NCBI GenBank assembly: GCA_938092015.1
Contig: CALKOT010000032.1
Location: forward strand, 1 to 64,000
From: an uncultured Paracoccaceae bacterium
Lineage (GTDB): Bacteria; Pseudomonadota; Alphaproteobacteria; Rhodobacterales; Rhodobacteraceae
Reading direction: 5' to 3'
Length of the DNA stretch: 64,000 bases
Below, one piece after another: positions 1 through 64,000 of this stretch. The notes under the pieces were generated by a model. That model worked only from the letters and a program-made list of their open reading frames with translations, was not told where the DNA came from and ran no database searches. Within the stretch, counting starts at the first letter, position 1. The number at the start of each line of letters is the position of its first letter. A program made the translations under genes and the position numbers.

Positions 1-75
1 ATGCTCACGTAGGAACGTGGGCAGTCGCAGGGTTTTGAGATGGTGGGCCAGCAACAGTTCTGGTGCGTCAGTCAT
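1..75 (-). CDS. istB: IS21 helper ATPase IstB, N-terminal 25 codons (cut by window edge)
   Basis: Begins MTDAPELLLAHHLKTLRLPT, the usual start of an IstB-type AAA+ ATPase that assists the IstA transposase in target selection. The ATG overlaps the istA stop (ATGA, 72-75), the normal arrangement for translational coupling in IS21 elements. The rest, including the Walker motifs, lies beyond the left edge, so intactness cannot be judged. Confidence 0.8.
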   Translation of the reverse strand, partial: MTDAPELLLAHHLKTLRLPTFLREH

Positions 76-1562
76 ACCTCACCACCTGCCAGCAGGCTCA
101 TGTAGGACGACGCGGACGTTGTGGCGATATTGGTTCTGGGCAGGAACGGGTAAACATCCAGATCCAGTCTGGGTGGTCGTCTCTCGACCCGGCAAAGCAA
201 CAAGTGTTTGATTGCATCGAAGCTGACAGCCCTCATCCGCAGTGCGTCTTTGATTGCCAGGTGCAAAACCTCCAGTTCAAAGCGCTCCAGCAGTCGCAGA
301 ACCTGAACATATTCTCGCTTTCCGGTTTTGCCTTGTCGGGCTTCCAATAATCGTTGGAGTGTTTTGAACGCGTCAGGCAAGTCCCAGCCCTGCAAGGGCG
401 CCGCCTGATCGAAGGACATGATCTTGCGCTCGATCAGCGGCAGATAGTGAACCGGATCAAACGCCATGTTGCCCGTCTCATAGGAGCGCGGATGTTCAGC
501 GATAATCTCTGCCACGCAGCCGATCACAACACGGTCCACGAAGCCCTTTATCCAAACATCCCGGTGGCCATAGGCAACAGGCACTGAGTAATCGTTGCTG
601 CGGTAGCGTACTTGGGATGTTGATGTGACCTGGCCGCTTTGCAGATCACAAGCTTCAAAGGGCGCGGCAGGCAAATGACGCATCGCCGCCAGATCAGCGC
701 CCAACCGTTCACTGATGCTGATCTTGTGACCGCGCAGGATGTCGGCCTGCCGTTTGCGGCATTGTTCTTCAAGATAGTCGTTGGACGCATCCCAGTCAGC
801 AAAGCGGGGCATCGGCTCCATGAAGTTACAACGGCTATAGCCGACCAAGCCCTCGACCTTGCCTTTATCGTTGCCCTTGCCGGGACGGCCAAAACGGTCA
901 CCGATCACATAATGAGACAGCATCGCACTGAACCGTTGTGTTCGATTGCGGGTGCCGTCCGCTTGGATTTTGGCCACAAGGCAACGGTCATTGTCGTAAA
1001 GGATGGAGCGCGGCACCGCACCGAAAAAGGCAAAGGCATGCACATGCCCGTCAAGCCAAGCCTCGGTGTTGGCCGCAGGGTACGCGCGAACATAGCACGC
1101 ATCGCTGTGTGGCAAGTCAAAGGCAAATAAGTACGCCTTTTGCTCAATACCGCCAATGACAACCAAGGCTTCGCCAAAGTCGGCCTGACCATGCCCCGGC
1201 GGATGGCTCAGAGGGACAAACATCTCCCGTGAACCGCGCTTGTCGGCCCGAACATAGTCTTTGACAATCGTGTAGCCACCATCAAACCCGCACTCGTCGC
1301 GCAGACGCTCAAAAATGCGCTTCGCCGTATGACGCTGCTTGCGCGGCCGGGTCTTGTCTTCGGCCAACCATAAATCGATCTGGGCTACGTAAAGATCAAG
1401 CTTGGGGCGCTTTATCGCTGCTGTCCGAAGATATCCAGGCGGCTCAGAGTACGCCAACATCTTCGATACACTGTCCCGGCTGATCCCGAAATCCCGGGCA
1501 ATCTGACGCCCACTCAAACCTTCTTCAAAGTGAGCGTGACGAACCTTCAAATACAATTCCAC
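72..1562 (-). CDS. istA: IS21-family transposase IstA
   Basis: A 496-residue DDE transposase that cuts and joins the element ends. The N-terminus carries a helix-turn-helix (LSGRQIARDFGISRDSVSKM, from about residue 16). The rve/DDE core shows the first Asp in HGQADFGEAL, the second in ILYDNDRCLV and the Glu in GNDKGKVEGLVGYSR. A C-terminal beta-barrel-like segment (SNDYSVPVAYGHRDVWIKG) follows. Length is normal for the family and no internal stop is present, so the protein looks intact. It starts at ATG 1562 and overlaps istB by 4 bp. Confidence 0.95.
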   Translation of the reverse strand: MELYLKVRHAHFEEGLSGRQIARDFGISRDSVSKMLAYSEPPGYLRTAAIKRPKLDLYVAQIDLWLAEDKTRPRKQRHTAKRIFERLRDECGFDGGYTIVKDYVRADKRGSREMFVPLSHPPGHGQADFGEALVVIGGIEQKAYLFAFDLPHSDACYVRAYPAANTEAWLDGHVHAFAFFGAVPRSILYDNDRCLVAKIQADGTRNRTQRFSAMLSHYVIGDRFGRPGKGNDKGKVEGLVGYSRCNFMEPMPRFADWDASNDYLEEQCRKRQADILRGHKISISERLGADLAAMRHLPAAPFEACDLQSGQVTSTSQVRYRSNDYSVPVAYGHRDVWIKGFVDRVVIGCVAEIIAEHPRSYETGNMAFDPVHYLPLIERKIMSFDQAAPLQGWDLPDAFKTLQRLLEARQGKTGKREYVQVLRLLERFELEVLHLAIKDALRMRAVSFDAIKHLLLCRVERRPPRLDLDVYPFLPRTNIATTSASSYMSLLAGGEV

Positions 1563-1635
1563 GGTGAATATCCCAAAGCCCTCCCATCAGGTGAAAGGGC
1601 AAAAGTGGCCGACTTTTACGCCGCCCGCGACCGCA

Positions 1636-2029
1636 TTGGGCCGCCGCTACCGTGGTCGAGTATTGCTCCGCCGATTACATCCGATGACGCTGCATTTTCC
1701 AACTGGTCAGCGTCAAAGCGCACGGCGTCTGCACGCAGACCGATGTGATTGTCCGACACATCCAACAGCGCATCGCCCAGATTACGTTTGAAACTGCGCA
1801 GTTCCTGCCTGAGGCTACCCTTGCCCTGCGAGGGTTCAACGCGTTCCCATAACAGATCAACGATAGCGTCCCGTGTCACCGGGGTGGGTGCGTTAACAGC
1901 AAGATAGGTCAGCAGGCCAATCGCCTTCGCACCCAGTCCAGCGCTGGCGTCTCCGCCAACCGGTCCAAGTGCGCTCACGCCAAACGCGCGAAGCCATACC
2001 AATGGCTCACCGCTTTTCGCCTTAGTCAA
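1636..2029 (-). pseudogene. SARP/BTAD-type transcriptional regulator, N-terminal fragment cut by IS21
   Basis: About 130 residues remain (reading starts at TTG 2029). They show the winged-helix part of SARP/BTAD activators: LGAKAIGLLTYLAVNAP, then VTRDAIVDLLWERVEP, then GSLRQELRSFKRNLGD. The frame runs into the IS21 terminal sequence around 1635 and stops inside it at 1616. Full-length relatives usually continue with a TPR or ATPase part, which should lie on the far side of the IS outside the window. The start codon is TTG because an in-frame TGA lies two codons upstream. The family assignment is good; target genes are unknown. Confidence 0.75.
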
Positions 2030-2206
2030 TCTTCAAACCCCTCGGGGACTGCTGAAACCTTTGACTAAAGGGTAAAATTTGCGCGCGCCAACAACTGCTT
2101 GATCACCTCAGGGAACTTTTTTCAAGCAATGCATTTTACCCAGCGGAAAGGTGATCGCCGGTTTCGCCGCATGGACAGCCATCGGGCCGATTGATATCAG
2201 CGCAGA

Positions 2207-2788
2207 ATGCTGAGACGGCTTTACGATTGGACACTGGCGCTTGCAGAAACGCCCCACGCGTTGTGGGCGCTGGCTTTCATTAGCTTCATCGAAAGCTCGG
2301 TGTTTCCTATCCCGCCCCATGTGTTGGTCATTCCCATGGTCATCGCCCGCCCGGACCGCTGGGCGCTGATTGCCGGAATTAGCGCAGCCGCCTCAGTTGC
2401 TGGTGGCGTAGCGGGCTATGGATTGGGCGCGTTCGCGTTCGAAGGCTTTGGACGTCCGGTTTTGGAATTCTACGGATATACTGAGAAATTTGACGTCTTC
2501 GCCGCCAGGTACAATGAATACGGGGCCTGGGCGGTTCTGGTCGCCGGGCTGACGCCATTCCCTTTCAAGATCGTCACAATCCTGTCGGGGGCGACAGCGC
2601 TTAACTTCTGGGTATTCCTCTTGTCATCCATCGTCGCGCGCACGGCCATTTTCTTCATTATGGCGGCGCTGCTGTGGAAGCTTGGCCCACCGATCCGCGA
2701 GTTTGTAGAAAAACGACTTGGCCTGATGTTCGTTCTTTTCTGCATTCTATTGTTTGGCGGGTTCGCCGCTGTAAAGTTCATCTTATGA
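2207..2788 (+). CDS. YqaA/DedA-like (SNARE-associated) membrane protein
   Basis: A 193-residue integral membrane protein. The N-terminal region FISFIESSVFPIPPHVLVIP is characteristic of the YqaA branch of the VTT/SNARE-associated family, followed by a glycine-rich segment (AGGVAGYGLGAFAFEGFG) and the re-entrant-type motif VAGLTPFPFKIVTILSGA. A final hydrophobic helix ends the protein. DedA relatives have been linked to lipid carrier flipping and envelope homeostasis, but the role of this branch is not settled. The stop overlaps the dsbB start (ATGA), so the two are probably co-translated. No strong ribosome-binding site precedes ATG 2207. Confidence 0.85.
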   Translation: MLRRLYDWTLALAETPHALWALAFISFIESSVFPIPPHVLVIPMVIARPDRWALIAGISAAASVAGGVAGYGLGAFAFEGFGRPVLEFYGYTEKFDVFAARYNEYGAWAVLVAGLTPFPFKIVTILSGATALNFWVFLLSSIVARTAIFFIMAALLWKLGPPIREFVEKRLGLMFVLFCILLFGGFAAVKFIL

Positions 2789-3264
2789 CCCTATCTCGCG
2801 TCCTACCGTGGTATGTCTTGCTTGGCCCGGCCGCTGTTCTCGGCTCTGCCCTACTCAGCCAGTATGTTGGTGGACTGAACCCTTGTCCGATGTGCATCTG
2901 GCAGCGCTGGCCGCACGCCATCGCGATTGCGCTGGCCGTCATCGCCTTGATTATCGGGCGCCGGGGCGCATCGATCTATCCCCTGATCGCACTCATCCTG
3001 CTGGTCGGCGCTGGGATCGGCGCGTTCCATGCAGGGGTTGAGCAAGGCTGGTGGGAGGGTCCGACAACCTGTTCAGGCGGTGACATTGGCAGCCTGTCGA
3101 CCCAAGACCTTATCAATCAGATCATGACGGCAGAGATCGTGCGCTGCGATGACATCCCATGGTCATTCCTCGGCCTGTCGATGGCCGCATGGAACGCCGT
3201 TGTGTCGGTGGTTTTGGCTGTGATCGCGTGGAAGGCTTACTCTTCCAGCTCAGCATCCCAATAA
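2785..3264 (+). CDS. dsbB: disulfide bond formation protein, DsbB family
   Basis: A 159-residue quinone-dependent membrane oxidase that would reoxidise DsbA-like thiol oxidases in the periplasm. Four hydrophobic helices are visible. The first Cys pair is in NPCPMCIWQRWPH (CxxC plus W-Q-R), the second pair is the Cys of TTCSGG and that of VRCDDIPW, as in DsbB/DsbI proteins. ATG 2785 is chosen because it overlaps the upstream stop and gives the usual family length; an open frame extends upstream inside yqaA but has no DsbB similarity. The 3' end overlaps the convergent HNH gene by 28 bp. Confidence 0.9.
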   Translation: MTLSRVLPWYVLLGPAAVLGSALLSQYVGGLNPCPMCIWQRWPHAIAIALAVIALIIGRRGASIYPLIALILLVGAGIGAFHAGVEQGWWEGPTTCSGGDIGSLSTQDLINQIMTAEIVRCDDIPWSFLGLSMAAWNAVVSVVLAVIAWKAYSSSSASQ

Positions 3265-3821
3265 AGAAAATCCATCCAGCTTTCATGCAGATAGTTCGGC
3301 GGAAACTTGCGCCCGATGTTCTGCAATTTTTCGGCTGAGGGCCGGAACGGTTTCTGACGAAGGTGCATGCCGACCTGCTTCAGCGTCTTGTTGCTTTTCG
3401 CCAGATTACATCTGCTACAGGACGCCACGACATTATCCCACGTCGTCCGGCCACCGCGAGAGCGCGGGATGACATGATCAAACGTCATATCCCCACCGGT
3501 GCCGCAATACTGGCAACTGAACCCGTCGCGCAGGAAAAGATTAAACCGCGTGAATGCAGGATACGGCGCCGGGCGCACATATTCTTTCAGCACAACGACT
3601 GAAGGAAGGCGCATTTCCATCGATGGTGAATGTGCAACCTCGTCATACTCAGCGATGATCTGCACACGGTTCAGGAACGAGGCTTTTATCGCTTCCTGCC
3701 ACGGCCATAGCGACAAAGGGAAGTAGGATAGCGGTCGATAATCTGCGTTCAGAACAAGGGCGGGATGCTCGCGAAGTTTTCCGGGGCTTCGCACAAACTG
3801 GGTCGCAGATTGGTTGGTCAT
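3237..3821 (-). CDS. HNH endonuclease family protein
   Basis: A 194-residue protein with a zinc-binding HNH fold: CQYCG (first Cys pair), MTFDHVIPRSRGGRTTWDNVVASC (His-Asn core) and CSRCN (second Cys pair). The N-terminal part, with NADYRPLSYFPLSLWPWQEA, is shared by a widespread alphaproteobacterial HNH group of unproven substrate. ATG 3821 is preferred over an ATG 17 codons upstream because AGGTGG sits just before it and the homologous region begins here. It overlaps the 3' end of dsbB convergently by 28 bp. Function beyond nuclease fold is not known. Confidence 0.85.
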   Translation of the reverse strand: MTNQSATQFVRSPGKLREHPALVLNADYRPLSYFPLSLWPWQEAIKASFLNRVQIIAEYDEVAHSPSMEMRLPSVVVLKEYVRPAPYPAFTRFNLFLRDGFSCQYCGTGGDMTFDHVIPRSRGGRTTWDNVVASCSRCNLAKSNKTLKQVGMHLRQKPFRPSAEKLQNIGRKFPPNYLHESWMDFLYWDAELEE

Positions 3822-3960
3822 CTGACCACCTGCCTTATGTGTCGTATTCGCCTGCACTGCATGCCAAACCATCCCACATCCGCTGATGGTTCGGACTATA
3901 TCTTGGGATCACCGGGGTGCAACCCTCTAGATTCTGCGGTTGGTGTAGGATTGCGCTATC

Positions 3961-4938
3961 CTATTTTTTCGCAAGCCAACGCCAGTAAAGCATCGGCGTC
4001 ACCACCACTGTCACAAATAGACGGATGATATGGTGGGCCGTAACAAATACCGGATTGGCCCCCAGCGTCAGGGCGATCAGGCTCATCTCAATCACGCCGG
4101 CGGGCGCAAAGCTCATTACATAAAGTGTCGGATCGCGGTCCGTAATCATGTGGACAACTGCAGCGAAGATAATCGCTAGCGCCAGCATCCATGCAACGCC
4201 CAGGATGGCCAAGCGCGACGTGCGGAGGAGTAGCTTTAGCGACGCCCCCGCAAACCTGGTGCCCAGTGACGAACCGACGACGATTTGAGCTACGATACCA
4301 GCAACTGCGGGCGGCTGGATTTCCACCAGCCCCGTGAGATGAACAATCGCAGACGCGGTGATCGGCCCAATCACCTGCCCTGCCGGTATTTTCAGGCTTA
4401 GGCCCAGCGCAAGGCCAAACGCGCCGGCCACAGCCAGGATTAGATAATCCACGGCGGTTCCAGCCCCGCCACCGCCAAAATCAGCCCCTGCAGCGCTGCC
4501 AACGGCGTGCCCCGTCCAGAGGAGGAACCCAAACGGAATGATGCTGACGACCAGTACGATGCGCAGGAACTGCAGCATAGACAGTATGGGAACGTCAGCC
4601 CCTGCCCGTTCTCCCAGCATGATGTTCTCAACGAACCCGCCGGGAGAAGCTGAAAAGAACGCTGTCGCACGGTCCAGCCCACCTATGCGGCGGTAGATCA
4701 GATAGCCCCCGATCTGCGCGACAAAGCAGTAGATGATCAGCGCGATGATGCCGGGCCACCAGCCGGGCAGCGTGGCGATCAAGTCGACCGTGAACAGGCC
4801 CCCGATCATTACGCCGATGACGGCGACAAAGACGTTTCGAAATAGGGGCGGCGCCCAGACAGGGTTCAGCTTGCCCGGCAGGCTCAGCACCCAGACGGCA
4901 TTCGCAATCGTCGCGCCCAACAGCCATGGTAACGGCAT
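3961..4938 (-). CDS. AbrB-family membrane protein (putative ammonia monooxygenase/transporter family)
   Basis: At least 325 residues, about ten hydrophobic helices in two related halves, as in the AbrB family (PF05145). MPLPWLLGA and SASPGGFVENIMLG are family signatures in the first half, and APAGVIEMSLIALTLGA is the matching signature of the second. The annotated ATG (4938) cuts off the first helix: the same frame continues upstream through FASLTLSLTLGACGGWLASK and past the end of the crotonase gene without an ATG or GTG. A CTG at 5044-5046 is one possible start. Likely in one operon with the crotonase and sulfatase. Substrate unknown; the old name ammonia monooxygenase is not supported. Confidence 0.8.
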   Translation of the reverse strand: MPLPWLLGATIANAVWVLSLPGKLNPVWAPPLFRNVFVAVIGVMIGGLFTVDLIATLPGWWPGIIALIIYCFVAQIGGYLIYRRIGGLDRATAFFSASPGGFVENIMLGERAGADVPILSMLQFLRIVLVVSIIPFGFLLWTGHAVGSAAGADFGGGGAGTAVDYLILAVAGAFGLALGLSLKIPAGQVIGPITASAIVHLTGLVEIQPPAVAGIVAQIVVGSSLGTRFAGASLKLLLRTSRLAILGVAWMLALAIIFAAVVHMITDRDPTLYVMSFAPAGVIEMSLIALTLGANPVFVTAHHIIRLFVTVVVTPMLYWRWLAKK

Positions 4939-5047
4939 GCCGATCTTGCTGGCGAGCCAGCCACCGCAGGCACCCAGCGTCAGGCTTAGCGTAAGACTGG
5001 CAAACCGGCGTGGCAGGCCGTCTGGCGGAGTTTGACCAATAGGCAGC

Positions 5048-5827
5048 TCAGCGCCCCTTGAAGGCTGGTTTTTCCTTGGCGAAGAAGGCGCGAACCCCTT
5101 CCTGAAAATCCTCGGATTTCAAAAGCGGCGTCTGCTCTAACCCTTCAGCCGAGATCGCATCACCAAAGCTCATCAACCCGACAGTGCGCATCAGCCGCTT
5201 GGTGGCGGCCAATCCTTTCGGCGCGCCTGCTGCGATCTTCTCAGCCCAGGCGCGTGTGACGCTTTCCAGATCATCGCGGGCGACGACCTTGTTGACGATG
5301 CCCAGATCAAGACACTCGTCGGCAGGGATCTTGCGACCGTCCAACGCAGCCTCCAGCGCGCGTTTATAACCCATGTTGGAGAGCAGCAGCTGCGTGTTGC
5401 CTCCATCCGGCACCAGCGCAATCGCCGCAAACGCCATGTAGATATACGCATCCTCAGACATCACCGCCAAATCGCAGTTCATTGCGACCGCCGCGCCAAC
5501 GCCAGCCGCGGCGCCCTGGATCTGGCCAATCCAAATTTTCTCTGACATCGCCATGCCCGTCAGGAACGGCTTGTAGTCGATATCAAGATGAAAGCTTTGC
5601 GTCTCTGGCGGGCCTGCGGACAGATCAGCACCGGCGGAAAAGCCGCGCCCTTCCCCCTTCAAAATCACCACACTAATGTCCGGGTCATCATTCAGGTGCG
5701 CCACAGTCAAACGCATCGCCCGCTGCAGCGCGGGGTTGAAGGAGTTCATTTTGTCAGGGCGGTTCAACGTGACAGTCGCAATTGCGCCGTCCTTTTTCAC
5801 CAACACAACATCATCAGTCATTGTCAT
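5048..5827 (-). CDS. enoyl-CoA hydratase/isomerase family protein (PaaG-like crotonase)
   Basis: A 259-residue crotonase acting on an acyl-CoA. The oxyanion-hole segments are GRGFSAGADLS (near residue 60) and QGAAAGVGAAVAM (near residue 105). At the second acid position it has LVPDGGNTQLL, with Asp rather than the Glu of classical hydratases, as in PaaG-type isomerases that act on ring-opened or epoxide substrates. It lies 21 bp after the sulfatase gene and just before the AbrB-family gene, all leftward, so an operon is likely. The actual substrate cannot be read from sequence. Confidence 0.88.
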   Translation of the reverse strand: MTMTDDVVLVKKDGAIATVTLNRPDKMNSFNPALQRAMRLTVAHLNDDPDISVVILKGEGRGFSAGADLSAGPPETQSFHLDIDYKPFLTGMAMSEKIWIGQIQGAAAGVGAAVAMNCDLAVMSEDAYIYMAFAAIALVPDGGNTQLLLSNMGYKRALEAALDGRKIPADECLDLGIVNKVVARDDLESVTRAWAEKIAAGAPKGLAATKRLMRTVGLMSFGDAISAEGLEQTPLLKSEDFQEGVRAFFAKEKPAFKGR

Positions 5828-5848
5828 CTTCCTTCACTTCGTTTGTGG

Positions 5849-7501
5849 TCACGCCGGGCGCGGTTTGCCGGTGTAGTACTTTGAAAACTCTGGCGGCAGA
5901 TCGTGTTCGTCATAGACGCCAATCAGCACGCCGCGCGCTTCGGTATTGTTCCGATTAGCGGTGATGTCATCGTCAGAGACAGTCGTGCGCGCGTGGTTGC
6001 GTGTCGCCCATTCGAACAACCGATCATACATCGTCTTGATAATCTCGGAACAGGCCGGATCGCCGCCCACATCCTTGAATTCATCAGGGTCATTTTCCAG
6101 ATCGAACAGCTGCGGGCGAAAGCCTATCGCGTGGATAAATTTCCACTTCTTGTCGACCACCATGAAGAGGCGCGCGTCCTTGGGCTCAACTTCTAGCTTT
6201 TCGCCGTAAGACAATGGCGAATAATCATATTCACTGATCGCATACTCACGCCATTCTTTCGGGTTTTCGCCCCGAATAAACGGCATCAACGAGCGGCCTT
6301 CCAGAATGTTCGACCGGGGAACGCCGCCCGCAATTTCAACAAAAGTAGGCGCAAGGTCGATACTTTCGGTCAGTTCATCACAGACCGTGCCCCGCGTCGC
6401 ATCCGCTTCTGGCGAGGGGTCGTAGATGATCAGCGGCGCCTTGACTGAAGCGTCGTGAAACAGTTCTTTCTCGCCAAGCCAATGATCGCCCAGATAGTCA
6501 CCGTGGTCCGACGTGAGGACGATCATCGTGTCATCCATCCGCCCGGTATCCTCTAGCCATTTGAACAGCCGTCCCATCTGATCGTCGCACTGTTTGATAA
6601 GGCCCATATAGGCGGGGATGACCGTTTCGCGCACGTCATCGCGTGAGAACGCTTTGCCGATCCGGTCTTTGACAAAAGCGTCATAGACTGGATGCGGATT
6701 TTGCAGCTCTTCCGCGCTGCGCTTCACCGGGATCACATGCTCTGGCCCGTACATATTGTGATAGGGCGCAGGTACGATGTAGGGCCAGTGCGGTTTGATA
6801 TAGCTGAGATGCAACAACCACGGTTCGTCGCCCGCTTGCTCAATAAACTCCATTCCCCGCATGGTCATATACGGCGTCTCTGAGTGTTCTTCGGCAATTG
6901 CGGCAGGTTCGGCGCAGTGTTTCAGGAACCAGCCAGAGGCCAGATCGTCATCCTCTGTCCGCCCGCTATTGGCGAAATCATGCCAGGGGTTGGCGCTTTC
7001 GTACCCATGGCGGCGCAAGTAATGGTCGTACATCGTCTGGCCGATACCAGGAAATTTCGCCTCGTGGCCCTCGGGATAAAGACCGTCATCGCGTTCATAG
7101 GCGTCAAAGCCGCATTCCTTGACCCGCGCCCCAATCATGGTTTCAGGGGCGAGGCCTAGGCGTTCCATCCCCTCCACATCCGTCCGCATATGGGTCTTGC
7201 CGACGAGGTTCACGCTCATGCCAAGGGGGCGAAGATGATCGCCCAGCGTCATCTCGCCGACCTTTAGTGGAAAACCGTTCACATGCGCGCCGTGGGAATG
7301 ACAGTATCGCCCCGTATAATAGCACATGCGCGACCCGCCGCAGATCGGCGACTGCACGTAGAACCGATTGAACCGAACGCCCCTGGCCGCCAGCGCGTCG
7401 ATGTTGGGGGTGTGGAGGTGGGGATGGCCTGTACAGCTGAGATAGTCGTACCGCAGCTGATCGAACATGATGAACAGGATGTTCTTGGCTTTTCTGGTCA
7501 T
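5849..7501 (-). CDS. sulfatase/phosphonate-ester hydrolase family protein
   Basis: A 550-residue member of the alkaline-phosphatase-superfamily sulfatases. Metal ligands appear in ILFIMFDQLRYDYL near the N-terminus and TSDHGDYLGDHWL in the C-terminal half. The nucleophile motif is SPICGGSRMCYYTGRY: the Cys that is normally converted to formylglycine and the Arg are present, but the Pro/Ala usual at +2 is Gly. No signal peptide is visible, so it is probably cytoplasmic, fitting alkyl-sulfate, choline-sulfate or phosphonate-monoester type enzymes. ATG 7501 is chosen for its AGAAGG site; the upstream open frame lacks similarity. First gene of the sulfatase-crotonase-AbrB set. Confidence 0.88.
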   Translation of the reverse strand: MTRKAKNILFIMFDQLRYDYLSCTGHPHLHTPNIDALAARGVRFNRFYVQSPICGGSRMCYYTGRYCHSHGAHVNGFPLKVGEMTLGDHLRPLGMSVNLVGKTHMRTDVEGMERLGLAPETMIGARVKECGFDAYERDDGLYPEGHEAKFPGIGQTMYDHYLRRHGYESANPWHDFANSGRTEDDDLASGWFLKHCAEPAAIAEEHSETPYMTMRGMEFIEQAGDEPWLLHLSYIKPHWPYIVPAPYHNMYGPEHVIPVKRSAEELQNPHPVYDAFVKDRIGKAFSRDDVRETVIPAYMGLIKQCDDQMGRLFKWLEDTGRMDDTMIVLTSDHGDYLGDHWLGEKELFHDASVKAPLIIYDPSPEADATRGTVCDELTESIDLAPTFVEIAGGVPRSNILEGRSLMPFIRGENPKEWREYAISEYDYSPLSYGEKLEVEPKDARLFMVVDKKWKFIHAIGFRPQLFDLENDPDEFKDVGGDPACSEIIKTMYDRLFEWATRNHARTTVSDDDITANRNNTEARGVLIGVYDEHDLPPEFSKYYTGKPRPA

Positions 7502-7790
7502 GAGGCGCCTTCTATATCGTTGGCGCGAACTTGGCCTGAGGCAGCGCATTTGGCCAGAGCCGACTTGACGTCGAGAGATTGTTTGGGTGCTTAGCAACCT
7601 TTCACTAAGAACCACTCCCAGCCATGGTGGGCGCGGCCGCTGCTGGTCGCACGCGCAAACCATTTCGCCGAGTGAACGACCGCTACGCCCCCAAACCACC
7701 CTCTGAAACGGGCCTCTATTCCGCCGCTACCTTTACTTGACCCGGAAGATGCGCCCACTCTGCGCCCAACAGCATATCGGAGACGCACCC

Positions 7791-8651
7791 ATGAAATACG
7801 CCATCATCGGATTTGGTGAAGCCGGAACCGCCATCTGCGCCGACTGGTCCCCTGAGGCGCTGGCAGCGACCAAAGGCTTCGACCTTAAAACCGCAGACGC
7901 CGTCAACGGAATGACAGCCCGCTATGCCGCCTCAGGGATCGCCGAAGCGATGTCAGCCGCAGAAGCTGTCGCAGAGGCAGACGTAATTTTCTCGCTCGTT
8001 ACCGCTGATCAGGCGCCCGCAGCGGCCCATAGCGCCGTCGGTTTGAACCAAGGCGCGCTCTACCTGGAATGCAACTCAGTCTCCCCCGGGATCAAACGTC
8101 AGAACGCGGAGATCATCGAAGCAGCTGGCGGCAGGTTCGTCGACGTCGCTGTCATGGCCCCGGTGCATCCGGCGAAAACCCGTGTCCCACTCCTCCTCTC
8201 AGGTCCGCACATGGGTGCGGCGGCTGAGGCGTTGACCGCGCTTGGCATGAACGCCGACGTGCTGGAAGGCGAGCTTGGCCGCGCCTCCGCCGTCAAAATG
8301 GTCAGGTCGATCATGATCAAAGGCCTGGAGGCCGTCGCCGCCGAATGCGCGCTAGCGGGGGTAGAAGCAGGCGTGGATGAGTTGGTCATACCGACGCTGG
8401 AGGAAACTTTTCCGGGGTTCGGGTGGGAGGATCGGATTGCCTTCAAACTGGAACGCATGATGACCCACGGCCCCCGCCGCGCCGCTGAAATGGTTGAGGT
8501 GGCGAAAACGGTCGATGAGTTGGGCTTGCCCAGCCACATGTCCGCTTCATCAGTGGATTGGCACAGCGAAATCGGCGAGATGGGCCTGAAGGCGGAGTCA
8601 GACGATTATCGCGTGCTGGCAGCCCAGATTTTAGAGGCAATGAAGGCGTGA
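7791..8651 (+). CDS. NAD(P)-binding oxidoreductase with DUF1932 C-terminal domain
   Basis: A 286-residue protein related to 6-phosphogluconate and 3-hydroxyacid dehydrogenases. The N-terminus is a Rossmann motif (YAIIGFGEAGTAIC). The middle contains VDVAVMAPVHPAK, and the C-terminal helical domain (SAVKMVRSIMIKGLEAVAAE) matches DUF1932. The Lys of VKMVRS is at the place of the catalytic Lys in the superfamily. ATG 7791 follows CGGAGA at good spacing; 18 extra codons upstream show no similarity. It is divergent from the sulfatase with 289 bp between them. The substrate is not known. Confidence 0.85.
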   Translation: MKYAIIGFGEAGTAICADWSPEALAATKGFDLKTADAVNGMTARYAASGIAEAMSAAEAVAEADVIFSLVTADQAPAAAHSAVGLNQGALYLECNSVSPGIKRQNAEIIEAAGGRFVDVAVMAPVHPAKTRVPLLLSGPHMGAAAEALTALGMNADVLEGELGRASAVKMVRSIMIKGLEAVAAECALAGVEAGVDELVIPTLEETFPGFGWEDRIAFKLERMMTHGPRRAAEMVEVAKTVDELGLPSHMSASSVDWHSEIGEMGLKAESDDYRVLAAQILEAMKA

Positions 8652-9038
8652 AGTGGCCGTTGTAGTGCGCAGAGTGTGTTGTGAAACAGATGTTGAGGCT
8701 CGTTGCGGAATTTTGACTGGGTCAGCTTAGTGACGGCTGTGAGCCCGAAGCGCGGAATGCTGCGGCGTCAACGAAGGTACGTTTTGCCAGCATGCGGACC
8801 TTCAAATGATGTATTTTTTATCCAAATCACGAAGTCAGACAATCACACTGAATGTGTCGGCAGGCATACTCATCAGGACTCCCAATTACCAGTTGTGCCG
8901 AGATTTCTCAGTATTTGCCGAAAGGCACGATGCCCTCGGTGCAGGGCTTGCCTTTCCAGTTTAACGAGCGTTTGCGGAGTTAACTCTGATTGCTTGAGGA
9001 TGACGCGTGCAGGATCGAAGGGGGGGGATCGAGACTCG
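8652..9038. other. non-coding stretch, nothing recognised
   Basis: 387 bp after the DUF1932 gene. A short rightward open frame crosses it but resembles no family and runs antisense into the esterase remnant. A run of eight G at 9020-9027 is the only notable feature. Confidence 0.5.
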
Positions 9039-9548
9039 TCAGTCCTGAATAAAAAACTTAATGATCGGGTCTCGAAAGCGCGGCTCGTTGAGATCGAGTG
9101 TGTGGTCGTCTTTATCGAAGATCAGAAGGGTGTCGTCTTCCTCTGTGAGGTGATCCACGGTACGTTTATAGTCAATCACCTTGTCGTCGCGAGTTAGCAA
9201 GATTAACCTTCTAACGCCACCACCGGACGGGCTTGTAAGCCCTTCATATGTGTCGATATCTGCCTGGGTTACAACCAGTTCGATCCCGCGCTTTTCGACA
9301 TAAACTGGCCCGATGAACTGTTGGAGCTGCGCGTGCGGCTCGATAACGGGATTAACAAGAAGAATGCGCTTCACGTCAAAGATTTGGGCGTAGAAATTCG
9401 CCCAGAAGCCACCTAGCGAGCTGCCAGAAAAGGTGACTTCATGGTGTTTCAGTACATTCTCCCATGCTTGGTTAAAAACCGCGAGGTTTGCATCATGGTC
9501 AAAGTAGTCAAAGAATGAGGAGCAGGAAAAGGAAGACCACGTGACCAT
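9039..9548 (-). CDS. YqiA/UPF0227-like alpha/beta-hydrolase, N-terminally shortened, possibly a remnant
   Basis: 169 residues matching the central and C-terminal parts of YqiA-type esterases. The nucleophile elbow is FSGSSLGGFWANFYAQ, followed by LLVNPVIEPHAQLQQFIG, the acid in LLTRDDKVIDYKRTV and the His in FDKDDHTLDL. What is missing is the first strand with LYLHGF, which in YqiA begins the protein and forms the oxyanion hole; only about 41 residues precede the Ser motif where E. coli YqiA has over 60. An in-frame TGA lies just upstream of the start. It may be a 5'-eroded gene; the catalytic triad itself is intact. Confidence 0.55.
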   Translation of the reverse strand: MVTWSSFSCSSFFDYFDHDANLAVFNQAWENVLKHHEVTFSGSSLGGFWANFYAQIFDVKRILLVNPVIEPHAQLQQFIGPVYVEKRGIELVVTQADIDTYEGLTSPSGGGVRRLILLTRDDKVIDYKRTVDHLTEEDDTLLIFDKDDHTLDLNEPRFRDPIIKFFIQD

Positions 9549-9750
9549 ATCGCAGCATGAAGCGTTTGCTCATGCCAAAATGCTGTCGATTATCGTAGGG
9601 AAGCCACTCTTTCGATGCAAGGTACAGCGCCTGACCCGTTCCTGTGCTAACATAAGTAACATAAAGAACGAATACCAACATCGCAGCCAGCAGCGCGACC
9701 CGAGGGCTGGGTGGTCGCTGGCCAGTCGAATTGGCGTTCTCTCGCTTCAT
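9508..9750 (-). CDS. small membrane protein, unrecognised
   Basis: 80 residues with a basic N-terminus, one clear transmembrane segment (VALLAAMLVFVLYVTYVSTG, about residues 18-37) and a hydrophobic C-terminal tail ending in VVFLFLLLIL. It overlaps the esterase remnant by 41 bp in another frame. No family is recognised and the ribosome-binding site is weak. It could be a real small gene or part of the eroded region in front of the esterase. Confidence 0.3.
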   Translation of the reverse strand: MKRENANSTGQRPPSPRVALLAAMLVFVLYVTYVSTGTGQALYLASKEWLPYDNRQHFGMSKRFMLRYGHVVFLFLLLIL

Positions 9751-10380
9751 GGCCGGCTCTTCATTCGCTGCGTCCAGTGTCAGCGTTTATCGAACTCGGC
9801 CTGCTGTCTCAACACGCTCTTAAAAGGAAGGGTAGACGTTTTTATGTGGTCTGGTTACGTACGCAGAACCCGCCATAATTCGGGTTCCTTGTCCTTTGGC
9901 GTGCCAAGCGATACTATCACTGATCTAGTTTTCCGGTCACATGAGGCGGCGATACACACCAATGCGGCCCGGATCTATCTTTCCCCATTTATAGGAATCA
10001 GCGCCGAAACGTTAGGCGGAAAAGAGCTCCGGCAGGCGTGAGCTCGGCTTCATTAAGAGGCTGTACTTCAAAATATCAGAATATCAGGGCGCCTTCTCTA
10101 CGCCCGCTTCTGTCAAGCAGTTGCCGCTCATGGTGGCGCCCCGACCGTCAACTGTGTCCGCTCACCCAGTCACTGATCTTATGTATCTTATTCATCCAGA
10201 ACACACGCCTTCTAACAAGGTCATAGAATAGGAACGGCAATTCTGACCGCTTGAGACGCACGAAGTCGCTCGTGCGCGAAACCCCGTGTGCCCCGAAGGT
10301 TAAGAAGAACTTAATTCGATTATTTTTCAGTCAGTTAAGGTTGGTTTCACGCGTGAAACCATAGCGGATTTCACGCCATA
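9751..10380. other. long intergenic region left of the kynurenine genes
   Basis: 630 bp without a supported gene. Short open frames on the plus strand (for example 10038-10226) resemble nothing known. The only structured element seen is the 18-bp palindrome at 10343-10360. Confidence 0.5.
10343..10360. promoter_or_regulatory. perfect 18-bp palindrome 3' of kynU
   Basis: GGTTTCACGCGTGAAACC is a perfect inverted repeat 20 bp past the kynU stop. It has no T-run on either side, so it is not a standard terminator. It resembles the chromosome-partition site parS (TGTTTCACGTGAAACA) but has two extra central bases and different ends, which should prevent ParB binding. It may be a repressor operator. 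Confidence 0.45.
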
Positions 10381-11565
10381 TCACGTCACAGCCGACCGTA
10401 CATTGTACTGCGGGTCGCGCCACATCTCTTCCTTCATTACTTTTTCGATCACCTCGGCCGCGGCGATCATATCGCCCTCATCCAGATACAACGGCGTAAT
10501 CCCGAATCGCATCGTGTTCGGCGCCCGGAAATCACCGATCACGCCATGCGCGATAACGGCCTGCATCGCTGCATACCCGTGCTCAAACGCAAACGATATC
10601 TGTGATCCGCGCTGATCATGCTCGCGCGGCGTCTGCAGGGTCAGATCGGGGCAGCGAGCCTCTACTTCAGCGATGAAGAGGTCGCCCAGGGCCAAGCATT
10701 TGTTCCGAACATCCTCCATTTCCACGCCGTCCCAAACATCCAACGCGGCATCTAGTGCTGCCAGCTGCAGGATCGGCGGGGTGCCTACACGCATCCGCTG
10801 GATCGTCATCCCCGGCCGATAGTCGAGGTCAAAGGCAAATGGCGCTTCATGCCCCAGCCAGCCGGATAGGGCAGGCTGGATATCGTTGATCAGATCAGGC
10901 CGCACATAGATAAATGCCGGGCCGCCCGGTCCGGAGTTCAGGTATTTGTAAGTGCAGCCCACCGCAAAATCGGCCTCACATTCAGCCAGCTTCACTGTGA
11001 AAGCGCCGGCGCTATGGGCCAGATCCCAGATCATCAACGCGCCCGCCGCATGGGCCTTCGCCGTAATTTCCGCCATGTTGTGACGCCGCCCGGTGCTGTA
11101 GTCGACCTCAGTCAATATCACCACGGTAACGTCTTCACTGATCGCATCCGCCACACCGTCGGGTGCGGGCGTGCGTATCTCATGGCCTTTCGCAATGGTC
11201 TGGACCAGTCCTTGCGCCATGTAGAGGTCGGTCGGAAAGTTCCCGCAATCTGACAGGATTACCTTCCGATCAGGCCGCAATTTCAGCGCCGCATCCAGCG
11301 CCTGATAGACCTTGATCGAAAGCGTATCGCCCATGGTAACCGTTCCCGGCGCCGCGCCAATCAGCACGCCAATCCGATCGCCGACTTTGTCAGGTAGGTC
11401 CATCCAACCGCACTTGTTCCATCCCCGGATCAACTGCTGCCCCCATTCGGCAGTGATAGTCTCAGCCACTCGTTCTTCAACCGATTTCGGCAAAACGCCC
11501 AGCGAGTTTCCATCCAGATAGATGACGCCTTCAGGCAGATCGAATAGGTCCTTGCGAGGCAGCAT
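10381..11565 (-). CDS. kynU: kynureninase
   Basis: A 394-residue PLP enzyme that cleaves L-kynurenine to anthranilate and alanine. Family features: GVIYLDGNSLGVLP at the N-terminus, ILSDCGNFPTDLYM, the aspartate segment MIWDLAHSAGAF and the Schiff-base Lys in GCTYKYLNSGPGGPAF, then RMRVGTPPILQLAAL. ATG 11565 is chosen because it overlaps the upstream stop (TAATG) and follows GAGGAG. It is translationally coupled to the tryptophan dioxygenase gene. Kynurenine formamidase, which works between the two, is not encoded next to them. Confidence 0.95.
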   Translation of the reverse strand: MLPRKDLFDLPEGVIYLDGNSLGVLPKSVEERVAETITAEWGQQLIRGWNKCGWMDLPDKVGDRIGVLIGAAPGTVTMGDTLSIKVYQALDAALKLRPDRKVILSDCGNFPTDLYMAQGLVQTIAKGHEIRTPAPDGVADAISEDVTVVILTEVDYSTGRRHNMAEITAKAHAAGALMIWDLAHSAGAFTVKLAECEADFAVGCTYKYLNSGPGGPAFIYVRPDLINDIQPALSGWLGHEAPFAFDLDYRPGMTIQRMRVGTPPILQLAALDAALDVWDGVEMEDVRNKCLALGDLFIAEVEARCPDLTLQTPREHDQRGSQISFAFEHGYAAMQAVIAHGVIGDFRAPNTMRFGITPLYLDEGDMIAAAEVIEKVMKEEMWRDPQYNVRSAVT

Positions 11566-12392
11566 TACAATTCTCCTCTGAGGTTCCAAAGCTCAGGAAA
11601 CAGCTCAACTTCCAACATTTTGCGAAGATACGAGACGCCAGCGGTGCCGCCGGTGCCACGCTTAAAGCCTATGACCCGCTCAACAGTCGTGACGTGATTG
11701 AACCGCCAGCGGCGAAAATAGTCTTCAAGATCGACCAGCTTTTCAGCAAGTTCATAGAGCGACCAGTAGGCATCAACATTCTGATAGACAGTTTTCCAGC
11801 GGGCCTGAATGGCCGGGTCCGCCTCATGCGGCGTCATCAGTTGAGGGATAGGCGGCTCTTCCCCCAACTCGCGGCTCAGAAAATTGACAGCTTCAGCATA
11901 AAGGCTTGGCTTTTCCAGCTCTTCAGTCAGCAGGCGGTTTGCATTTTCGTCATGTTCATGCACCTTCATCTGATTGGGGTTTCGGTTCCCCAGCATGAAT
12001 TCGATCTGTCGATATTGCATCGACTGAAACCCCGAAGACGCGCCCAAGTCATCGCGAAATGCCGTATATTCGCTGGGTGTCATCGTACGCAGCACATCCC
12101 AAGCATTGTTCAGTTGCTCAAAGATCCGGGCCACACGGGCCAACATTTTAAAGGCGGGAGGTAGTTTGCCTTCGCGGATGGCGAGGCGTGCATAGGTCAG
12201 CTCATGAATGATCAGCCGCATCCAAACTTCACTGGCCTGATGCTGGACGATGAACAGCATTTCGTCATGAGCGCTCGACAACGGGTGTTGTGCATTCAAG
12301 ATCGTGTCGAGCGACAAATAATCGCCATAAGACATCGCATCTCGGAAAGACATTTTTGCGCCTTCAGCGCCGGGGTCATATGTTTTAGACAT
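11565..12392 (-). CDS. kynA: tryptophan 2,3-dioxygenase
   Basis: A 275-residue heme dioxygenase that opens the indole ring of L-tryptophan to N-formylkynurenine. Signature segments are MSYGDYLSLDTIL, the distal-side HDEMLFIVQHQASEVWM, SSGFQSMQYRQIEFMLGN, and the C-terminal RWRFNHVTTVERVIGFKRG with the proximal heme His, followed by GTGGTAGVSYLRK. Length is typical for the bacterial enzyme. It is first in the two-gene kyn unit and overlaps kynU at TAATG. Confidence 0.96.
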   Translation of the reverse strand: MSKTYDPGAEGAKMSFRDAMSYGDYLSLDTILNAQHPLSSAHDEMLFIVQHQASEVWMRLIIHELTYARLAIREGKLPPAFKMLARVARIFEQLNNAWDVLRTMTPSEYTAFRDDLGASSGFQSMQYRQIEFMLGNRNPNQMKVHEHDENANRLLTEELEKPSLYAEAVNFLSRELGEEPPIPQLMTPHEADPAIQARWKTVYQNVDAYWSLYELAEKLVDLEDYFRRWRFNHVTTVERVIGFKRGTGGTAGVSYLRKMLEVELFPELWNLRGEL

Positions 12393-12962
12393 AAAACATC
12401 TTTATCTTGCGGTGTCACTACGTGCAAGACGACGAGCTATTCAACACCCTCACGCCGAACTAGCATTATACATTTCAAGACTGCCACAGCAGTGGAGGAT
12501 AAATCCAAGCAACTTAAGCTTCAGGGGATTTTTCTACAGCAAGCATTTGCGGGGTGACCACACATTTTGTCGGGAGAAAGCTAAGGCGTTTGCCAACTTT
12601 CGGGGCAACCTGCCCCGCACAGCAATAAGCAGACAGCTAGAATTTGGCGCTGCAGCAATCCCGTCGTCAGGCAAGTTGACCCACGTTGTCACGAGGAACT
12701 CGTCGACCCAGATCGGGCCCGCCGAACCAAGCGCTGCTCGCAAGCGGGGTATCGGGTGTTACTTGCGGACTTTGGTTCTATCAACTTTGCTTTGCTGAAT
12801 TCACCCGCCGCGACAACCGGCGTTCCAGATGGCACCTTAAGAATCCATGCAGGATCGATCCGTCATGAAGGCCATCGTTGCCAGTGACTTCAAAGAACTT
12901 GTCTTCAGGGCCTAGCCGCATCGTGGGGCCCCCGCCTCCTTTGCAGTCAGCCCCGCCGATGT
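12393..12962. other. 570-bp stretch upstream of kynA without a supported gene
   Basis: Contains the kynA promoter region at its left end. Open frames at 12412-12798 (plus) and 12781-13005 (minus) show no recognisable domain, no convincing ribosome-binding site and unusual composition, so they are not called. The minus frame contains GGADCKGGGGPTMRLGPEDK, which looks protein-like but which I cannot assign; it might be a gene remnant. Confidence 0.4.
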
Positions 12963-13904
12963 TCAAGCAGATTTCGACGCCATATCGCGAATGAAAGCAG
13001 CGCATTCATCCGGTGCGGTTAGCGGGATCATGTGGCCCCTGCCCGGCAAGATTTGCAGATCAGCGCCAGACAATTCAGCGAACTTTCCACCATGCAGTTT
13101 GGGGTTAAGAATTTCATCTTTCTCGGCGTAGAGAACACCAACCGGCATCGTCAGTTCAGCTTCCCGCCCCACAACCTCATCAACTGAAGAACGCCCATTC
13201 ACCATATCTTCTGACGCCGCGATAAACGCACCGGGTGAGCGGCCCAGTTTCCCGCCGCCTTTCACTTCAAATCCTGGCGCAATCGGTTCAGGCGCGAAAA
13301 TAACGCTGAAGATCTTTTTCTCCATCAGTAAACCCAACGGCCCGGAAACCGTATGGGCGATGAATTTGCGCACTCCGGCCGATGAAACATCCAGGCCTTT
13401 GAAAACCTCTGGCGTATCATCTATCGGCTGCGTCGCAGGGCAGAGCAACGCCAACCCACCGACATGTTCTTTGTGGTTCAACGCCAGTGTCAGCGCTACG
13501 GCCCCTCCAAGGGAATGGCCGACGATCAGTGGGTTTTCCAACCCTTCCTTTTCAATGAACTCCGCTACCATTCGCGCCTGTTCCGGAAGCGTGGATTGCG
13601 CGGCGCCATCACGGGTCGACCAGCCACATCCTGCGCGGTCTATCGCGATGCACCTGAACTCTCCATCAAGCTTGCCCGTTAGGGCGTATGTGAAGTTATG
13701 CAGGTTTGCGCCAAGACCATGGATCATCACGACGGGTCGACCCTGACTGCTTTCAACCCAGTGAATCTCACCCCCGCGAACCTTAGTAGTCTTACCTGTC
13801 TTGGGCACCGCAGCTTTCGCTGCTGCAGCAATGAAATTGGTGATGGCGCCGCAGACTAGAAAAAGTGCGATGATCAGCAGAATGATGGTTCCGAAAGTGC
13901 CCAT
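12963..13904 (-). CDS. alpha/beta-hydrolase with N-terminal membrane anchor
   Basis: 313 residues. The N-terminus (TIILLIIALFLVCGAITNFI) is one transmembrane or signal-anchor helix. The hydrolase core has the oxyanion motif VVMIHGLGANLHNF, the nucleophile VGHSLGGAVAL, the acid in VLYAEKDEILNP and the His in LPGRGHMIPLT. ATG 13904 is chosen for AGAGGATCG upstream and because the anchor starts there; the open frame extends 38 codons further without similarity. It faces away from the monooxygenase gene at 14055. Substrate unknown. Confidence 0.85.
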   Translation of the reverse strand: MGTFGTIILLIIALFLVCGAITNFIAAAAKAAVPKTGKTTKVRGGEIHWVESSQGRPVVMIHGLGANLHNFTYALTGKLDGEFRCIAIDRAGCGWSTRDGAAQSTLPEQARMVAEFIEKEGLENPLIVGHSLGGAVALTLALNHKEHVGGLALLCPATQPIDDTPEVFKGLDVSSAGVRKFIAHTVSGPLGLLMEKKIFSVIFAPEPIAPGFEVKGGGKLGRSPGAFIAASEDMVNGRSSVDEVVGREAELTMPVGVLYAEKDEILNPKLHGGKFAELSGADLQILPGRGHMIPLTAPDECAAFIRDMASKSA

Positions 13905-14054
13905 GAATGGCGATCCTCTGTTAGCTTTGGTAGACACTAGACCCAATGTGATCGGGCGGGGCAAGCACCCACGAGACCAGGATAGGCAAAGCTTGCAACT
14001 ACTTCTGTCCGAGGTCATCTCTTTGCTAATCGAAACGCAAGCGCGGAGCAGCTA

Positions 14055-15506
14055 GTGACCAGAGAAACCTTGGACGTTCTGATCATAGGCGCCGGCCTTT
14101 CAGGCATCGGGCAAGGCTGCCACATGACCAAGACCTGCCCTGACAAGTCATTCGCAATAATAGAAGGACGCGACAATCTGGGCGGCACGTGGGACCTGTT
14201 CCGCTATCCTGGCATTCGGTCGGACAGTGACATGTTCACATTCGGATATCGCTTCAAGCCTTGGAATGCCGCAAAGGACATTGCACCTGGCCCCGACATT
14301 CTGGCGTATCTGAATGAAACGGTTGATGAGTACGGACTGCGCGAAAAGGTCAGGTTTCAAAGCCGGGTGACAGCTCTTGACTGGTCTTCTACGGAAAATC
14401 GCTGGATCGCGACGGTTAATCCTGTCGAAGGCGAACCATACGAAATATCCGCCCGCTTCCTGTCATCATGTACCGGTTATTATGACTACGGCAAAGGCTA
14501 TCTACCGGAATGGGACGGCTATGACGACTATCAAGGACAGATAGCGCATCCCCAACAATGGCCGGAAAACTTGGACTATGCGGGTAAAAAGGTTGTTGTA
14601 ATCGGGTCTGGCGCCACAGCAGTCACCATCGTGCCAACCATGGCAGAGACGGCGGCGCATGTGACGATGATCCAGCGCTCGCCAACCTACATTTTCAATG
14701 TTCCGTCCGCTGACCCCATCGCCAAGTGGCTTCGAAAGCTGCTGCCGAACCGGCTGGCGTACAAGTTAGCGCGGATCAAGAATATTCTGTTAGGCGTCTA
14801 TCTGTTCAGCCTAAGCAAACGAAAACCCCAGCAGGTGAGGAAATATCTGCGAAAATTGGCTGTCGATGATCTCGGCGAGGATTTCGACGTCGATACCCAT
14901 TTCAACCCGGACTATGATCCATGGGATCAACGCCTATGCCTTATCCCAGATGGAGATTTCTACGGCTCGCTGAAGGATGGAACAGCCTCTATCGTCACCG
15001 AACATATCGATCGGTTTACTGAGACGGGAATACGCACGAAGTCAGGTGAAACAATTGACGCTGATATCGTCGTTCCTGCCACAGGGCTACAGATCCAATT
15101 CGGTGGTGGCATGCGATTGTCGATGGATGGGAAGCCAGTCAATCTGTCCGAACGCTACGTCTATCGCGGTATGATGCTGTCCGGCATTCCAAACCTTGTC
15201 GTGACATTTGGCTATACGAACGCCTCCTGGACGCTGAAATCCGACCTCACCGCAGATTTTGTTTGCCGCTTGGTGAACAAGATGGCGAACAAGGGCGCAG
15301 AGGTTGCTACGGCGGTGACTGGCGATGGGGCAATTGAGCCGGGGCCACTGGTCGGGCTGAATTCTGGTTATCTGCTTCGCGCGACCCATCTGTTGCCGAA
15401 ATCTGGCGCAGAAAGGCCTTGGAAAAACTACGAGAATTACATCTCGGACATGTTGTCGATCCGCTATGGTAAGATCGAAGACGGGGTTCTAACCTTTTCC
15501 GATTAG
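14055..15506 (+). CDS. flavin-containing Baeyer-Villiger-type monooxygenase (EthA-like)
   Basis: 483 residues starting at GTG. The FAD-binding motif is VLIIGAGLSGIGQGCH, followed by NLGGTWDLFRYPGIRSDSD, a hallmark of this group. The Baeyer-Villiger fingerprint is seen as YQGQIAHPQQWP (F/YxGxxxHxxxWP), just before the NADPH-binding VVVIGSGATAVTIVP. The C-terminus PWKNYENYISDMLSIRYG is also family-like. The enzyme would insert oxygen into ketones, or oxidise sulfur or nitrogen atoms, using NADPH. It is divergent from the membrane-anchored hydrolase, a common pairing for ketone-to-ester-to-acid routes, though that link is inference. Confidence 0.9.
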   Translation: MTRETLDVLIIGAGLSGIGQGCHMTKTCPDKSFAIIEGRDNLGGTWDLFRYPGIRSDSDMFTFGYRFKPWNAAKDIAPGPDILAYLNETVDEYGLREKVRFQSRVTALDWSSTENRWIATVNPVEGEPYEISARFLSSCTGYYDYGKGYLPEWDGYDDYQGQIAHPQQWPENLDYAGKKVVVIGSGATAVTIVPTMAETAAHVTMIQRSPTYIFNVPSADPIAKWLRKLLPNRLAYKLARIKNILLGVYLFSLSKRKPQQVRKYLRKLAVDDLGEDFDVDTHFNPDYDPWDQRLCLIPDGDFYGSLKDGTASIVTEHIDRFTETGIRTKSGETIDADIVVPATGLQIQFGGGMRLSMDGKPVNLSERYVYRGMMLSGIPNLVVTFGYTNASWTLKSDLTADFVCRLVNKMANKGAEVATAVTGDGAIEPGPLVGLNSGYLLRATHLLPKSGAERPWKNYENYISDMLSIRYGKIEDGVLTFSD

Positions 15507-15726
15507 AACTACCACTGAACTTTCCACCACCGCAGCCAGGTAAAACTTCGACCACAACGCCCATTTGATTGGCGTATGGCCGCTATCGGCGAATACTATG
15601 CTCACAATTATGCTGGTCGATTGCGCAGACGATCAACGGATCGATCGTTTCGCATGCCAAAGTCGTGACGACTACGACAAACAGACCCACGCGGCCCCGA
15701 GCCGCAAAGAAAGCAAGGAGATTTCC

Positions 15727-16419
15727 ATGAATCGCAAAGTATTTGCAATTGCGCTTGCCGCAGGCAGCATTGCAGCAGGCGCAGCATTCGCACAGGGAAC
15801 AAACGTTTCCCATCCAATGGGTTTTTTCGTCACTTCAGTCGGCTTGGGTGACGGCGCAAACCTTGGCGGCCCGGACGGTGCGGACGCCCATTGCAGCAAC
15901 CTCGCAACAGCAGCAGGTGCAGGCGACAGAGATTGGCGCGCATATCTTTCGACGCAGGAAGATGGAAAGCGCGGCGTTTCAGCCCGAAGCCGCATTGGCC
16001 AAGGCCCATGGTACAATGCAAACGGCGAACTGATCGCCTCTGATCTTGATCAGTTGCACATCCTGCCAAACCTCTATTACCGGACGGCTGTCGACGAAAA
16101 CGGGAACAACATCAATGGCCGTGGTGACAAACCGAATGAGCACGACATTCTGACTGGCACACAAGCGGACGGGACTGCCTATTTCCCGTGGCAGGAAGGT
16201 GACAAGACGTGTTCAAACTGGACGTCGAACGGTGAAGGTTCTGCCACGGTCGGCCACCACGACCGGCACGGTGGGGGCGACACTAGCTGGAACGCCGCAC
16301 ACGGAAGCAGAGGGTGCTCAGCGGAAAACCTGCGTGGTACTGGCAGGGCCTGCTGGTACCTTGAAAAAAGAAAGGGCCGGGGCGCACTTCACGCCCCAGC
16401 CCCCTTGCTTGACTTCTAG
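15727..16419 (+). CDS. secreted lectin-like (endostatin/C-type-lectin-fold) protein, probable 3' frameshift
   Basis: 230 residues as read. A signal peptide is clear (MNRKVFAIALAAGSIAAGAA, cleavage after FA|QG). The mature part has the features of a bacterial endostatin-like lectin fold: FFVTSVGLGDGANLGG, DADAHC-like DGADAHCSNLATAAG, DWRAYLST, GPWYNANGELIA, HDILTGTQADG, TCSNWTS and GSATVGHHDRHGG. After LRGTG the frame reads RACWYLEKRKG and continues through a terminator hairpin to 16419, unlike the family, which ends at about this point. Shifting frame gives GLLVP and a stop at 16362-16364, before the hairpin, so a small indel near 16340-16350 is likely. Start ATG 15727 follows AAGGAG. Confidence 0.72.
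   Translation: MNRKVFAIALAAGSIAAGAAFAQGTNVSHPMGFFVTSVGLGDGANLGGPDGADAHCSNLATAAGAGDRDWRAYLSTQEDGKRGVSARSRIGQGPWYNANGELIASDLDQLHILPNLYYRTAVDENGNNINGRGDKPNEHDILTGTQADGTAYFPWQEGDKTCSNWTSNGEGSATVGHHDRHGGGDTSWNAAHGSRGCSAENLRGTGRACWYLEKRKGRGALHAPAPLLDF
16374..16402 (-). terminator. rho-independent terminator of the Liv 1 operon
   Basis: An 11-bp stem with one mismatch (arms 16374-16384 and 16392-16402, seven-base loop). Read on the minus strand it is followed by TTTCTTTTTTC, an ideal U-tract. It lies just past the stop of the substrate-binding protein gene at 16424 and would end the leftward operon. Confidence 0.85.
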
Positions 16420-16423
16420 CGGA

Positions 16424-17593
16424 TCAGTTGCTTTCGCCAACGATCTTCCAGCTGCCGCCTTCGATTTTGGAGACGAACACCTTGCTAGCGCCGACGTGGT
16501 CGGACCCGAAGTCGATGTCTACGCCTGCGATCTTATCTTCGAACTTCAGACCTTCAACCGCCGCTAGGAAGCTTTTGGTGGTCAGCTCAGGACCAGCAGC
16601 TTCAAGCGCACGGTGCATAGTTTCTGCGCCGGAACGACCCAGCAGCGCGCCGGTGCCTGGGAATTTCTCACCAGTCGCTTCGGTGTACTGCTTGATCCAT
16701 GCGCCAACTTCAGGATCGCCAGCGCGGGCCTCAAGGTCGGTCCAGCCGGATGCTGCGTAGAAGTTCTCAGTCACGCCGCCTGGAACTTTGGCGATGGCAG
16801 TGTGGAACGCAGCGGACGAGCCGATGAATTTCACATCGGTCCAGCCGATTTTCTTGGCCGTTGCGACAGCAGTGATGACACCGCGAATTGAAAGTGCGAT
16901 CGGGATCAGATCACAGCCTGCGCCTTTCAGCTTGGTCAGCGCACCAACGTAGTCAGTTTCGTCCGGCTTGTGAGTGGTCTCACCGCCAAACTCCAGACCG
17001 CGTGCTTCTGCTTCGTCGATTGCACCCTGCGCGATTTCCTTGCCGAAGTCGGAAGGAATGTACATCGGGCAGATGGTTTTTGAGCCATACGTGTCGACCA
17101 TGTAGCCAACGCCTGCGCGCAGCTGATCATAGTAGGATGAGAAGCCGACGAATTTCAGATCTTTCGGCTCTTCAATCATCTGACGGGCTGCCGACAGTGG
17201 ATTGAAGTTAGGAATGTTTTTCGCCTGCTGCAGTTTGAACGCAGCTAGGTTGTGCGGCGTGCCAAGCGACATGAACATCGCAAAAATCTTGTCGCGGTTG
17301 ATCAGTTTGTTGGCGGCCTGAACGGCCTTTGGCACCTGATAGCCGTGGTCTTCGACGACCAGTTTGATCTGGCGACCATGGACACCGCCATTGGCGTTCA
17401 CTTCGTCAAAATACAGCTGAGCGGCCTGCATGGCGGGCGCACCAAAAGCTGCGAATGGGCCGGACATGTCCTGGTGACTGCCAAGGACCACTTCGGTGTC
17501 TGTGACGCCCTGCGAGGCGTGTGCAGCCGCGAAGGCGGCTGGCGCAGAAGCCAGCATCGCCAGTGCGGCGGCTGATGCGAGAAGTTTTTTCAT
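16424..17593 (-). CDS. Liv-type ABC transporter 1, substrate-binding protein
   Basis: 389 residues with a Sec signal peptide (MKKLLASAAALAMLASAPAA, then FAAAHAS). The mature protein is a type I periplasmic-binding fold of the branched-chain amino acid family: VVLGSHQDMSGPFAAFGAP, AAQLYFDEVNANGGVHGR, then FAMFMSLGTPHNLAA. It would capture the substrate for the permease and ATPase genes 19479-23002. It is the last gene of the operon, after the acyl-CoA synthetase. The pairing suggests a carboxylic acid that is activated to a CoA ester on entry, rather than an amino acid; this is inference. Confidence 0.9.
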   Translation of the reverse strand: MKKLLASAAALAMLASAPAAFAAAHASQGVTDTEVVLGSHQDMSGPFAAFGAPAMQAAQLYFDEVNANGGVHGRQIKLVVEDHGYQVPKAVQAANKLINRDKIFAMFMSLGTPHNLAAFKLQQAKNIPNFNPLSAARQMIEEPKDLKFVGFSSYYDQLRAGVGYMVDTYGSKTICPMYIPSDFGKEIAQGAIDEAEARGLEFGGETTHKPDETDYVGALTKLKGAGCDLIPIALSIRGVITAVATAKKIGWTDVKFIGSSAAFHTAIAKVPGGVTENFYAASGWTDLEARAGDPEVGAWIKQYTEATGEKFPGTGALLGRSGAETMHRALEAAGPELTTKSFLAAVEGLKFEDKIAGVDIDFGSDHVGASKVFVSKIEGGSWKIVGESN

Positions 17594-17624
17594 TTGTAGT
17601 CTCCCTAGTGAAAACGGTGCGGAG

Positions 17625-19472
17625 TTATTCCCCGTACATGCTGTCGATGAGCGGCTTATGTTTTGTTTCCACGAAGCTGCGCTTCAGCTTCATGGTTGGC
17701 GTCAGCTCGTCATCCTCTGCGGTGAGAAGGATGTCGATCAGACGAAACTTTTTGATCTGTTCGACTTGCGCGAAGTCTTTGTTAACGGCGTCGACCTCAG
17801 TCCCGATCAGCTCAACAATCTGGGGCGCGCGGCAGAGCGATGCGTAATCCGAGAACGGGATCGCCTTGGTCTGCGCGTATTTTTCGACATTCTCCTGATC
17901 GATCATGATCAGGCAGGACAGGTACTTGCGCTTGTCACCAATGATCACCGCGTCAGAGATATAGGGCGAGAATTTCAGGCGGCTTTCCAGTTCAGCAGGC
18001 GTGATGTTCTTGCCACCCGCCGTGATGATGATGTCCTTGATCCGGCCCGTGATGGTGAGGGCGCCGTCATTGCCGATGCGCCCGACGTCTCCGGTATACA
18101 GCCAACCATCCTGAATGGTTTCTGACGTCTTTTCGGGCATATTCCAGTAGCCCTTAAAGACATTGCCGCCCTTGATAAGGATCTCGCCGCTATCGGCGAT
18201 CTTGATCTCGGTGTGCGGCATCGGCTTGCCGACCGTGCCGATATTGTTGTCATCGGATGTGTTGATCGAGGCAACACCGGACGTTTCCGTCGCGCCATAG
18301 CCTTCCAGCAACGGCACGCCGATGGCGGCGAACCATCTTAGGAGTTCTGGGGAAACTGGCGCAGCACCCGACCCTGCACGGCGCATCCGGTCCATGCCGA
18401 GCATGCGGCGCAGATTGCGAAGGACCAGCGCATCCCACATCTTGAAGCGAGCCATGACGCCAGCAGGAACAACTTCACCCTTTTCCTTGTATTTCACCTT
18501 GGCTATGCCAGCGGCGATGGCCTGATCCATCGACCAACGGCCCACGCCGGTCGCCTCTGACCGCAGGATCTGGACGGAGGAATAGATCTTCTCCCACACT
18601 CGAGGCACGCAGGCAAAGGTGTGCGGGCTGACCTCCCGCAGGTTGTCGAACACTGTCTCGACGCTTTCGGCGAAATTTACTGTCGAGCCGACACCAAGCT
18701 GCACATAGACCGTGATCAGGCGTTCGTAGATGTGACAAAGGGGGAGGAAGCAAAGCTGCTCGTCGCCCGCGAAACTTTCCAGAACCTCCATCCCCGCGCT
18801 CAGCTGGAACATCACGTTCCGATGGCTGATCATCGCGCCTTTGGGCGGGCCGGTGGTGCCGGATGTGTAGATCAGGGTGATTGTGTCTTCGGGCTGGGCC
18901 TTTTCCAGTTCAGCCTCGAACCGTTTTGGGTGGGCCTTTTCGGCGGCCTCACCCTTGGCGATCAGGTCATCGTAGAAGATCACTTTGTCTTCGCTGAAAT
19001 CACGCAAGCCGTCGCGGTCGAAGACGATGACATGGCGCAGGCCCGGCATGTCGTCTTTGACTTCGAGATACTTATCCAACTGCTCGTCGTTTTCCACAAA
19101 CAGAACGGTGGAGCCGCTGTCATTGACCAGATAGGCAAGCTGCTTCGCGCTGTCGGTCGTGTAGACGCCCGATGCAATCGCGCCGATGCCCATGACCGCC
19201 ATGTCATAGTAGAGCCACTCGCGGCGGTCTTCGGAGAGGATCGAGACGACCTCCCCCCGCTGCACGCCCAGTTCCATCAGGCCCTGGGCGACAAGTTTGG
19301 AATTGTCGAAATAATCCCTCCAGGTGAAGGATTTCCAGATGCCCATGTCCTTGTCGCGGTGGGCGACAGCGTCGCCTTTCTCGCGGCAGCGGTGCAGGAA
19401 CAGCTCACCCACTGTGGCACAGCCCTCCAACGTGACTGGCATGTCGTCTGAAATGAAAGCTCCGTCAGGCAT
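17625..19472 (-). CDS. long-chain-type acyl-CoA synthetase (AMP-forming)
   Basis: 615 residues of the ANL superfamily, long-chain FadD15/ACSL-like subgroup by length. Motifs: phosphate loop LIYTSGTTGPPKGAM (near residue 200), A5 LLEGYGATETSG, A7-A8 GWLYTGDVGRIGNDGALTI with GRIKDIIITAGGKN, and the C-terminal catalytic Lys in LTPTMKLKRSF. It forms an acyl-adenylate and then the CoA thioester of a carboxylic acid. It sits between the livF and substrate-binding genes of transporter 1 with 6 bp to livF, so it likely acts on the imported compound. Confidence 0.9.
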   Translation of the reverse strand: MPDGAFISDDMPVTLEGCATVGELFLHRCREKGDAVAHRDKDMGIWKSFTWRDYFDNSKLVAQGLMELGVQRGEVVSILSEDRREWLYYDMAVMGIGAIASGVYTTDSAKQLAYLVNDSGSTVLFVENDEQLDKYLEVKDDMPGLRHVIVFDRDGLRDFSEDKVIFYDDLIAKGEAAEKAHPKRFEAELEKAQPEDTITLIYTSGTTGPPKGAMISHRNVMFQLSAGMEVLESFAGDEQLCFLPLCHIYERLITVYVQLGVGSTVNFAESVETVFDNLREVSPHTFACVPRVWEKIYSSVQILRSEATGVGRWSMDQAIAAGIAKVKYKEKGEVVPAGVMARFKMWDALVLRNLRRMLGMDRMRRAGSGAAPVSPELLRWFAAIGVPLLEGYGATETSGVASINTSDDNNIGTVGKPMPHTEIKIADSGEILIKGGNVFKGYWNMPEKTSETIQDGWLYTGDVGRIGNDGALTITGRIKDIIITAGGKNITPAELESRLKFSPYISDAVIIGDKRKYLSCLIMIDQENVEKYAQTKAIPFSDYASLCRAPQIVELIGTEVDAVNKDFAQVEQIKKFRLIDILLTAEDDELTPTMKLKRSFVETKHKPLIDSMYGE

Positions 19473-19478
19473 TTCGCC

Positions 19479-20258
19479 TTACCTCCACGTCTTTTTGCGC
19501 TTCCAGCGCTTTTGGCCGCGCTGGCTCTCGCCGGTTTGGCCGAGATAAAATTCCTGAATGTCCTGCGAGGCTAGCAATTGCTTCGCCTCACCGGCCATCA
19601 CGATCCTGCCGATTTCCAGAACATAGCCGTAGTGCGCCGCCTTCAGTGCGACATTGGCGTTCTGTTCGACCAGCATCATTGTAACGCTCTGTTCGGCGTT
19701 CAAGCGTTTGATGATCGCGAAAATTTCCTGCACCAGCAAGGGCGACAGGCCAAGGCTTGGCTCGTCCAACAGCATCACTTTGGGCTTGGCCATCAGCCCG
19801 CGCCCGATCGCTAGCATCTGTTGCTGGCCACCCGACATCGTGCCAGCCTGCTGATCACGGCGTTCCTTGAGGATTGGGAAATACTCGAACACCATGTCGA
19901 TATCATCGGCGATGTTCTCGCGGTCTTTGCGGGTATACGCGCCCATCATCAGGTTTTCGTGGACAGTGAGAAAGGGGAAAACCTCACGCCCTTCGGGAAC
20001 ATGAGCGACGCCTGCGCGGACGATATGGTCGGGGTCCTTGCCCTGAATTTCCTGACCTTCCAGTACGACCTGGCCCTTTTCAGGGTCCATGACGCCAGAG
20101 ACGGTCTTCATCAGCGTCGTCTTGCCAGCGCCGTTTGCGCCCAGAATGGTAACGATCTGGCCTTTCGGCACCTCGATGGAAACGCCGCGAATGGCCATGA
20201 TCGGACCGTAGAAGGTCTCGATGTTTTTCATGGACAGAACGGGTGCTGGCGCGTTCAT
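19479..20258 (-). CDS. Liv-type ABC transporter 1, ATPase (LivF type)
   Basis: 259 residues. Walker A is LGANGAGKTT, the signature is MSGGQQQMLAIGRGLM, Walker B MLLDEPSLGLSPLL, and the switch His is in VEQNANVAL-type form (Gln-Asn replaces the usual H-loop context, as normal for LivF). The C-terminus is longer and basic (ESQRGQKRWKRKKTWR) compared with typical LivF. The start overlaps the livG-type stop by 4 bp (ATGA). Confidence 0.92.
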   Translation of the reverse strand: MNAPAPVLSMKNIETFYGPIMAIRGVSIEVPKGQIVTILGANGAGKTTLMKTVSGVMDPEKGQVVLEGQEIQGKDPDHIVRAGVAHVPEGREVFPFLTVHENLMMGAYTRKDRENIADDIDMVFEYFPILKERRDQQAGTMSGGQQQMLAIGRGLMAKPKVMLLDEPSLGLSPLLVQEIFAIIKRLNAEQSVTMMLVEQNANVALKAAHYGYVLEIGRIVMAGEAKQLLASQDIQEFYLGQTGESQRGQKRWKRKKTWR

Positions 20259-21028
20259 GCCGCGTCCTCCTCTACGCCCAGATAGGCGGCTATGACGTCC
20301 GGGTGGCTTTGCACTTCAGCTGAAGTGCCCATCGCCAGCGGTCGGCCATCGGCGATGGCGAGGACACGGTCTGAGACCTGGCTGACCAAGCTCATGTCAT
20401 GCTCAACCATCAGAACGGTCAGCCCCATGTCTTTCTTCATGTCTTCGATCCAGAAGGCGACGTCTTGCGTTTCCTCGACCGACAGGCCGGATGCAGGCTC
20501 ATCGAGCAGCATTAACTTGGGGCCGGACGCAAGGGCGCGGGCAATCTCAACGACCTTCCTCAAACCATATGGCAGGCCTGCGATCATCTTTTCGCGGTAA
20601 GGCTGGAGATCGAGGAAATCGATGACTTCCTCGGCCCTCTCACGATGCTCCACCTCTGCCCGGCGCGCGGAGGGGAGGAACAGCATATCCTCAATCCAGT
20701 GTGTCTTGCGTTGGGAATGTCGCCCGACAAGCAGGTTGTGCAGAACGGTCGAATGTTCGAACAGCTCGATATTCTGGAACGTCCGCGCGATGCCGAGGGG
20801 GGCGATGTTGTCGGGGGACATGTTGGTGATGTCCTTACCGTCGAAATGGATCGCCCCACCGGTTGGCTGATAGAACCGGCTGATCAGATTGAAGATGGTC
20901 GACTTGCCGGCCCCGTTCGGACCAACAATCGTGAAGACCTCACCGGGCTGGACATCAAAGCTGACGCCATCAACAGCCTTTACGCCGCCGAAACTGATGG
21001 AGAGGTCCTTGACACTGAGAAGGCTCAT
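20255..21028 (-). CDS. Liv-type ABC transporter 1, ATPase (LivG type)
   Basis: 257 residues. Walker A VGPNGAGKST, followed by the LivG-type RTFQNIELFEHSTVLHNLLVG, then a signature of the form LPYGLRKVVEIARAL, Walker B LMLLDEPASGLS and the switch His in MVEHDMSLV. The signature is degenerate (LPYGLRK) as is normal in this subfamily. Overlaps neighbours on both sides by ATGA, so the four transport genes are tightly coupled. Confidence 0.92.
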   Translation of the reverse strand: MSLLSVKDLSISFGGVKAVDGVSFDVQPGEVFTIVGPNGAGKSTIFNLISRFYQPTGGAIHFDGKDITNMSPDNIAPLGIARTFQNIELFEHSTVLHNLLVGRHSQRKTHWIEDMLFLPSARRAEVEHRERAEEVIDFLDLQPYREKMIAGLPYGLRKVVEIARALASGPKLMLLDEPASGLSVEETQDVAFWIEDMKKDMGLTVLMVEHDMSLVSQVSDRVLAIADGRPLAMGTSAEVQSHPDVIAAYLGVEEDAA

Positions 21029-22122
21029 TTCATCCGCTCCGTCTTCAGATAGGATTTCTGGCGGCGGAACATGTCTTTGCGCGCCATTGGAAACAGCTCA
21101 AGCCAGATGCGTATCTTGGTCCATCGCCCGTAGATGCCGAGCGGCTCTACAATGATGAAGATCACAAGGATGAGGGCGAAGATGCCGGTTTCGAGGCCCG
21201 GAATGGTGAAGTTGCCAAGGCCCATCAGTTCTGACACTTCCTCGCGCAGGATGGTGATCACGACGGGGAGAAGGCCGATGACGATGGCGCCGTAATACGC
21301 GCCGTGGATCGATCCGAGGCCGCCGACAGTCACCATCAACAAAAGCTGGATCGAGATCAGGATCAGGAAGGCTTCGTAGTTGAAGGCCTGTAGGAAATGC
21401 GCCAGCAGTGCGCCTGCGAGGCCGGTGAAAAAGCAGCTCACACCAAACGCGATCATCTTGTAGCGGGCGACGTTTACGCCCATCGCGCGGGCGGACACTT
21501 CGCTGTCGCGGATCGCTGTGAAGGCCCGGCCAGTGGGAGAGCGCAAGAGGTTTTTGTAGGCCACCGTCACAAGGATCACGACGATCAGGCACAACCAGTA
21601 GAAATAGTCCGGCGTGGTCCAGCGATCGATCTCGAAGCCGCCGATTGTGATCGCAGGGGTGAGGACGCCTTCAACGCCGCCGGTCCAGTGCTCCAACAGG
21701 ATGATGACGTCTTCGACCATGATCCCGAAGGCGAGCGTTGCGATGGCGAGGTAGATGCCGCTCATCTTCAGGGCCGGGATCGCAACGATGGCGCCGACGA
21801 CGCCTGAGAAGAGGCCAGCCAGAGGCAACGAGATTAGGAAAGGCACGCCCGCCTCTAGCAAGATCACTTGCATATATGCCCCGCAGGCGAGGAAAGCGGC
21901 ATGGCCAAGACTGGGCTGGCCGGTGTGGCCCGCCAAAACCATCAGGCCTATGCCTGCGAGGACGTAGATCAGCACATATGTGATCTCACCCAGCAGGTAT
22001 TCATCCAGCCAGAACGGAGCGGACAGGGCTGCGAGGATCAGCAGGATGTACTGGATCATCTCACGCCGGTCTTCGAACAGACGGATGTCCTGCAGATAGT
22101 CGGTCTTGAAGTGAATGCGCAT
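21025..22122 (-). CDS. Liv-type ABC transporter 1, permease (LivM type)
   Basis: 365 residues, a LivM-type permease with about ten hydrophobic segments. Signature regions are GQPSLGHAAFLACGAY and SGIYLAIATLAFGIMVEDVI, the cytoplasmic coupling loop RSPTGRAFTAIRDSEVSARAMGVN, and VGGLGSIHGAYYGA. A basic C-terminal tail follows the last helix. ATG 22122 is chosen because it lies 5 bp past the LivH stop with GAGG before it; 19 extra upstream codons overlap livH and are not similar to LivM. Confidence 0.9.
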   Translation of the reverse strand: MRIHFKTDYLQDIRLFEDRREMIQYILLILAALSAPFWLDEYLLGEITYVLIYVLAGIGLMVLAGHTGQPSLGHAAFLACGAYMQVILLEAGVPFLISLPLAGLFSGVVGAIVAIPALKMSGIYLAIATLAFGIMVEDVIILLEHWTGGVEGVLTPAITIGGFEIDRWTTPDYFYWLCLIVVILVTVAYKNLLRSPTGRAFTAIRDSEVSARAMGVNVARYKMIAFGVSCFFTGLAGALLAHFLQAFNYEAFLILISIQLLLMVTVGGLGSIHGAYYGAIVIGLLPVVITILREEVSELMGLGNFTIPGLETGIFALILVIFIIVEPLGIYGRWTKIRIWLELFPMARKDMFRRQKSYLKTERMK

Positions 22123-22126
22123 CGCC

Positions 22127-23002
22127 TCAGACCTTTTTCTGCTGGATCTGCGCGAACAGACCGTTTGGACGGACGACAAGCACGATCAGCATGATCGCAT
22201 AGGGCATGATTTGGCTGTAGCCCGGAGGCGCGAAGTACTGCGCCATCGGCTCAACAATCCCGATGATTAAACCGCCTGCCAGCGCGCCGGGCAGCGAGCC
22301 AAAGCCACCGATGACAGCGGCGGCAAAAGCCTTGATGCCGAGAAGGCCAGACGCCGGGTCGATTGCGCCTTTCGCGGCAAAGAGGATACCAGCAACAGTT
22401 GCAGTGACGCCAGCAACCGCCCAGATCATGGATGAAATCCACTTCACTGGGATGCCCATGTAATAGGCGGCCAATTGGTTCTGCGAGGCCGCCTGCATCG
22501 CCACGCCCAGCCGTGTGCGCTGGAAAAAGAAGTAAAGGCTGATGGTCAGAACGGCCGTCGCAATGATCACGACAGCCTCGTCATATCCAAGGATCAGACC
22601 GCCGATATCGAACGCTTTGCCAGCGAACGGCGTCTCAAGCGACTGCGGATCGTGGCCCCAAATGACGCCAGCGAAGAACCGCAGCACAAAGCCCAGTGCG
22701 ATTGTCAGAATGACCACGGCGAATTGCGGCTGGCCGAACAGTTTGCGGATAACGACGACCTCAAGCAGGTAACTCAGCCCCGCCATGATCACGATGGCGA
22801 GGATGACGCCGATGCCAAAGGGCAGCCCCCACCATTCTTCGTTGACCATTGTAAGGGTGATGAAGGCGCCGATCATCATCATGTCGCCCTGGGCGAAATT
22901 GACCGCCTCAGTCGCTTTGTAGATGAGAACAAAACCAAGCGCGACGAGGCCGTAGATGCACCCGTTCGCTATGCCGCCGATTAGCAGCTGCAGAATGTCC
23001 AA
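22127..23002 (-). CDS. Liv-type ABC transporter 1, permease (LivH type)
   Basis: 291 residues, eight or so membrane helices. Family motifs: GGIANGCIYGLVALGFVLIYKATEAVNFAQGDMMM at the N-terminus (first part GGIANGCIYGLVALGFVL), the coupling loop RTRLGVAMQAASQNQLAAYYMG, and AFAAAVIGGFGSLPGALAGG. It is the first gene of the transporter 1 operon; its promoter should be in 23003-23167. Confidence 0.92.
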   Translation of the reverse strand: MDILQLLIGGIANGCIYGLVALGFVLIYKATEAVNFAQGDMMMIGAFITLTMVNEEWWGLPFGIGVILAIVIMAGLSYLLEVVVIRKLFGQPQFAVVILTIALGFVLRFFAGVIWGHDPQSLETPFAGKAFDIGGLILGYDEAVVIIATAVLTISLYFFFQRTRLGVAMQAASQNQLAAYYMGIPVKWISSMIWAVAGVTATVAGILFAAKGAIDPASGLLGIKAFAAAVIGGFGSLPGALAGGLIIGIVEPMAQYFAPPGYSQIMPYAIMLIVLVVRPNGLFAQIQQKKV

Positions 23003-23146
23003 GCGTCTCTCCCTGAGCGAAGACTAAGTGGGGCCGCCACCCTATTGCTGGACGGTCGGCGCTGTGTGGCCGGGCAAGAATTGAAATTTTGCAGGCCCAC
23101 GTTTGAAATAACGTTAGCCAAGCACCCCGCCACCCGCAATGGTGAC

Positions 23147-23161
23147 CTAGGTGCAACCTAG
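23147..23161. repeat. 15-bp inverted repeat between the two Liv operons
   Basis: CTAGGTGCAACCTAG has 6-bp arms around GCA, 7 bp from the livF2 stop side of the gap. The core GGTGCAACC also occurs at about 3916-3924. The stem is too short and lacks a T-run for a convincing terminator; an operator for operon 1 is possible. Confidence 0.3.
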
Positions 23162-23167
23162 ACGTTT

Positions 23168-23854
23168 TTAAACCCCTAAAAGGCGCGACGCAGTTGCGTC
23201 ATCCAAATCGCCCGCTGAACCAGTCCACGCGGTCGCGCCGCGTTCAAGAATGACACAGTTATCAGCGACGCCACGAAGCTCTTTCAGCGACTTATCGACG
23301 GCGATGATGGAAAGGCCAGTCGCTTTCAGCTGGCCAATCATCGCCCAGATTTCCGTTCGGATGTTTGGCGCAAGACCTTCGGTTGCTTCATCTAGCAACA
23401 GTAATTTGGGGTTCGTCATCAGCGCCCGGCCAATCGCCAGCATTTGCTGTTCACCACCTGACAAGGTCGCCGCGGATTGTTCACGCCGTTCCCTAAGGCG
23501 GGGGAGGAAGTCGAAGATACGATCCAACGTCCATTCACCGGTACGTGCTGCAGCGGTCAAGTTTTCCTCGACTGTAAGGTTTGGAAAACATCGCCGTCCT
23601 TCCGGCACCAGACCGACACCCAGACGCGCTGCCTTATGGCTGGGCAGGCCGCGCATGTCTCGTCCTGCGAAGTTCACTTCGCCGTCCTGATGTTTCATCA
23701 TCCGACAGATGATCTTGATCGTGGTCGATTTGCCCATGCCGTTGCGCCCCATCAGGGCAAGGAATTCGCCTTCTTCAAGGCTCAAATCAACGCCAAACAA
23801 CGCCTGCGTCGCGCCGTAGGATGCTGTGACATTCTTTAGGGACAGAAAGCTCAT
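23168..23854 (-). CDS. Liv-type ABC transporter 2, ATPase (LivF type)
   Basis: 228 residues. Walker A is MGRNGMGKSTT, the signature LSGGEQQMLAIGRALM, Walker B LLLLDEATEGLAP. Note Ala in DEATEG where many LivF proteins have DEP, a known variant. The last segments SIIAVDKSLKELRGVAD show Asp-Lys at the switch position where LivF proteins often have Glu-Gln. The start overlaps the LivG2 stop as TGATG. It is the last gene of transporter 2. Confidence 0.92.
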   Translation of the reverse strand: MSFLSLKNVTASYGATQALFGVDLSLEEGEFLALMGRNGMGKSTTIKIICRMMKHQDGEVNFAGRDMRGLPSHKAARLGVGLVPEGRRCFPNLTVEENLTAAARTGEWTLDRIFDFLPRLRERREQSAATLSGGEQQMLAIGRALMTNPKLLLLDEATEGLAPNIRTEIWAMIGQLKATGLSIIAVDKSLKELRGVADNCVILERGATAWTGSAGDLDDATASRLLGV

Positions 23855-24603
23855 CAGACTGCCTCCCCCAGATATGCGCGCCTGACTTCAGGATCGCCGC
23901 GAATTTCATCCGCCGTGCCGGTCGCGATGATGCGCCCGTAGACAAGCACGCTTATCCGATCCGCAAGGGTGAAGACCGCGTCCATGTCATGCTCAACCAA
24001 TAGGATTGGCGCTTCGGACCGCAGGCTATCAAGGAACGCAGTCATTTCTTTCGACCCGGCTTCACCAAGACCCGCCATGGGTTCGTCCATGAGAAAGGCT
24101 TTCGGGTTTAGCGTCAGCGCAACGGCGACCTCTAGTTGGCGCCGCTGACCGTGGGATAGTTCAGATGTTACGGTGCCAGCCTGATCAGACAGCCCCACGC
24201 GCGCCAGCGCCTTTTCGGCAACATCACGCAGGCCCTGATCGCTCAACGCCCTGCGGAAGAACCGGAAGATCCCACCAGAAGCGCCCATCGCACCGAGTAC
24301 GGCGTTTTGCAGCGCAGTGTACTCCATGGCCAAGGCGGAAACTTGAAAGGTACGCCCTAGCCCCAACTTGGCGCGGCCTACCGTATCAAGATGGGTGACG
24401 TCTTCGCCAAGAAACCGGATCGCACCAGCGTCAGGTTTTAGCCCACCCGCGATCTGGGCGATCAAGGTCGATTTGCCTGCCCCGTTCGGGCCGATCAACG
24501 CGTGGATTTCACCGGGCCGCAGGTCAAGCGAGACATCATCGCTGGCTTTCAGCGCGCCAAAGCTTTTGGAAACATTGGCGATTGCGAGGACGGATTCAGC
24601 CAT
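23854..24603 (-). CDS. Liv-type ABC transporter 2, ATPase (LivG type)
   Basis: 249 residues. Walker A is IGPNGAGKSTL, then LGRTFQVSALAMEYTALQNAVLG, signature ELSHGQRRQLEVAVAL, Walker B FLMDEPMAGLGEA and switch His LLVEHDMDAV. It overlaps the upstream permease by 8 bp and the downstream ATPase by TGATG. Energises uptake with the other transporter 2 proteins. Confidence 0.92.
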   Translation of the reverse strand: MAESVLAIANVSKSFGALKASDDVSLDLRPGEIHALIGPNGAGKSTLIAQIAGGLKPDAGAIRFLGEDVTHLDTVGRAKLGLGRTFQVSALAMEYTALQNAVLGAMGASGGIFRFFRRALSDQGLRDVAEKALARVGLSDQAGTVTSELSHGQRRQLEVAVALTLNPKAFLMDEPMAGLGEAGSKEMTAFLDSLRSEAPILLVEHDMDAVFTLADRISVLVYGRIIATGTADEIRGDPEVRRAYLGEAV

Positions 24604-25579
24604 CGGCCTTCTCCTTCCCAGCCAACACTCCGATCAGGCCGCCGCGCGCGAAGAGCACAATGAGGAGGAGGACAAGCCCTAGCCACCCATGCCAGAACTC
24701 GCTGAACCCACCGAGAATATGTTCCATCAGAATGAACATCGCGGCGCCAGCGACGGGGCCGAAGAGGCGCGCGACACCGCCGAGGATCACGAAGATCATG
24801 ATCTCGCCTGAGGTTTGCCAACTGAGCATCACCGGGCTGACGAACCTGTTCAGATCAGCCATCAACGCGCCCGCAAGACCTGTGATCATGCCGGAGATGA
24901 CGAAGACCGTCAGGCGCAGCTGGAAGGGTTTGATCCCGACTGTTTCGACGCGCTGCTCCGCCTGTCGGGCGGCAGTCAAGGCAAGACCAAAGCGGGATTT
25001 GGCGATTCGGGATGAGAAGATCAGCGCGAGCATCAGGGCGGTGAAAGCAAGGGCAAAGAACTGGATTGCGTCCAATGTATTCAGGCCCGGAAACTCATTC
25101 CGCACATAGATCGAAACGCCGTCTTCACCGCCATAGGCAGTCCAGGAGATGGCGAAATAGTAGAACATCTGACCGAACGCGAGCGTGATCATGATGAAGA
25201 AGATGCCGGATGTTCTGAGGCTCAGCGCACCGATGGCCAGCGCGGCAAGGCCAGACATCACCACTGCGACCAGCCAGATGATCGGCATCTGGTTCGTGCC
25301 CTCGATCACGAAGGGCCATTCCATGAATGGTGTATAATCCTGCGCATGGCTGGCGAGGATGCCCATCGCATACCCGCCGATGCCAAAATAGGCGGCATGG
25401 CCAAAGCTAACCAGGCCGCCAAGGCCTAGCGCCAGGTTCAGTCCGACCCCCGCCAGCGCCAAGATCGCGACCTTGGTGGACAGGGTGATGATGAACGGCT
25501 CATCCGCGAAATGCGCCCAGATCGGCACGGCCAGCAGAATGGCGGCGAGGGCGATATTGATCAGTGTCTCGCGACTCAT
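24596..25579 (-). CDS. Liv-type ABC transporter 2, permease (LivM type)
   Basis: 327 residues, around ten membrane helices. Motifs: GGLVSFGHAAYFGIGGYAMG, RTSGIFFIMITLAFGQMFYYF, the loop KSRFGLALTAARQAEQRVETVGI, and VILGGVARLFGPVAGA. The start overlaps the LivH2 stop by 4 bp. Typical of permeases for aromatic or branched-chain acids; substrate not readable from sequence. Confidence 0.92.
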   Translation of the reverse strand: MSRETLINIALAAILLAVPIWAHFADEPFIITLSTKVAILALAGVGLNLALGLGGLVSFGHAAYFGIGGYAMGILASHAQDYTPFMEWPFVIEGTNQMPIIWLVAVVMSGLAALAIGALSLRTSGIFFIMITLAFGQMFYYFAISWTAYGGEDGVSIYVRNEFPGLNTLDAIQFFALAFTALMLALIFSSRIAKSRFGLALTAARQAEQRVETVGIKPFQLRLTVFVISGMITGLAGALMADLNRFVSPVMLSWQTSGEIMIFVILGGVARLFGPVAGAAMFILMEHILGGFSEFWHGWLGLVLLLIVLFARGGLIGVLAGKEKADG

Positions 25580-26496
25580 TTCGCACCTCCGAACAGCCCG
25601 GCGGGCCTGACGATCAGCACAATGGCCATGAGGATGTAGATCGACATTGACGCGAGCGCAGAAGCGACAGGTACGGCGTCAACCGGCGGCATGAACTGTG
25701 AGAAGAGCGGCGGCAACAGGACCCGGCCCATCGTGTCGGTCATACCGACGAGCAACGAGCCGATCAACGCCCCCTTGATGGAGCCAATGCCGCCGATAAC
25801 AATGACGACAAAAGCGAGAATTAGGACAGGTTCGCCCATCCCAACTTCGACCGATTCTAGTACGCCGACCATCGCACCAGCAAGACCAGCCAGCGATGCG
25901 CCCAACGCGAAAATGATGGTGTACAGCTTTGAAATATCAACGCCAAGGGCTGCGATCATTTCTCGGTCGCTCTCGCCTGCCCGAATGCGGATGCCGAGGC
26001 GGGTTTTCGCGATTAGTAGAAACAATCCCGCTGCAATGATCAGGCCGACAAAGATGATCGCCAACCGGTATTTCGGATAAACAAGGCCGCCGCCGAAATC
26101 GAAAACGCCCGACAGCCAGCCAGGTGTATTGAGATACAGGGGCAGTGAACCAAAGGTGTAGCGCGTGCCTTCGGACAGGATCAGGATCAGCGCGAATGTC
26201 GCCAGCACCTGATCGAGGTGATCCCTGTCATAAAGCCGCCTGATCACCACTAGCTCAATCAGCGCGCCCATGGCGGCGGCGGCGGCGAGTGAGGCGATGA
26301 GGCCCAGCATGAACGAACCGGTCCAAGTCGCCACAACTGCCGCGGCGAACGCGCCAATCATATAGAGCGAGCCGTGGGCGAGGTTGATCAGGCCCATGAC
26401 GCCAAAGACCAGCGTCAGGCCAGCGGACATCATGAACAGCATGACGCCGAATTGCAGGCCGTTGAGCGCCTGCTCAAGTATCAGAACAGTTGACAT
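25576..26496 (-). CDS. Liv-type ABC transporter 2, permease (LivH type)
   Basis: 306 residues. N-terminal ALNGLQFGVMLFMMSAGLTL then FGVMGLINLAHGSLYMIGAF are LivH signatures; the coupling loop is KTRLGIRIRAGESDREMIAALGV, and VIGGIGSIKGALIGSLLVG follows. It is 62 bp downstream of the substrate-binding protein gene, the usual order SBP-LivH-LivM-LivG-LivF. Confidence 0.92.
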   Translation of the reverse strand: MSTVLILEQALNGLQFGVMLFMMSAGLTLVFGVMGLINLAHGSLYMIGAFAAAVVATWTGSFMLGLIASLAAAAAMGALIELVVIRRLYDRDHLDQVLATFALILILSEGTRYTFGSLPLYLNTPGWLSGVFDFGGGLVYPKYRLAIIFVGLIIAAGLFLLIAKTRLGIRIRAGESDREMIAALGVDISKLYTIIFALGASLAGLAGAMVGVLESVEVGMGEPVLILAFVVIVIGGIGSIKGALIGSLLVGMTDTMGRVLLPPLFSQFMPPVDAVPVASALASMSIYILMAIVLIVRPAGLFGGAK

Positions 26497-26558
26497 GTTG
26501 GGGGATCTTTAAAGTCGCCGCCCCAAAGCTACAAATGCAGTTCGGGGCGGCGGTTAGC

Positions 26559-27707
26559 TTACATTTTGCAGTTGGCAGCGTGGCTGTCGACCATGTCGTC
26601 GACAACTTTGGCGACAACTTCGTTCGTCAGCGTTCCATCATCCCGCTTCACAACTTTCTGGACATAGATGTCGTGGATTGGGTGGTGGTTGTTGCCGAAG
26701 CTGAAATCACCACGAACACTGTCAAAGTTAGCGGCCCGCAGTGCTTCACGGAAAGCGTCCTTATCAGCAGGTTTCGCAGTTTTCAGCGCACCAAGGATCA
26801 GGTTCGCAGTGTCATACGCCTGACTGGCGTAGAACGATGGCAGGCGACCATAAGCGGCCTGATAGCCTTCGACGAACTTCTTGTTGGCGGCGTTATTCAG
26901 ACCGTTTGACCACTGGGTGGTGTTGTGGATGCCAATCGCGCTGTCACCGACAGCAGGCAGGATCGTCTGGTCAAAGCTGAAGACCGGACCAAACCGCGGG
27001 GTGTCCACACCTGACTGCGCAAACTGCTTACCAAACGCGATGCCCATGCCGCCTGGCAGGAAGTAATAGACGGCATCAGCGCCGGATGCGCGGATCTGCG
27101 CGATCTCAGCGGCATAATCCTTCTGGCCCAGCTTGGTGAATACAACAGCGGCGCTTTCGCCTTTGAAGGTGCGCTGGAAACCAGCGACCATGTCTTTACC
27201 TGCAGGATAGTTAGGCGCCATCAAGAAGACGTTCTTGTAACCCGCCGTGTTGGCGTATTCGCCTGAAGCTTCAGGCAACATGTCGTTCTGCCATGAAACG
27301 TTGAAGTAATTCTCGTGACAGCCCTTGCCCGCCAACGCAGAAGGACCCGCGTTTGGTGAAAGGTAGAATGTGCCTTGACGGACGGCATTTGGCGCAACCG
27401 CCAACAACAGGTTCGACCAGATGATGCCAGTCATGATGTCGACCTTGTCAGACTGGATCATCTCATCCGCAACAGACACGGCGACGTCAGGCTTACGTGC
27501 ATCATCCTTGACGATCAGTTCAATCGCATCAGAGCCAGCCTGGTCCAGCGCCAGCTGGAACCCATCACGAATTTCCGCGCCGAGACCGGCGGCAGAGCCG
27601 GACAAAGTGGTGATCATGCCGACTTTGATAGCGTGACCCGCGGCAAAGGCAGGGCCAGCAGCCATAAGCGTCGCAGAGGCTGCAAGCGCCAGAGTTTTGA
27701 GTTTCAT
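26559..27707 (-). CDS. Liv-type ABC transporter 2, substrate-binding protein
   Basis: 382 residues with a Sec signal peptide (MKLKTLALAASATLMAAGPA, then FAAGHAI). The mature protein has the type I binding fold of the Liv/aromatic acid group: KVGMITTLSGSAAGLGAEIRDGF, IMTGIIWSNLLLAVAPNAV, YFLPGGMGIAFGKQF. First gene of transporter 2, next to the box operon and in the same direction. Benzoate or a related aromatic acid is the most likely ligand from context; this is inference. Confidence 0.9.
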   Translation of the reverse strand: MKLKTLALAASATLMAAGPAFAAGHAIKVGMITTLSGSAAGLGAEIRDGFQLALDQAGSDAIELIVKDDARKPDVAVSVADEMIQSDKVDIMTGIIWSNLLLAVAPNAVRQGTFYLSPNAGPSALAGKGCHENYFNVSWQNDMLPEASGEYANTAGYKNVFLMAPNYPAGKDMVAGFQRTFKGESAAVVFTKLGQKDYAAEIAQIRASGADAVYYFLPGGMGIAFGKQFAQSGVDTPRFGPVFSFDQTILPAVGDSAIGIHNTTQWSNGLNNAANKKFVEGYQAAYGRLPSFYASQAYDTANLILGALKTAKPADKDAFREALRAANFDSVRGDFSFGNNHHPIHDIYVQKVVKRDDGTLTNEVVAKVVDDMVDSHAANCKM

Positions 27708-27759
27708 GCGTAGTCTCCCAGTTGGTCTTGTGGCGACATTGCGCCGGTTATTTTTCGCG

Positions 27760-27999
27760 TCAGAACGCCTTAAAAGTCAGCGTCGTCAGTGAGCGTGATA
27801 TCCCTTTGATATCGAGAATCTTGTCGTTGATGAATTTGCCCACATCTGCGTCTTCAGGGATATAGATTTTCATCATCAGATCGAAATCGCCGCTTGTCGA
27901 GTACATCTCTGACACGATTTCACGATCATAGATTGCATCCGCGACTTCGTAGGTCTTGCCAGGGTTGCAGCGCAGTTGAACAAATACGCAGGTCGTCAT
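27760..27999 (-). CDS. stand-alone Lrp/AsnC ligand-binding (RAM) domain protein
   Basis: 79 residues forming only the AsnC-type effector-binding and oligomerisation domain: CVFVQLRCNPGKTYEVADAI, then SEMYSTSGDFDLMMKIYIPE, then GISRSLTTLTFKAF. There is no DNA-binding helix-turn-helix and no room for one upstream. Such small proteins are known as stand-alone RAM-domain proteins and may sense amino or aromatic acids. It lies 52 bp before the transporter 2 substrate-binding gene, so a sensory role in that operon is plausible but unproven. Confidence 0.85.
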   Translation of the reverse strand: MTTCVFVQLRCNPGKTYEVADAIYDREIVSEMYSTSGDFDLMMKIYIPEDADVGKFINDKILDIKGISRSLTTLTFKAF

Positions 28000-28111
28000 C
28001 GCAGGCAGTCTCCTTTAGTCGATCCCAGTCATTCGGCGCGGGCGCTAACCATAGCCGATTGTCAGCGATAGCCAAGTCTCTGTATGCAAAGCCAACCATT
28101 AAACCTGAGAT

Positions 28112-28142
28112 GCTTCAAGTTCAAATATTCGAAACCTGAAGC
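28112..28142 (-). terminator. possible stem-loop after boxR
   Basis: On the minus strand, GCTTCAGGTT pairs with AACTTGAAGC (one G-U pair) around an 11-base AT-rich loop, about 10 bp past the boxR stop. No U-tract follows, so it may be a 3'-end stabilising hairpin or a weak terminator rather than a classical one. Confidence 0.45.
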
Positions 28143-28152
28143 AACATGGCAT

Positions 28153-29040
28153 TCAATCAAGAAACCGCTTCTCAACGACAAGCCCCGCTAACGCATCGAA
28201 GGCATCGCTGACAGTCAACGCACTGGTGTTCAGGGTAGCAGCAGCCAGACGATACTGATCCTCACGACTTGTCAGGATTGACCGCAACTGCTCCATCGCT
28301 GCGGGGTTTCCCGCCATCGGCCGCTCATCGCCCTGCGCGCGGACACGGGCCATGTGTTCCTCTGGGGCGGCTTTCAACCAGATCGTGTGGAACCGATCCA
28401 GAAGATTGCTGAACGCGCCTGCCTGACTGACGACGCCGCCAGCGACGGCCAAAACGAGGCCGTCCTCGGTTTCGGCTAGACGGGTCAGTGCTTCATTCTC
28501 CAACCGCCGGTATCCTTCCTGACCATAAAGGGCGATCAGATCGGCGACACGCATTCCACTGAGATCTTCAATCTCATCATTCAACTCCACAAACCGCGCG
28601 CCGTATTCTTTGGCGAGCCGGGCGCCCAGCGTAGATTTTCCAGCGCCACGTAGACCAATCAATGCGATTCGACGAGCACGCATGGCGGACGCTTCTGACG
28701 ATAGCATGTCCAGCACCATGTCCTGCTTTTCGGGGGGGGCCACGCGAAACAATTCCTCAACCCGCTGGCCCTTGGCATCAGGTGCGTGGGGTGAAACAAG
28801 CCATTCGATCCGCTGCCCCAATGCTTCGGCCACGCGATACAACAACGCGAGTGATATGTTGCCCTGCCCCGTTTCGATTTGGGCCAAATAGCGCTGCGAG
28901 ACATCAGACAATTCCGCAAGGCGACGACGCGACAGGCCCTTCGCCTCACGCGCGGACCGAACACGGGCGCCGACACGGTCGGCCAGCGCCAGAATCGCAT
29001 CTTCGCGAGGGTCCTGAAATGTCTGCTCTGGTTTATTCAT
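28153..29040 (-). CDS. boxR: BoxR/BzdR-type benzoyl-CoA-responsive regulator (HTH plus shikimate-kinase-like domain)
   Basis: 295 residues. An XRE-type helix-turn-helix spans about residues 22-80 (GLSRRRLAELSDVSQRYLAQ, then IETGQGNISL). The C-terminal half resembles shikimate kinase, with a P-loop GLRGAGKS at 129-136 and AVAGGVVSQAGAFSNLL. In BzdR and BoxR this kinase-like domain binds benzoyl-CoA, which releases the DNA-binding part from its operators. Its place at the end of the box operon, 9 bp after boxA, fits autoregulated control of benzoate use. Confidence 0.93.
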   Translation of the reverse strand: MNKPEQTFQDPREDAILALADRVGARVRSAREAKGLSRRRLAELSDVSQRYLAQIETGQGNISLALLYRVAEALGQRIEWLVSPHAPDAKGQRVEELFRVAPPEKQDMVLDMLSSEASAMRARRIALIGLRGAGKSTLGARLAKEYGARFVELNDEIEDLSGMRVADLIALYGQEGYRRLENEALTRLAETEDGLVLAVAGGVVSQAGAFSNLLDRFHTIWLKAAPEEHMARVRAQGDERPMAGNPAAMEQLRSILTSREDQYRLAAATLNTSALTVSDAFDALAGLVVEKRFLD

Positions 29041-29049
29041 CGGATATTC

Positions 29050-30243
29050 TCAGTAAGTTTCAATATGATAGCGCCCCTCTTTACGTAGCTTGGCGCGGAT
29101 CGATGTCCAATCGAGGCGATGCTTCCGGGCGATGTCTTCAAAGGCCTGTTCGACCCCCTCATCCATCGCTTTCAGACCGCAAACGTAGAAATGCGCCTTG
29201 GGGTCCTGCATCGCCACGGCCAGCACTTCGTGATCTTCGCGCATTTTGTCCTGAACATATTGTTTTTCTTCACCTTCTACCCGGCTGAAGGCGAAGTGTT
29301 TGGAAAGGAAGCTATCCGGCACTTTGCCGAGCGGACCAAAATACGGCAAAGATTCCCGCGTCCGGGCGCCGAAGTAGAGCGCCAGGCCACCATTGCCCGC
29401 ATCCGCATCCCGCTGACGCCGCATGGTAAAGCCGCGAAATGGCGCTGATCCAGTGCCGGTGCAGATCATCACCAATTTTGCATCTGCTTCGTTGGGCATC
29501 AGGAAGGTAGATCCAAACGGGCCAAGCAGATCGATCTCAGCGCCTTTTTCGAGGTCACATAAGTAATTCGATGCGGCGCCTTGATCCTCACGCTTCGCTG
29601 TCAGAGCGAGGTTGTTGGTCAATGGCCGTTCGCCATCGCGAGGGGACGAGATGGAGTAGAGCCGGGGGTGATGCGTCCCGCCGCCGTCCTTTTCGCCCGG
29701 TGGGACGATACCAACGCTTTGACCTTCGAGAACGGGAAAATGCTGATCGCCGAGATTGAGGATGATGTGGCGAATATCTACGTCCGCATCCTCCGCCGTT
29801 AACCGATAGTTGCCCTGAACCGTCGCCTTCGCTGGCTTTGCCGGGGTGTAGAGACCAACCGTCGGCTTCGATGCCGTCGCAGGGGCCTTTGTCGCCCCAC
29901 CAGCACCGGAATGTGCCTGCTCAAGAAGGGCTGCGATTTGATCATCCAGCGCCTCAAGGTTGTCGCCGGGCCCAGCTTCAAGTTCAATTTCTTCCTGCTC
30001 TGGCAGCTCTTCCCATTCGTACTGTTCGTCCAGCGAATAGGTCTGGTTGACGATCCGCCATTCGTCGATGGAGCCAGTCGGGCAGACTGGAATGCAATCC
30101 ATGCAGTTGTTGCAGATGTCCGGATTGACGACGACGTTGTCGTCATTGTGCTCAATCGCGTTAATTGGGCACGTCATCTCGCAGGTGTAGCAGCGGATGC
30201 AGATCTCCGGATCGATCAGGTGCTGTTTGACAGGTTTGTTCAT
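29050..30243 (-). CDS. boxA: benzoyl-CoA 2,3-epoxidase subunit BoxA (reductase)
   Basis: 397 residues. Two [4Fe-4S] ferredoxin motifs lie near the N-terminus: CIRCYTCEMTCP (about 15-26) and CNNCMDCIPVCP (about 44-55). After an acidic, Pro/Ala-rich linker comes a ferredoxin-NADP reductase module with FAD motif RLYSISSPRDGE (near 194), NADPH motif GTGSAPFRGF and the C-terminal YVCGLKAMDEG. It passes electrons from NADPH to BoxB. ATG 30243 follows GGAGG; the longer frame to 30300 is not similar. A hairpin separates it from boxB. Confidence 0.96.
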   Translation of the reverse strand: MNKPVKQHLIDPEICIRCYTCEMTCPINAIEHNDDNVVVNPDICNNCMDCIPVCPTGSIDEWRIVNQTYSLDEQYEWEELPEQEEIELEAGPGDNLEALDDQIAALLEQAHSGAGGATKAPATASKPTVGLYTPAKPAKATVQGNYRLTAEDADVDIRHIILNLGDQHFPVLEGQSVGIVPPGEKDGGGTHHPRLYSISSPRDGERPLTNNLALTAKREDQGAASNYLCDLEKGAEIDLLGPFGSTFLMPNEADAKLVMICTGTGSAPFRGFTMRRQRDADAGNGGLALYFGARTRESLPYFGPLGKVPDSFLSKHFAFSRVEGEEKQYVQDKMREDHEVLAVAMQDPKAHFYVCGLKAMDEGVEQAFEDIARKHRLDWTSIRAKLRKEGRYHIETY

Positions 30244-30255
30244 GGATGCCTCCGT

Positions 30256-30285
30256 CCCCGCCGGAGAATTATGCCTCCGGCGGGG
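30256..30285. repeat. intercistronic hairpin between boxB and boxA
   Basis: A perfect 11-bp stem (CCCCGCCGGAG / CTCCGGCGGGG) with loop AATTATGC, overlapping the region just 5' of the boxA ribosome-binding site. Read rightward it is followed by ATATTTTTGG, which looks like a terminator on the strand opposite to the operon. The same style of palindrome plus ATATTTTTGG is, from memory, frequent in Rhodobacterales genomes, so it may be a repetitive extragenic element or may tune boxB versus boxA levels. Confidence 0.7.
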
Positions 30286-30312
30286 ATATTTTTGGAACAA
30301 AGATGCGAGGCG

Positions 30313-31764
30313 TCACGCCATGTGGAGTTTGACGTACTCAAAGTCGCCCGGTTTGTTGTCGATGCCGACTTTTGGCGGGGCGATCCAGGTTGCGTATTTA
30401 CCCGGCTCGTAACAAGGGACCATCAGCGATTGGATGAATACGCCGTCTTCTTTCGTGGGCAGCCATTCGTCTTTTTTGGCGTTCCATTCTTCGGCCGAAA
30501 TCATGTCGCCCTCTGGCGTGATATTGGCCGATGCGAAGACGCCAATCTGGCGGTGGAAGCCTTCGTGCGGCAGCTTCATTTCAAACTCAACGCCCGATTT
30601 CGCGATCGCCTTGTTCCAGCGTTTCAGGCCACCTGACGCGTCTTTTACATAGTCATCGCGCAGGCGCATGTTCATCGCAGTCAGGGCAGGCACTTCGGTC
30701 CGGACGATCTTACCATCGACGATCTGAGTGACCGGATAAGTTTCGCCCGCCAGCTTATGATCATCGTCAATCTTATGCTCAAGGAACCGCCCCTTGATGC
30801 CAGAGTTGAAGGCGTTCGCCGCATTGGTCGAAATCTCGCCGCCAAACAGATCAAGGCTGAGCGTGTAGTGCATGTTCAGCTTTTTTTGGATCGTAGGCAG
30901 ATCAATGACGCCCAGATCGCGGATCTTGTTGATGTCATAGGGGTCAGTGATGCCAGCCTTGTTCATCGCATCGACCGTCGCCTGAATGGTGCGGCCCACG
31001 CCAGTTTCGCCAACGAACATATGGTGCGCTTCTTCGGTCAGCATAAAGCGGCAGGTGCGAGACAGCGGATCGAAGCCTGACTGAGCCAGGCTTTCCAGCT
31101 GCATTTTGCCGTCGCGGTCAGTGAAGTATGTGAACATGAAGAACGACAGCCAGTCGGGTGTTTCCTCGTTAAACGCTCCCAGCATGCGCGGCGCTTCTTC
31201 TGAACCGGAGGAGCGGACCAGCAGATCATTCGCTTCTTCGCGGCCATCGCGGCCAAAGTATTTCTGGAGGAGGTAGACCATTGCCCACAGGTGCCGCCCC
31301 TCTTCCACGTTTACCTGGAAGAGGTTGCGCATGTCGTAAAGCGACGGCGCGGTCAGGCCGAGGAAGCGTTGCTGTTCGACTGAGCCTGGCTCCGTATCGC
31401 CCTGGATCACGATGAGACGACGCAAAAGTGCACGGTGTTCACCTGGCACTTCCTGCCAGGCAGGCTCACCCGTCATCTCGCCACAAGGGATGCGGCGATC
31501 TTCGACCTGTGGGGCAAGCAGGATGCCCCAGCGGTATTCCGGCATTTTGACGTAGTCGAACTTGGCCCAACCTTTTGGGTCAACTGAAACGGCGGTGCGA
31601 AGATAGACAAGGCTGTCCTGAAAATTCTGCGGGATCAGGTCGTTCCACCAGTTAATGTAACCGGGGTGCCATTTTTCCAGCGCCTTCTGGACGCGCTTGT
31701 CCGAAGACAGGCCAACATTGTTGGGAATAAGCGTGTCGTATTCAACATTCACGAGGTCGAGCAT
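30313..31764 (-). CDS. boxB: benzoyl-CoA 2,3-epoxidase subunit BoxB (di-iron)
   Basis: 483 residues, starting MLDLVNVEYDTLIPNNVGL as usual for BoxB. Ferritin-like di-iron ligand pairs are seen in NVEEGRHLWAM (near 153-160) and TEEAHHMFVGETG (near 240). The enzyme uses O2 and electrons from BoxA to make 2,3-epoxybenzoyl-CoA, the first ring-attack step of aerobic CoA-dependent benzoate degradation. Located after the cupin gene with 12 bp spacing. Confidence 0.97.
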   Translation of the reverse strand: MLDLVNVEYDTLIPNNVGLSSDKRVQKALEKWHPGYINWWNDLIPQNFQDSLVYLRTAVSVDPKGWAKFDYVKMPEYRWGILLAPQVEDRRIPCGEMTGEPAWQEVPGEHRALLRRLIVIQGDTEPGSVEQQRFLGLTAPSLYDMRNLFQVNVEEGRHLWAMVYLLQKYFGRDGREEANDLLVRSSGSEEAPRMLGAFNEETPDWLSFFMFTYFTDRDGKMQLESLAQSGFDPLSRTCRFMLTEEAHHMFVGETGVGRTIQATVDAMNKAGITDPYDINKIRDLGVIDLPTIQKKLNMHYTLSLDLFGGEISTNAANAFNSGIKGRFLEHKIDDDHKLAGETYPVTQIVDGKIVRTEVPALTAMNMRLRDDYVKDASGGLKRWNKAIAKSGVEFEMKLPHEGFHRQIGVFASANITPEGDMISAEEWNAKKDEWLPTKEDGVFIQSLMVPCYEPGKYATWIAPPKVGIDNKPGDFEYVKLHMA

Positions 31765-31776
31765 AGGGGTCTCCCG

Positions 31777-32130
31777 TCAGATCTGTTCTTTGAGTGCGGC
31801 GGTGGCCGGGTCGCCGGTATTCGGCGTCCCCGCGGGTTCAATGAGAAGCAGATGAGCCTCTTCTTCGGCGACCGGTCGGTGCTGGACGCCCTTGGGGACG
31901 ACATAGATGTCGCCCTCGTTCAAAGTGACCGCCCCATCGGGAAGGTCGGTGCGCAAGGCCCCCTTAAGGACCATGAAAAAATCATCTGTATCGGCGTGGT
32001 CATGCCAGACGAACTCGCCTTTCACCTTAACCGCCATCAAATCATGGCCATTAAAGGCGCCGACGATCTTGGGCGTCCAATGCTCGCTGAAGGTGGCTAG
32101 CTTTTCGGTCGTGCGGATCGCTTCAGCCAT
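31777..32130 (-). CDS. small cupin-domain protein in the box operon
   Basis: 117 residues forming one cupin barrel. Motif 1 is GEFVWHDHADTDDFFMVLKG: the His-x-His pair is there but the usual Glu is Asp. Motif 2 is GDIYVVPKGVQHRPVAEE, with the second His. A metal site is therefore likely. Its job in benzoate degradation is not known to me; possible roles are handling a toxic epoxide or shunt product or a lactone/hydroxylated CoA leaving group. Four bp separate it from the PLP gene. Confidence 0.85.
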   Translation of the reverse strand: MAEAIRTTEKLATFSEHWTPKIVGAFNGHDLMAVKVKGEFVWHDHADTDDFFMVLKGALRTDLPDGAVTLNEGDIYVVPKGVQHRPVAEEEAHLLLIEPAGTPNTGDPATAALKEQI

Positions 32131-32133
32131 AGG

Positions 32134-33327
32134 TCAGCGCCTTTCCGACATAAGCTCACCCAACCGCTTAACGCAGCGGGTGATCTCATCTTCAGTGTTG
32201 TAGTAGTGCGGCGCGATTCGCAGCAGGGTTGGCAGATCGCGTTTTTCGGCGTCGATTCGCGTGGTTCCGGGGCCGGATGTACCGACAGAAAAACCGCTAA
32301 CGCGCAGTTGGGCAGTGATGACCGATGCGTCTGCACCGTCCAGTTTGAAGCTGGTGATGCCAGACTTCGTGACGCCAAGATCCATGTTCGTCACGCCCGG
32401 CAAGGCGCCAGCCATTTCAGCGCAAAGACCGCCAAGATGCGAAACGCGCGCTTCAATTGCGTCGATGCCGATCTGATCCGCATAGGTCATCGCGGTGGAG
32501 AGGCCAGCGCGAAGCGCATAGGCGTTTTCCCAGTTCTCAAACCGGCGCGCATCCGGGCGGAGTGTGTAGGCGTCACGTGACGTCCACGGGGCGCCGAAGA
32601 AGTCGATCATCGCTGGTTCAATCGTCTTAAGCCAGCGCTTGGCCACGTAAAGAAACCCGATACCGCGCGGCCCGCGCAGGAATTTACGGGCAGTGACAGA
32701 TAGGAAATCGCAGCCCAGCGCTTTCACGTCGATATGCACCTGCCCAGCCGCCTGACAGGCGTCCAGAAGGTAGGGCACGTCGTGTTTGCGGGCGATACGC
32801 CCAACTTCTGCCGATGGGTTCACGAGACCGCCATTCGTAGGGATCCAGGTGATCGCGATCAGGCCCACATCAGGGCCCATCATCGCCTCAAGCGCTGCTG
32901 TATCCAATTGGCCTGACGCGTCCGACGGAATGACTTCGATCTTCAGATCTTCGCGTTTGGCGCGCTGAAGGAAGGCGACATAGTTCGCGGCATACTCCGC
33001 CTCTGCCGTCAGAATACGCGATCCGGGCGCAAGGGGGATGGCGTAGAACGCGTGCTGCCAGGCGACCGTGGCGTTTTCAACTACTGCAATCTCTTCAGGC
33101 GCCGCGTTGATATGAGCGGCGATGTGATCATAGACGCCTTCATGCGCCGTCGCGTTGTCTTCGGCGGCCTCATATCCGCCGATCTCAGCTTCCAGCTTCA
33201 GGTGGTTGATGACGGCGTCGACCACCGGCCGAGGCTGCAAGGATGAACCACACGCCAGAAGATGCGCGCCTTGGGCCAGGCCCGGCGTGTCGGCGCGTAT
33301 GTCTTTGAGTTGGGCGTCGTCGATCAC
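32134..33327 (-). CDS. class V aminotransferase-fold PLP enzyme in the box operon
   Basis: 397 residues related to cysteine desulfurases and selenocysteine lyases. Features: VVENATVAWQHAFYAIPL, ILTAEAEYAANYVAFLQ, AITWIPTNGGLVNPSAEVGR, the Asp in VPYLLDACQAAGQVHID, and the PLP Lys in SVTARKFLRGPRGIGFLY. The conserved C-terminus SFSVGTSGPGTTRID binds substrate carboxylate in relatives. It lies between boxC (10 bp) and the cupin gene. No amino-group chemistry is known in the box pathway, so its role is open. Confidence 0.85.
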   Translation of the reverse strand: MIDDAQLKDIRADTPGLAQGAHLLACGSSLQPRPVVDAVINHLKLEAEIGGYEAAEDNATAHEGVYDHIAAHINAAPEEIAVVENATVAWQHAFYAIPLAPGSRILTAEAEYAANYVAFLQRAKREDLKIEVIPSDASGQLDTAALEAMMGPDVGLIAITWIPTNGGLVNPSAEVGRIARKHDVPYLLDACQAAGQVHIDVKALGCDFLSVTARKFLRGPRGIGFLYVAKRWLKTIEPAMIDFFGAPWTSRDAYTLRPDARRFENWENAYALRAGLSTAMTYADQIGIDAIEARVSHLGGLCAEMAGALPGVTNMDLGVTKSGITSFKLDGADASVITAQLRVSGFSVGTSGPGTTRIDAEKRDLPTLLRIAPHYYNTEDEITRCVKRLGELMSERR

Positions 33328-33337
33328 TGCATCTGCC

Positions 33338-34993
33338 TCAAACGCGGTTCATGTCATATTCACCCTTCTTGCCGGTCCCATAGCGCTGTAACGCGCCATC
33401 TGGACCAACGGCGTTAGGACGCTGGAACACCCAGTTCTGCCAGGCCGTGAGACGACCAAAGATGCGTGTCTCCATCGTTTCCGGTCCAGCAAAACGCAGG
33501 TTTGCTTCCATCGCCGTGAGGGCGTCAGGTGAAAAGCTGGCGCGCTCTTCCATGAAGATGCGCACTTCGTCTTCCCAGTCGATCTCATCGAGAATGTAAG
33601 TAACGAGGCCATAGTCATCCGCCTCTGTCGCCTCCATCGGGTTACCGATATTCGCCTCAGCATCCGTGACTTTGCTTTCGTCGCCGAGGAACCGGGTCTG
33701 AAGACGCGTGATGCCGTTCGACATCGGAAAGGCGCCAAAATTCGACTGCGTGAGAGTAATAGCGGCAGTGGGACGATTGTCGCCCTCAAACTCATCTTCC
33801 ATCATGTAGCTGCGATCAACCGAGAACAGGATTTCAGCCAGCACACCAGTGAAGCACGACCCGTGCTCGACCAGCGCGATCATGGAACGGGAGGTGACGT
33901 CGATCCGCTTCAGAATGCGCTTCCAGTAGAGCAGCACCTCGTTCGCCAGCCAGTTGTCAGCGTTGGCGTGGAGCAGCGCTTCGTGCGCCGCCAGCTTCTC
34001 AGAGTCTCCCTGCGTTGTGAACGTCAGAAGGCCGATTTCCATTTCGTTCAGGCGAAGCTGCAGGATGGCGTCGTCCAGTTCTCGCGCGAGGCGCAGCATG
34101 TAGGCCTGATCGCCCTCAGCTTGAAACGCCACCATGTCTGCCGGCGCGTCGGCGTCAGGACCAGAAAGGGCGATGGCGGCTGAACGCCCGTCACGATCGA
34201 TCGTTACTTCGACAAGCGAATATGTGATGCTGTCCTCAGCGATGGTGCGATCAAGCGCAGCAAGCTTGACGCCTTCGCCGCCCGGGCGGCTGGATTTGGC
34301 GACATACTCAGCGACACGGGTCGCCAGCGTTTCATCAAACTTCGAATTCGGCACGACATCATCGACCAGCTTCCAATCGAGCGCGCGCTTGCCTTTCACG
34401 CCCTCTTCGATGGAGCAGAAAACATCCGCCAGATCGCGGCGCACCTTGCGCTTGTCCGTGACGCGGGTCAGACCGCCAGTGCCGGGCAGAACCGCCAGCA
34501 AAGGTGCCTCAGGCAGCGCAACAGACGATGTCGCATCATCGGCGAGGATGATGTGGTCGCAAGCCAGCGCCAGCTCATACCCACCGCCCGCACAGGCACC
34601 TTTCACGGCGCAGATGTAATACTGACCGCTTTCCTCGCCCGCGACTTCGTAAGTGTTGCGCGTCTCATTCGTGAACTTACAGAAGTTCACTTTGTGAGAA
34701 TGCGCCGCGCCGGCCAGCATCCGGATATTAGCGCCAGCCGAGAATACACGATCCTTGCCGGACTGCATCACAACAACTTTCACGCCGGGATACTCAAAGC
34801 GGAGCCGCTGAACGACATCGGCCAGCTCAATGTCCACGCCAAGATCATAGGAGTTCAGCTTCAGCTCATACCCATCAAACAGGCCCGCCGTTTCATCGAC
34901 ATCCATGAACAGATTGGCGACTTCGCCGTCCACTTCGAGACGCCAATGCTTCCAATCACTTGCTTGTTTCTGAAAGTCGATACGTTGCGACAT
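33338..34993 (-). CDS. boxC: 2,3-epoxybenzoyl-CoA dihydrolase BoxC
   Basis: 551 residues of the double-length crotonase type specific to BoxC. Oxyanion segments are KDRVFSAGANIRML and KGACAGGGYELALACDH, where the Glu of GGGYELAL is one catalytic acid; LPEAPLLAVLPGTGGLTRV holds the second. It hydrolyses the epoxide and opens the ring to 3,4-dehydroadipyl-CoA semialdehyde plus formate. ATG 34993 follows GGAGG; the open frame to 35122 lacks similarity. First gene of the box operon, so the promoter lies in 34994-35223. Confidence 0.96.
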   Translation of the reverse strand: MSQRIDFQKQASDWKHWRLEVDGEVANLFMDVDETAGLFDGYELKLNSYDLGVDIELADVVQRLRFEYPGVKVVVMQSGKDRVFSAGANIRMLAGAAHSHKVNFCKFTNETRNTYEVAGEESGQYYICAVKGACAGGGYELALACDHIILADDATSSVALPEAPLLAVLPGTGGLTRVTDKRKVRRDLADVFCSIEEGVKGKRALDWKLVDDVVPNSKFDETLATRVAEYVAKSSRPGGEGVKLAALDRTIAEDSITYSLVEVTIDRDGRSAAIALSGPDADAPADMVAFQAEGDQAYMLRLARELDDAILQLRLNEMEIGLLTFTTQGDSEKLAAHEALLHANADNWLANEVLLYWKRILKRIDVTSRSMIALVEHGSCFTGVLAEILFSVDRSYMMEDEFEGDNRPTAAITLTQSNFGAFPMSNGITRLQTRFLGDESKVTDAEANIGNPMEATEADDYGLVTYILDEIDWEDEVRIFMEERASFSPDALTAMEANLRFAGPETMETRIFGRLTAWQNWVFQRPNAVGPDGALQRYGTGKKGEYDMNRV

Positions 34994-35012
34994 CCGATCC
35001 TCCGCTGTTTTT

Positions 35013-35130
35013 TGCAAGATAATGCGCGCGGCATTACCGGTCAAATTTAGAGAGACAGATTTAGAAGTTATTTTAGTGTTAAAATTTAATAGCTTATCAA
35101 TATTTCGCCAAACTTCACACATGCATTATA
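35013..35130 (-). promoter_or_regulatory. candidate box operon promoter with TGCA elements
   Basis: On the minus strand a consensus -10 hexamer TATAAT lies at 35125-35130, directly followed by TGCA (35122-35125); a second TGCA lies at 35013-35016, just upstream of the boxC ribosome-binding site. The known BzdR operators contain TGCA repeats, so BoxR control is plausible. No good -35 element is seen at the correct distance. Low confidence; pattern only. Confidence 0.35.
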
Positions 35131-35223
35131 TTTCAAACCATCTCGCTCCATACTGTACAAAGGCGCCGATCTTGTGAATCGAAACACTTGTCATTCGGCC
35201 AAACCCGAAATTAACGTCTTCCC

Positions 35224-37251
35224 ATGAAAAACGACCCGCTTCTTCAGCCCTATCAGCTGAAACACCTCACCCTCCGCAATCGCATCATGACGACCAGTCA
35301 TGAACCGGCTTATCCCGAAGACGGGATGCCAAAGGCGCGGTATCGCCGTTATCATGCTGAGCGCGCCAAGGCAGGCGTCGCTCTCACGATGACAGCAGGC
35401 TCAGCCATTGTCAGCCGCGATAGTCCGCCTGCCTTCAACAATGTCCTTGCCTATCGGGACGAAGTTGTCGGTTGGATGCGTGAACTTGTCGACGAATGCC
35501 ACGATCACGGCGCCGCTGTCATGATCCAGCTGACCCACCTTGGCTGGCGAACGAACTGGAACAAAGGTGACTGGCTGCCCGTTGTCTCACCCGGTCGATC
35601 GCGTGAGCCTGCGCATGGCGCTTACCCTAAAATGATCGAAGACTGGGACATCGCCCGTATCATTCGCGACTACGGCGATGCGGCTGAGCGGATGCAAGCC
35701 GCTGGGCTGGATGGGATTGAGCTTTGCTGCACAGGGCACCTGCAGGATAGTTTCTTTAGCCCCGCTGTGAACGACTTCACAGAGGAATACGGCGGATCTT
35801 TCATCAACCGGATGCGGTTCATGACTGAAACCCTGACAGAAATTCGGGACCGCGTCGGCCCGGACTTTATTGTCGGCATCCGGTTCGCAGGTGACGATTA
35901 CGTCAAAGACGGCGTCAATCACGACGAAGGCGTACGTATTTGCACGCACTTTCGCGATAGTGGATTGATCGACTTTCTGAACGTCACGCGCGGGTCCGTT
36001 TCGACAGACGCGCGAATGACCAAGATGATCCCGATCAGCGGCATGGCCTCAGCCCCGCATCTGGATGCGATGGGCGAGATCAGGAAAGAAGTGGCGTTTC
36101 CGATTTTCCACGCCGCACGCATCCCTGATGTCGCCACTGCCCGGCATGCAATTGCTGCAGGTAAGCTGGACATGGTCGGCATGACCCGCGCGCACATGGC
36201 CGATCCACATATCGTGAAGAAGATCGTCGAAGGGCGCGAGGATGACATCCGTCCTTGCGTTGGTGCCACATATTGCCTTGACCGCATCTATGAAGGTGGC
36301 GCGGCGCTTTGCTTCCACAACGCGGCGACGGGGCGGGAAGAAACCATGCCCCATGTCGTCGCCCCTGCCCCGACCAGGCGCAAGATCGTGGTTGTTGGCG
36401 CCGGAATGGCGGGGTTGGAGGCTGCGCGAGTTTGCGCAGAACGCGGGCACGAAGTTCTGGTATTTGAAGCGGCGGATGCGCCAGGGGGGCAATTGCGCCT
36501 CGCCATCCAGAACCCAAGGAAAGCTGAGCTTGGCTCAGCCATCGACTGGCGCATGGCGCAGTGCGCCGCGCGGGATGTTGGGTTTCGCTTCAACACCCTC
36601 GCCGAAGCGGCGGATGTTCTGGCTGAAACGCCTGACGTTGTCTTCATTGCAACCGGCGGCCTGCCGGAAGAGGCCAGTTTGACTGGGGCCGGGCATTGCG
36701 TGTCCAGTTGGGACATCCTCACCCAAGACGCTGCCCCCGGTGAAAGGGTTCTGATCTGGGACGAAGCTGGCGATCACGCAGGCATGCTGGCCGCGGAAGT
36801 CATTGCAAATTCTGGCACTCAGCTTGAGGTGATCAACCGCGATCGTAGGATCGCGCCTGAGGTTATGGGTATGAACCTGACACCTTATCTGGCAGCATTA
36901 CAGCCAAAAGGCGTAGTTTTCACTCAAGGGCTTGAGTTGCGATCAGTGGCGAAGAACGGCAATGCGCTGACCTGTGAGATAGGCTCTGACTACACCGACC
37001 AGACCTTCACGCGGACCGTTGATCAGGTCGTTGTGAACAACGGCGCGCAGCCGCTGGACGATCTCTATTTTGAACTGAAAGCGCAGTCACGCAACAAAGG
37101 TGCAGTGGATTACGATGCACTGGCGGACGCCCATCCGCAGTCCGAGATCGAAGGTGATGGTTTCCTGCTCTACCGGATCGGGGACGCTGTTGCGACGCGC
37201 AACGTTCATGCGGCTGTGTTTGACGCGCTGAGGCTTGCAAAAGACATCTAA
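35224..37251 (+). CDS. NADH:flavin oxidoreductase of the OYE/trimethylamine-dehydrogenase family (DgcA-like)
   Basis: 675 residues. An N-terminal old-yellow-enzyme TIM barrel (LLQPYQLKHLTLRNRIMTTS, then ELCCTGHLQDSFFSP) binds FMN. The Fe-S region reads RPCVGATYCLDRIYEGGAALC, with Ala at the second of the four usual Cys positions, as I recall for DgcA-type demethylases. The C-terminal half has Rossmann motifs (VVVGAGMAGLEAARV) for FAD/NAD. Likely roles are N-demethylation of a betaine or reduction of an enoyl thioester. It diverges from boxC and starts at ATG 35224. Confidence 0.85.
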   Translation: MKNDPLLQPYQLKHLTLRNRIMTTSHEPAYPEDGMPKARYRRYHAERAKAGVALTMTAGSAIVSRDSPPAFNNVLAYRDEVVGWMRELVDECHDHGAAVMIQLTHLGWRTNWNKGDWLPVVSPGRSREPAHGAYPKMIEDWDIARIIRDYGDAAERMQAAGLDGIELCCTGHLQDSFFSPAVNDFTEEYGGSFINRMRFMTETLTEIRDRVGPDFIVGIRFAGDDYVKDGVNHDEGVRICTHFRDSGLIDFLNVTRGSVSTDARMTKMIPISGMASAPHLDAMGEIRKEVAFPIFHAARIPDVATARHAIAAGKLDMVGMTRAHMADPHIVKKIVEGREDDIRPCVGATYCLDRIYEGGAALCFHNAATGREETMPHVVAPAPTRRKIVVVGAGMAGLEAARVCAERGHEVLVFEAADAPGGQLRLAIQNPRKAELGSAIDWRMAQCAARDVGFRFNTLAEAADVLAETPDVVFIATGGLPEEASLTGAGHCVSSWDILTQDAAPGERVLIWDEAGDHAGMLAAEVIANSGTQLEVINRDRRIAPEVMGMNLTPYLAALQPKGVVFTQGLELRSVAKNGNALTCEIGSDYTDQTFTRTVDQVVVNNGAQPLDDLYFELKAQSRNKGAVDYDALADAHPQSEIEGDGFLLYRIGDAVATRNVHAAVFDALRLAKDI

Positions 37252-37283
37252 ACTAACATCTGACGCAAATCGTGGGCGCGCAG

Positions 37284-37961
37284 CTACCGAAGCGAAAGCG
37301 ACGCTGACAGAGGGTTGATGAAATCACGAATTTCACCAATCTTTTCCAGGATCGCCGGGCCAATCTGGGCCTCAAAGGCAAGGAAAGATGGCTCGCTGGC
37401 CCAATTGGCGGCGATAACGATTTTCTCGTCAACCACCATGGACGGCATCGTGCACAACTTTCCATCGCAATAGACCACCAAGGCGGCGTTCCCCGGATAG
37501 GGTGAGACCAGTTGGCAGCTTACGGCAGCTTCGTCTGCGTGATCAACGCAGAGAAAGCTATCGCCCCTTGTCAGCTTGGCGCCTGCACGTTCCAATCTCG
37601 CGCGGTGCGCCTTGGCATTGTTGTTCGCTGTCTCTTGCGCAGTTTCGACAGCCGCAACGCGCAAGCCAGTCAGGACGACACTTGTCTTGGCAGGATCATA
37701 GTCGATGCTTGTGACCACGGGGATTGGGTTGCCATGCCCATCTTTTGAGACATCGCGGACGGGCAGGCATTCTGTGCGGGGCTCCAACAGCAGAAGTTGA
37801 CCGTCAAAACCCTCGGCGCGAAACACAGGCCCGCCGCGATGCATGATGCCGTCGTTACTCTCGATCCCGAAATCAACAAACCGGTAAAAGTCCGGGCAGT
37901 TTTGGGCTGACGCCTGACCGGCGAAAAGCACGAAGAAAAGGGTGGCGATGGGTTTTAGCAT
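37284..37961 (-). CDS. secreted protein of unknown function
   Basis: 225 residues with a clear signal peptide (MLKPIATLFFVLFAGQASAQ). The mature part has about six Cys (NCPDFY, TECLPV, FLCVDH, VSCQLV, VYCDGKLC), suggesting disulfide bonds in the periplasm, which would suit the DsbB enzyme encoded at the left of the window. No named domain is recognised. It stands alone, convergent with the DgcA-like gene. Confidence 0.65.
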   Translation of the reverse strand: MLKPIATLFFVLFAGQASAQNCPDFYRFVDFGIESNDGIMHRGGPVFRAEGFDGQLLLLEPRTECLPVRDVSKDGHGNPIPVVTSIDYDPAKTSVVLTGLRVAAVETAQETANNNAKAHRARLERAGAKLTRGDSFLCVDHADEAAVSCQLVSPYPGNAALVVYCDGKLCTMPSMVVDEKIVIAANWASEPSFLAFEAQIGPAILEKIGEIRDFINPLSASLSLR

Positions 37962-38052
37962 CTGATTTCCGGATCTTTAGGCGCAGCTAACGGGCGTTCA
38001 TCCATCGTTGGCAAGTTGGGACGCCACGGGTTCGCTGAAACGTGAATGCGCG

Positions 38053-38502
38053 CTACGTCCCGTTGCGATGATTTCCAATGCCGCCAAGATCAGGCTGTCC
38101 GGTTTTGATGCTATCGGCAGCCGAGCTAACCACAGCAACCTCAACGCCCAGAACACTTTCGCCTCCTCTGGCCGCATCGGACGCCAGCGCCTCCACCATA
38201 CCCGCCAACCTGACCGCCGCTTTCGGCTTACCCATATCCAGCTTCAATGCTGCATTCGCCAGTTGGATCACCGCCTGCGCCATCGCCTTTTCGGCTGAGT
38301 TTGGGGCGGAGGCCATCCAGACAGGCTCCAACACTTCATGGGCCTCCCAGTAGAACCCTTCACGCAACAATCGAAGCCCGTAAAGCCATGCCGCATTTCC
38401 GGCCTCAGCAGCCGCTTGGTCTCGGATCCAATCAAACGCGTCTTCGGGATGGCGGGCGTTTTGGCCCGGAATGTGTTTGTGGGTGGGGAGGGGCAGGCTC
38501 AC
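38053..38502 (-). CDS. DUF309 family protein
   Basis: 149 residues, all-helical. The DUF309 core LYGLRLLREGFYWEAHEVLEPVWM followed by AQAVIQLANAALKLDMGKPKAAVRL is clear (first 20 residues LYGLRLLREGFYWEAHEVLE). The family has no proven function. It begins 5 bp after the hydrolase gene, in the benzoate-CoA ligase unit. Confidence 0.85.
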   Translation of the reverse strand: MSLPLPTHKHIPGQNARHPEDAFDWIRDQAAAEAGNAAWLYGLRLLREGFYWEAHEVLEPVWMASAPNSAEKAMAQAVIQLANAALKLDMGKPKAAVRLAGMVEALASDAARGGESVLGVEVAVVSSAADSIKTGQPDLGGIGNHRNGT

Positions 38503-38507
38503 CCGGT

Positions 38508-39323
38508 TTAGATCTCTTCGGCCTCAAGCCGCACCAGACGCGCCACATATTCGCTGATCGCCTCCAGCACCTTCTCCGGCTGATCGACGTGGGGGCTGTG
38601 CTGGCAATCCTCCAGCACCACAATGTCGGCGGGGCAGTAGGTGCGGACCTCGATCTCATCAAGTTGCGCGAGCGTGCCGTATTGGTCTTGGCGCCCCTGG
38701 ATCGCGAGGACCGGGATGCGCCAGTAGTCGATGCATTCGGCGACGTTCCAGTCATTCTGGAATTCTGCGTCCAGCCACGGCCCGGCCCAGCCCATGAAAG
38801 TGGCCTTGGGGTCATTATGATATTTGGCCATCTTTTCGGGCCAGTCCGTTGTCTCAAACGCCTGTTTAGCCTTGGCGATTTCATCTCCGCTGATGTCTTC
38901 GTTGAAAAAATGCGGCGCCATCAGAATCAGGCCGCGGATGCGCTTGTCCTGCACGCCGCCTGTGTAGATGGCCGAGATCGTCGCACCGTCGCTGTGGCCC
39001 ATCAGGATGTAGCGGTCGGCGCCGATTGCGCGAAGCACTTCCGGCAGCACATCCAATGCCTCGCCATCCATGAAGTCGACGGATTTCGGCAACTCTGCCG
39101 GGTCGGACCGGCCATATCCTGCGCGCGAATAGACGAAGACGCCGCAGCCGGTCGCTTGCTGCACTTTCTCAGGGAAATCGCGCCACAGCGCAACACAGCC
39201 GAGGCCTTCGTGCAGCATCACGATGGTTGGGGCATCGCCGGGCGCGAGGCCGTAGCACGTCGCCTCAAGCTGTTTGCCATCGGCTGCTACCCAGCCCATT
39301 TCACCGGGTTTCCAGTCGAACAT
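38508..39323 (-). CDS. alpha/beta-hydrolase coupled to benzoate-CoA ligase
   Basis: 271 residues. Oxyanion motif IVMLHEGLGCVALWRDFP, nucleophile in YILMGHSDGATISA, acid in AIQGRQDQYGTL, His in LEDCQHSPHVDQP. Similar hydrolases are often found in benzoate-CoA clusters; splitting unwanted CoA thioesters or aromatic esters is conceivable. The ATG overlaps the ligase stop (TGATG), so it is translationally coupled to that gene. Confidence 0.85.
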   Translation of the reverse strand: MFDWKPGEMGWVAADGKQLEATCYGLAPGDAPTIVMLHEGLGCVALWRDFPEKVQQATGCGVFVYSRAGYGRSDPAELPKSVDFMDGEALDVLPEVLRAIGADRYILMGHSDGATISAIYTGGVQDKRIRGLILMAPHFFNEDISGDEIAKAKQAFETTDWPEKMAKYHNDPKATFMGWAGPWLDAEFQNDWNVAECIDYWRIPVLAIQGRQDQYGTLAQLDEIEVRTYCPADIVVLEDCQHSPHVDQPEKVLEAISEYVARLVRLEAEEI

Positions 39324-40855
39324 CAGGCGTCATCCCTTAATTTAAAACGCTGGATTTTTCCCGTGGCGGTCTTAGGCAAATCCTCGGCGAATTCGATCCA
39401 GCGCGGGTATTTCCATTTGCCCGCCGTCTCTTTGACATGCTCCTGCAAGGCGGTTTCAAGCCCGTCAGCGGAGGCGCCTACGTTCAGTACGACGAAGGCC
39501 TTTGGTTTCTCCAGACCGTCTTCATCCCGCTTCGCCACAACAGCGCTCTCCAGCACGGCGGGGTGCGAGGCGAGGGCGGATTCGACCTCAAACGGCGACA
39601 GCCAGATGCCTGAGACCTTGAACATGTCGTCGGTCCGCCCGCAGTAGATATAGCGGCCATCGGCACCCAGTTCGTACTTGTCGCCGGTGCGGGTCCATTC
39701 GCCTTCGAACGTCGTTCGGGATTTGGTGCGCTGGTTCCAATACCCATCGGCGGCGCTGACGCCCCGCACAAGAAGCTCTCCTATCCCGCCGGGTTCAACT
39801 ACGGCCCCGTCATCCTCAACCAGCCGAAGATCATAGCCGGGGACGGCGACGCCGGACGTGCCGTAGACCACGTCGCCGGGGGCGTTCGAGAGGAAGATGT
39901 GCAGCATCTCTGTCGAGCCGACGCCATCGAGGATGTCGCAGTTGAACAGGCGCTTCCAGCGCTCGCCAACATCGGCGGGTAGCGCCTCACCTGCTGATAT
40001 GCAGCGGCGAAGCTTCACGTCGGGCGCGCCGACAGCCTCCAAATGCGCGCCCAATGCGGCGTAGAGTGTGGGGACGCCGCAAAAGATCGTTGGTTTGTGG
40101 CGGGCGAGGATGTCCGTGACCCCCTCGGGCGTGGGGCGCCCGGGGTTCAGGATCGTCGTCGCGCCGACCGCCATCGGGAAGGTGATCGCGTTGCCAAGGC
40201 CATAGGCGAAGAAGATCTTCGCAACGGAATGAACGACGTCGTTTTCCTCAATCCCCAGCACCTGCGCGCCATAGGTGTCCGCCGTCGCCTTCATGGATCC
40301 GTGGGCATGGAGGACGCCTTTTGGCGTGCCGGTGGAGCCTGAGGAATACAGCCAAAATGCGGTCTCATCGTCGGAAGTGTCGATCATTGGGCCGGGGCTG
40401 GCCTTGGCGAATTCAGCTTCGAAAGACAGGGTTCCTGACGGGGCGTCTCCGCCAATCACGAAGACCTTTTCGAGGTGCTGATAGGCGGCGAGGATCGGCT
40501 CTACCACGGGATAGAGCGCAGCAGAGACAAACAGCGCCCGCGCACGGCAGTCGTTCAGGATCGCCTCATAGACCGGCGTCGCCAGCAGCGTGTTCAGCAG
40601 GATCGGCACGACGCCTGACTTCAACGCGCCGAAGAAGGCGACGGGATAGGCGATCTCGTCCAGCACCAGCATCGCGACGCGGTCTTCGCGGCGAAGGCCA
40701 TGATCGGCAAAGAAACCGATCATGCGATCGGACTGCGCGTCCAGTTCACCATAGGTGATTTCTGCGCCGCCCTCCTGCGCCTCGCGAAAAGCGGTTTTGT
40801 TAGCGAATGGCCCCGCGCTGTGGCGCGAGACGAAATATTGTGCAGCATTGGCCAT
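39323..40855 (-). CDS. benzoate-CoA ligase
   Basis: 510 residues of the ANL superfamily, benzoate/4-hydroxybenzoate-CoA ligase group. Motifs: phosphate loop FWLYSSGSTGTPKGV (near 175), the group-specific DGVGSTEMLHIFLSN, hinge region GRTDDMFKVSGIWLSPFEVE and the catalytic Lys in LPKTATGKIQRFKLR. It converts benzoate, CoA and ATP to benzoyl-CoA, the substrate of BoxAB and the likely effector of BoxR. First gene of a three-gene leftward unit. Confidence 0.93.
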   Translation of the reverse strand: MANAAQYFVSRHSAGPFANKTAFREAQEGGAEITYGELDAQSDRMIGFFADHGLRREDRVAMLVLDEIAYPVAFFGALKSGVVPILLNTLLATPVYEAILNDCRARALFVSAALYPVVEPILAAYQHLEKVFVIGGDAPSGTLSFEAEFAKASPGPMIDTSDDETAFWLYSSGSTGTPKGVLHAHGSMKATADTYGAQVLGIEENDVVHSVAKIFFAYGLGNAITFPMAVGATTILNPGRPTPEGVTDILARHKPTIFCGVPTLYAALGAHLEAVGAPDVKLRRCISAGEALPADVGERWKRLFNCDILDGVGSTEMLHIFLSNAPGDVVYGTSGVAVPGYDLRLVEDDGAVVEPGGIGELLVRGVSAADGYWNQRTKSRTTFEGEWTRTGDKYELGADGRYIYCGRTDDMFKVSGIWLSPFEVESALASHPAVLESAVVAKRDEDGLEKPKAFVVLNVGASADGLETALQEHVKETAGKWKYPRWIEFAEDLPKTATGKIQRFKLRDDA

Positions 40856-40950
40856 AAGCGGACCTCCCGTTCCTCCCGTCTCTTTGGCGGGATTTACCTG
40901 TGTCTACAGCCGGATCGGGGGTCTGAGAACCGTGAGATATATTTCATCCT

Positions 40951-41658
40951 TCAGAAGGGTTCGTTATGCGGGCGCATTTCGACATTGAAGCTCCACGTCG
41001 ATTTAGGCTGATGCGCGATATGAAATATCTCTCCGGCGATATCTGCGGGCACAGCATATTGATCGTCTGGACGCCCTTCACCCATCCGTTCCCGCACCCA
41101 CCAGATGTCGATCAGCGCGTCGATGGTGATGTAGGCGACATGCAGGCCTTGCGGGTTCAGGTCACGGGCCAACGCCTCGGTCAGTATGCGCTGTCCTGAC
41201 TTGGTTGGCGCGAAGCCGGTGAAATGAGGCTTGCCCCGCCAGGCGCCTGTGTTGCCGGTCACCAGAAAGGCGCCGTCGCCCTGCCCGATCATCGCTGGCG
41301 CAAGTTCCTGCGCTGCGACAAGCGTGGACGAGACATTCACGCGGAACGTCTGCTCAAACGCCTCAATATCGATGTCCTGATAATGCGCGAAAACCGCTGC
41401 GGCGGCGTTCTGGATATAGACTTTCGGAACGCCATGATCCGACCGGATCGCGGCCAATGTGTCACGAAACACATCTAGATCGCCGATGTCGCAGGGGTAG
41501 GCATGGGTGTTCGGCGTCTCGGCCGCGATCCGTTCCAGACGCGAGGCTTTGCGTGCGATCATCGCCACGTCATAGCCGCCTTCAGCGAACCGTTTCACGA
41601 TAGCTTCGCCAGTTCCGCCGCCGACGCCGACAACAATGCAAAGGGGTTTGGTCACCAT
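40951..41658 (-). CDS. short-chain dehydrogenase-like protein lacking the catalytic Tyr
   Basis: 235 residues with an SDR Rossmann fold (CIVVGVGGGTGEAIVKRF; NAAAAVFAHY for the NAG-type motif). The active-site region reads GAWRGKPHFTGFAPTKSGQR: where classical SDRs have Ser and YxxxK, this has no Ser at the usual place and Phe for Tyr, leaving only Lys. Such SDRs exist as a separate group of unclear activity. ATG 41658 follows GGAGG; upstream frame is unrelated. Divergent from the ThDP operon with 127 bp between. Confidence 0.8.
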   Translation of the reverse strand: MVTKPLCIVVGVGGGTGEAIVKRFAEGGYDVAMIARKASRLERIAAETPNTHAYPCDIGDLDVFRDTLAAIRSDHGVPKVYIQNAAAAVFAHYQDIDIEAFEQTFRVNVSSTLVAAQELAPAMIGQGDGAFLVTGNTGAWRGKPHFTGFAPTKSGQRILTEALARDLNPQGLHVAYITIDALIDIWWVRERMGEGRPDDQYAVPADIAGEIFHIAHQPKSTWSFNVEMRPHNEPF

Positions 41659-41785
41659 ATCCGGTCCTCCTCTTGCGCAATCTAGACACGGTAATGCGCG
41701 ACGCCAAAGACCTGCCCCGGCGTCCGCCATCTTGCGTGCGCCGCCCTCTCTGATACGCCTTATTGCAACAATGGGAGGGACGCAC

Positions 41786-42784
41786 ATGACTGCGGCCAAT
41801 TACGATACAGCGCGGGGTCTCGCCCTGCTGACAATGATGGAACGGATCCGCGCCTTCGAGGAACAGGCAGAGCTTGCCGCAACCCGCGATCAGCTGGTTC
41901 TTGGCGCGATCCACCTGTCGATCGGGCAAGAGGCGATCCCAGCAGGCATCATGCCTCATCTCAAGAAAACCGACCTGATCCTTTCGACCCATCGCGGCCA
42001 TGGACACACCCTCGCCAAGGGCGCTGATCCAACCGCGATGATGGAGGAGCTGTTAGGCCGCGACGGCGGATGTTGCGGCGGCAAGGGCGGTTCGATGCAC
42101 ATCGCGGATTTCGGTGTTGGCATGCTGGGCGCGAACGGCGTTGTCGGCGCGAACATCCATATTGGCGCAGGCGCGGCGCATGGCGCGAAGATGCTGGGCG
42201 ACGGGCGCATCGTAGTCGATTTCTTCGGTGATGGCGCGATCAATCGGGGGCCGTTTCTGGAAGGGCTGAACTGGGCTGGGGTCTTTGATCTGCCAATCTT
42301 GTTTGTCTGCGAAGACAACCAGTATTCCGCCTCAACCAAAACTTCGGACATGATGTCCGGTGAGGGCGCTGCAGCACGCGCCCGGTCAATCGGCATCAAA
42401 ACGCATGAGATTGACGGCAATGATGTTGAGGCGGTCTATGACCTCGCCGCTGAGATTACCGCCCGCATTCGCGAAACGGGCAAGCCGGAATTCCTTCACG
42501 CCAAGACCTATCGCCTGCACGGCCATACGTATTTTGATCCGGCGGCCTACCGCCCCGAAGGAGAGGCCGCTGAACGCTGGGCGAATGATGATCCGATCCA
42601 ACGCCAGCGAGATGCGTTAGCAAACGCCGGTGTGGGCGACGCTCAAATCAAAGAGGCCAAGCAGGCTGCCGATGCCGAAATGATCGCAGCCCTCGCCGCA
42701 GCAACAGCCGCCCCATGGCCTGCCGACAACACCGTATATGACGACGTGCAGGACATCGGATCACCTGTGCAGGAGGCGTTCTGA
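41786..42784 (+). CDS. ThDP-dependent dehydrogenase E1 alpha subunit (pyruvate/acetoin type)
   Basis: 332 residues. The ThDP motif is FFGDGAINRGPFLEGLN to CEDNQYSAST. The N-terminal MMERIRAFEEQAELAA and HLSIGQEAIPAGI, plus STHRGHGHTLAKGADP and GGKGGSMHI, match pyruvate and acetoin dehydrogenase alpha chains. ATG 41786 follows GGGAGG; the ORF extends 50 codons upstream over the divergent SDR region without similarity. With the beta chain it would decarboxylate a 2-oxo acid or cleave an acyloin. No E2 or E3 gene is nearby. Confidence 0.92.
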   Translation: MTAANYDTARGLALLTMMERIRAFEEQAELAATRDQLVLGAIHLSIGQEAIPAGIMPHLKKTDLILSTHRGHGHTLAKGADPTAMMEELLGRDGGCCGGKGGSMHIADFGVGMLGANGVVGANIHIGAGAAHGAKMLGDGRIVVDFFGDGAINRGPFLEGLNWAGVFDLPILFVCEDNQYSASTKTSDMMSGEGAAARARSIGIKTHEIDGNDVEAVYDLAAEITARIRETGKPEFLHAKTYRLHGHTYFDPAAYRPEGEAAERWANDDPIQRQRDALANAGVGDAQIKEAKQAADAEMIAALAAATAAPWPADNTVYDDVQDIGSPVQEAF

Positions 42785-43722
42785 TGAAGATGACCTACGC
42801 AGACGCCGCCAAGCTGGCGCTGGCCGAATGCATGCGCGCCGATCCCACTGTCTGGGCCGTTGGCGAAGACCTGGGGCGCGGCGGCGTGTTCCAGCAATAC
42901 AAGGGCCTGTGCGAAGAGTTCGGCCCTGATCGCATTTCTGATGCGCCAATCTCAGAAGCGGCCATCATGGGCGCTGCCTTTGGCGCTGCAATGGTCGGCA
43001 CACGGCCCGTCGTGGAAATGCGCTTTGCAGATTTTGCCCTTTGCGCCACGGACGAGCTGGTCAACCAGATCGCCAAGGCCCGGTTTATGTTCGGTGGACA
43101 GTCCCGTGCGCCAATGGTGATCCGCAAGCCAATGGGCATGTGGCGGTCATCCGCAGCGCAGCATAGCCAAAGCCTAGAAAGTTGGTACGTGCATATCCCT
43201 GGCCTGGTCGTTTGTTGCCCTGCTACCCCGCAGGACAACTATTCGATGCTGAAAGCCGCCATCGAATGTGATGATCCGGTTGTGTATCTGGAACACAAGG
43301 ATATTTGGGCGTTGGAAGGTGAAGTTGATACCTCGCAATCCTACGAATTTGGCAAGGCAGTGACGCGCCAGAAGGGCGATGCACTAACGCTCGTATCATG
43401 GTCGCACACCTGTAACATTGCTCTCGACGCCGTGCAGGATACTGACATTGAGGTGATCGACCTCAGATCCTTATGGCCGTGGGACAAGGAAACCGTCATC
43501 AATAGCGTGCAACGAACTAGCCGCCTGCTAATCGCCCATGAAAGCGTTCAGGTCGGCGGCTTCGGTGCCGAGGTGGCGGCGACTGTTGCTGAAAAAGTCG
43601 CTTGCAAGGTGAAGCGCCTCGGCGCCCCCCGGTCCCTGATCGCCTACGCCCCCAATCTAGAAAACCAACTGCGCATTACCGGCGACATGATCGCCGATGC
43701 CGCTAAGGAAATGATGCTATGA
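42784..43722 (+). CDS. ThDP-dependent dehydrogenase E1 beta subunit (pyruvate/acetoin type)
   Basis: 312 residues. N-terminal TYADAAKLALAECMRADPTV, then VGEDLGRGGVFQQYKGL, APISEAAIMGAAFGAAM and MRFADFALCATDELVNQIA are beta-chain signatures, with the ThDP-binding Glu in the SEAAIMG segment. The C-terminal half has IDLRSLWPWDKETVI. Start codon overlaps the alpha stop (TGATG). It forms the alpha2-beta2 active site with the preceding subunit. Confidence 0.93.
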   Translation: MKMTYADAAKLALAECMRADPTVWAVGEDLGRGGVFQQYKGLCEEFGPDRISDAPISEAAIMGAAFGAAMVGTRPVVEMRFADFALCATDELVNQIAKARFMFGGQSRAPMVIRKPMGMWRSSAAQHSQSLESWYVHIPGLVVCCPATPQDNYSMLKAAIECDDPVVYLEHKDIWALEGEVDTSQSYEFGKAVTRQKGDALTLVSWSHTCNIALDAVQDTDIEVIDLRSLWPWDKETVINSVQRTSRLLIAHESVQVGGFGAEVAATVAEKVACKVKRLGAPRSLIAYAPNLENQLRITGDMIADAAKEMML

Positions 43723-45449
43723 GTTCGAATGAAATGACCGGTGGCGAAGCCCTCGTCCGTATGCTTATGGCCCATGAGGCTGGCCCGATGTTCGGCATGG
43801 GCGGGTTTCAATTGCTGCCTTTTTATGATGCTGCACGCCGGCTTGGCTTGAACCACAACCTGATCAACGACGAACGTTGCGCGGTCTTTTGCGCTGACGC
43901 CTATGCCAAAATCTCGGGCCGCGTCGGGCTTGTCGACGCCACACTTGGGCCCGGGGCGACAAACCTTGTCACCGGGCTTGTCGAAGCGCTGAATGCAGGT
44001 TCTCCGATCGTGGCCATCGTAGGCGATGCGCAGCGCGATCATGCCGGCAAGAACATGACGCAGGAAACAGATCAGGTGTCGATCCTGCGCCCTGCCTGTA
44101 AAGAACTGATCAAGGTCGAAACCGTCGCGCGCGTGCCAGAGGCGATCCGCCGGGCCTACGCTGTCGCAACATCGGGCCGTCCCGGCCCTGTTGTGGTCGA
44201 TGTCCCAGAGGATATCGCGCACGGCCTGCACGGCTTTGATGAAGATGACTTTGCTATCGACCCGCGTCACATCACGGCCCCTGCCCTGCGCTGCCGTCCG
44301 GACGCCGACGACGTTGCCAAAGCCGCGACAATCATCCGTGGCGCCCAGCGCCCTATGTTGCTGTGCGGCGGCGGCGTGCATCTATCCGATGCGACGGACG
44401 CCCTGACCCGGCTGGCGGAAAGCTGCGGCATCCCGGTGGCGCATACGATGACGGGGAAAGGCGCGATTTCCTGCGCCTCGCCCCTCAGCGCCGGGCTTTT
44501 CGGGCGCTACGACCGGATCGCGAATGAGATGATAGAAGCGTCCGATTGCCTGATCGTCGTCGGCTGTAAGCTGGGTGAGATCGCCACCAAACGCTTCACC
44601 ATCCCCGGCCCCGGCAAGACCGTGATCCACATGGATAATGTTGCTGAAGAAATGGGCCGCACTTATCAGCCGACGCTGAAGCTGTGGTGCGATGCGCGTG
44701 CGGGCCTGGACGATATCGCGGATGCGCTGTCTGAGGATGCGGACATTCAGAAAGCCTCTCACGCTGCTTTCGCCGCGCAGGTGCCGTTGCTGATGGCGAA
44801 ATGGCGTGAGGATGTCTCGGATCGCCTGAATTCTGAAGAAAGCCCGGTCCACATGGCCCGGTTGGTGACCGAGATTAACAAGGCGCTGCCTGCAGATGGC
44901 TACATGATCGCTGATGGCGGGTTCGCCGCACACTGGGGCGGATTGCTGTTTGATACCAAACAAGCCGGTCGGTCGTACGTGCCCGATCGGGGCTTTGCCT
45001 CTATCGGCTACGGCCTGCCCGGGGCAATGGGCGCGCAGCTGGCGAAACCGGACGCAAAGGTCGTTGGCCTTACCGGCGATGGCGGGTTCAACATGGTGCT
45101 TGGGGAGTTGGAAACCGCCCGCCGCATGAAACTCGGCTGCACCGTTGTCGTCGTGAACAACGCAGCATCAGGCTACGTCAAAGCCCTTCAGCACCTGATG
45201 TATGGCGAAGGCGCATACCAGTCGTCGGACCTTGCCGAGACCGACTACGCCAAGGTCGCCGAGGCGATGGGCTGCCATGGCATCCGTGTTGAGACGCCAG
45301 ACCAGATCGCCCCGGCGCTGGCGTCGGCATTCGCAGAAACTGACCGCCCATCCGTCATCGACGTGATGGTCACCCGCGACCCATCGCGCATGTTGCCTGC
45401 CGTCGACAACCGGGCGGTGCAGGTGAAAAAGGGCGACCGGGTCGCCTAG
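43719..45449 (+). CDS. ThDP-dependent enzyme of the acetolactate-synthase-like family
   Basis: 576 residues with the three-domain POX/ALS layout. The Glu that activates ThDP is in NDERCAVFCADAYAK, followed by GPGATNLVTGLVEA. The middle domain (PMLLCGGGVHLSDATDALTR) is a degenerate nucleotide fold. The C-terminal ThDP motif is GLTGDGGFNMVLGELETARR to VVVVNNAASGY. Candidate activities are decarboxylation or carboligation of a 2-oxo acid, as in benzoylformate decarboxylase, sulfoacetaldehyde acetyltransferase or acetolactate synthase. ATG overlaps the beta-chain stop by 4 bp. Confidence 0.9.
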   Translation: MSSNEMTGGEALVRMLMAHEAGPMFGMGGFQLLPFYDAARRLGLNHNLINDERCAVFCADAYAKISGRVGLVDATLGPGATNLVTGLVEALNAGSPIVAIVGDAQRDHAGKNMTQETDQVSILRPACKELIKVETVARVPEAIRRAYAVATSGRPGPVVVDVPEDIAHGLHGFDEDDFAIDPRHITAPALRCRPDADDVAKAATIIRGAQRPMLLCGGGVHLSDATDALTRLAESCGIPVAHTMTGKGAISCASPLSAGLFGRYDRIANEMIEASDCLIVVGCKLGEIATKRFTIPGPGKTVIHMDNVAEEMGRTYQPTLKLWCDARAGLDDIADALSEDADIQKASHAAFAAQVPLLMAKWREDVSDRLNSEESPVHMARLVTEINKALPADGYMIADGGFAAHWGGLLFDTKQAGRSYVPDRGFASIGYGLPGAMGAQLAKPDAKVVGLTGDGGFNMVLGELETARRMKLGCTVVVVNNAASGYVKALQHLMYGEGAYQSSDLAETDYAKVAEAMGCHGIRVETPDQIAPALASAFAETDRPSVIDVMVTRDPSRMLPAVDNRAVQVKKGDRVA

Positions 45450-45512
45450 CGTGAGCAATAGCTGGCGAGGTGGCGCAAAACCTGCGTAAGCTCTGCGGAT
45501 AGGAGACTACGC

Positions 45513-47177
45513 ATGACCCGCCGCCTCGCCGCAATTCTCACCGCAGACATCATTGGCTATTCCAAACTGATGGGTGAGGATGAGGCCGGCACGCTCGCCG
45601 CCCTCCGCCGTCTTCGCAGCGAGGTGTTCTCCCCCGCCGTCGCCAGCAAACGCGGCAAGATCATCAAAAGCATGGGCGACGGTTGGTTGGTTGCTTTCAA
45701 CAGCGCCGAAGACGCGGTGACCTGCGCGATGCATGTGCAGGACAGGCTGACAACAGTTCCCACCATCAAGCTGCGCATCGGCGTCCACACCGGCGACGTC
45801 GTTCATCAGGACGAAGATGTCTTTGGCGACGGCGTGAACATCGCCGCGAGGCTAGAGGAAATCAGCCCCCATGGCGGCGTTGCAATCTCGGACGCCGTTT
45901 GGGGCGCGCTTGATGGCACGCTGAAGCCTTCATTTGATGATCAGGGTGAAAAGGCGTTGAAGAACATCGCCCATCCGGTCAGGTTGTGGGCGCGTGGCGG
46001 GGATGTCGAGGGGGGCTTTGATGCGAAAGTTGAGGCAGGGTTCCCAAACCTCGCCATCGTACCCATCGAAACATCCAGCGACGATGCGGAGGTGCAGGAG
46101 CTTGCCGCAGCGATCACCAGTGATCTGGCGACCTATCTCGGCGCCGTGCAGTGGATCAATGCCGAAACTTCGGCGGAACCCGCGCCGAATGCATACATCG
46201 CGCAAGGCGCTCTGCGCGCGCGAGGCGGTAGGATCAGGCTGGAAGTAACTCTTTCCGCCCCTAACGGTCAGGCATTGTGGCGCGAGAAATACGACAGCTT
46301 GATCGAAGACAGTTTTGACTGGCAGGATCAAACGAGCCGGGCGATCTCAACCAATCTTTTCGGCCATATTCTACAGCGTGAAGAATTACGCATCGAAACG
46401 ACGCCCGAGGATCAGCGCACCGCTGAACAATGGCACAACTACGCATTGTTGCGATCTTCGCAGGATGCGGCCGGCTTGATCGAATGTATCCAGTGTATGG
46501 AACGGGCAATTGAGTTGGCGCCAAATTGGGGCCACCCTTATGTTATGGCGGTCGCCGCTCTTTTCTCGGCGACGTCCATGGGCCTCACCAAGGGATTTGA
46601 GCCATTCATAGCCAAACAGGCCGGATGGTTTCAAAAGGCGGATGAGTTAGAGCCCAAGGCGTCATCGGCTCGCGCCATGCTGGCCTTCGCACATTTTGTG
46701 CAAACGGGTGATCGGGACGCCGCCCGTGGGGTAACCTCACAACTATTGAAGCACCTGCCCTTTGACCCGGACGTGCTGATGTTTGGGGGATATCTCTTCC
46801 TCTACGCAGGTGAGCCTCAGCCAGGTCTCGACTGCCTGCGCAAACTGGCTGAGATTGGATTGCACACGCCATATTCAGCGGCGGTTCACAACGGGATCGC
46901 CTTCGCAAATGTTCAGCTTGGCTTACTGGAAGATGCGCTTGACCATTCCCGCAAGGCTTTGGCGATCAACCCGACTTATCCTGCCACCAACAGGCATCTC
47001 GCCGCCATCTTTGCCTTGACAGGCGATGCGAAAGCGGCTGCCGAGCAGTTGAAAGTTTTCAATCGCCTCATCCCAGACGAAACGATATCTAAAATTCGCG
47101 AACGCGTGCGGATGGGCGGCACCGAGCACGCGCTTCGCTATCTGGAAGGCTTGCGGCTGGCGGGGATGCCAGAATAG
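45513..47177 (+). CDS. class III adenylate/guanylate cyclase with C-terminal TPR-like repeats
   Basis: 554 residues. The N-terminal cyclase domain (about 1-165) has both metal Asp (LTADIIGYSKLM and KSMGDGWLVAF), HTGDVV, and the transition-state Asn/Arg in FGDGVNIAARLEEI, so it should be active. A middle part (LAIVPIETSSDDAEV to LWREKYD) is of the type found in CHASE-free TolB-like cyclases. The C-terminal half has TPR-like helices (CMERAIELAPNWGHPY, ALDHSRKALAINPTYPAT). It stands 63 bp after the ThDP operon. Confidence 0.9.
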   Translation: MTRRLAAILTADIIGYSKLMGEDEAGTLAALRRLRSEVFSPAVASKRGKIIKSMGDGWLVAFNSAEDAVTCAMHVQDRLTTVPTIKLRIGVHTGDVVHQDEDVFGDGVNIAARLEEISPHGGVAISDAVWGALDGTLKPSFDDQGEKALKNIAHPVRLWARGGDVEGGFDAKVEAGFPNLAIVPIETSSDDAEVQELAAAITSDLATYLGAVQWINAETSAEPAPNAYIAQGALRARGGRIRLEVTLSAPNGQALWREKYDSLIEDSFDWQDQTSRAISTNLFGHILQREELRIETTPEDQRTAEQWHNYALLRSSQDAAGLIECIQCMERAIELAPNWGHPYVMAVAALFSATSMGLTKGFEPFIAKQAGWFQKADELEPKASSARAMLAFAHFVQTGDRDAARGVTSQLLKHLPFDPDVLMFGGYLFLYAGEPQPGLDCLRKLAEIGLHTPYSAAVHNGIAFANVQLGLLEDALDHSRKALAINPTYPATNRHLAAIFALTGDAKAAAEQLKVFNRLIPDETISKIRERVRMGGTEHALRYLEGLRLAGMPE

Positions 47178-47252
47178 CGCCTCACGTCAGTGGTCGACAT
47201 CGCCACCGCCTTGGGTAGGGTGCTGGCGACCAGATCAGACAGGAGAATATCC

Positions 47253-48413
47253 ATGCAAATCCCCGCCCCCATCGCCGATTATGCTGACGAAATGACCGCC
47301 ATTCGCCGCGATCTGCACGCCCATCCAGAATTGGGGTTTGAGGAAGTGCGCACATCCGGCGTCGTCGCCGACAAGCTGCGGGAATACGGCGTGGATGAGA
47401 TGGAAACCGGCATCGGTCGCACCGGCGTCGTGGCCGTCATCAAAGGCAATCGCCCGGGCAAGCGCATTGGCCTGCGCGCCGACATGGACGCGCTGCCTAT
47501 CCATGAGCAGACAAACCTGCCCTACGCCTCCAAAAACGCTGGCGTCATGCACGCCTGCGGCCATGATAGCCACACGACCATGCTGCTGGGCGCGGCGAAA
47601 TATCTGGCTGAGACGCGTGATTTTGCGGGCGAGGCTGTGCTGATCTTTCAGCCCGCCGAAGAAGGTCTTGGCGGCGCGCGTGAGATGATCGCCGATGGTC
47701 TGTTCGATAAGTTCCCAGTGGATGAAGTTTATGGCCTGCATAATTCCCCCTTCGACGACCCGGGTCAGATCGGGATTAAGCCGGGTGCGGCGATGGCAGG
47801 CGCGAATTTCTTTGACATCAAGATCATTGGCAAAGGCGGCCATGCGGCCCGGCCCGAGGGCTCGGTCGATGCGCTGGTTGTCGCTTCAGGGCTGGCGCGT
47901 GAGCTGCACACCATCGTTTCACGCAATGTGCCGCCGTCAATTCCGATCGTATTGTCTGTGACCCAAATCCATGCGGGCGCCGCGTATAACGTGATCCCCG
48001 AAGATGCGATGCTGGCCGGCACCGTTCGCTATTTTGACGATGAAACAATGGAACTTGTCTCACAGCGTATGAGAGAACTTTGCGCGGGTTACGCCATCGC
48101 ATACGGCGCAGAGATCGACATCGACATCCGCAATGTGTTCGACGTTCTGAGAAACGATGACGCGCTATCAGCTGAGATGTTGTCAGCCGCGATAGATGTC
48201 GTCGGCTCGGACAATGCACGACAAAAGGATGATGCTGTCATGGGGTCTGAAGACTTCGCCGACATGCTTGCCGTCGTACCCGGCGCCTACTGCACCATCG
48301 GTCATGCGGGCGATGTGCCGCTGCATAACCCGGCCTTCGTGCTGGATGATGACATCCTGCCAGTCGGCGCATCCCTGATGGCGCGGATGGTTGAGGTGCG
48401 CGGAGCCGCTTAA
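47253..48413 (+). CDS. M20-family aminoacylase/hippurate hydrolase
   Basis: 386 residues of the M20D amidohydrolases. Metal ligands and catalytic residues: RADMDALPIHE, MHACGHDSHTTMLLGAA, LIFQPAEEGLGGAREM, the dimerisation-domain GKGGHAARPEGSVDAL and final PLHNPAFVLDDD. HipO-like enzymes of this group hydrolyse N-acyl amino acids such as benzoylglycine. ATG 47253 follows AGGAGA. Next to benzoate genes, hippurate to benzoate plus glycine is an attractive role, but the group also includes auxin-conjugate and N-acetyl-amino-acid hydrolases. Convergent 4-bp overlap with the broken AEC gene. Confidence 0.9.
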   Translation: MQIPAPIADYADEMTAIRRDLHAHPELGFEEVRTSGVVADKLREYGVDEMETGIGRTGVVAVIKGNRPGKRIGLRADMDALPIHEQTNLPYASKNAGVMHACGHDSHTTMLLGAAKYLAETRDFAGEAVLIFQPAEEGLGGAREMIADGLFDKFPVDEVYGLHNSPFDDPGQIGIKPGAAMAGANFFDIKIIGKGGHAARPEGSVDALVVASGLARELHTIVSRNVPPSIPIVLSVTQIHAGAAYNVIPEDAMLAGTVRYFDDETMELVSQRMRELCAGYAIAYGAEIDIDIRNVFDVLRNDDALSAEMLSAAIDVVGSDNARQKDDAVMGSEDFADMLAVVPGAYCTIGHAGDVPLHNPAFVLDDDILPVGASLMARMVEVRGAA

Positions 48414-49348
48414 GGCGCAGCTGGGAACACCAAAAAGAATGCCGAAACGGTGACGACGGACAACATCGTCGTCACCAGCATCGCCGTTGACGTGCGTCGC
48501 ACATAGACCCCTTGCGCCTGCGCCAAAACGAACGGGCCAGACCCGATAGGTAGCGCCGCCAGCAGGATGCCAACAGCAGCCCACAAAGGTTCTGTAGGAA
48601 ACAGGACGATCAACGCAAAACCAGCCAAAACTGGGTGCATGATCAGCTTGGCGAAGGTGATCAGGCCAACTTCAAAACTGCCCTCTGTGATGGGTTTTCC
48701 AACCAGAAAAAGACCGATTGCGAACAACGCGCAAGGAGCAGCCGCAGCGCCGAGAATGCCGGTGAACTACTCAACTGGTTCGGCCAGCCCCAGACCTGTT
48801 GCAGCCCAGACAAGCGCCGCAAAGGGCGCAACCAGCATCGGGTTCGTGATCACCGCAAGAATGATCTTGCCGATTACTTTGAAGATCTGGGACTTTTCCT
48901 GTCGTGAGATTTCAATCGGGATAATCGCCAGTGTGATCGACAGAACGGAAATGATCGCTGCGACGATGGCGGGCAGCGCCGCCTCATCCCCAAACGCCGC
49001 TATTGCGAGGGGAATGCCCATGTAGCCTGAATTTGGATAGGCCCCGTTCAGCCCGTGCATCGACGCCTCTGACGCCGTCAGGCGAAACAGGACCATACCT
49101 ACGATGCCCGCGATCGCCCATGTCGCCGCCAAAGCGCCGGAAAACCCGATGATGAAGGCTGGGTTGTAGATTTTAGCCAGATCGACACCGGCCATCACCT
49201 GAAACATCAACGCAGGCAAAGCGACCCAATAGACGAACCCGTTTAACGCCTCACTGCTGCCAGGGCCAAGCAGCCTAAGCTTACCGCAAGCATAGCCCAC
49301 GCCGACAATCGCGAAGATAGGCAGAACGATGTCGAGGAAAGCTTGCAC
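48410..49348 (-). pseudogene. AEC-family (auxin efflux carrier type) transporter with in-frame stop
   Basis: Frame 49348 to 48410 encodes about 312 residues of an AEC permease, but TAG at 48767-48769 splits it after residue 193. The N-terminal part (PIFAIVGVGYACGKL, GYMGIPLAIAAFGDEAALPA) and the C-terminal part (FTGILGAAAAPCALFAIGLFLVG, PVLAGFALIVLF) are in the same frame and join without any gap, so a single nonsense change in the codon between AEPVE and FTGIL explains the break. Both halves of the fold are otherwise well kept, which points to a recent event, readthrough, or a sequencing error. Confidence 0.85.
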
Positions 49349-49460
49349 TGCGGGCCTGAACCATAGGGGTGATGGCCCCTTCTCCGCCGATCACCCGTTC
49401 CGGTTCAAGCGCTGAAACTTGCGTTTAGCTGCGGCTCTTCGCCCTTAATATCGCAGCGGT

Positions 49461-50315
49461 TCACTCCGCTGGCATGCCCAATGGCGCCCGGTTATCCAGC
49501 CGCCTCCGCATCACCTCGGCAATGATCACGCCAAAGGGCGCTGAGAACCAGATGCAGATCAAAAGCGCCGCTGCCTGATACTCAACCAATATGGGGCCAA
49601 GGACGAACAGCATCACGCGGAAAAGCCAGAATGACCCCCACATTGACCCAGCAAAGCGCCACATCCAAATGCGGTGAGTTTCTACATCGCGCTTGCGGAT
49701 CGCCAGCACACCCATGACAGCGCAGGAATAGACAACGGCGGACATCGAGTAGAACCCCCACGTTGACCAGGACCCGCCGTATTCGCCAACATCGCCATGC
49801 TGAGCAGATAGGAGGACAGCGCAGATCACACTGATCGTCAAAAAGCCAAACGTGACTTTCCCAAGCATCTTGTGAGAACCGCCCTTAGGTGACCCGCCGG
49901 GCCGCAACATCTGGATGTGCATCAGCACAAAAGCGACCGAATTACAGATGATGTGACCGTAAAGAAGATTGGTGCGCCAATCTGGTCCCGTTACAAACCG
50001 TTCATGAAACGCCACGCCCCACGCTGGGTGCGAGGTGTAGGTCTCACCCCATACGGTGCAGGCGTTGTCTGGGCAGGACGCCATTGCCGCTGATCCCTCT
50101 GACGCGCCCAGATTGTCTAGAACATCATAAATGCCAATGAAAAATGCGATGGCGTCAGGCGCGCCTTCGATGATGTAGCGGATGTTAAGCACCAGCAAGA
50201 GGCCGATGCCCCAAAGCAGAAACCACGAATATCGCCCACGCATGAAGCCGCGCACAAGCAGACCGGCCCAGACGGCCAGCGCTGCGTAGATTGTCAGAAC
50301 TCCATAGGAAATCAT
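49461..50315 (-). CDS. DUF2306-like membrane protein
   Basis: 284 residues, seven or so hydrophobic helices. The family-type features are LLYGHIICNSVAFVLMHIQM, HKMLGKVTFGFLTISVICAV, and RKRDVETHRIWMWRFAGSMW, where the His-rich helix ends may bind heme or metal in relatives. Function is unknown. It is divergent from the TetR gene; the operator pair at 50431-50467 lies between them and may control both. Confidence 0.7.
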   Translation of the reverse strand: MISYGVLTIYAALAVWAGLLVRGFMRGRYSWFLLWGIGLLLVLNIRYIIEGAPDAIAFFIGIYDVLDNLGASEGSAAMASCPDNACTVWGETYTSHPAWGVAFHERFVTGPDWRTNLLYGHIICNSVAFVLMHIQMLRPGGSPKGGSHKMLGKVTFGFLTISVICAVLLSAQHGDVGEYGGSWSTWGFYSMSAVVYSCAVMGVLAIRKRDVETHRIWMWRFAGSMWGSFWLFRVMLFVLGPILVEYQAAALLICIWFSAPFGVIIAEVMRRRLDNRAPLGMPAE

Positions 50316-50430
50316 TGGTTTTCTCCCCTTAAGACGCGCCGGCTTTGCGTCCCGCGCAACCTTTGCCTTTTTCGGCCGCCCTTACTGGCGATTTTGATCA
50401 GTTTCTTGTGCGCAACAAGGATATCGCGCC

Positions 50431-50467
50431 AATAACACTGTTATTGAAATTCCATAACGTTGTTATG
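50431..50467. promoter_or_regulatory. tandem palindromic operators of the TetR regulator
   Basis: Two 15-bp palindromes: AATAACACTGTTATT (50431-50445, 7-bp arms) and CATAACGTTGTTATG (50453-50467, 6-bp arms). Both fit ATAAC-N5-GTTAT. Their centres are 22 bp apart, about two helical turns, so two dimers could bind on the same face. They end 19 bp before the tetR start, so autorepression is likely, and control of the divergent DUF2306 gene is possible. Confidence 0.8.
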
Positions 50468-50486
50468 AAGTCAAGCTGAATGTAAC

Positions 50487-51167
50487 ATGCCGGTCCCGAA
50501 CGCCATGACCACAAAGGCCCCAAACGTGCCCAGAACGACGGCTAAGCCGCAGGATACCCAGCGAAATGATGTACGCGAAGCTCTTCTAAGCGCCGCCATG
50601 AAATTGGCGGCTGAAAGCCGTGACCTTTCATTCTCGTTGCGCCAACTGGCCGAGGCGGCGGATACGTCCACAATGTCGATCTACACCCAGTTCGGAAACC
50701 GCGAGGGCTTGAACAGGGCGCTGTCGGCCCGTGCGTTCGGCCTGTTCGCAGATGAACTAAAGCGCGCCACAGCTGATATCGACCGAAAGGACGTCGTCCC
50801 GCTGTTGCAGCGCATGGCACAGGCCTACCGCAAATTTGCGCAAGACCATCCGTCAGGCTTTGATCTGCTATTCGGTGATATCAACAGCTTCGACACCGTT
50901 CCCCCACTATCGAACCAATACGAAGGCCTGCCGTCGCCCAGCGAAAACGGGTATGTGGTCTATGGCCTATATTATTCCGCGTTCGAAACGGGCGTAGCCC
51001 AGGGCGTATTTCGCAACGACGCTCCGGTCAGGTTGGTGATGGACAGTTTCTGGGCGCAGCTTCATGGCCTCGTCGCGTTGGAACGCCTGGGCTATGTCAG
51101 GTTACCCCAAGAAGCCGAGGATCGCTTCGCCTATGGGATCGAAGCCATCTTGAGAGGGCTAAAGTGA
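50487..51167 (+). CDS. TetR/AcrR-family transcriptional regulator
   Basis: 226 residues. The helix-turn-helix is in ALLSAAMKLAAESRDLSFSL followed by RQLAEAADTSTMSIYTQFGNREGL. The remaining helical part binds an unknown ligand; LFGDINSFDTVPPL is unusual. A poorly supported ribosome-binding site leaves the start open; ATG 50505 (MTTKAP) is an alternative. The stop lies 4 bp before the next gene, so it is probably co-transcribed with the BaiN-like flavoprotein. Confidence 0.88.
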   Translation: MPVPNAMTTKAPNVPRTTAKPQDTQRNDVREALLSAAMKLAAESRDLSFSLRQLAEAADTSTMSIYTQFGNREGLNRALSARAFGLFADELKRATADIDRKDVVPLLQRMAQAYRKFAQDHPSGFDLLFGDINSFDTVPPLSNQYEGLPSPSENGYVVYGLYYSAFETGVAQGVFRNDAPVRLVMDSFWAQLHGLVALERLGYVRLPQEAEDRFAYGIEAILRGLK

Positions 51168-51171
51168 ACGT

Positions 51172-52374
51172 ATGACACAGCCCGCCCTCACGCCTGACAT
51201 CGCTATCATTGGTGGAGGCCCCGCTGGATTGGCGGCGGCTGAGGCAGCGTTGGCGGCAGGGCGCAGTGTCACTGTGTTCGACGCCAAACCCAGCCTCGCC
51301 CGAAAGTTTCTGATGGCGGGCAAATCTGGGCTGAACCTGTCAAATGACCTGCCGCCAGACCAGTTTTGCGGCGCCTTTCCGCCAGAGATGCAGTCCTACC
51401 TCAAACACTTCACAGGCGAAGACGTTCGCAGATGGGCCGAAGGACTGGGGGAAGAGATGTTCATCGGGTCATCCCGTCGCCTTTATCCGGTTGCGATGAA
51501 GGCATCCCCACTTCTTCGCCGCTGGTTGGGGCGGCTTGGCGCTGCGGAACTTCGCACCAGATGGCGATGGACAGGATGGGATGGCGACGTGCTGACATTC
51601 GACAGCCCCGACGGCCCCCAAACAGCCCAACCCAAAGCGACCGTCCTGGCCATGGGCGGTGGATCATGGCCCCGCCTCGGGTCAGATGGCGAATGGATGA
51701 AGACGCTAGCGAAGGCTGGCATCGCCCTGTCCCCGCTACGCCCGGCGAATATGGGCTTTAACGTCGATTGGAGCGATCATATGGCCGATCGTTTCGCAGG
51801 CGCGCCAGTCAAGACCATCGCGATGACCTTCGGCAATACCCGCGTTGAAGGTGAATTCACCATTACACGCAACGGCGTCGAGGGCGGAGTGATCTACACC
51901 CTGTCCGCCCCAATCCGAGACGCGTTGGAACAGGGCGAAACGACTGCCTATATCGACCTTACACCTGGCCGTGGCCGCAAATCCCTCGCCCAACGCTTAT
52001 CCAAACCGCAATGCAAGTTGTCGGCATCAAACTTTCTTCGCAAAACGGTTAGGATCACAGGCGTCAAAGCTGCACTGCTTCGCGAATGCGCGCCGGATAT
52101 CAGTGGTGATCCTTATGAACTGGCGACGGCGATCAAGGCCCTGCCACTGACACTGAAGGCCCCCCGCCCCATCGAAGAAGCAGTCTCAACCACAGGCGGG
52201 GTCGCCTGGGCTGCTCTGACAGCCGACCTGATGCTAAACGCCTGCCCCGGAGTTTTTGCAGCGGGTGAGATGCTCGATTGGGAAGCGCCAACGGGCGGCT
52301 ACCTGTTGACCGGTTGCCTCGCGACCGGCTTCGCAGCAGGGCGCGCGGCGGCGAAGTATTCCATGGGCAGTTAG
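51172..52374 (+). CDS. HI0933/BaiN-family FAD-dependent oxidoreductase
   Basis: 400 residues. FAD motif IAIIGGGPAGLAAAEAAL, then ARKFLMAGKSGLNLSND with the KxxxSGxGxCN-type motif altered to SGLNLSN, ATVLAMGGGSWPRLGSDG, and the C-terminal PGVFAAGEMLDWEAPTGGYL to GCLATGFAAGRAA. This matches the TIGR03862-type subgroup of the family. Substrate is unknown. It follows tetR by 4 bp. Confidence 0.88.
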   Translation: MTQPALTPDIAIIGGGPAGLAAAEAALAAGRSVTVFDAKPSLARKFLMAGKSGLNLSNDLPPDQFCGAFPPEMQSYLKHFTGEDVRRWAEGLGEEMFIGSSRRLYPVAMKASPLLRRWLGRLGAAELRTRWRWTGWDGDVLTFDSPDGPQTAQPKATVLAMGGGSWPRLGSDGEWMKTLAKAGIALSPLRPANMGFNVDWSDHMADRFAGAPVKTIAMTFGNTRVEGEFTITRNGVEGGVIYTLSAPIRDALEQGETTAYIDLTPGRGRKSLAQRLSKPQCKLSASNFLRKTVRITGVKAALLRECAPDISGDPYELATAIKALPLTLKAPRPIEEAVSTTGGVAWAALTADLMLNACPGVFAAGEMLDWEAPTGGYLLTGCLATGFAAGRAAAKYSMGS

Positions 52375-52385
52375 GCGAACAACCG

Positions 52386-53774
52386 TCAGTTATGCTCTGC
52401 CAGAAACTCGTTCACTTCTTCAAAGAACTGATCGAAATAGGGCTGGCCTTCACGAAGGATATGCTCATTTCCCGGAAACTCGATGAAGGTCGCGCCAGGG
52501 ATAAGTTTCGCCAGAAGACGCCCCTCAGCCACCGGCGCCACGCCATCATCCTTGTTGTGAATAACCAGCGTGGGCACATCCAGTTTCTTCGCCATTTCGC
52601 TGACATCGACATCGCCGTTCATAGTGGCGATTTCCAACGCACGCTCGGGACTGCAGGACATCCGTTGCATTTCATCAAAGCTTTCCTTCACTTCTTTCGG
52701 AGCATCGGGAAAGAAGGCGTCGGTAAAGAAGTTGCGGAACATCGGGTTCGGCGACCCCCAGCCCTGCTCAATCAGCGTCTTCGCCGCAGCATGGTAACTT
52801 TCTGAATGCCCATCGTCCCTAAGCATCCGCCCTCGGGCAAACCCGCCATAGAAGATCATGCACGATACTTCATCAGGATGTTCATAGGCATACCGTACCG
52901 AAAATGCCGCGCCCTGACTGATGTCATAAAGTGCAAACCTTTTCAGATTGGCCGCGGCGACCACAGCCTCCATATCTTCGATCATCGCATCGACCGAGAT
53001 GATTGGCGGGTCCCAATCTGAAAGGCCGTTGCCGCGCTGATCAAACCGGACAAGCTGGTTGTGACCTGCAAACCGTTCCAGAAAAGATCGCCAGATCGGG
53101 CTTTGCCATTCGTATTCGAGATGGTTCATCCAGTTCGGCGCCTTCAGAATGGGACGACCTTCACCAACGCTTGCGTATCCGACCTGGGCGCCGTCTTTGG
53201 AAAAGCAGTACTTTACCCGCTGTTGTGCTGAGATTTTCGGAACTACGCGGGGCGGCGGGGCATCCGGGCTCCATTCCCATACACGGATCGGGCGAGAGAT
53301 GTACTTGACCCGTTACGCGCCGAGATCGCGAAACGGCTCCTGAATTCTGTCCTGAACAGTCTGAAGCACCAGGTCTGAGGCCGCTACGCCGCCTGGCACC
53401 GCCAGCCCCTCAAGTCGAGAGGCGACATTGACCCCATCGCCGAAAATATCATCGCCGTCGATGACGATATCGCCGAGATTCACCCCAATGCGATATTGAA
53501 TGCGCGTGTCATCTGCGCTGCCGCTTTCGCGTCTGCCCGTTTCAGCCTGCACATCGATCGCGCAAAGGACGGCATCTTGCGCGCTGCCAAATTCTACAAG
53601 CAGACCATCGCCTGTCGTCTTAACGATCCGCCCCCGGTTTTTGGCGATTTCCGGGTCGATCAGTTCAGCGCGATGGGCTCTTTGCCGGCTAAGAACACCA
53701 TCCTGATCTTGCTCAACCAGCCGTGAAAACCCAACCATGTCAGCCGCCATAATTGCGGCAAGGCGTCGTTCCAT
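52386..53774 (-). pseudogene. class III cyclase-alpha/beta-hydrolase fusion with in-frame stop
   Basis: One frame runs from 53774 to 52386 (about 461 residues) but TAA at 53313-53315 interrupts it after residue 153. The N-terminal cyclase domain has MAADMVGFSRLVEQ, KTTGDGLLVEF and FGDGVNVASRLEGL. Across the stop the sequence continues in frame as RVKYISRPIRVWEW, the usual end of such cyclase domains, then a linker and an alpha/beta-hydrolase (RFDQRGNGLSDWD, YDISQGAAF, HNKDDGVAP, PGNEHILREG). Such fusions are known. A single CAA-type to TAA change would explain it; the parts could also be translated separately. Confidence 0.85.
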
Positions 53775-53842
53775 ATGAATGCTCCCTAACCTGCAAAGAA
53801 GGTTAACACCGAAGCATCAATCGCGGTGAGGTTTTTCGGGGC

Positions 53843-54925
53843 TCAAGTTTGCGGCGGGATCAGCACGAAATTGCCGATATGGCTTTTGGCCATAAACTCT
53901 TCCTGCGCCGCCGCAATATCCTCCAGTGGAAAGGTCTTGGCTAACAGGGGTCGAATTTCGCCCCGTTCGATATAGCCTATCAGATGGGGAAACACTGGCT
54001 CATCCCATCCTGTAGACCCAATCAACGTCAGGTCTTTCAGGTACATATCGCGCATATCCAGATCGACAATCGGCCCCGCAATGGCACCTGACGACACCAG
54101 CCGCCCGCCCCGCTTCAATACCTTCAGCATGGCCGGGAACCCATCGCCCGCCACGTTGTCGACCACAACATCGACCGCTTCATCGCCCATAACAGCGCGC
54201 AGGTCGGCGCCACGATCAACAACCCGGTCCGCGCCCAGCGCTTTCAACTGTTCCACCTTTGAAGCTGACGTAATCGCAATCACATAAGCGCCCCGCCGCT
54301 TTGCCAATTGCACTGTCGCTGACCCAACGCCGCCCGAAGCGCCAGCCACCAACACCACATCGCCCGCCTTCACCCCAGCCCGGTGCAGCATATTTTCCGA
54401 GGTGCCATAGGCGCAGGGGATCGTTGCAAGCTCCGCATCCGACCAGTCGCAGTCGACCGGGAACACCTCTGACCCGGGAACCTTCACATATTGTGCAAAC
54501 GCCCCATCAAAATTTGACGCCATCCAAACGTTGTTCGGACTGTCATATCCATCAAGCCGCATACAGGCGCGGATCAGTGCGCGCTTGCCGATCAGCGAGC
54601 TGTCTTCAGCGGCGACGGTTTCCCCACAGCAATCAGTCCCTTGGATCAACGGAAACGGCGTACCGCCATCCCAGCCCCCGTCTGCCAACTGTTCCGCCGC
54701 TTCTGACTGAACATCAGCGGTGGAGGAGGTATCGGCGGTCACATCCGACGAATACCAGCCAAGCCGGGTGTTGATTTCAGTGTTGTTCATGCCAGCAGCG
54801 AGAACCCGCAGCAGAACTTCCCCCGGCCCGGGCTGAGGGGTCGGGACGGTTTTGTATTCCAGCTTGTCGTAACCGCCGTTCCCGGTCGTGACGACTGCGA
54901 GCATTTCGGCGGGGATGGCGGGCAT
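53843..54925 (-). CDS. zinc-type medium-chain dehydrogenase/quinone oxidoreductase
   Basis: 360 residues of the MDR superfamily. N-terminal GroES-like fold (PGPGEVLLRVLAAGMNNTEIN, LIQGTDCCGETVAA), then coenzyme motif VVLVAGASGGVGSATVQLA and RRGAYVIAITSASKVEQLKALG. The central insertion DTSSTADVQSEAAEQLADGG is characteristic of one subgroup. The classical catalytic-zinc Cys and His residues are not all in place, suggesting a quinone-oxidoreductase-like enzyme. ATG 54925 is a choice; the frame opens further to TTG 54988, and neither has a strong ribosome-binding site. Confidence 0.8.
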   Translation of the reverse strand: MPAIPAEMLAVVTTGNGGYDKLEYKTVPTPQPGPGEVLLRVLAAGMNNTEINTRLGWYSSDVTADTSSTADVQSEAAEQLADGGWDGGTPFPLIQGTDCCGETVAAEDSSLIGKRALIRACMRLDGYDSPNNVWMASNFDGAFAQYVKVPGSEVFPVDCDWSDAELATIPCAYGTSENMLHRAGVKAGDVVLVAGASGGVGSATVQLAKRRGAYVIAITSASKVEQLKALGADRVVDRGADLRAVMGDEAVDVVVDNVAGDGFPAMLKVLKRGGRLVSSGAIAGPIVDLDMRDMYLKDLTLIGSTGWDEPVFPHLIGYIERGEIRPLLAKTFPLEDIAAAQEEFMAKSHIGNFVLIPPQT

Positions 54926-55303
54926 GGGCACGGCTTTCAACGGGTGCAGAGTCTCAAGTAGGTTTGGCGGAAGTGGCAGCGGATGCAACCCTATTACGAC
55001 GCAGGCGTCGTCAACTGCATCGTCGTTAGCCGGGCCGGATGCAGGTTGGGAGCAGATTCAGAAGAGCGCAAAATGCAGCGCAGCGCTACATTGTTGCAAT
55101 GCGGAAAATGGCTGCTTTGAGCCCTTTTTGACCGATGCTCCAGATCACATTGCACGTCGCGAATGGCGGAAGGACTAAGCCGCTTACGCCGCACTGGCGC
55201 TGCTTTGGAGCTTTGCGCTTCGGATCCAATTGATGTGAATTTTGCAATTACCTGAGTCTGACTGACGATTGAGGCCTTCTCACTCTACAGACAGGAGGCT
55301 CCA
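54926..55303. other. intergenic stretch, nothing recognised
   Basis: 378 bp between the dehydrogenase and the integrase fragment, holding divergent promoters presumably. Short open frames resemble nothing. It marks the start of the eroded region. Confidence 0.4.
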
Positions 55304-55924
55304 ATGACAGAGAAGGCATTAAGCCCTTTGCGGCAGCGTATAGTCAAAGACATGTCGATCCGAGGGATTGGCGAAAAGGCGCAGTCCGCACATATTCGCG
55401 GCGTCAAAGATCTGACCAATTTTCTGGGCCGCTCGCCCAACACCGCCACATCCGAAGATCTTCGAAACTATCAGCTTAAAATGAAAGAGAACGACGTGTC
55501 GGCGTCGACATTCAACTCACGGATTGTGGCGCTCCGGTTCTTCTTTGGCGTCACGTGCAGCAAGGAGGAGATGAAACGCTACATGCAGTTCCAGCGCAAA
55601 CCAGCTGGGCAGCCGGTCGTCCTTAGTGTCGAAGAAGTGGGCTATCTGCTGACGGCTGTACCCGGCCCCGGTCTTAAGTTCCTAGCCGCCCTTGGCATCA
55701 GTTATGGCGCCAGTCTCAGGGCGGCGGAGGTTTGCAATCTGCGGTTTGTAAATATCGACAGAGACCGGATGATCATCCACATCGAGCACGGGAAGAACGG
55801 CAAAGATCGGAAAGCGATGCTGTCCTCCAGCCTGCTTGACCTGCTCCGCGACTATTGGCGCGAAGCTTGGCCGGAAGGCTGGCTCTTTCCTGGAAAGTCC
55901 AAGATCAATCTGGTCGTTCCTTGA
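55304..55924 (+). pseudogene. IS91-associated-type tyrosine recombinase, C-terminally truncated
   Basis: 206 residues. N-terminal SAM-like DNA-binding domain (SPLRQRIVKDMSIRGIGEKA, HIRGVKDLTNFLGRSP) and the start of the catalytic domain with LGISYGASLRAAEVCNLRF (first catalytic Arg) and EHGKNGKDRKAML (beta-turn Lys). It ends at LFPGKSKINLVVP, where relatives go on for 80 or more residues with HxxR, the last His/Trp and Tyr. So it cannot be active. A good site (AGGAGG) precedes ATG 55304. It marks past mobile-element activity. Confidence 0.85.
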
Positions 55925-56003
55925 AGTTCGTGAGGGCGTTTCGCTGCTGTCACCTGAATGACCCAGTGATAGTCAGCGTAGGGGGCTAAATTCTTGGCAG
56001 TCG

Positions 56004-56609
56004 CTAGTCCGGGAATATCTGAGATCTGTTGCAGTAATCTTCTGTTGAATGCCCTTTGAACAAGCCGTCTTGTGTGACTAGAACGGACCTCCAGCTTCTG
56101 GCGGCAGCGCCGAGAATGTCGGCGTGTAGACTATCCCCGCACATCACTATTCGATCGGATGGAATGAAAGGCAAAGACTGCTCAACCAGTTCATAAACGC
56201 CAGGGTACGGCTTGCCAAAAAAACGAACGTCAGCAATCCTCTTATCGGCTAACAACTGCCCGTAATGTCCCGGCTCTAGCGAAAAAGAAGCGTCCTAGGG
56301 CGCTGCAAGATCAGTTAGCGATTAAGACGGGGCGTGGATTGTGACCAGCGATGAGGCGAGCAACGACTGACGCTGATCTGTCCAGGCCGCGGATGAAAGA
56401 AACAGAAACCCATCAACGCGATCATACATAGCTTCGTCATCCACCAACCTGACGACCTCACCGTCGATATCCGCCAGACTATCTTCATCAGCTGCAATCG
56501 CACCCCATATGCCTAGGGTCAGGGCGGCCAGTGCTGCGTCGCGGCTGGTGATGATCTCATGATCTTCAACTTTCAAGCCAAGCCGCTGGAATTTCTGGAT
56601 GGCGCCCAT
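56004..56609 (-). pseudogene. HAD-superfamily hydrolase (class IIA type), broken and N-terminally truncated
   Basis: Two pieces of one gene in the same overall frame: 56609-56322 (MGAIQKFQRLGLKVEDHEII, GFLFLSSAAWTDQRQSLLAS) and 56255-56004 (FFGKPYPGVYELVEQSLP, DRIVMCGDSLHADILGAA). Between them the reading is broken by a shift into another frame (PRPVLIAN is visible there) and back (DLAAP), plus a TAG before DASFSLEPGHYGQLLADKR. The N-terminal DxD region of relatives (about 80 residues) is missing, and the upstream side meets the Rieske remnant at about 56610. Confidence 0.85.
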
Positions 56610-57511
56610 GCGGTCCTAACTGGCGACGCGGGGGACTATATCGCGACAGAGATTGCCGGACAGAAGGTCTTTGTGATCCGCGCCTCTGACGGTACTCGCG
56701 CCTTCAGGAATGGTTGTTGCATCGGGGGGCGCGGCTGTTGCCTGAGGGCGCCGGGCGATGCGCTACAATACGGTGCCCTTATCATCAGTGGGTCTGGTGT
56801 GAGGATGGCTCTCTTTTGGCTGTGCCGTGGTGGGGCTATGATGCCGACTTCGATAAGACGAAATGGGCGCTGGATACCATCCAATGGCAGATCTGGAGCG
56901 GCCTGCTGTTCGCCGCTATCGATCCTGCTGAAACACTGGAGGCTCAACTCGGCGCACTGATGCCTGAGATCGCGGTAGAGCCGATAGACAATTATGCGTG
57001 GGTGAAAGAGGAACGGTTGATTTTCGACGCCAACTGGAAAATCTACACTGATAACTTTGTTGAGAGTTACCACATACCAGGCATCCACCCCGCCTTTCAC
57101 CAAGCCATCGATTTCGAGGCCTTTAAGACGGTTGCGCTCGACAGCATGGTCAGAATGAGCGCTCCGCCGAAAGAAGAACTGTTTTATCGTGGAAAGTGGC
57201 TTTGGATGTGGCCCAATTGGACGTTGTCATTGTTCGATGTCAGCAAGAACCCATCTCGGATTAATCCCATCGGCTCTTGACAAACGGAGCTCATCTACAA
57301 CTTTCATTTTGGGGATCTTTAGGAAGACAATGCTCCACAGCGCGCCAAAACCATCGCCGACAACTTGGCCGTCGAACGCGAAGATTTTGAGATCTGCATT
57401 GAAACGCACAAGAATTACGCCGGCGGCGCCTGTAGGCCCTGACCGCTGTCGTATCGTCATGAGCAAAGGTTGACATATTTCCAGCGCCGACTGGCCGAGG
57501 CCGCTCTCTAA
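56610..57511 (+). pseudogene. Rieske aromatic-ring-hydroxylating dioxygenase alpha subunit, decayed
   Basis: Starts inside a Rieske domain (VLTGDAGDYIATEIAGQKVF), shifts frame at about 56713 within the first Cys-x-His motif (CAT and HRGARLLPEG preserved), and continues with CPYHQWVWCEDGSLLAVPWW. The catalytic domain follows (DANWKIYTDNFVESYHIPGI, HPAFHQ), reaching SRINPIGS and a stop at 57278-57280. Further coding pieces follow in another frame to 57511 (NFHFGDL, TAG, EDNAPQRAKTIADNLAV, FEICIETHKNYAGGACRP, TGA, YFQRRLAEAAL). It lacks the first roughly 40 residues. Substrate class cannot be deduced; dead gene. Confidence 0.85.
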
Positions 57512-57512
57512 A

Positions 57513-57926
57513 GTTTCGGTTCAATCTGGCGTGCCAGATTGATTGGGAAACGCAAGTTGCGTTGACGGCTCTTGTATTGTTTTTCGACCAGACAGATTCA
57601 GCCCGATCAGAAAACACCTTGGCCGCCCCATCGCGATTAGGGTCAGTCTGTCGTCATCGGCTTGATCCGTTTTCTTTGCTCAAGTGAATTTAGCAACGAA
57701 ACCAGTTATAGTTTCTCGCCGATCCCAAAGTAGACACTGGCGACAGTGAAATAAGACCGGTCCAAACGAGTATTTACACGCAATATGTGATTCCTGAAAA
57801 AAATTGATTACTTTTTGATAATTCAGCCGCCGATCACACAAAACGACGGCGACGCTAGGGTACCTACGGCAATTTGTTGACAGTACTCCACGATTGCTCT
57901 CTCATTCCGAACGGTAGAGGAAGAGA
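57513..57926. other. AT-richer intergenic region before flotillin
   Basis: 414 bp with no supported gene. It contains an AT-rich part (57780-57830, with CTTTTTGATAATTCAG), which may hold the flotillin promoter. No strong hairpin seen. Confidence 0.4.
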
Positions 57927-59585
57927 GTGACAGCTGTATGGCTGGAAACTCAGAAAAAGGGGAATGTCGTGATCTGGTTTCTGACGATCCTTGCGATACT
58001 CGTGATCGCAGCTCTGGTGATCTTATTCCTGAACCGCTACTATCGAAAGGCGACCCGCGAAGTGGCTTTGGTGCGAACCGGCGCCGGCGGACAGAGCGTA
58101 GTTCTAGACGGCGGCTGCATCGCATTGCCCTTCCTGCACAAAGTGTCAGAGGTCAATATGAAGACCTCGCGGTTGGAGATTGAACGGCTTGGCCCCAAGT
58201 CAATCATCACTTCCGACCGTTTGCGCGTCGATGTCGGCGCAGAATTCTACGTCCGCGTTGAGGGCAGTGAAACCGGCGTCGCCACTGCAGCGCAGGCGCT
58301 TGCAGGCAAGACATTCCGGTCATCGGAGCTCGCTGACACTCTGGAAGGCAAGTTGGTCGATGCCATGCTCGCTGTGGCCGCCGGTTACACGATGGACAGC
58401 CTGCAGGATAATCGAGGCAAGTACAGTGCTGAGGTAACTGAACTTTTGCGTGAAAATCTTGCGCAGAACGGCCTCGTTCTGGAATCCGTCTCCATGACCC
58501 GGCTCGACCAGACACCGTTCCATGCGCTCGACGAAAACAACGCCTTCAATGCCCTAGGGATGCGGCGGCTTTCCGAAATCATTTCAGTTAACAAGAAAGA
58601 ACGTGCTGAAATCGAAGCCAATGCCGAAGTCGCCGTGCGCCAAAGCCAGCTCGATGCTACAAAACGAAAGTTGACTATCACTCAAGAAGAAGAAGAGGCC
58701 ACAATCGCCCAACAGCGCGAAATTGAAACCGCGCGTGCGAAAAGTCAGGCCGATGTGGCGGAAGAACAAGAGACCTCAGAAAAACGGCGCGAATCGGCGC
58801 GGATTGAGCGTGAGCGCGAAGTCAGGTTGTCAGAGATAGCCAAGGATCGTGAGCTGAACCGAAACCGGCTCGAGAGCGAGCTATCCATAGAAACAGTCAA
58901 GGTCGAAAACTCGGTGGCGCTCGCGGCCAAACGCATCGACGAGGCCAAGGCGGAAGCGGAAGCAAAAGCCGCTGAAGCGTTGGAGGCTGAAGCGGAAGAA
59001 AAGGTTAAAACGGCCCGCGAAACTGCTGCAGCTGAACGTGACAAGGAACTCGCCTTAATCCGAGCGAAGGAACAGGCGGAAGTCGACGATACCCGGGTAG
59101 CATCCGAGGCTGACACAGTGATCTCTATGGCCAAGGCAGACGCCAAGGCGTTGCTTGAACAAGCAGCGGCGGCGAAGGGTGAAATGCTCGCCAAAGCCGA
59201 AGGTACTGCAGCGATTGTCGCGGCTGAAAACACGCAAACGTCTGAAGTGATCGCCATGAAACTTGACCAGGCGCGCATCAAGGTGTTGCCGGATGTCGTC
59301 GAGAAGATGCTGAAGCCGACTGAGAAAATAGAATCGATCCGCATCAATCACATCACTGGTATTGGCGGCGGTATTGGCGGCGATGGCGGCGGCAAGGCTG
59401 CCGGCGGAAATGGTGTGAATGACGTCATCGACGGCGTTCTTGGTCTGGCGCTGCAATTACCCGCTGTGAAAAAACTCGGGGAAGAGGTCGGTCTCAACAT
59501 CTCCGACGGCATAAAAGGCGTGACAGCGCCACTCGACGGCGGTCCCGCAAAAAATGAGGCCGAAGCAGAACCGAAGAACGACTGA
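57927..59585 (+). CDS. flotillin/SPFH-domain membrane protein
   Basis: 552 residues. A single N-terminal membrane helix (VIWFLTILAILVIAALVILF), an SPFH/band-7 domain (CIALPFLHKVSEVNMKTSRL, VDVGAEFYVRVEGSE), a long charged coiled coil rich in Ala/Glu/Lys (about 240-410), and a C-terminal flotillin part (GEMLAKAEGTAAIVAAENT). A Gly-rich linker (GIGGGIGGDGGGKAAGGNG) precedes a hydrophobic amphipathic tail. Flotillins form oligomeric scaffolds in membrane microdomains. Start is GTG 57927 or GTG 57969 (after AAAAAGGGGAATGTC). No NfeD partner is adjacent. Confidence 0.9.
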   Translation: MTAVWLETQKKGNVVIWFLTILAILVIAALVILFLNRYYRKATREVALVRTGAGGQSVVLDGGCIALPFLHKVSEVNMKTSRLEIERLGPKSIITSDRLRVDVGAEFYVRVEGSETGVATAAQALAGKTFRSSELADTLEGKLVDAMLAVAAGYTMDSLQDNRGKYSAEVTELLRENLAQNGLVLESVSMTRLDQTPFHALDENNAFNALGMRRLSEIISVNKKERAEIEANAEVAVRQSQLDATKRKLTITQEEEEATIAQQREIETARAKSQADVAEEQETSEKRRESARIEREREVRLSEIAKDRELNRNRLESELSIETVKVENSVALAAKRIDEAKAEAEAKAAEALEAEAEEKVKTARETAAAERDKELALIRAKEQAEVDDTRVASEADTVISMAKADAKALLEQAAAAKGEMLAKAEGTAAIVAAENTQTSEVIAMKLDQARIKVLPDVVEKMLKPTEKIESIRINHITGIGGGIGGDGGGKAAGGNGVNDVIDGVLGLALQLPAVKKLGEEVGLNISDGIKGVTAPLDGGPAKNEAEAEPKND

Positions 59586-59630
59586 CGCCCCGATAAACGG
59601 GTCGCCGACACATTGACAAGGGAGAGTTCC

Positions 59631-60890
59631 ATGCAGTTCAACCGCAGACGTTTCCTAACTGCCGCATCAGCGGCGGCGCTGGCGACACCGGCAATCAATC
59701 GTAGGGCGATGGCGGCCAGCCATTCCGGACCGATTAAATTTGTTTCCATCCTGGACCAGTCCGGCGGGCTGGATATCTATGGTAAACCAATGGTCGACAC
59801 GACCAAGATGGCGATTGATGAGATCAATGCTGCCGGTGGCCTTTTAGGGCGCGAAATCGACTTGCAGGTCTTTGACCCGCAATCAACGATCCAGTTCTAC
59901 ACTCAGTTCGCCACCCAGGCGGCTGCGGGTGAAAAGGCGGATGTCGTCCATGCCGGCATCACATCGGCCAGCCGCGAGGCTATCCGCCCAACCTTCTCTC
60001 GCTTTAAAACGCTCTACTTCTACAACACGCTCTATGAGGGCGGCGTTTGTGACTTAAACACGTTCTGCACAGGTTCCACCCCTGCACAGACGGTTGAGAA
60101 ACTTGTGCCTCACACAATGGGGAAATGGGGCAAGAAAGTTTACATCATCGCAGCCGACTACAACTACGGTCAGATCACCGCGCAGTGGGTACAAAAATAC
60201 GTCAAGGACAATGGCGGCGAAGCGGTTGAGACAGAGTTCTTCCCACTCGACGTAACCAATTTCGGTCCGACCATCAAGAAAATCCAGGCGGCCAAGCCTG
60301 ATATGGTTATGTCGGCCTTGGTCGGAGGCGCGCACGTCAGCTTCTATCGCCAATATGCGGCGGCGGGGATGAACAAATCGATCCCTATCGCCTCCACCAC
60401 CTTCGGCGTCGGTAATGAACATAAGCTAATCTCGGCGGAAGAAGGCGATGGTATGATCTGCGCCTATTCCTACTTCGAAGAGGTCGACAATGCCGCCAAC
60501 AAGGCCTTTGTCCAGCGCTTCAAGGATCGCATGGGCGATGATGCGCCTGCGCTAAACGAACTGGCGGCACGGTCCTATGAAGCGGCGTATATCTGGGCCG
60601 AGGCGGTGAAAGCGGCAGGCACGCCAGAACGCGAAGCGGTCATTGAGGCATTGCGCTCAGGCGCCGGCTATGACGGTCCATCAGGCCGAGTGGCGATTGA
60701 GCCAAAGACCAATCACGCCAATCAGAATGTCTACCTGGCGGAGTTGAAGGATCAATCCTTCAACATCATCGAGACGCATGAGAACCAGCCGCCGACCGAC
60801 ACGTTGCTGGTCTGCGACCTGGTCGCCGACCCCAACCAAAGCACGTTCAAGTTTGAGAACGGGCTTGAGGCGGCCGGCATCGAGCTCTGA
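59631..60890 (+). CDS. Urt/amide-type ABC transporter 3, substrate-binding protein
   Basis: 419 residues, Tat-type signal peptide (NRRRFLTAASAAALATPA). The mature part has the UrtA/AmiC-like binding fold: VSILDQSGGLDIYGKPMVDT, YFYNTLYEGGVCDLNTFCTG, YIIAADYNYGQITAQWVQ, SALVGGAHVSFYRQYAAAGM. Relatives bind urea, short-chain amides or similar polar compounds. ATG 59631 follows AAGGGAGAG; six extra codons upstream are ignored. It is followed by a stem-loop and the permease genes. Confidence 0.88.
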   Translation: MQFNRRRFLTAASAAALATPAINRRAMAASHSGPIKFVSILDQSGGLDIYGKPMVDTTKMAIDEINAAGGLLGREIDLQVFDPQSTIQFYTQFATQAAAGEKADVVHAGITSASREAIRPTFSRFKTLYFYNTLYEGGVCDLNTFCTGSTPAQTVEKLVPHTMGKWGKKVYIIAADYNYGQITAQWVQKYVKDNGGEAVETEFFPLDVTNFGPTIKKIQAAKPDMVMSALVGGAHVSFYRQYAAAGMNKSIPIASTTFGVGNEHKLISAEEGDGMICAYSYFEEVDNAANKAFVQRFKDRMGDDAPALNELAARSYEAAYIWAEAVKAAGTPEREAVIEALRSGAGYDGPSGRVAIEPKTNHANQNVYLAELKDQSFNIIETHENQPPTDTLLVCDLVADPNQSTFKFENGLEAAGIEL

Positions 60891-60900
60891 TGCACTTTGC

Positions 60901-60923
60901 GTCCGGCCCAAAGCGGGCCGGAC
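60901..60923 (+). repeat. stem-loop between binding-protein and permease genes
   Basis: GTCCGGCCC-AAAGC-GGGCCGGAC, a perfect 9-bp stem starting 10 bp past the binding-protein stop. No U-tract, so it is more likely an mRNA-stabilising or attenuating hairpin that keeps binding protein in excess over the permeases, as is common for such operons. Confidence 0.75.
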
Positions 60924-60947
60924 GTTCCTAATTCCAAGGAGGCGCCG

Positions 60948-61817
60948 GTGGACCTCGTCCTCTCGCTCATTCTGCAGATCATCTACGGGATCGCGAACCT
61001 CGCCCTGATCAGTCTGGGCCTCGCCATCATTTTCGGGATGATGCGGGTCATCAATCTCGCCCATGGCGAGTTTCTAATGCTGGGTGGATACACCGTAGTC
61101 GTCGCGACCAATAACGGCGTCAATTTGTGGGTGGCGATGCTGATCCTTGCGCCTCTTGTCGTTGGGGTGTTCGGTGTAATCGTTGAGAGGCTGTTGATCC
61201 GATGGCTTTATGGCCGAATGGTCGACACCTTGCTGGCGACATGGGGGCTTTCGCTTCTTTGTATCGGGCTTGTCACCTCAATTTTCGGCGCCTCAACTAC
61301 GACGACGATTTCACCTCCGCTAGGTGTGGTGACCATTGGCGAATATACGTCTTCGGGCTATGAGCTTTTCCTGATAGGCGTCACAGTCGCGCTTTTGATC
61401 GCAGTGTACGCGACTTTGAAACTTACGAAGCTGGGCCTTCTCGCGCGCGGAACGATGCAGAATTCTGATATGGCGGCGGCGCTGGGCGTTTCCACCAGCA
61501 GGATCTACATGATCACCTTTGGTCTGGGCGCCGCGGTATCTGGTTTAGCGGGCGGGCTGCTGGCGCCGATCACCGGCGTTCTGCCAACGATCGGATCAGT
61601 CTACATCGCCAAAGCCTTTATCACCGTTATCTCAGGCGGCATGGCGATCCTCGCTGGCACAACCACCGCTTCAATCCTATTGGGCGGCGTCAATGGCATT
61701 GTCGCTTTCTTGACCGGGCCAACCATCGGTGAAGTCGCACTCCTTCTGCTCGCGATCATCCTTCTCCGCCTGATGCCGCGTGGCATCACTGGCCGGTTCT
61801 TTAAGAAGAGCCTTTGA
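60948..61817 (+). CDS. Urt-type ABC transporter 3, permease (LivH/UrtB type)
   Basis: 289 residues starting at GTG 60948, after AAGGAGG. Motifs: ISLGLAIIFGMMRVINLAHG, then EFLMLGGY, the loop KLGLLARGTMQNSDMAAALGVS, and ISGGMAILAGTTTASILLGG. About eight membrane helices. The FGMMRVINLAHGE form is typical of UrtB-like permeases. Overlaps the next gene by 4 bp. Confidence 0.9.
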   Translation: MDLVLSLILQIIYGIANLALISLGLAIIFGMMRVINLAHGEFLMLGGYTVVVATNNGVNLWVAMLILAPLVVGVFGVIVERLLIRWLYGRMVDTLLATWGLSLLCIGLVTSIFGASTTTTISPPLGVVTIGEYTSSGYELFLIGVTVALLIAVYATLKLTKLGLLARGTMQNSDMAAALGVSTSRIYMITFGLGAAVSGLAGGLLAPITGVLPTIGSVYIAKAFITVISGGMAILAGTTTASILLGGVNGIVAFLTGPTIGEVALLLLAIILLRLMPRGITGRFFKKSL

Positions 61818-62878
61818 TGAAGATCGCGCAGGATTTCCGCGGTTCAGTGATCGTCGCTATTCTGGCGGCGCTCTTCACATTGATCGCCCCTTCGATCCTC
61901 GAGTTCTTTACGATCATCACACTGACCCAAGTGATTGGGCTCGCAATCCTGGCGCTCAGCCTGGCTCTTGTATGGGGCTATGGCGGCATCCTGTGTTTTG
62001 GTCAGACCGCGTTTTTCGGCCTTGGCGCATACGCTTACGCTGTTGCGGCGACGAATATTGGCGGATCAACAGGCGCGATCTTGATCGCAATTCTTGTCGC
62101 CGCTGCTTTCGCTGCGATCCTTGGCTATTTCGTCTTCTATGGAAGAGTTTCGGACGTCTATCTGGCCGTCATCACGCTGACTGTCGCGCTTATCCTCTAT
62201 TCGCTGATCCGCCGCACATCTGGCCCGGAGTATAAGATTGGCAACGCGCTTTTGGGCGGATTCAATGGCACCGGGGCACCGCCCATCAACAGCCCGGGCG
62301 ATGGGGCGGCAATGCTCTTCCCAGAGCATACATTCTATGTTGCGATGGCGGCCCTGATCCTAGTCTACCTTCTATGTGGCTGGGTCGTGAAAACGCATTT
62401 CGGCCGGGTCTGCATAGCAATCCGCGAGAATGAAACGCGGGCTGAACTTCTCGCCTACGACACACGGCTCTATAAACTTGGAATATTCACCCTCGGCGCC
62501 GCGATCGCAGGTCTGGGCGGCGTGTTTTTCTGCGTCGGGGTCAGCCGGGTGACACCAGATGTTTTTTCGCTTTCGCAATCTGCGCTCACCATCATCTGGG
62601 TGATTGTAGGAGGACGAGGCACCCTGATCGGACCCATCCTGGCGACGTTCGCACTATACTATCTGACCTCGGCGCTGGGAGCGCAGCAATGGTTAAACAC
62701 CAATCTTGTGCTCGGCGTCATTCTAATCGGCTTTGTGCTTCTGGTGCCGAAAGGCGTCATTCCCTCTATCACTGATTGGGCCGATGGCCGCCGCGAAAGA
62801 CGCGTCAGCCGGTCGCGCGAACGACGGATGCGGGTTCGCCGTTCAAGGGCCACCGCAGGTACGGAGGCCGCAGAATGA
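61814..62878 (+). CDS. Urt-type ABC transporter 3, permease (LivM/UrtC type)
   Basis: 354 residues, around nine to ten hydrophobic helices. Motifs: LVWGYGGILCFGQTAFFGLGAY, SDVYLAVITLTVALILYSLI, the loop THFGRVCIAIRENETRAELLAY and VGGRGTLIGPILATFAL. The C-terminus is very Arg-rich (RRERRVSRSRERRMRVRRSR), longer than in most relatives. The stop overlaps the next gene (ATGA). Confidence 0.9.
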   Translation: MMKIAQDFRGSVIVAILAALFTLIAPSILEFFTIITLTQVIGLAILALSLALVWGYGGILCFGQTAFFGLGAYAYAVAATNIGGSTGAILIAILVAAAFAAILGYFVFYGRVSDVYLAVITLTVALILYSLIRRTSGPEYKIGNALLGGFNGTGAPPINSPGDGAAMLFPEHTFYVAMAALILVYLLCGWVVKTHFGRVCIAIRENETRAELLAYDTRLYKLGIFTLGAAIAGLGGVFFCVGVSRVTPDVFSLSQSALTIIWVIVGGRGTLIGPILATFALYYLTSALGAQQWLNTNLVLGVILIGFVLLVPKGVIPSITDWADGRRERRVSRSRERRMRVRRSRATAGTEAAE

Positions 62879-63597
62879 AGCGTGGCGAGGTAGTGGTGGA
62901 GGCGCGAGGGCTTTCAATGCACTTCGGCGGGGTCAGGGCCGTCGACCAGGTCGATTTCTCTCTTTGGGAAAATGAACTTCGTTGCCTAATCGGCCCGAAC
63001 GGCGCCGGCAAGTCGACCTTCTTCAAGTGCCTCACAGGACAGCTGACGCCAACGATGGGCGACGTAGTAATCCGCGATGTTCACGTCGCCGGGCGTGAAT
63101 CGCATGAAATCGCAGCGCTTGGCGTTGGTGTCAAAACGCAGGTGCCAAACGTTTTTGACGGCCTGTCAGCGGAAGAAAATATTTGGATCGCCGCTCGCCG
63201 TTGGCATGCGGCCAAGCGAGCCAAGACGCTGACGGCAGAGACAATCGAGCGGCTGCAGCTTGGGGATATTCGCAGCGACTTGGTTGGCGCGTTAGCCCAT
63301 GGACAGCGCCAATGGGTCGAGCTTGGAATGGTCGTCGCGGCTGAGCCCTGGCTGGTGCTGCTGGATGAGCCCGCCGCAGGAATGACGCACGAAGAAACCG
63401 CCAGGACCGCCGAGTTGATCCAAGAGATCAACCAGACCGCCGCAATGATCGTCGTTGAACACGACATGCAGTTCATCCGCATGATCAGCCGTCAAGTAAC
63501 GCTATTTCATGAGGGTCGCATCCTGATGGAAGATACGATGGATGCAATCTCGTCCGACCCCCGTGCGCGCGAAGTCTATCTGGGGCATCGAGCATGA
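62875..63597 (+). CDS. Urt-type ABC transporter 3, ATPase (LivG/UrtD type)
   Basis: 240 residues. Walker A LIGPNGAGKSTFFK, signature replaced by LAHGQRQWVELGMVVAAEP as in this family, Walker B LVLLDEPAAGMTHEE and switch His IVVEHDMQFIRM. ATG 62875 overlaps the LivM-type stop by 4 bp; 33 extra upstream codons overlap that gene and are not part of it. Stop overlaps the next ATPase. Confidence 0.92.
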   Translation: MKRGEVVVEARGLSMHFGGVRAVDQVDFSLWENELRCLIGPNGAGKSTFFKCLTGQLTPTMGDVVIRDVHVAGRESHEIAALGVGVKTQVPNVFDGLSAEENIWIAARRWHAAKRAKTLTAETIERLQLGDIRSDLVGALAHGQRQWVELGMVVAAEPWLVLLDEPAAGMTHEETARTAELIQEINQTAAMIVVEHDMQFIRMISRQVTLFHEGRILMEDTMDAISSDPRAREVYLGHRA

Positions 63598-64000
63598 GCG
63601 CGCTTCTGGAAGCTCACGCTCTTTCGTCAGGCTATGGTCGGGTCCCTGTGCTGCGCGGTGTCGATCTCCATGTCGACGATGGTGAAATCGTCGGTGTGCT
63701 TGGCCATAATGGCATGGGCAAGACAACGCTTTTGAAGACGCTCATCGGACTGGTTGCCACCAAAAACGGCACTGTCACTTATGCCGGGATGGACATCACC
63801 GATGATCGCCCGGGCGAGCGCGCGAAACACGGGATCGGTTATGTCCCACAGGGACGAGGGATTTTCCCAAACCTATCGGTCCTCGACAACATTAGAATGG
63901 GCGTCGCAGCGCACGACCTTGATGAAGAAGATGCGGTGCGCCGTATTCTGGTGGAGTTCCCACGGCTCGAGCGGCTGCTTGACCGTGATGGCGGCGCGCT
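63594..64000 (+). CDS. Urt-type ABC transporter 3, ATPase (LivF/UrtE type), cut by window edge
   Basis: Begins MSALLEAHALSSGYGRVPVL, with Walker A VLGHNGMGKTTLLK, then IGYVPQGRGIFPNLSVLDNI, which fits UrtE-like ATPases. About 135 residues are visible; the signature and Walker B motifs lie beyond 64000. ATG 63594 overlaps the previous stop (ATGA). Confidence 0.9.
   Translation, partial: MSALLEAHALSSGYGRVPVLRGVDLHVDDGEIVGVLGHNGMGKTTLLKTLIGLVATKNGTVTYAGMDITDDRPGERAKHGIGYVPQGRGIFPNLSVLDNIRMGVAAHDLDEEDAVRRILVEFPRLERLLDRDGGA

Follow-up and report, generated by a model that had tools for sequence, protein, structure and literature searches.

Chimeric pseudogenes that form by short-homology (illegitimate) deletion are products of a general process in bacteria. 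The locus described here resembles them in having two truncated genes that meet at one breakpoint, an overlap of a few bases, and stops and frameshifts. No feature distinguishes it from other pseudogenes of this kind, and its ancestral arrangement could not be observed. The locus lies in the window (the whole 64,000-nucleotide stretch of DNA that was analysed), which belongs to contig C32 of an uncultured Paracoccaceae bacterium; the draft genome comprises 4.59 Mb in 138 contigs and is 98.49% complete.

One of the two genes is a broken member of the HAD-IIA hydrolase subfamily (TIGR01460), 50-62% identical to its relatives in two pieces. The usual form of motif I in HAD hydrolases is DxD. Intact genes of this type are found in other genera of the same family in an arrangement with a DeoR/GlpR regulator and a UgpB-like transporter, whereas the genome studied here has neither a close regulator nor a close binding protein. 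The second gene encodes a GbcA-like Rieske oxygenase alpha subunit. Cys-x-His and Cys-x-x-His pairs bind the Rieske iron-sulphur cluster, and the window copy differs from such subunits in that its frame is broken across the first Cys-x-His pair and its first ~35 codons are lost.

A third sequence, close to the HAD gene, resembles the IS91-type elements of Roseivivax, Qingshengfaniella and Dinoroseobacter plasmids. In these three plasmid relatives, an IS91-family transposase lies 12 bases downstream of a 295-aa integrase. The window has the left end of such an element and 206 integrase residues (66-68% identical), but not the integrase C-terminus, the transposase or the right end. Eukaryotic rolling-circle elements shuffle gene fragments. 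For Octadecabacter, IS91 elements are reported along with many element-linked pseudogenes (PMC3646047). We found nothing specific in the literature on IS91 integrases and microhomology-made pseudogenes, and make no claim on what is in print.

Materials & Methods

The HAD gene was searched for in 149 genomes of the family, and matches were obtained in 48 (own genome included). Neighbourhoods were read for the strongest matches, 11 loci from 9 other genomes, and the remaining 38 genomes, with weaker matches, were excluded. The HAD at one of the 11 loci (L060) is more distant, with 40-42% identity to the three queries. The Rieske locus set comprises 80 of 236 confirmed stretches, all of which were screened for HAD as far as 8 kb or the contig end. 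For 74 of them, the DNA upstream of the match exceeds 1 kb, and 4 apparently come from genomes also included in the family genome search.

To map the breakpoint, the codons around it were compared with those of 10 HAD and 14 Rieske relatives. For the flanks, we fetched 5 of the 13 other genomes that match the left-flank dehydrogenase and 7 of the 47 others that match the right-flank flotillin.

Results

Features of the locus are collected in Table 1. As the original prediction had proposed, the minus-strand HAD gene is without its N-terminal part, the plus-strand Rieske gene is without its first part, and each contains frameshifts and stops.

Table 1. Coordinates of the pseudogenes, the join and the truncated element in the window.
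Feature	Position	Strand	Basis
Left part of IS91-type element: left end and integrase ORF (55304-55924)	55171..55921	+	Homology to plasmid elements
HAD-IIA-type hydrolase pseudogene, from about codon 81 onwards	55986..56625	-	Pfam, relatives, codon comparison, three-frame view
Join of HAD and Rieske pseudogenes, CTGGC(G) overlap at 56620-56625	56616..56627		Codon comparison
Rieske oxygenase alpha-subunit pseudogene, from about codon 36 onwards	56620..57511	+	Pfam, paralogue alignment, codon comparison, three-frame view

The HAD gene has lost about 80 codons from its 5' end, and its 3' end is complete. Pfam Hydrolase_like is recognised in the C-terminal piece (E 1.4e-9). TIGR01460 scores 35.8 bits (E 7.1e-9) against the fragment; a shortfall from the whole-protein cut-off (100.15) is expected of a partial sequence. 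The N-terminal piece (95 aa) has no Pfam match and was identified via relatives, to which it is 50-61% identical in 9 loci. The alignment of an intact relative crosses four stops (three TAG and one TAA), one of them at the join, and reaches the relative's last residue. The three-frame view reveals two frame changes. The natural stop is at 55986-55988, 18 bases beyond a premature stop at 56004, where the interval given in the original prediction begins. In 10 intact relatives, motif I and its catalytic aspartate are encoded upstream of the position of the join; the window copy lacks them. The motif I region is thus missing, as predicted for a "DxD" part, but in the 10 intact relatives listed the motif reads DAFGVLN, with Phe at the position of the second Asp.

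The Rieske gene has lost about 35 codons at its 5' end and is complete at its 3' end, where its sequence retains the natural stop (57509-57511). The open piece matches Pfam Rieske and Ring_hydroxyl_A, the latter (E 4.4e-10) over profile positions 2-48 of 208 only, and later stops interrupt this domain. The main frame contains two TGA stops and one TAG, and two 1-base gaps occur near the 5' end. The Cys-x-His ... Cys-x-x-His motif cannot be read in one frame, as the shift falls across the first pair; the second pair is readable.

Two intact Rieske paralogues are encoded elsewhere in the genome (G000:C45:1563-2561 and G000:C81:517-1515), and their proteins are 91% identical. The best NCBIfam model for the C45 copy is NF058607, with a score far below the cut-off (138 of 670 bits). 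Nucleotide identity of the pseudogene is 79% to C81 and 76% to C45 (over 869-898 bases), and its protein is 82% identical to that of the intact C45 copy over residues 68-331. The window copy branches beside the C81/C45 pair in a tree of 16 sequences. Its named closest relatives, among the matches listed, are from Roseovarius and similar marine Alphaproteobacteria. In a DNA search of three other genomes of the same genus, the Rieske gene was matched in one, and the HAD part had no match in any of the three.

Mismatches between the pseudogene and C81 are distributed 36:25:130 over the three codon positions (about 295 codons), compared with 20:15:129 between the intact C81 and C45 paralogues (333 codons); in the former count, a few window bases beside the join are misplaced at the far 5' end, across a 113-column gap, with small effect. 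The pseudogene's mismatches are heavier on positions 1 and 2 than those of the intact pair, yet fall mostly on position 3. For most of its history, therefore, the window Rieske gene functioned under selection, which relaxed later.

At the join, the HAD residues Ala-Ser-Tyr-Asp-Arg persist as Ala-Ser-stop-Asp-Arg, to base 56625. Rieske sequence is recognisable from the codon at 56620 for Leu36, a residue identical in six of six aligned proteins. A match to an intact HAD relative continues past the join to 56708; the codons beyond the join bear no resemblance to HAD, and this stretch is taken as an over-extension of the alignment. The truncations do share a single meeting point, as predicted, but it is located at 56616-56627, some 10-20 bases further right than the proposed 56605-56612. 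The bases CTGGC(G) could come from intact relatives of either gene. When 3 HAD and 7 Rieske genes were joined at random (200,000 joins), overlaps of at least 5 bases arose in 0.6% and of at least 6 in 0.2%. The parental letters at the join were reconstructed from relatives with protein identities of 50-62% (HAD) and mostly 67-91% (Rieske), so the overlap is approximate. We take it as no more than an indication that a short sequence common to both genes mediated end-joining or slippage.

The original prediction had proposed a look for short repeats at the ends. Apart from the 5-6 bp overlap, only short imperfect repeat pairs are present, and a repeat scan of the region detected no long repeats at the breakpoint. 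Two of the imperfect repeats touch the join, D12 (13 nt, 85%) and I4 (17 nt, 76%). Both are ordinary for the region, in which the scan lists 19 direct and 16 inverted pairs of like kind.

Intact relatives of the HAD gene usually have a different partner. A DeoR-family regulator is encoded head-to-head with HAD in 8 of the 11 loci, across a gap of 225-357 bases. The best NCBIfam model for the regulator is DeoR/GlpR, below its cut-off, and the regulators at the other seven of these eight loci are 56-93% identical to the query regulator. ORF clustering places an ABC ATPase and a UgpB-like binding protein after the regulator in seven of the eight, and at the eighth (L010) the start of an ATPase is readable there. 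The other three loci (L049, L055 and L060) have no regulator, and the next upstream gene is on HAD's own strand. The head-to-head HAD-IIA and DeoR/GlpR pair, mostly followed by the UgpB-like ABC transporter, is recurrent in eight genomes (L050-L054, L056-L058).

No Rieske match was identified in any of the 11 HAD loci, nor in 10 further stretches beside HAD loci except for one distant match (33%) in L215. This distant Rieske oxygenase (L215:10437-11018) is of a different subfamily and is encoded about 7 kb from the HAD/DeoR locus. Likewise, none of the 80 Rieske loci, followed to 8 kb or the end of the contig, has a match to the window HAD, and one of them holds a DeoR-family match (31%). Seven of the Rieske loci (L042-L048) have assorted upstream neighbours, none of which is the window HAD. 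At L045 (the same locus as L075), a HAD of another kind, classed as phosphatase-like from its first residues, is encoded about 3.3 kb (two genes) upstream of Rieske and does not match the window HAD. Four other genomes among the 149 match Rieske strongly, with E 1e-60 or better, and are absent from the nine examined HAD genomes. The search for relatives with an intact divergent HAD-Rieske pair thus came up empty in both sets of loci. The idea that the two genes were once head-to-head neighbours fails in the relatives examined, in which the usual partner of HAD is the DeoR-family regulator; within that set, the outcome is one that the original prediction had itself named as refuting it.

Elsewhere in the assembly, we identified neither the missing HAD N-terminus nor a second HAD of the same subfamily; the sole further match is a 31% identical relative on C52. 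Close copies of the Rieske N-terminus occur only at the two intact paralogues. Beyond these, it gave three weak matches, plus two of 44-48% identity that lie within other long open frames. Close copies of HAD's partner regulator and of the UgpB-like binding protein were not detected in the genome (best 37% and 30%, respectively).

A second scar adjoins the 3' end of the HAD gene. The earlier label of an IS91-type integrase fragment is right, as the sequence matches the left part of plasmid IS91-type elements. The tyrosine integrase keeps the first 206 of about 295 codons, and its C-terminus is missing. Homology to the plasmid elements begins at 55171, near their common left end; at the DNA level it extends as far as 55908-55910, and at the protein level it reaches 55921. 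A single copy of the element gives a weak, gapped DNA alignment that trails to about 55977, so the cut may be blurred and falls in the interval from 55908 to the HAD stop (55986). No significant match to the IS91 transposase is present anywhere in the window (best E 0.79). At least 5000 plasmid records match the integrase, and a single copy of it was found in the genome itself.

The right flank, consisting of flotillin followed by a substrate-binding protein and an ABC permease, is kept in all seven relatives fetched. Inheritance of the gene order together with the flotillin operon was considered and rejected, as neither fragment is present upstream in these seven relatives, for which the upstream DNA amounts to about 6 kb in six and only 0.17 kb in L193. 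The left-flank dehydrogenase occurs without any other gene from positions 40-79 kb, in window coordinates, in the five relatives fetched (5/5). In the DNA at hand for these seven flotillin and five dehydrogenase loci, the dehydrogenase and the flotillin operon are never together. The scar sits between two gene blocks that are unpaired in those relatives. A plasmid origin of the HAD-Rieske block was also rejected, as the block has no DNA match among plasmids. To the left, a gene on the minus strand (52386-53774) encodes a cyclase domain and an alpha/beta-hydrolase, and its frame is continuous but for one in-frame stop that separates them; it is either a young pseudogene or the result of a sequencing error.

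Discussion

We think it probable that the locus is a chimeric pseudogene scar, in which a non-native pair, the HAD-IIA gene and a third Rieske paralogue, was joined 5'-to-5' by one illegitimate join. This join would have occurred at about 56620-56625 via the 5-6 bp overlap, and would have taken both promoters along with the 80 or so HAD codons and 35 or so Rieske codons. The remnants would have decayed after the join, although this order of events is inferred. Most likely, a larger deletion or rearrangement, rather than loss of a shared promoter, brought the fragments together. The most economical history is a single large deletion, and here we infer the deletion, its size and its mechanism alike. 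The ancestral order could have been HAD (-), DeoR regulator (+), transport operon (+), ..., Rieske (+), with a single multi-kilobase deletion extending from HAD codon ~81 through the regulator and transport operon into Rieske codon 36. Such a history would account for the orientations of the two fragments and for a genome in which neither the regulator nor the binding protein has a close copy; the proposed order was found in no genome. The HAD and Rieske fragments may also have reached the site in separate events. Inversion and reciprocal translocation are disfavoured, as the missing halves were not found in the draft assembly (138 contigs, 98.49% complete); loss is therefore favoured over an inversion or balanced translocation.

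The original prediction explained the same scar by a native divergent HAD-Rieske pair, from which one small deletion removed the shared promoter and both 5' ends. One breakpoint does cover both truncations, and some intact Rieske genes have a divergent neighbour, such as the C45 copy of this genome; the unrelated phosphatase-like HAD upstream of Rieske at L045 could also be cited in its favour. The native divergent pair, however, is not borne out, given the DeoR-type regulator that is HAD's divergent partner in most loci and the lack of a match to the window HAD in the 80 Rieske loci, nearly all of which have more than 1 kb of upstream sequence. We regard this origin as very unlikely. Somewhat less improbable, but still unlikely, is that several independent events were involved, with the fragments and the IS91-type element piling up at a rearrangement-prone spot through element-linked deletions or imported DNA. 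The element is itself cut (at some point from about 55908 to 55985) where it adjoins the HAD 3' end, the dehydrogenase and flotillin flanks are unpaired in the 7 flotillin and 5 dehydrogenase loci, and the nearby cyclase-hydrolase gene carries an in-frame stop. Against this, a single breakpoint suffices for both missing 5' ends, the element retains its left and not its right end, and the HAD-Rieske block is without a plasmid match.

A causal role of the IS91-type element in the join is unproven. A one-sided rolling-circle event or an element-anchored deletion could have stripped the right end of the element and stitched HAD to Rieske in the same episode, but we consider this highly improbable. 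If true, IS91 involvement would be a bacterial counterpart of the gene-fragment shuffling carried out by eukaryotic rolling-circle elements. A misjoin within the contig is an equally slight prospect. The assembly is a draft of 138 contigs and holds three Rieske copies, but these differ by 16-24% in DNA, too much for easy confusion, and each side of the join shows its own decay.

The HAD-Rieske locus is an ordinary pseudogene, a piece of genome debris, and the scar has little importance by itself. It draws attention to a recurrent HAD/DeoR/ABC-transporter arrangement, of which the regulator and binding protein are without a close copy here. It also provides a caution, as truncated genes that lie head-to-head can mimic the loss of a divergent promoter, and comparison with relatives reveals that the usual partner is another gene.
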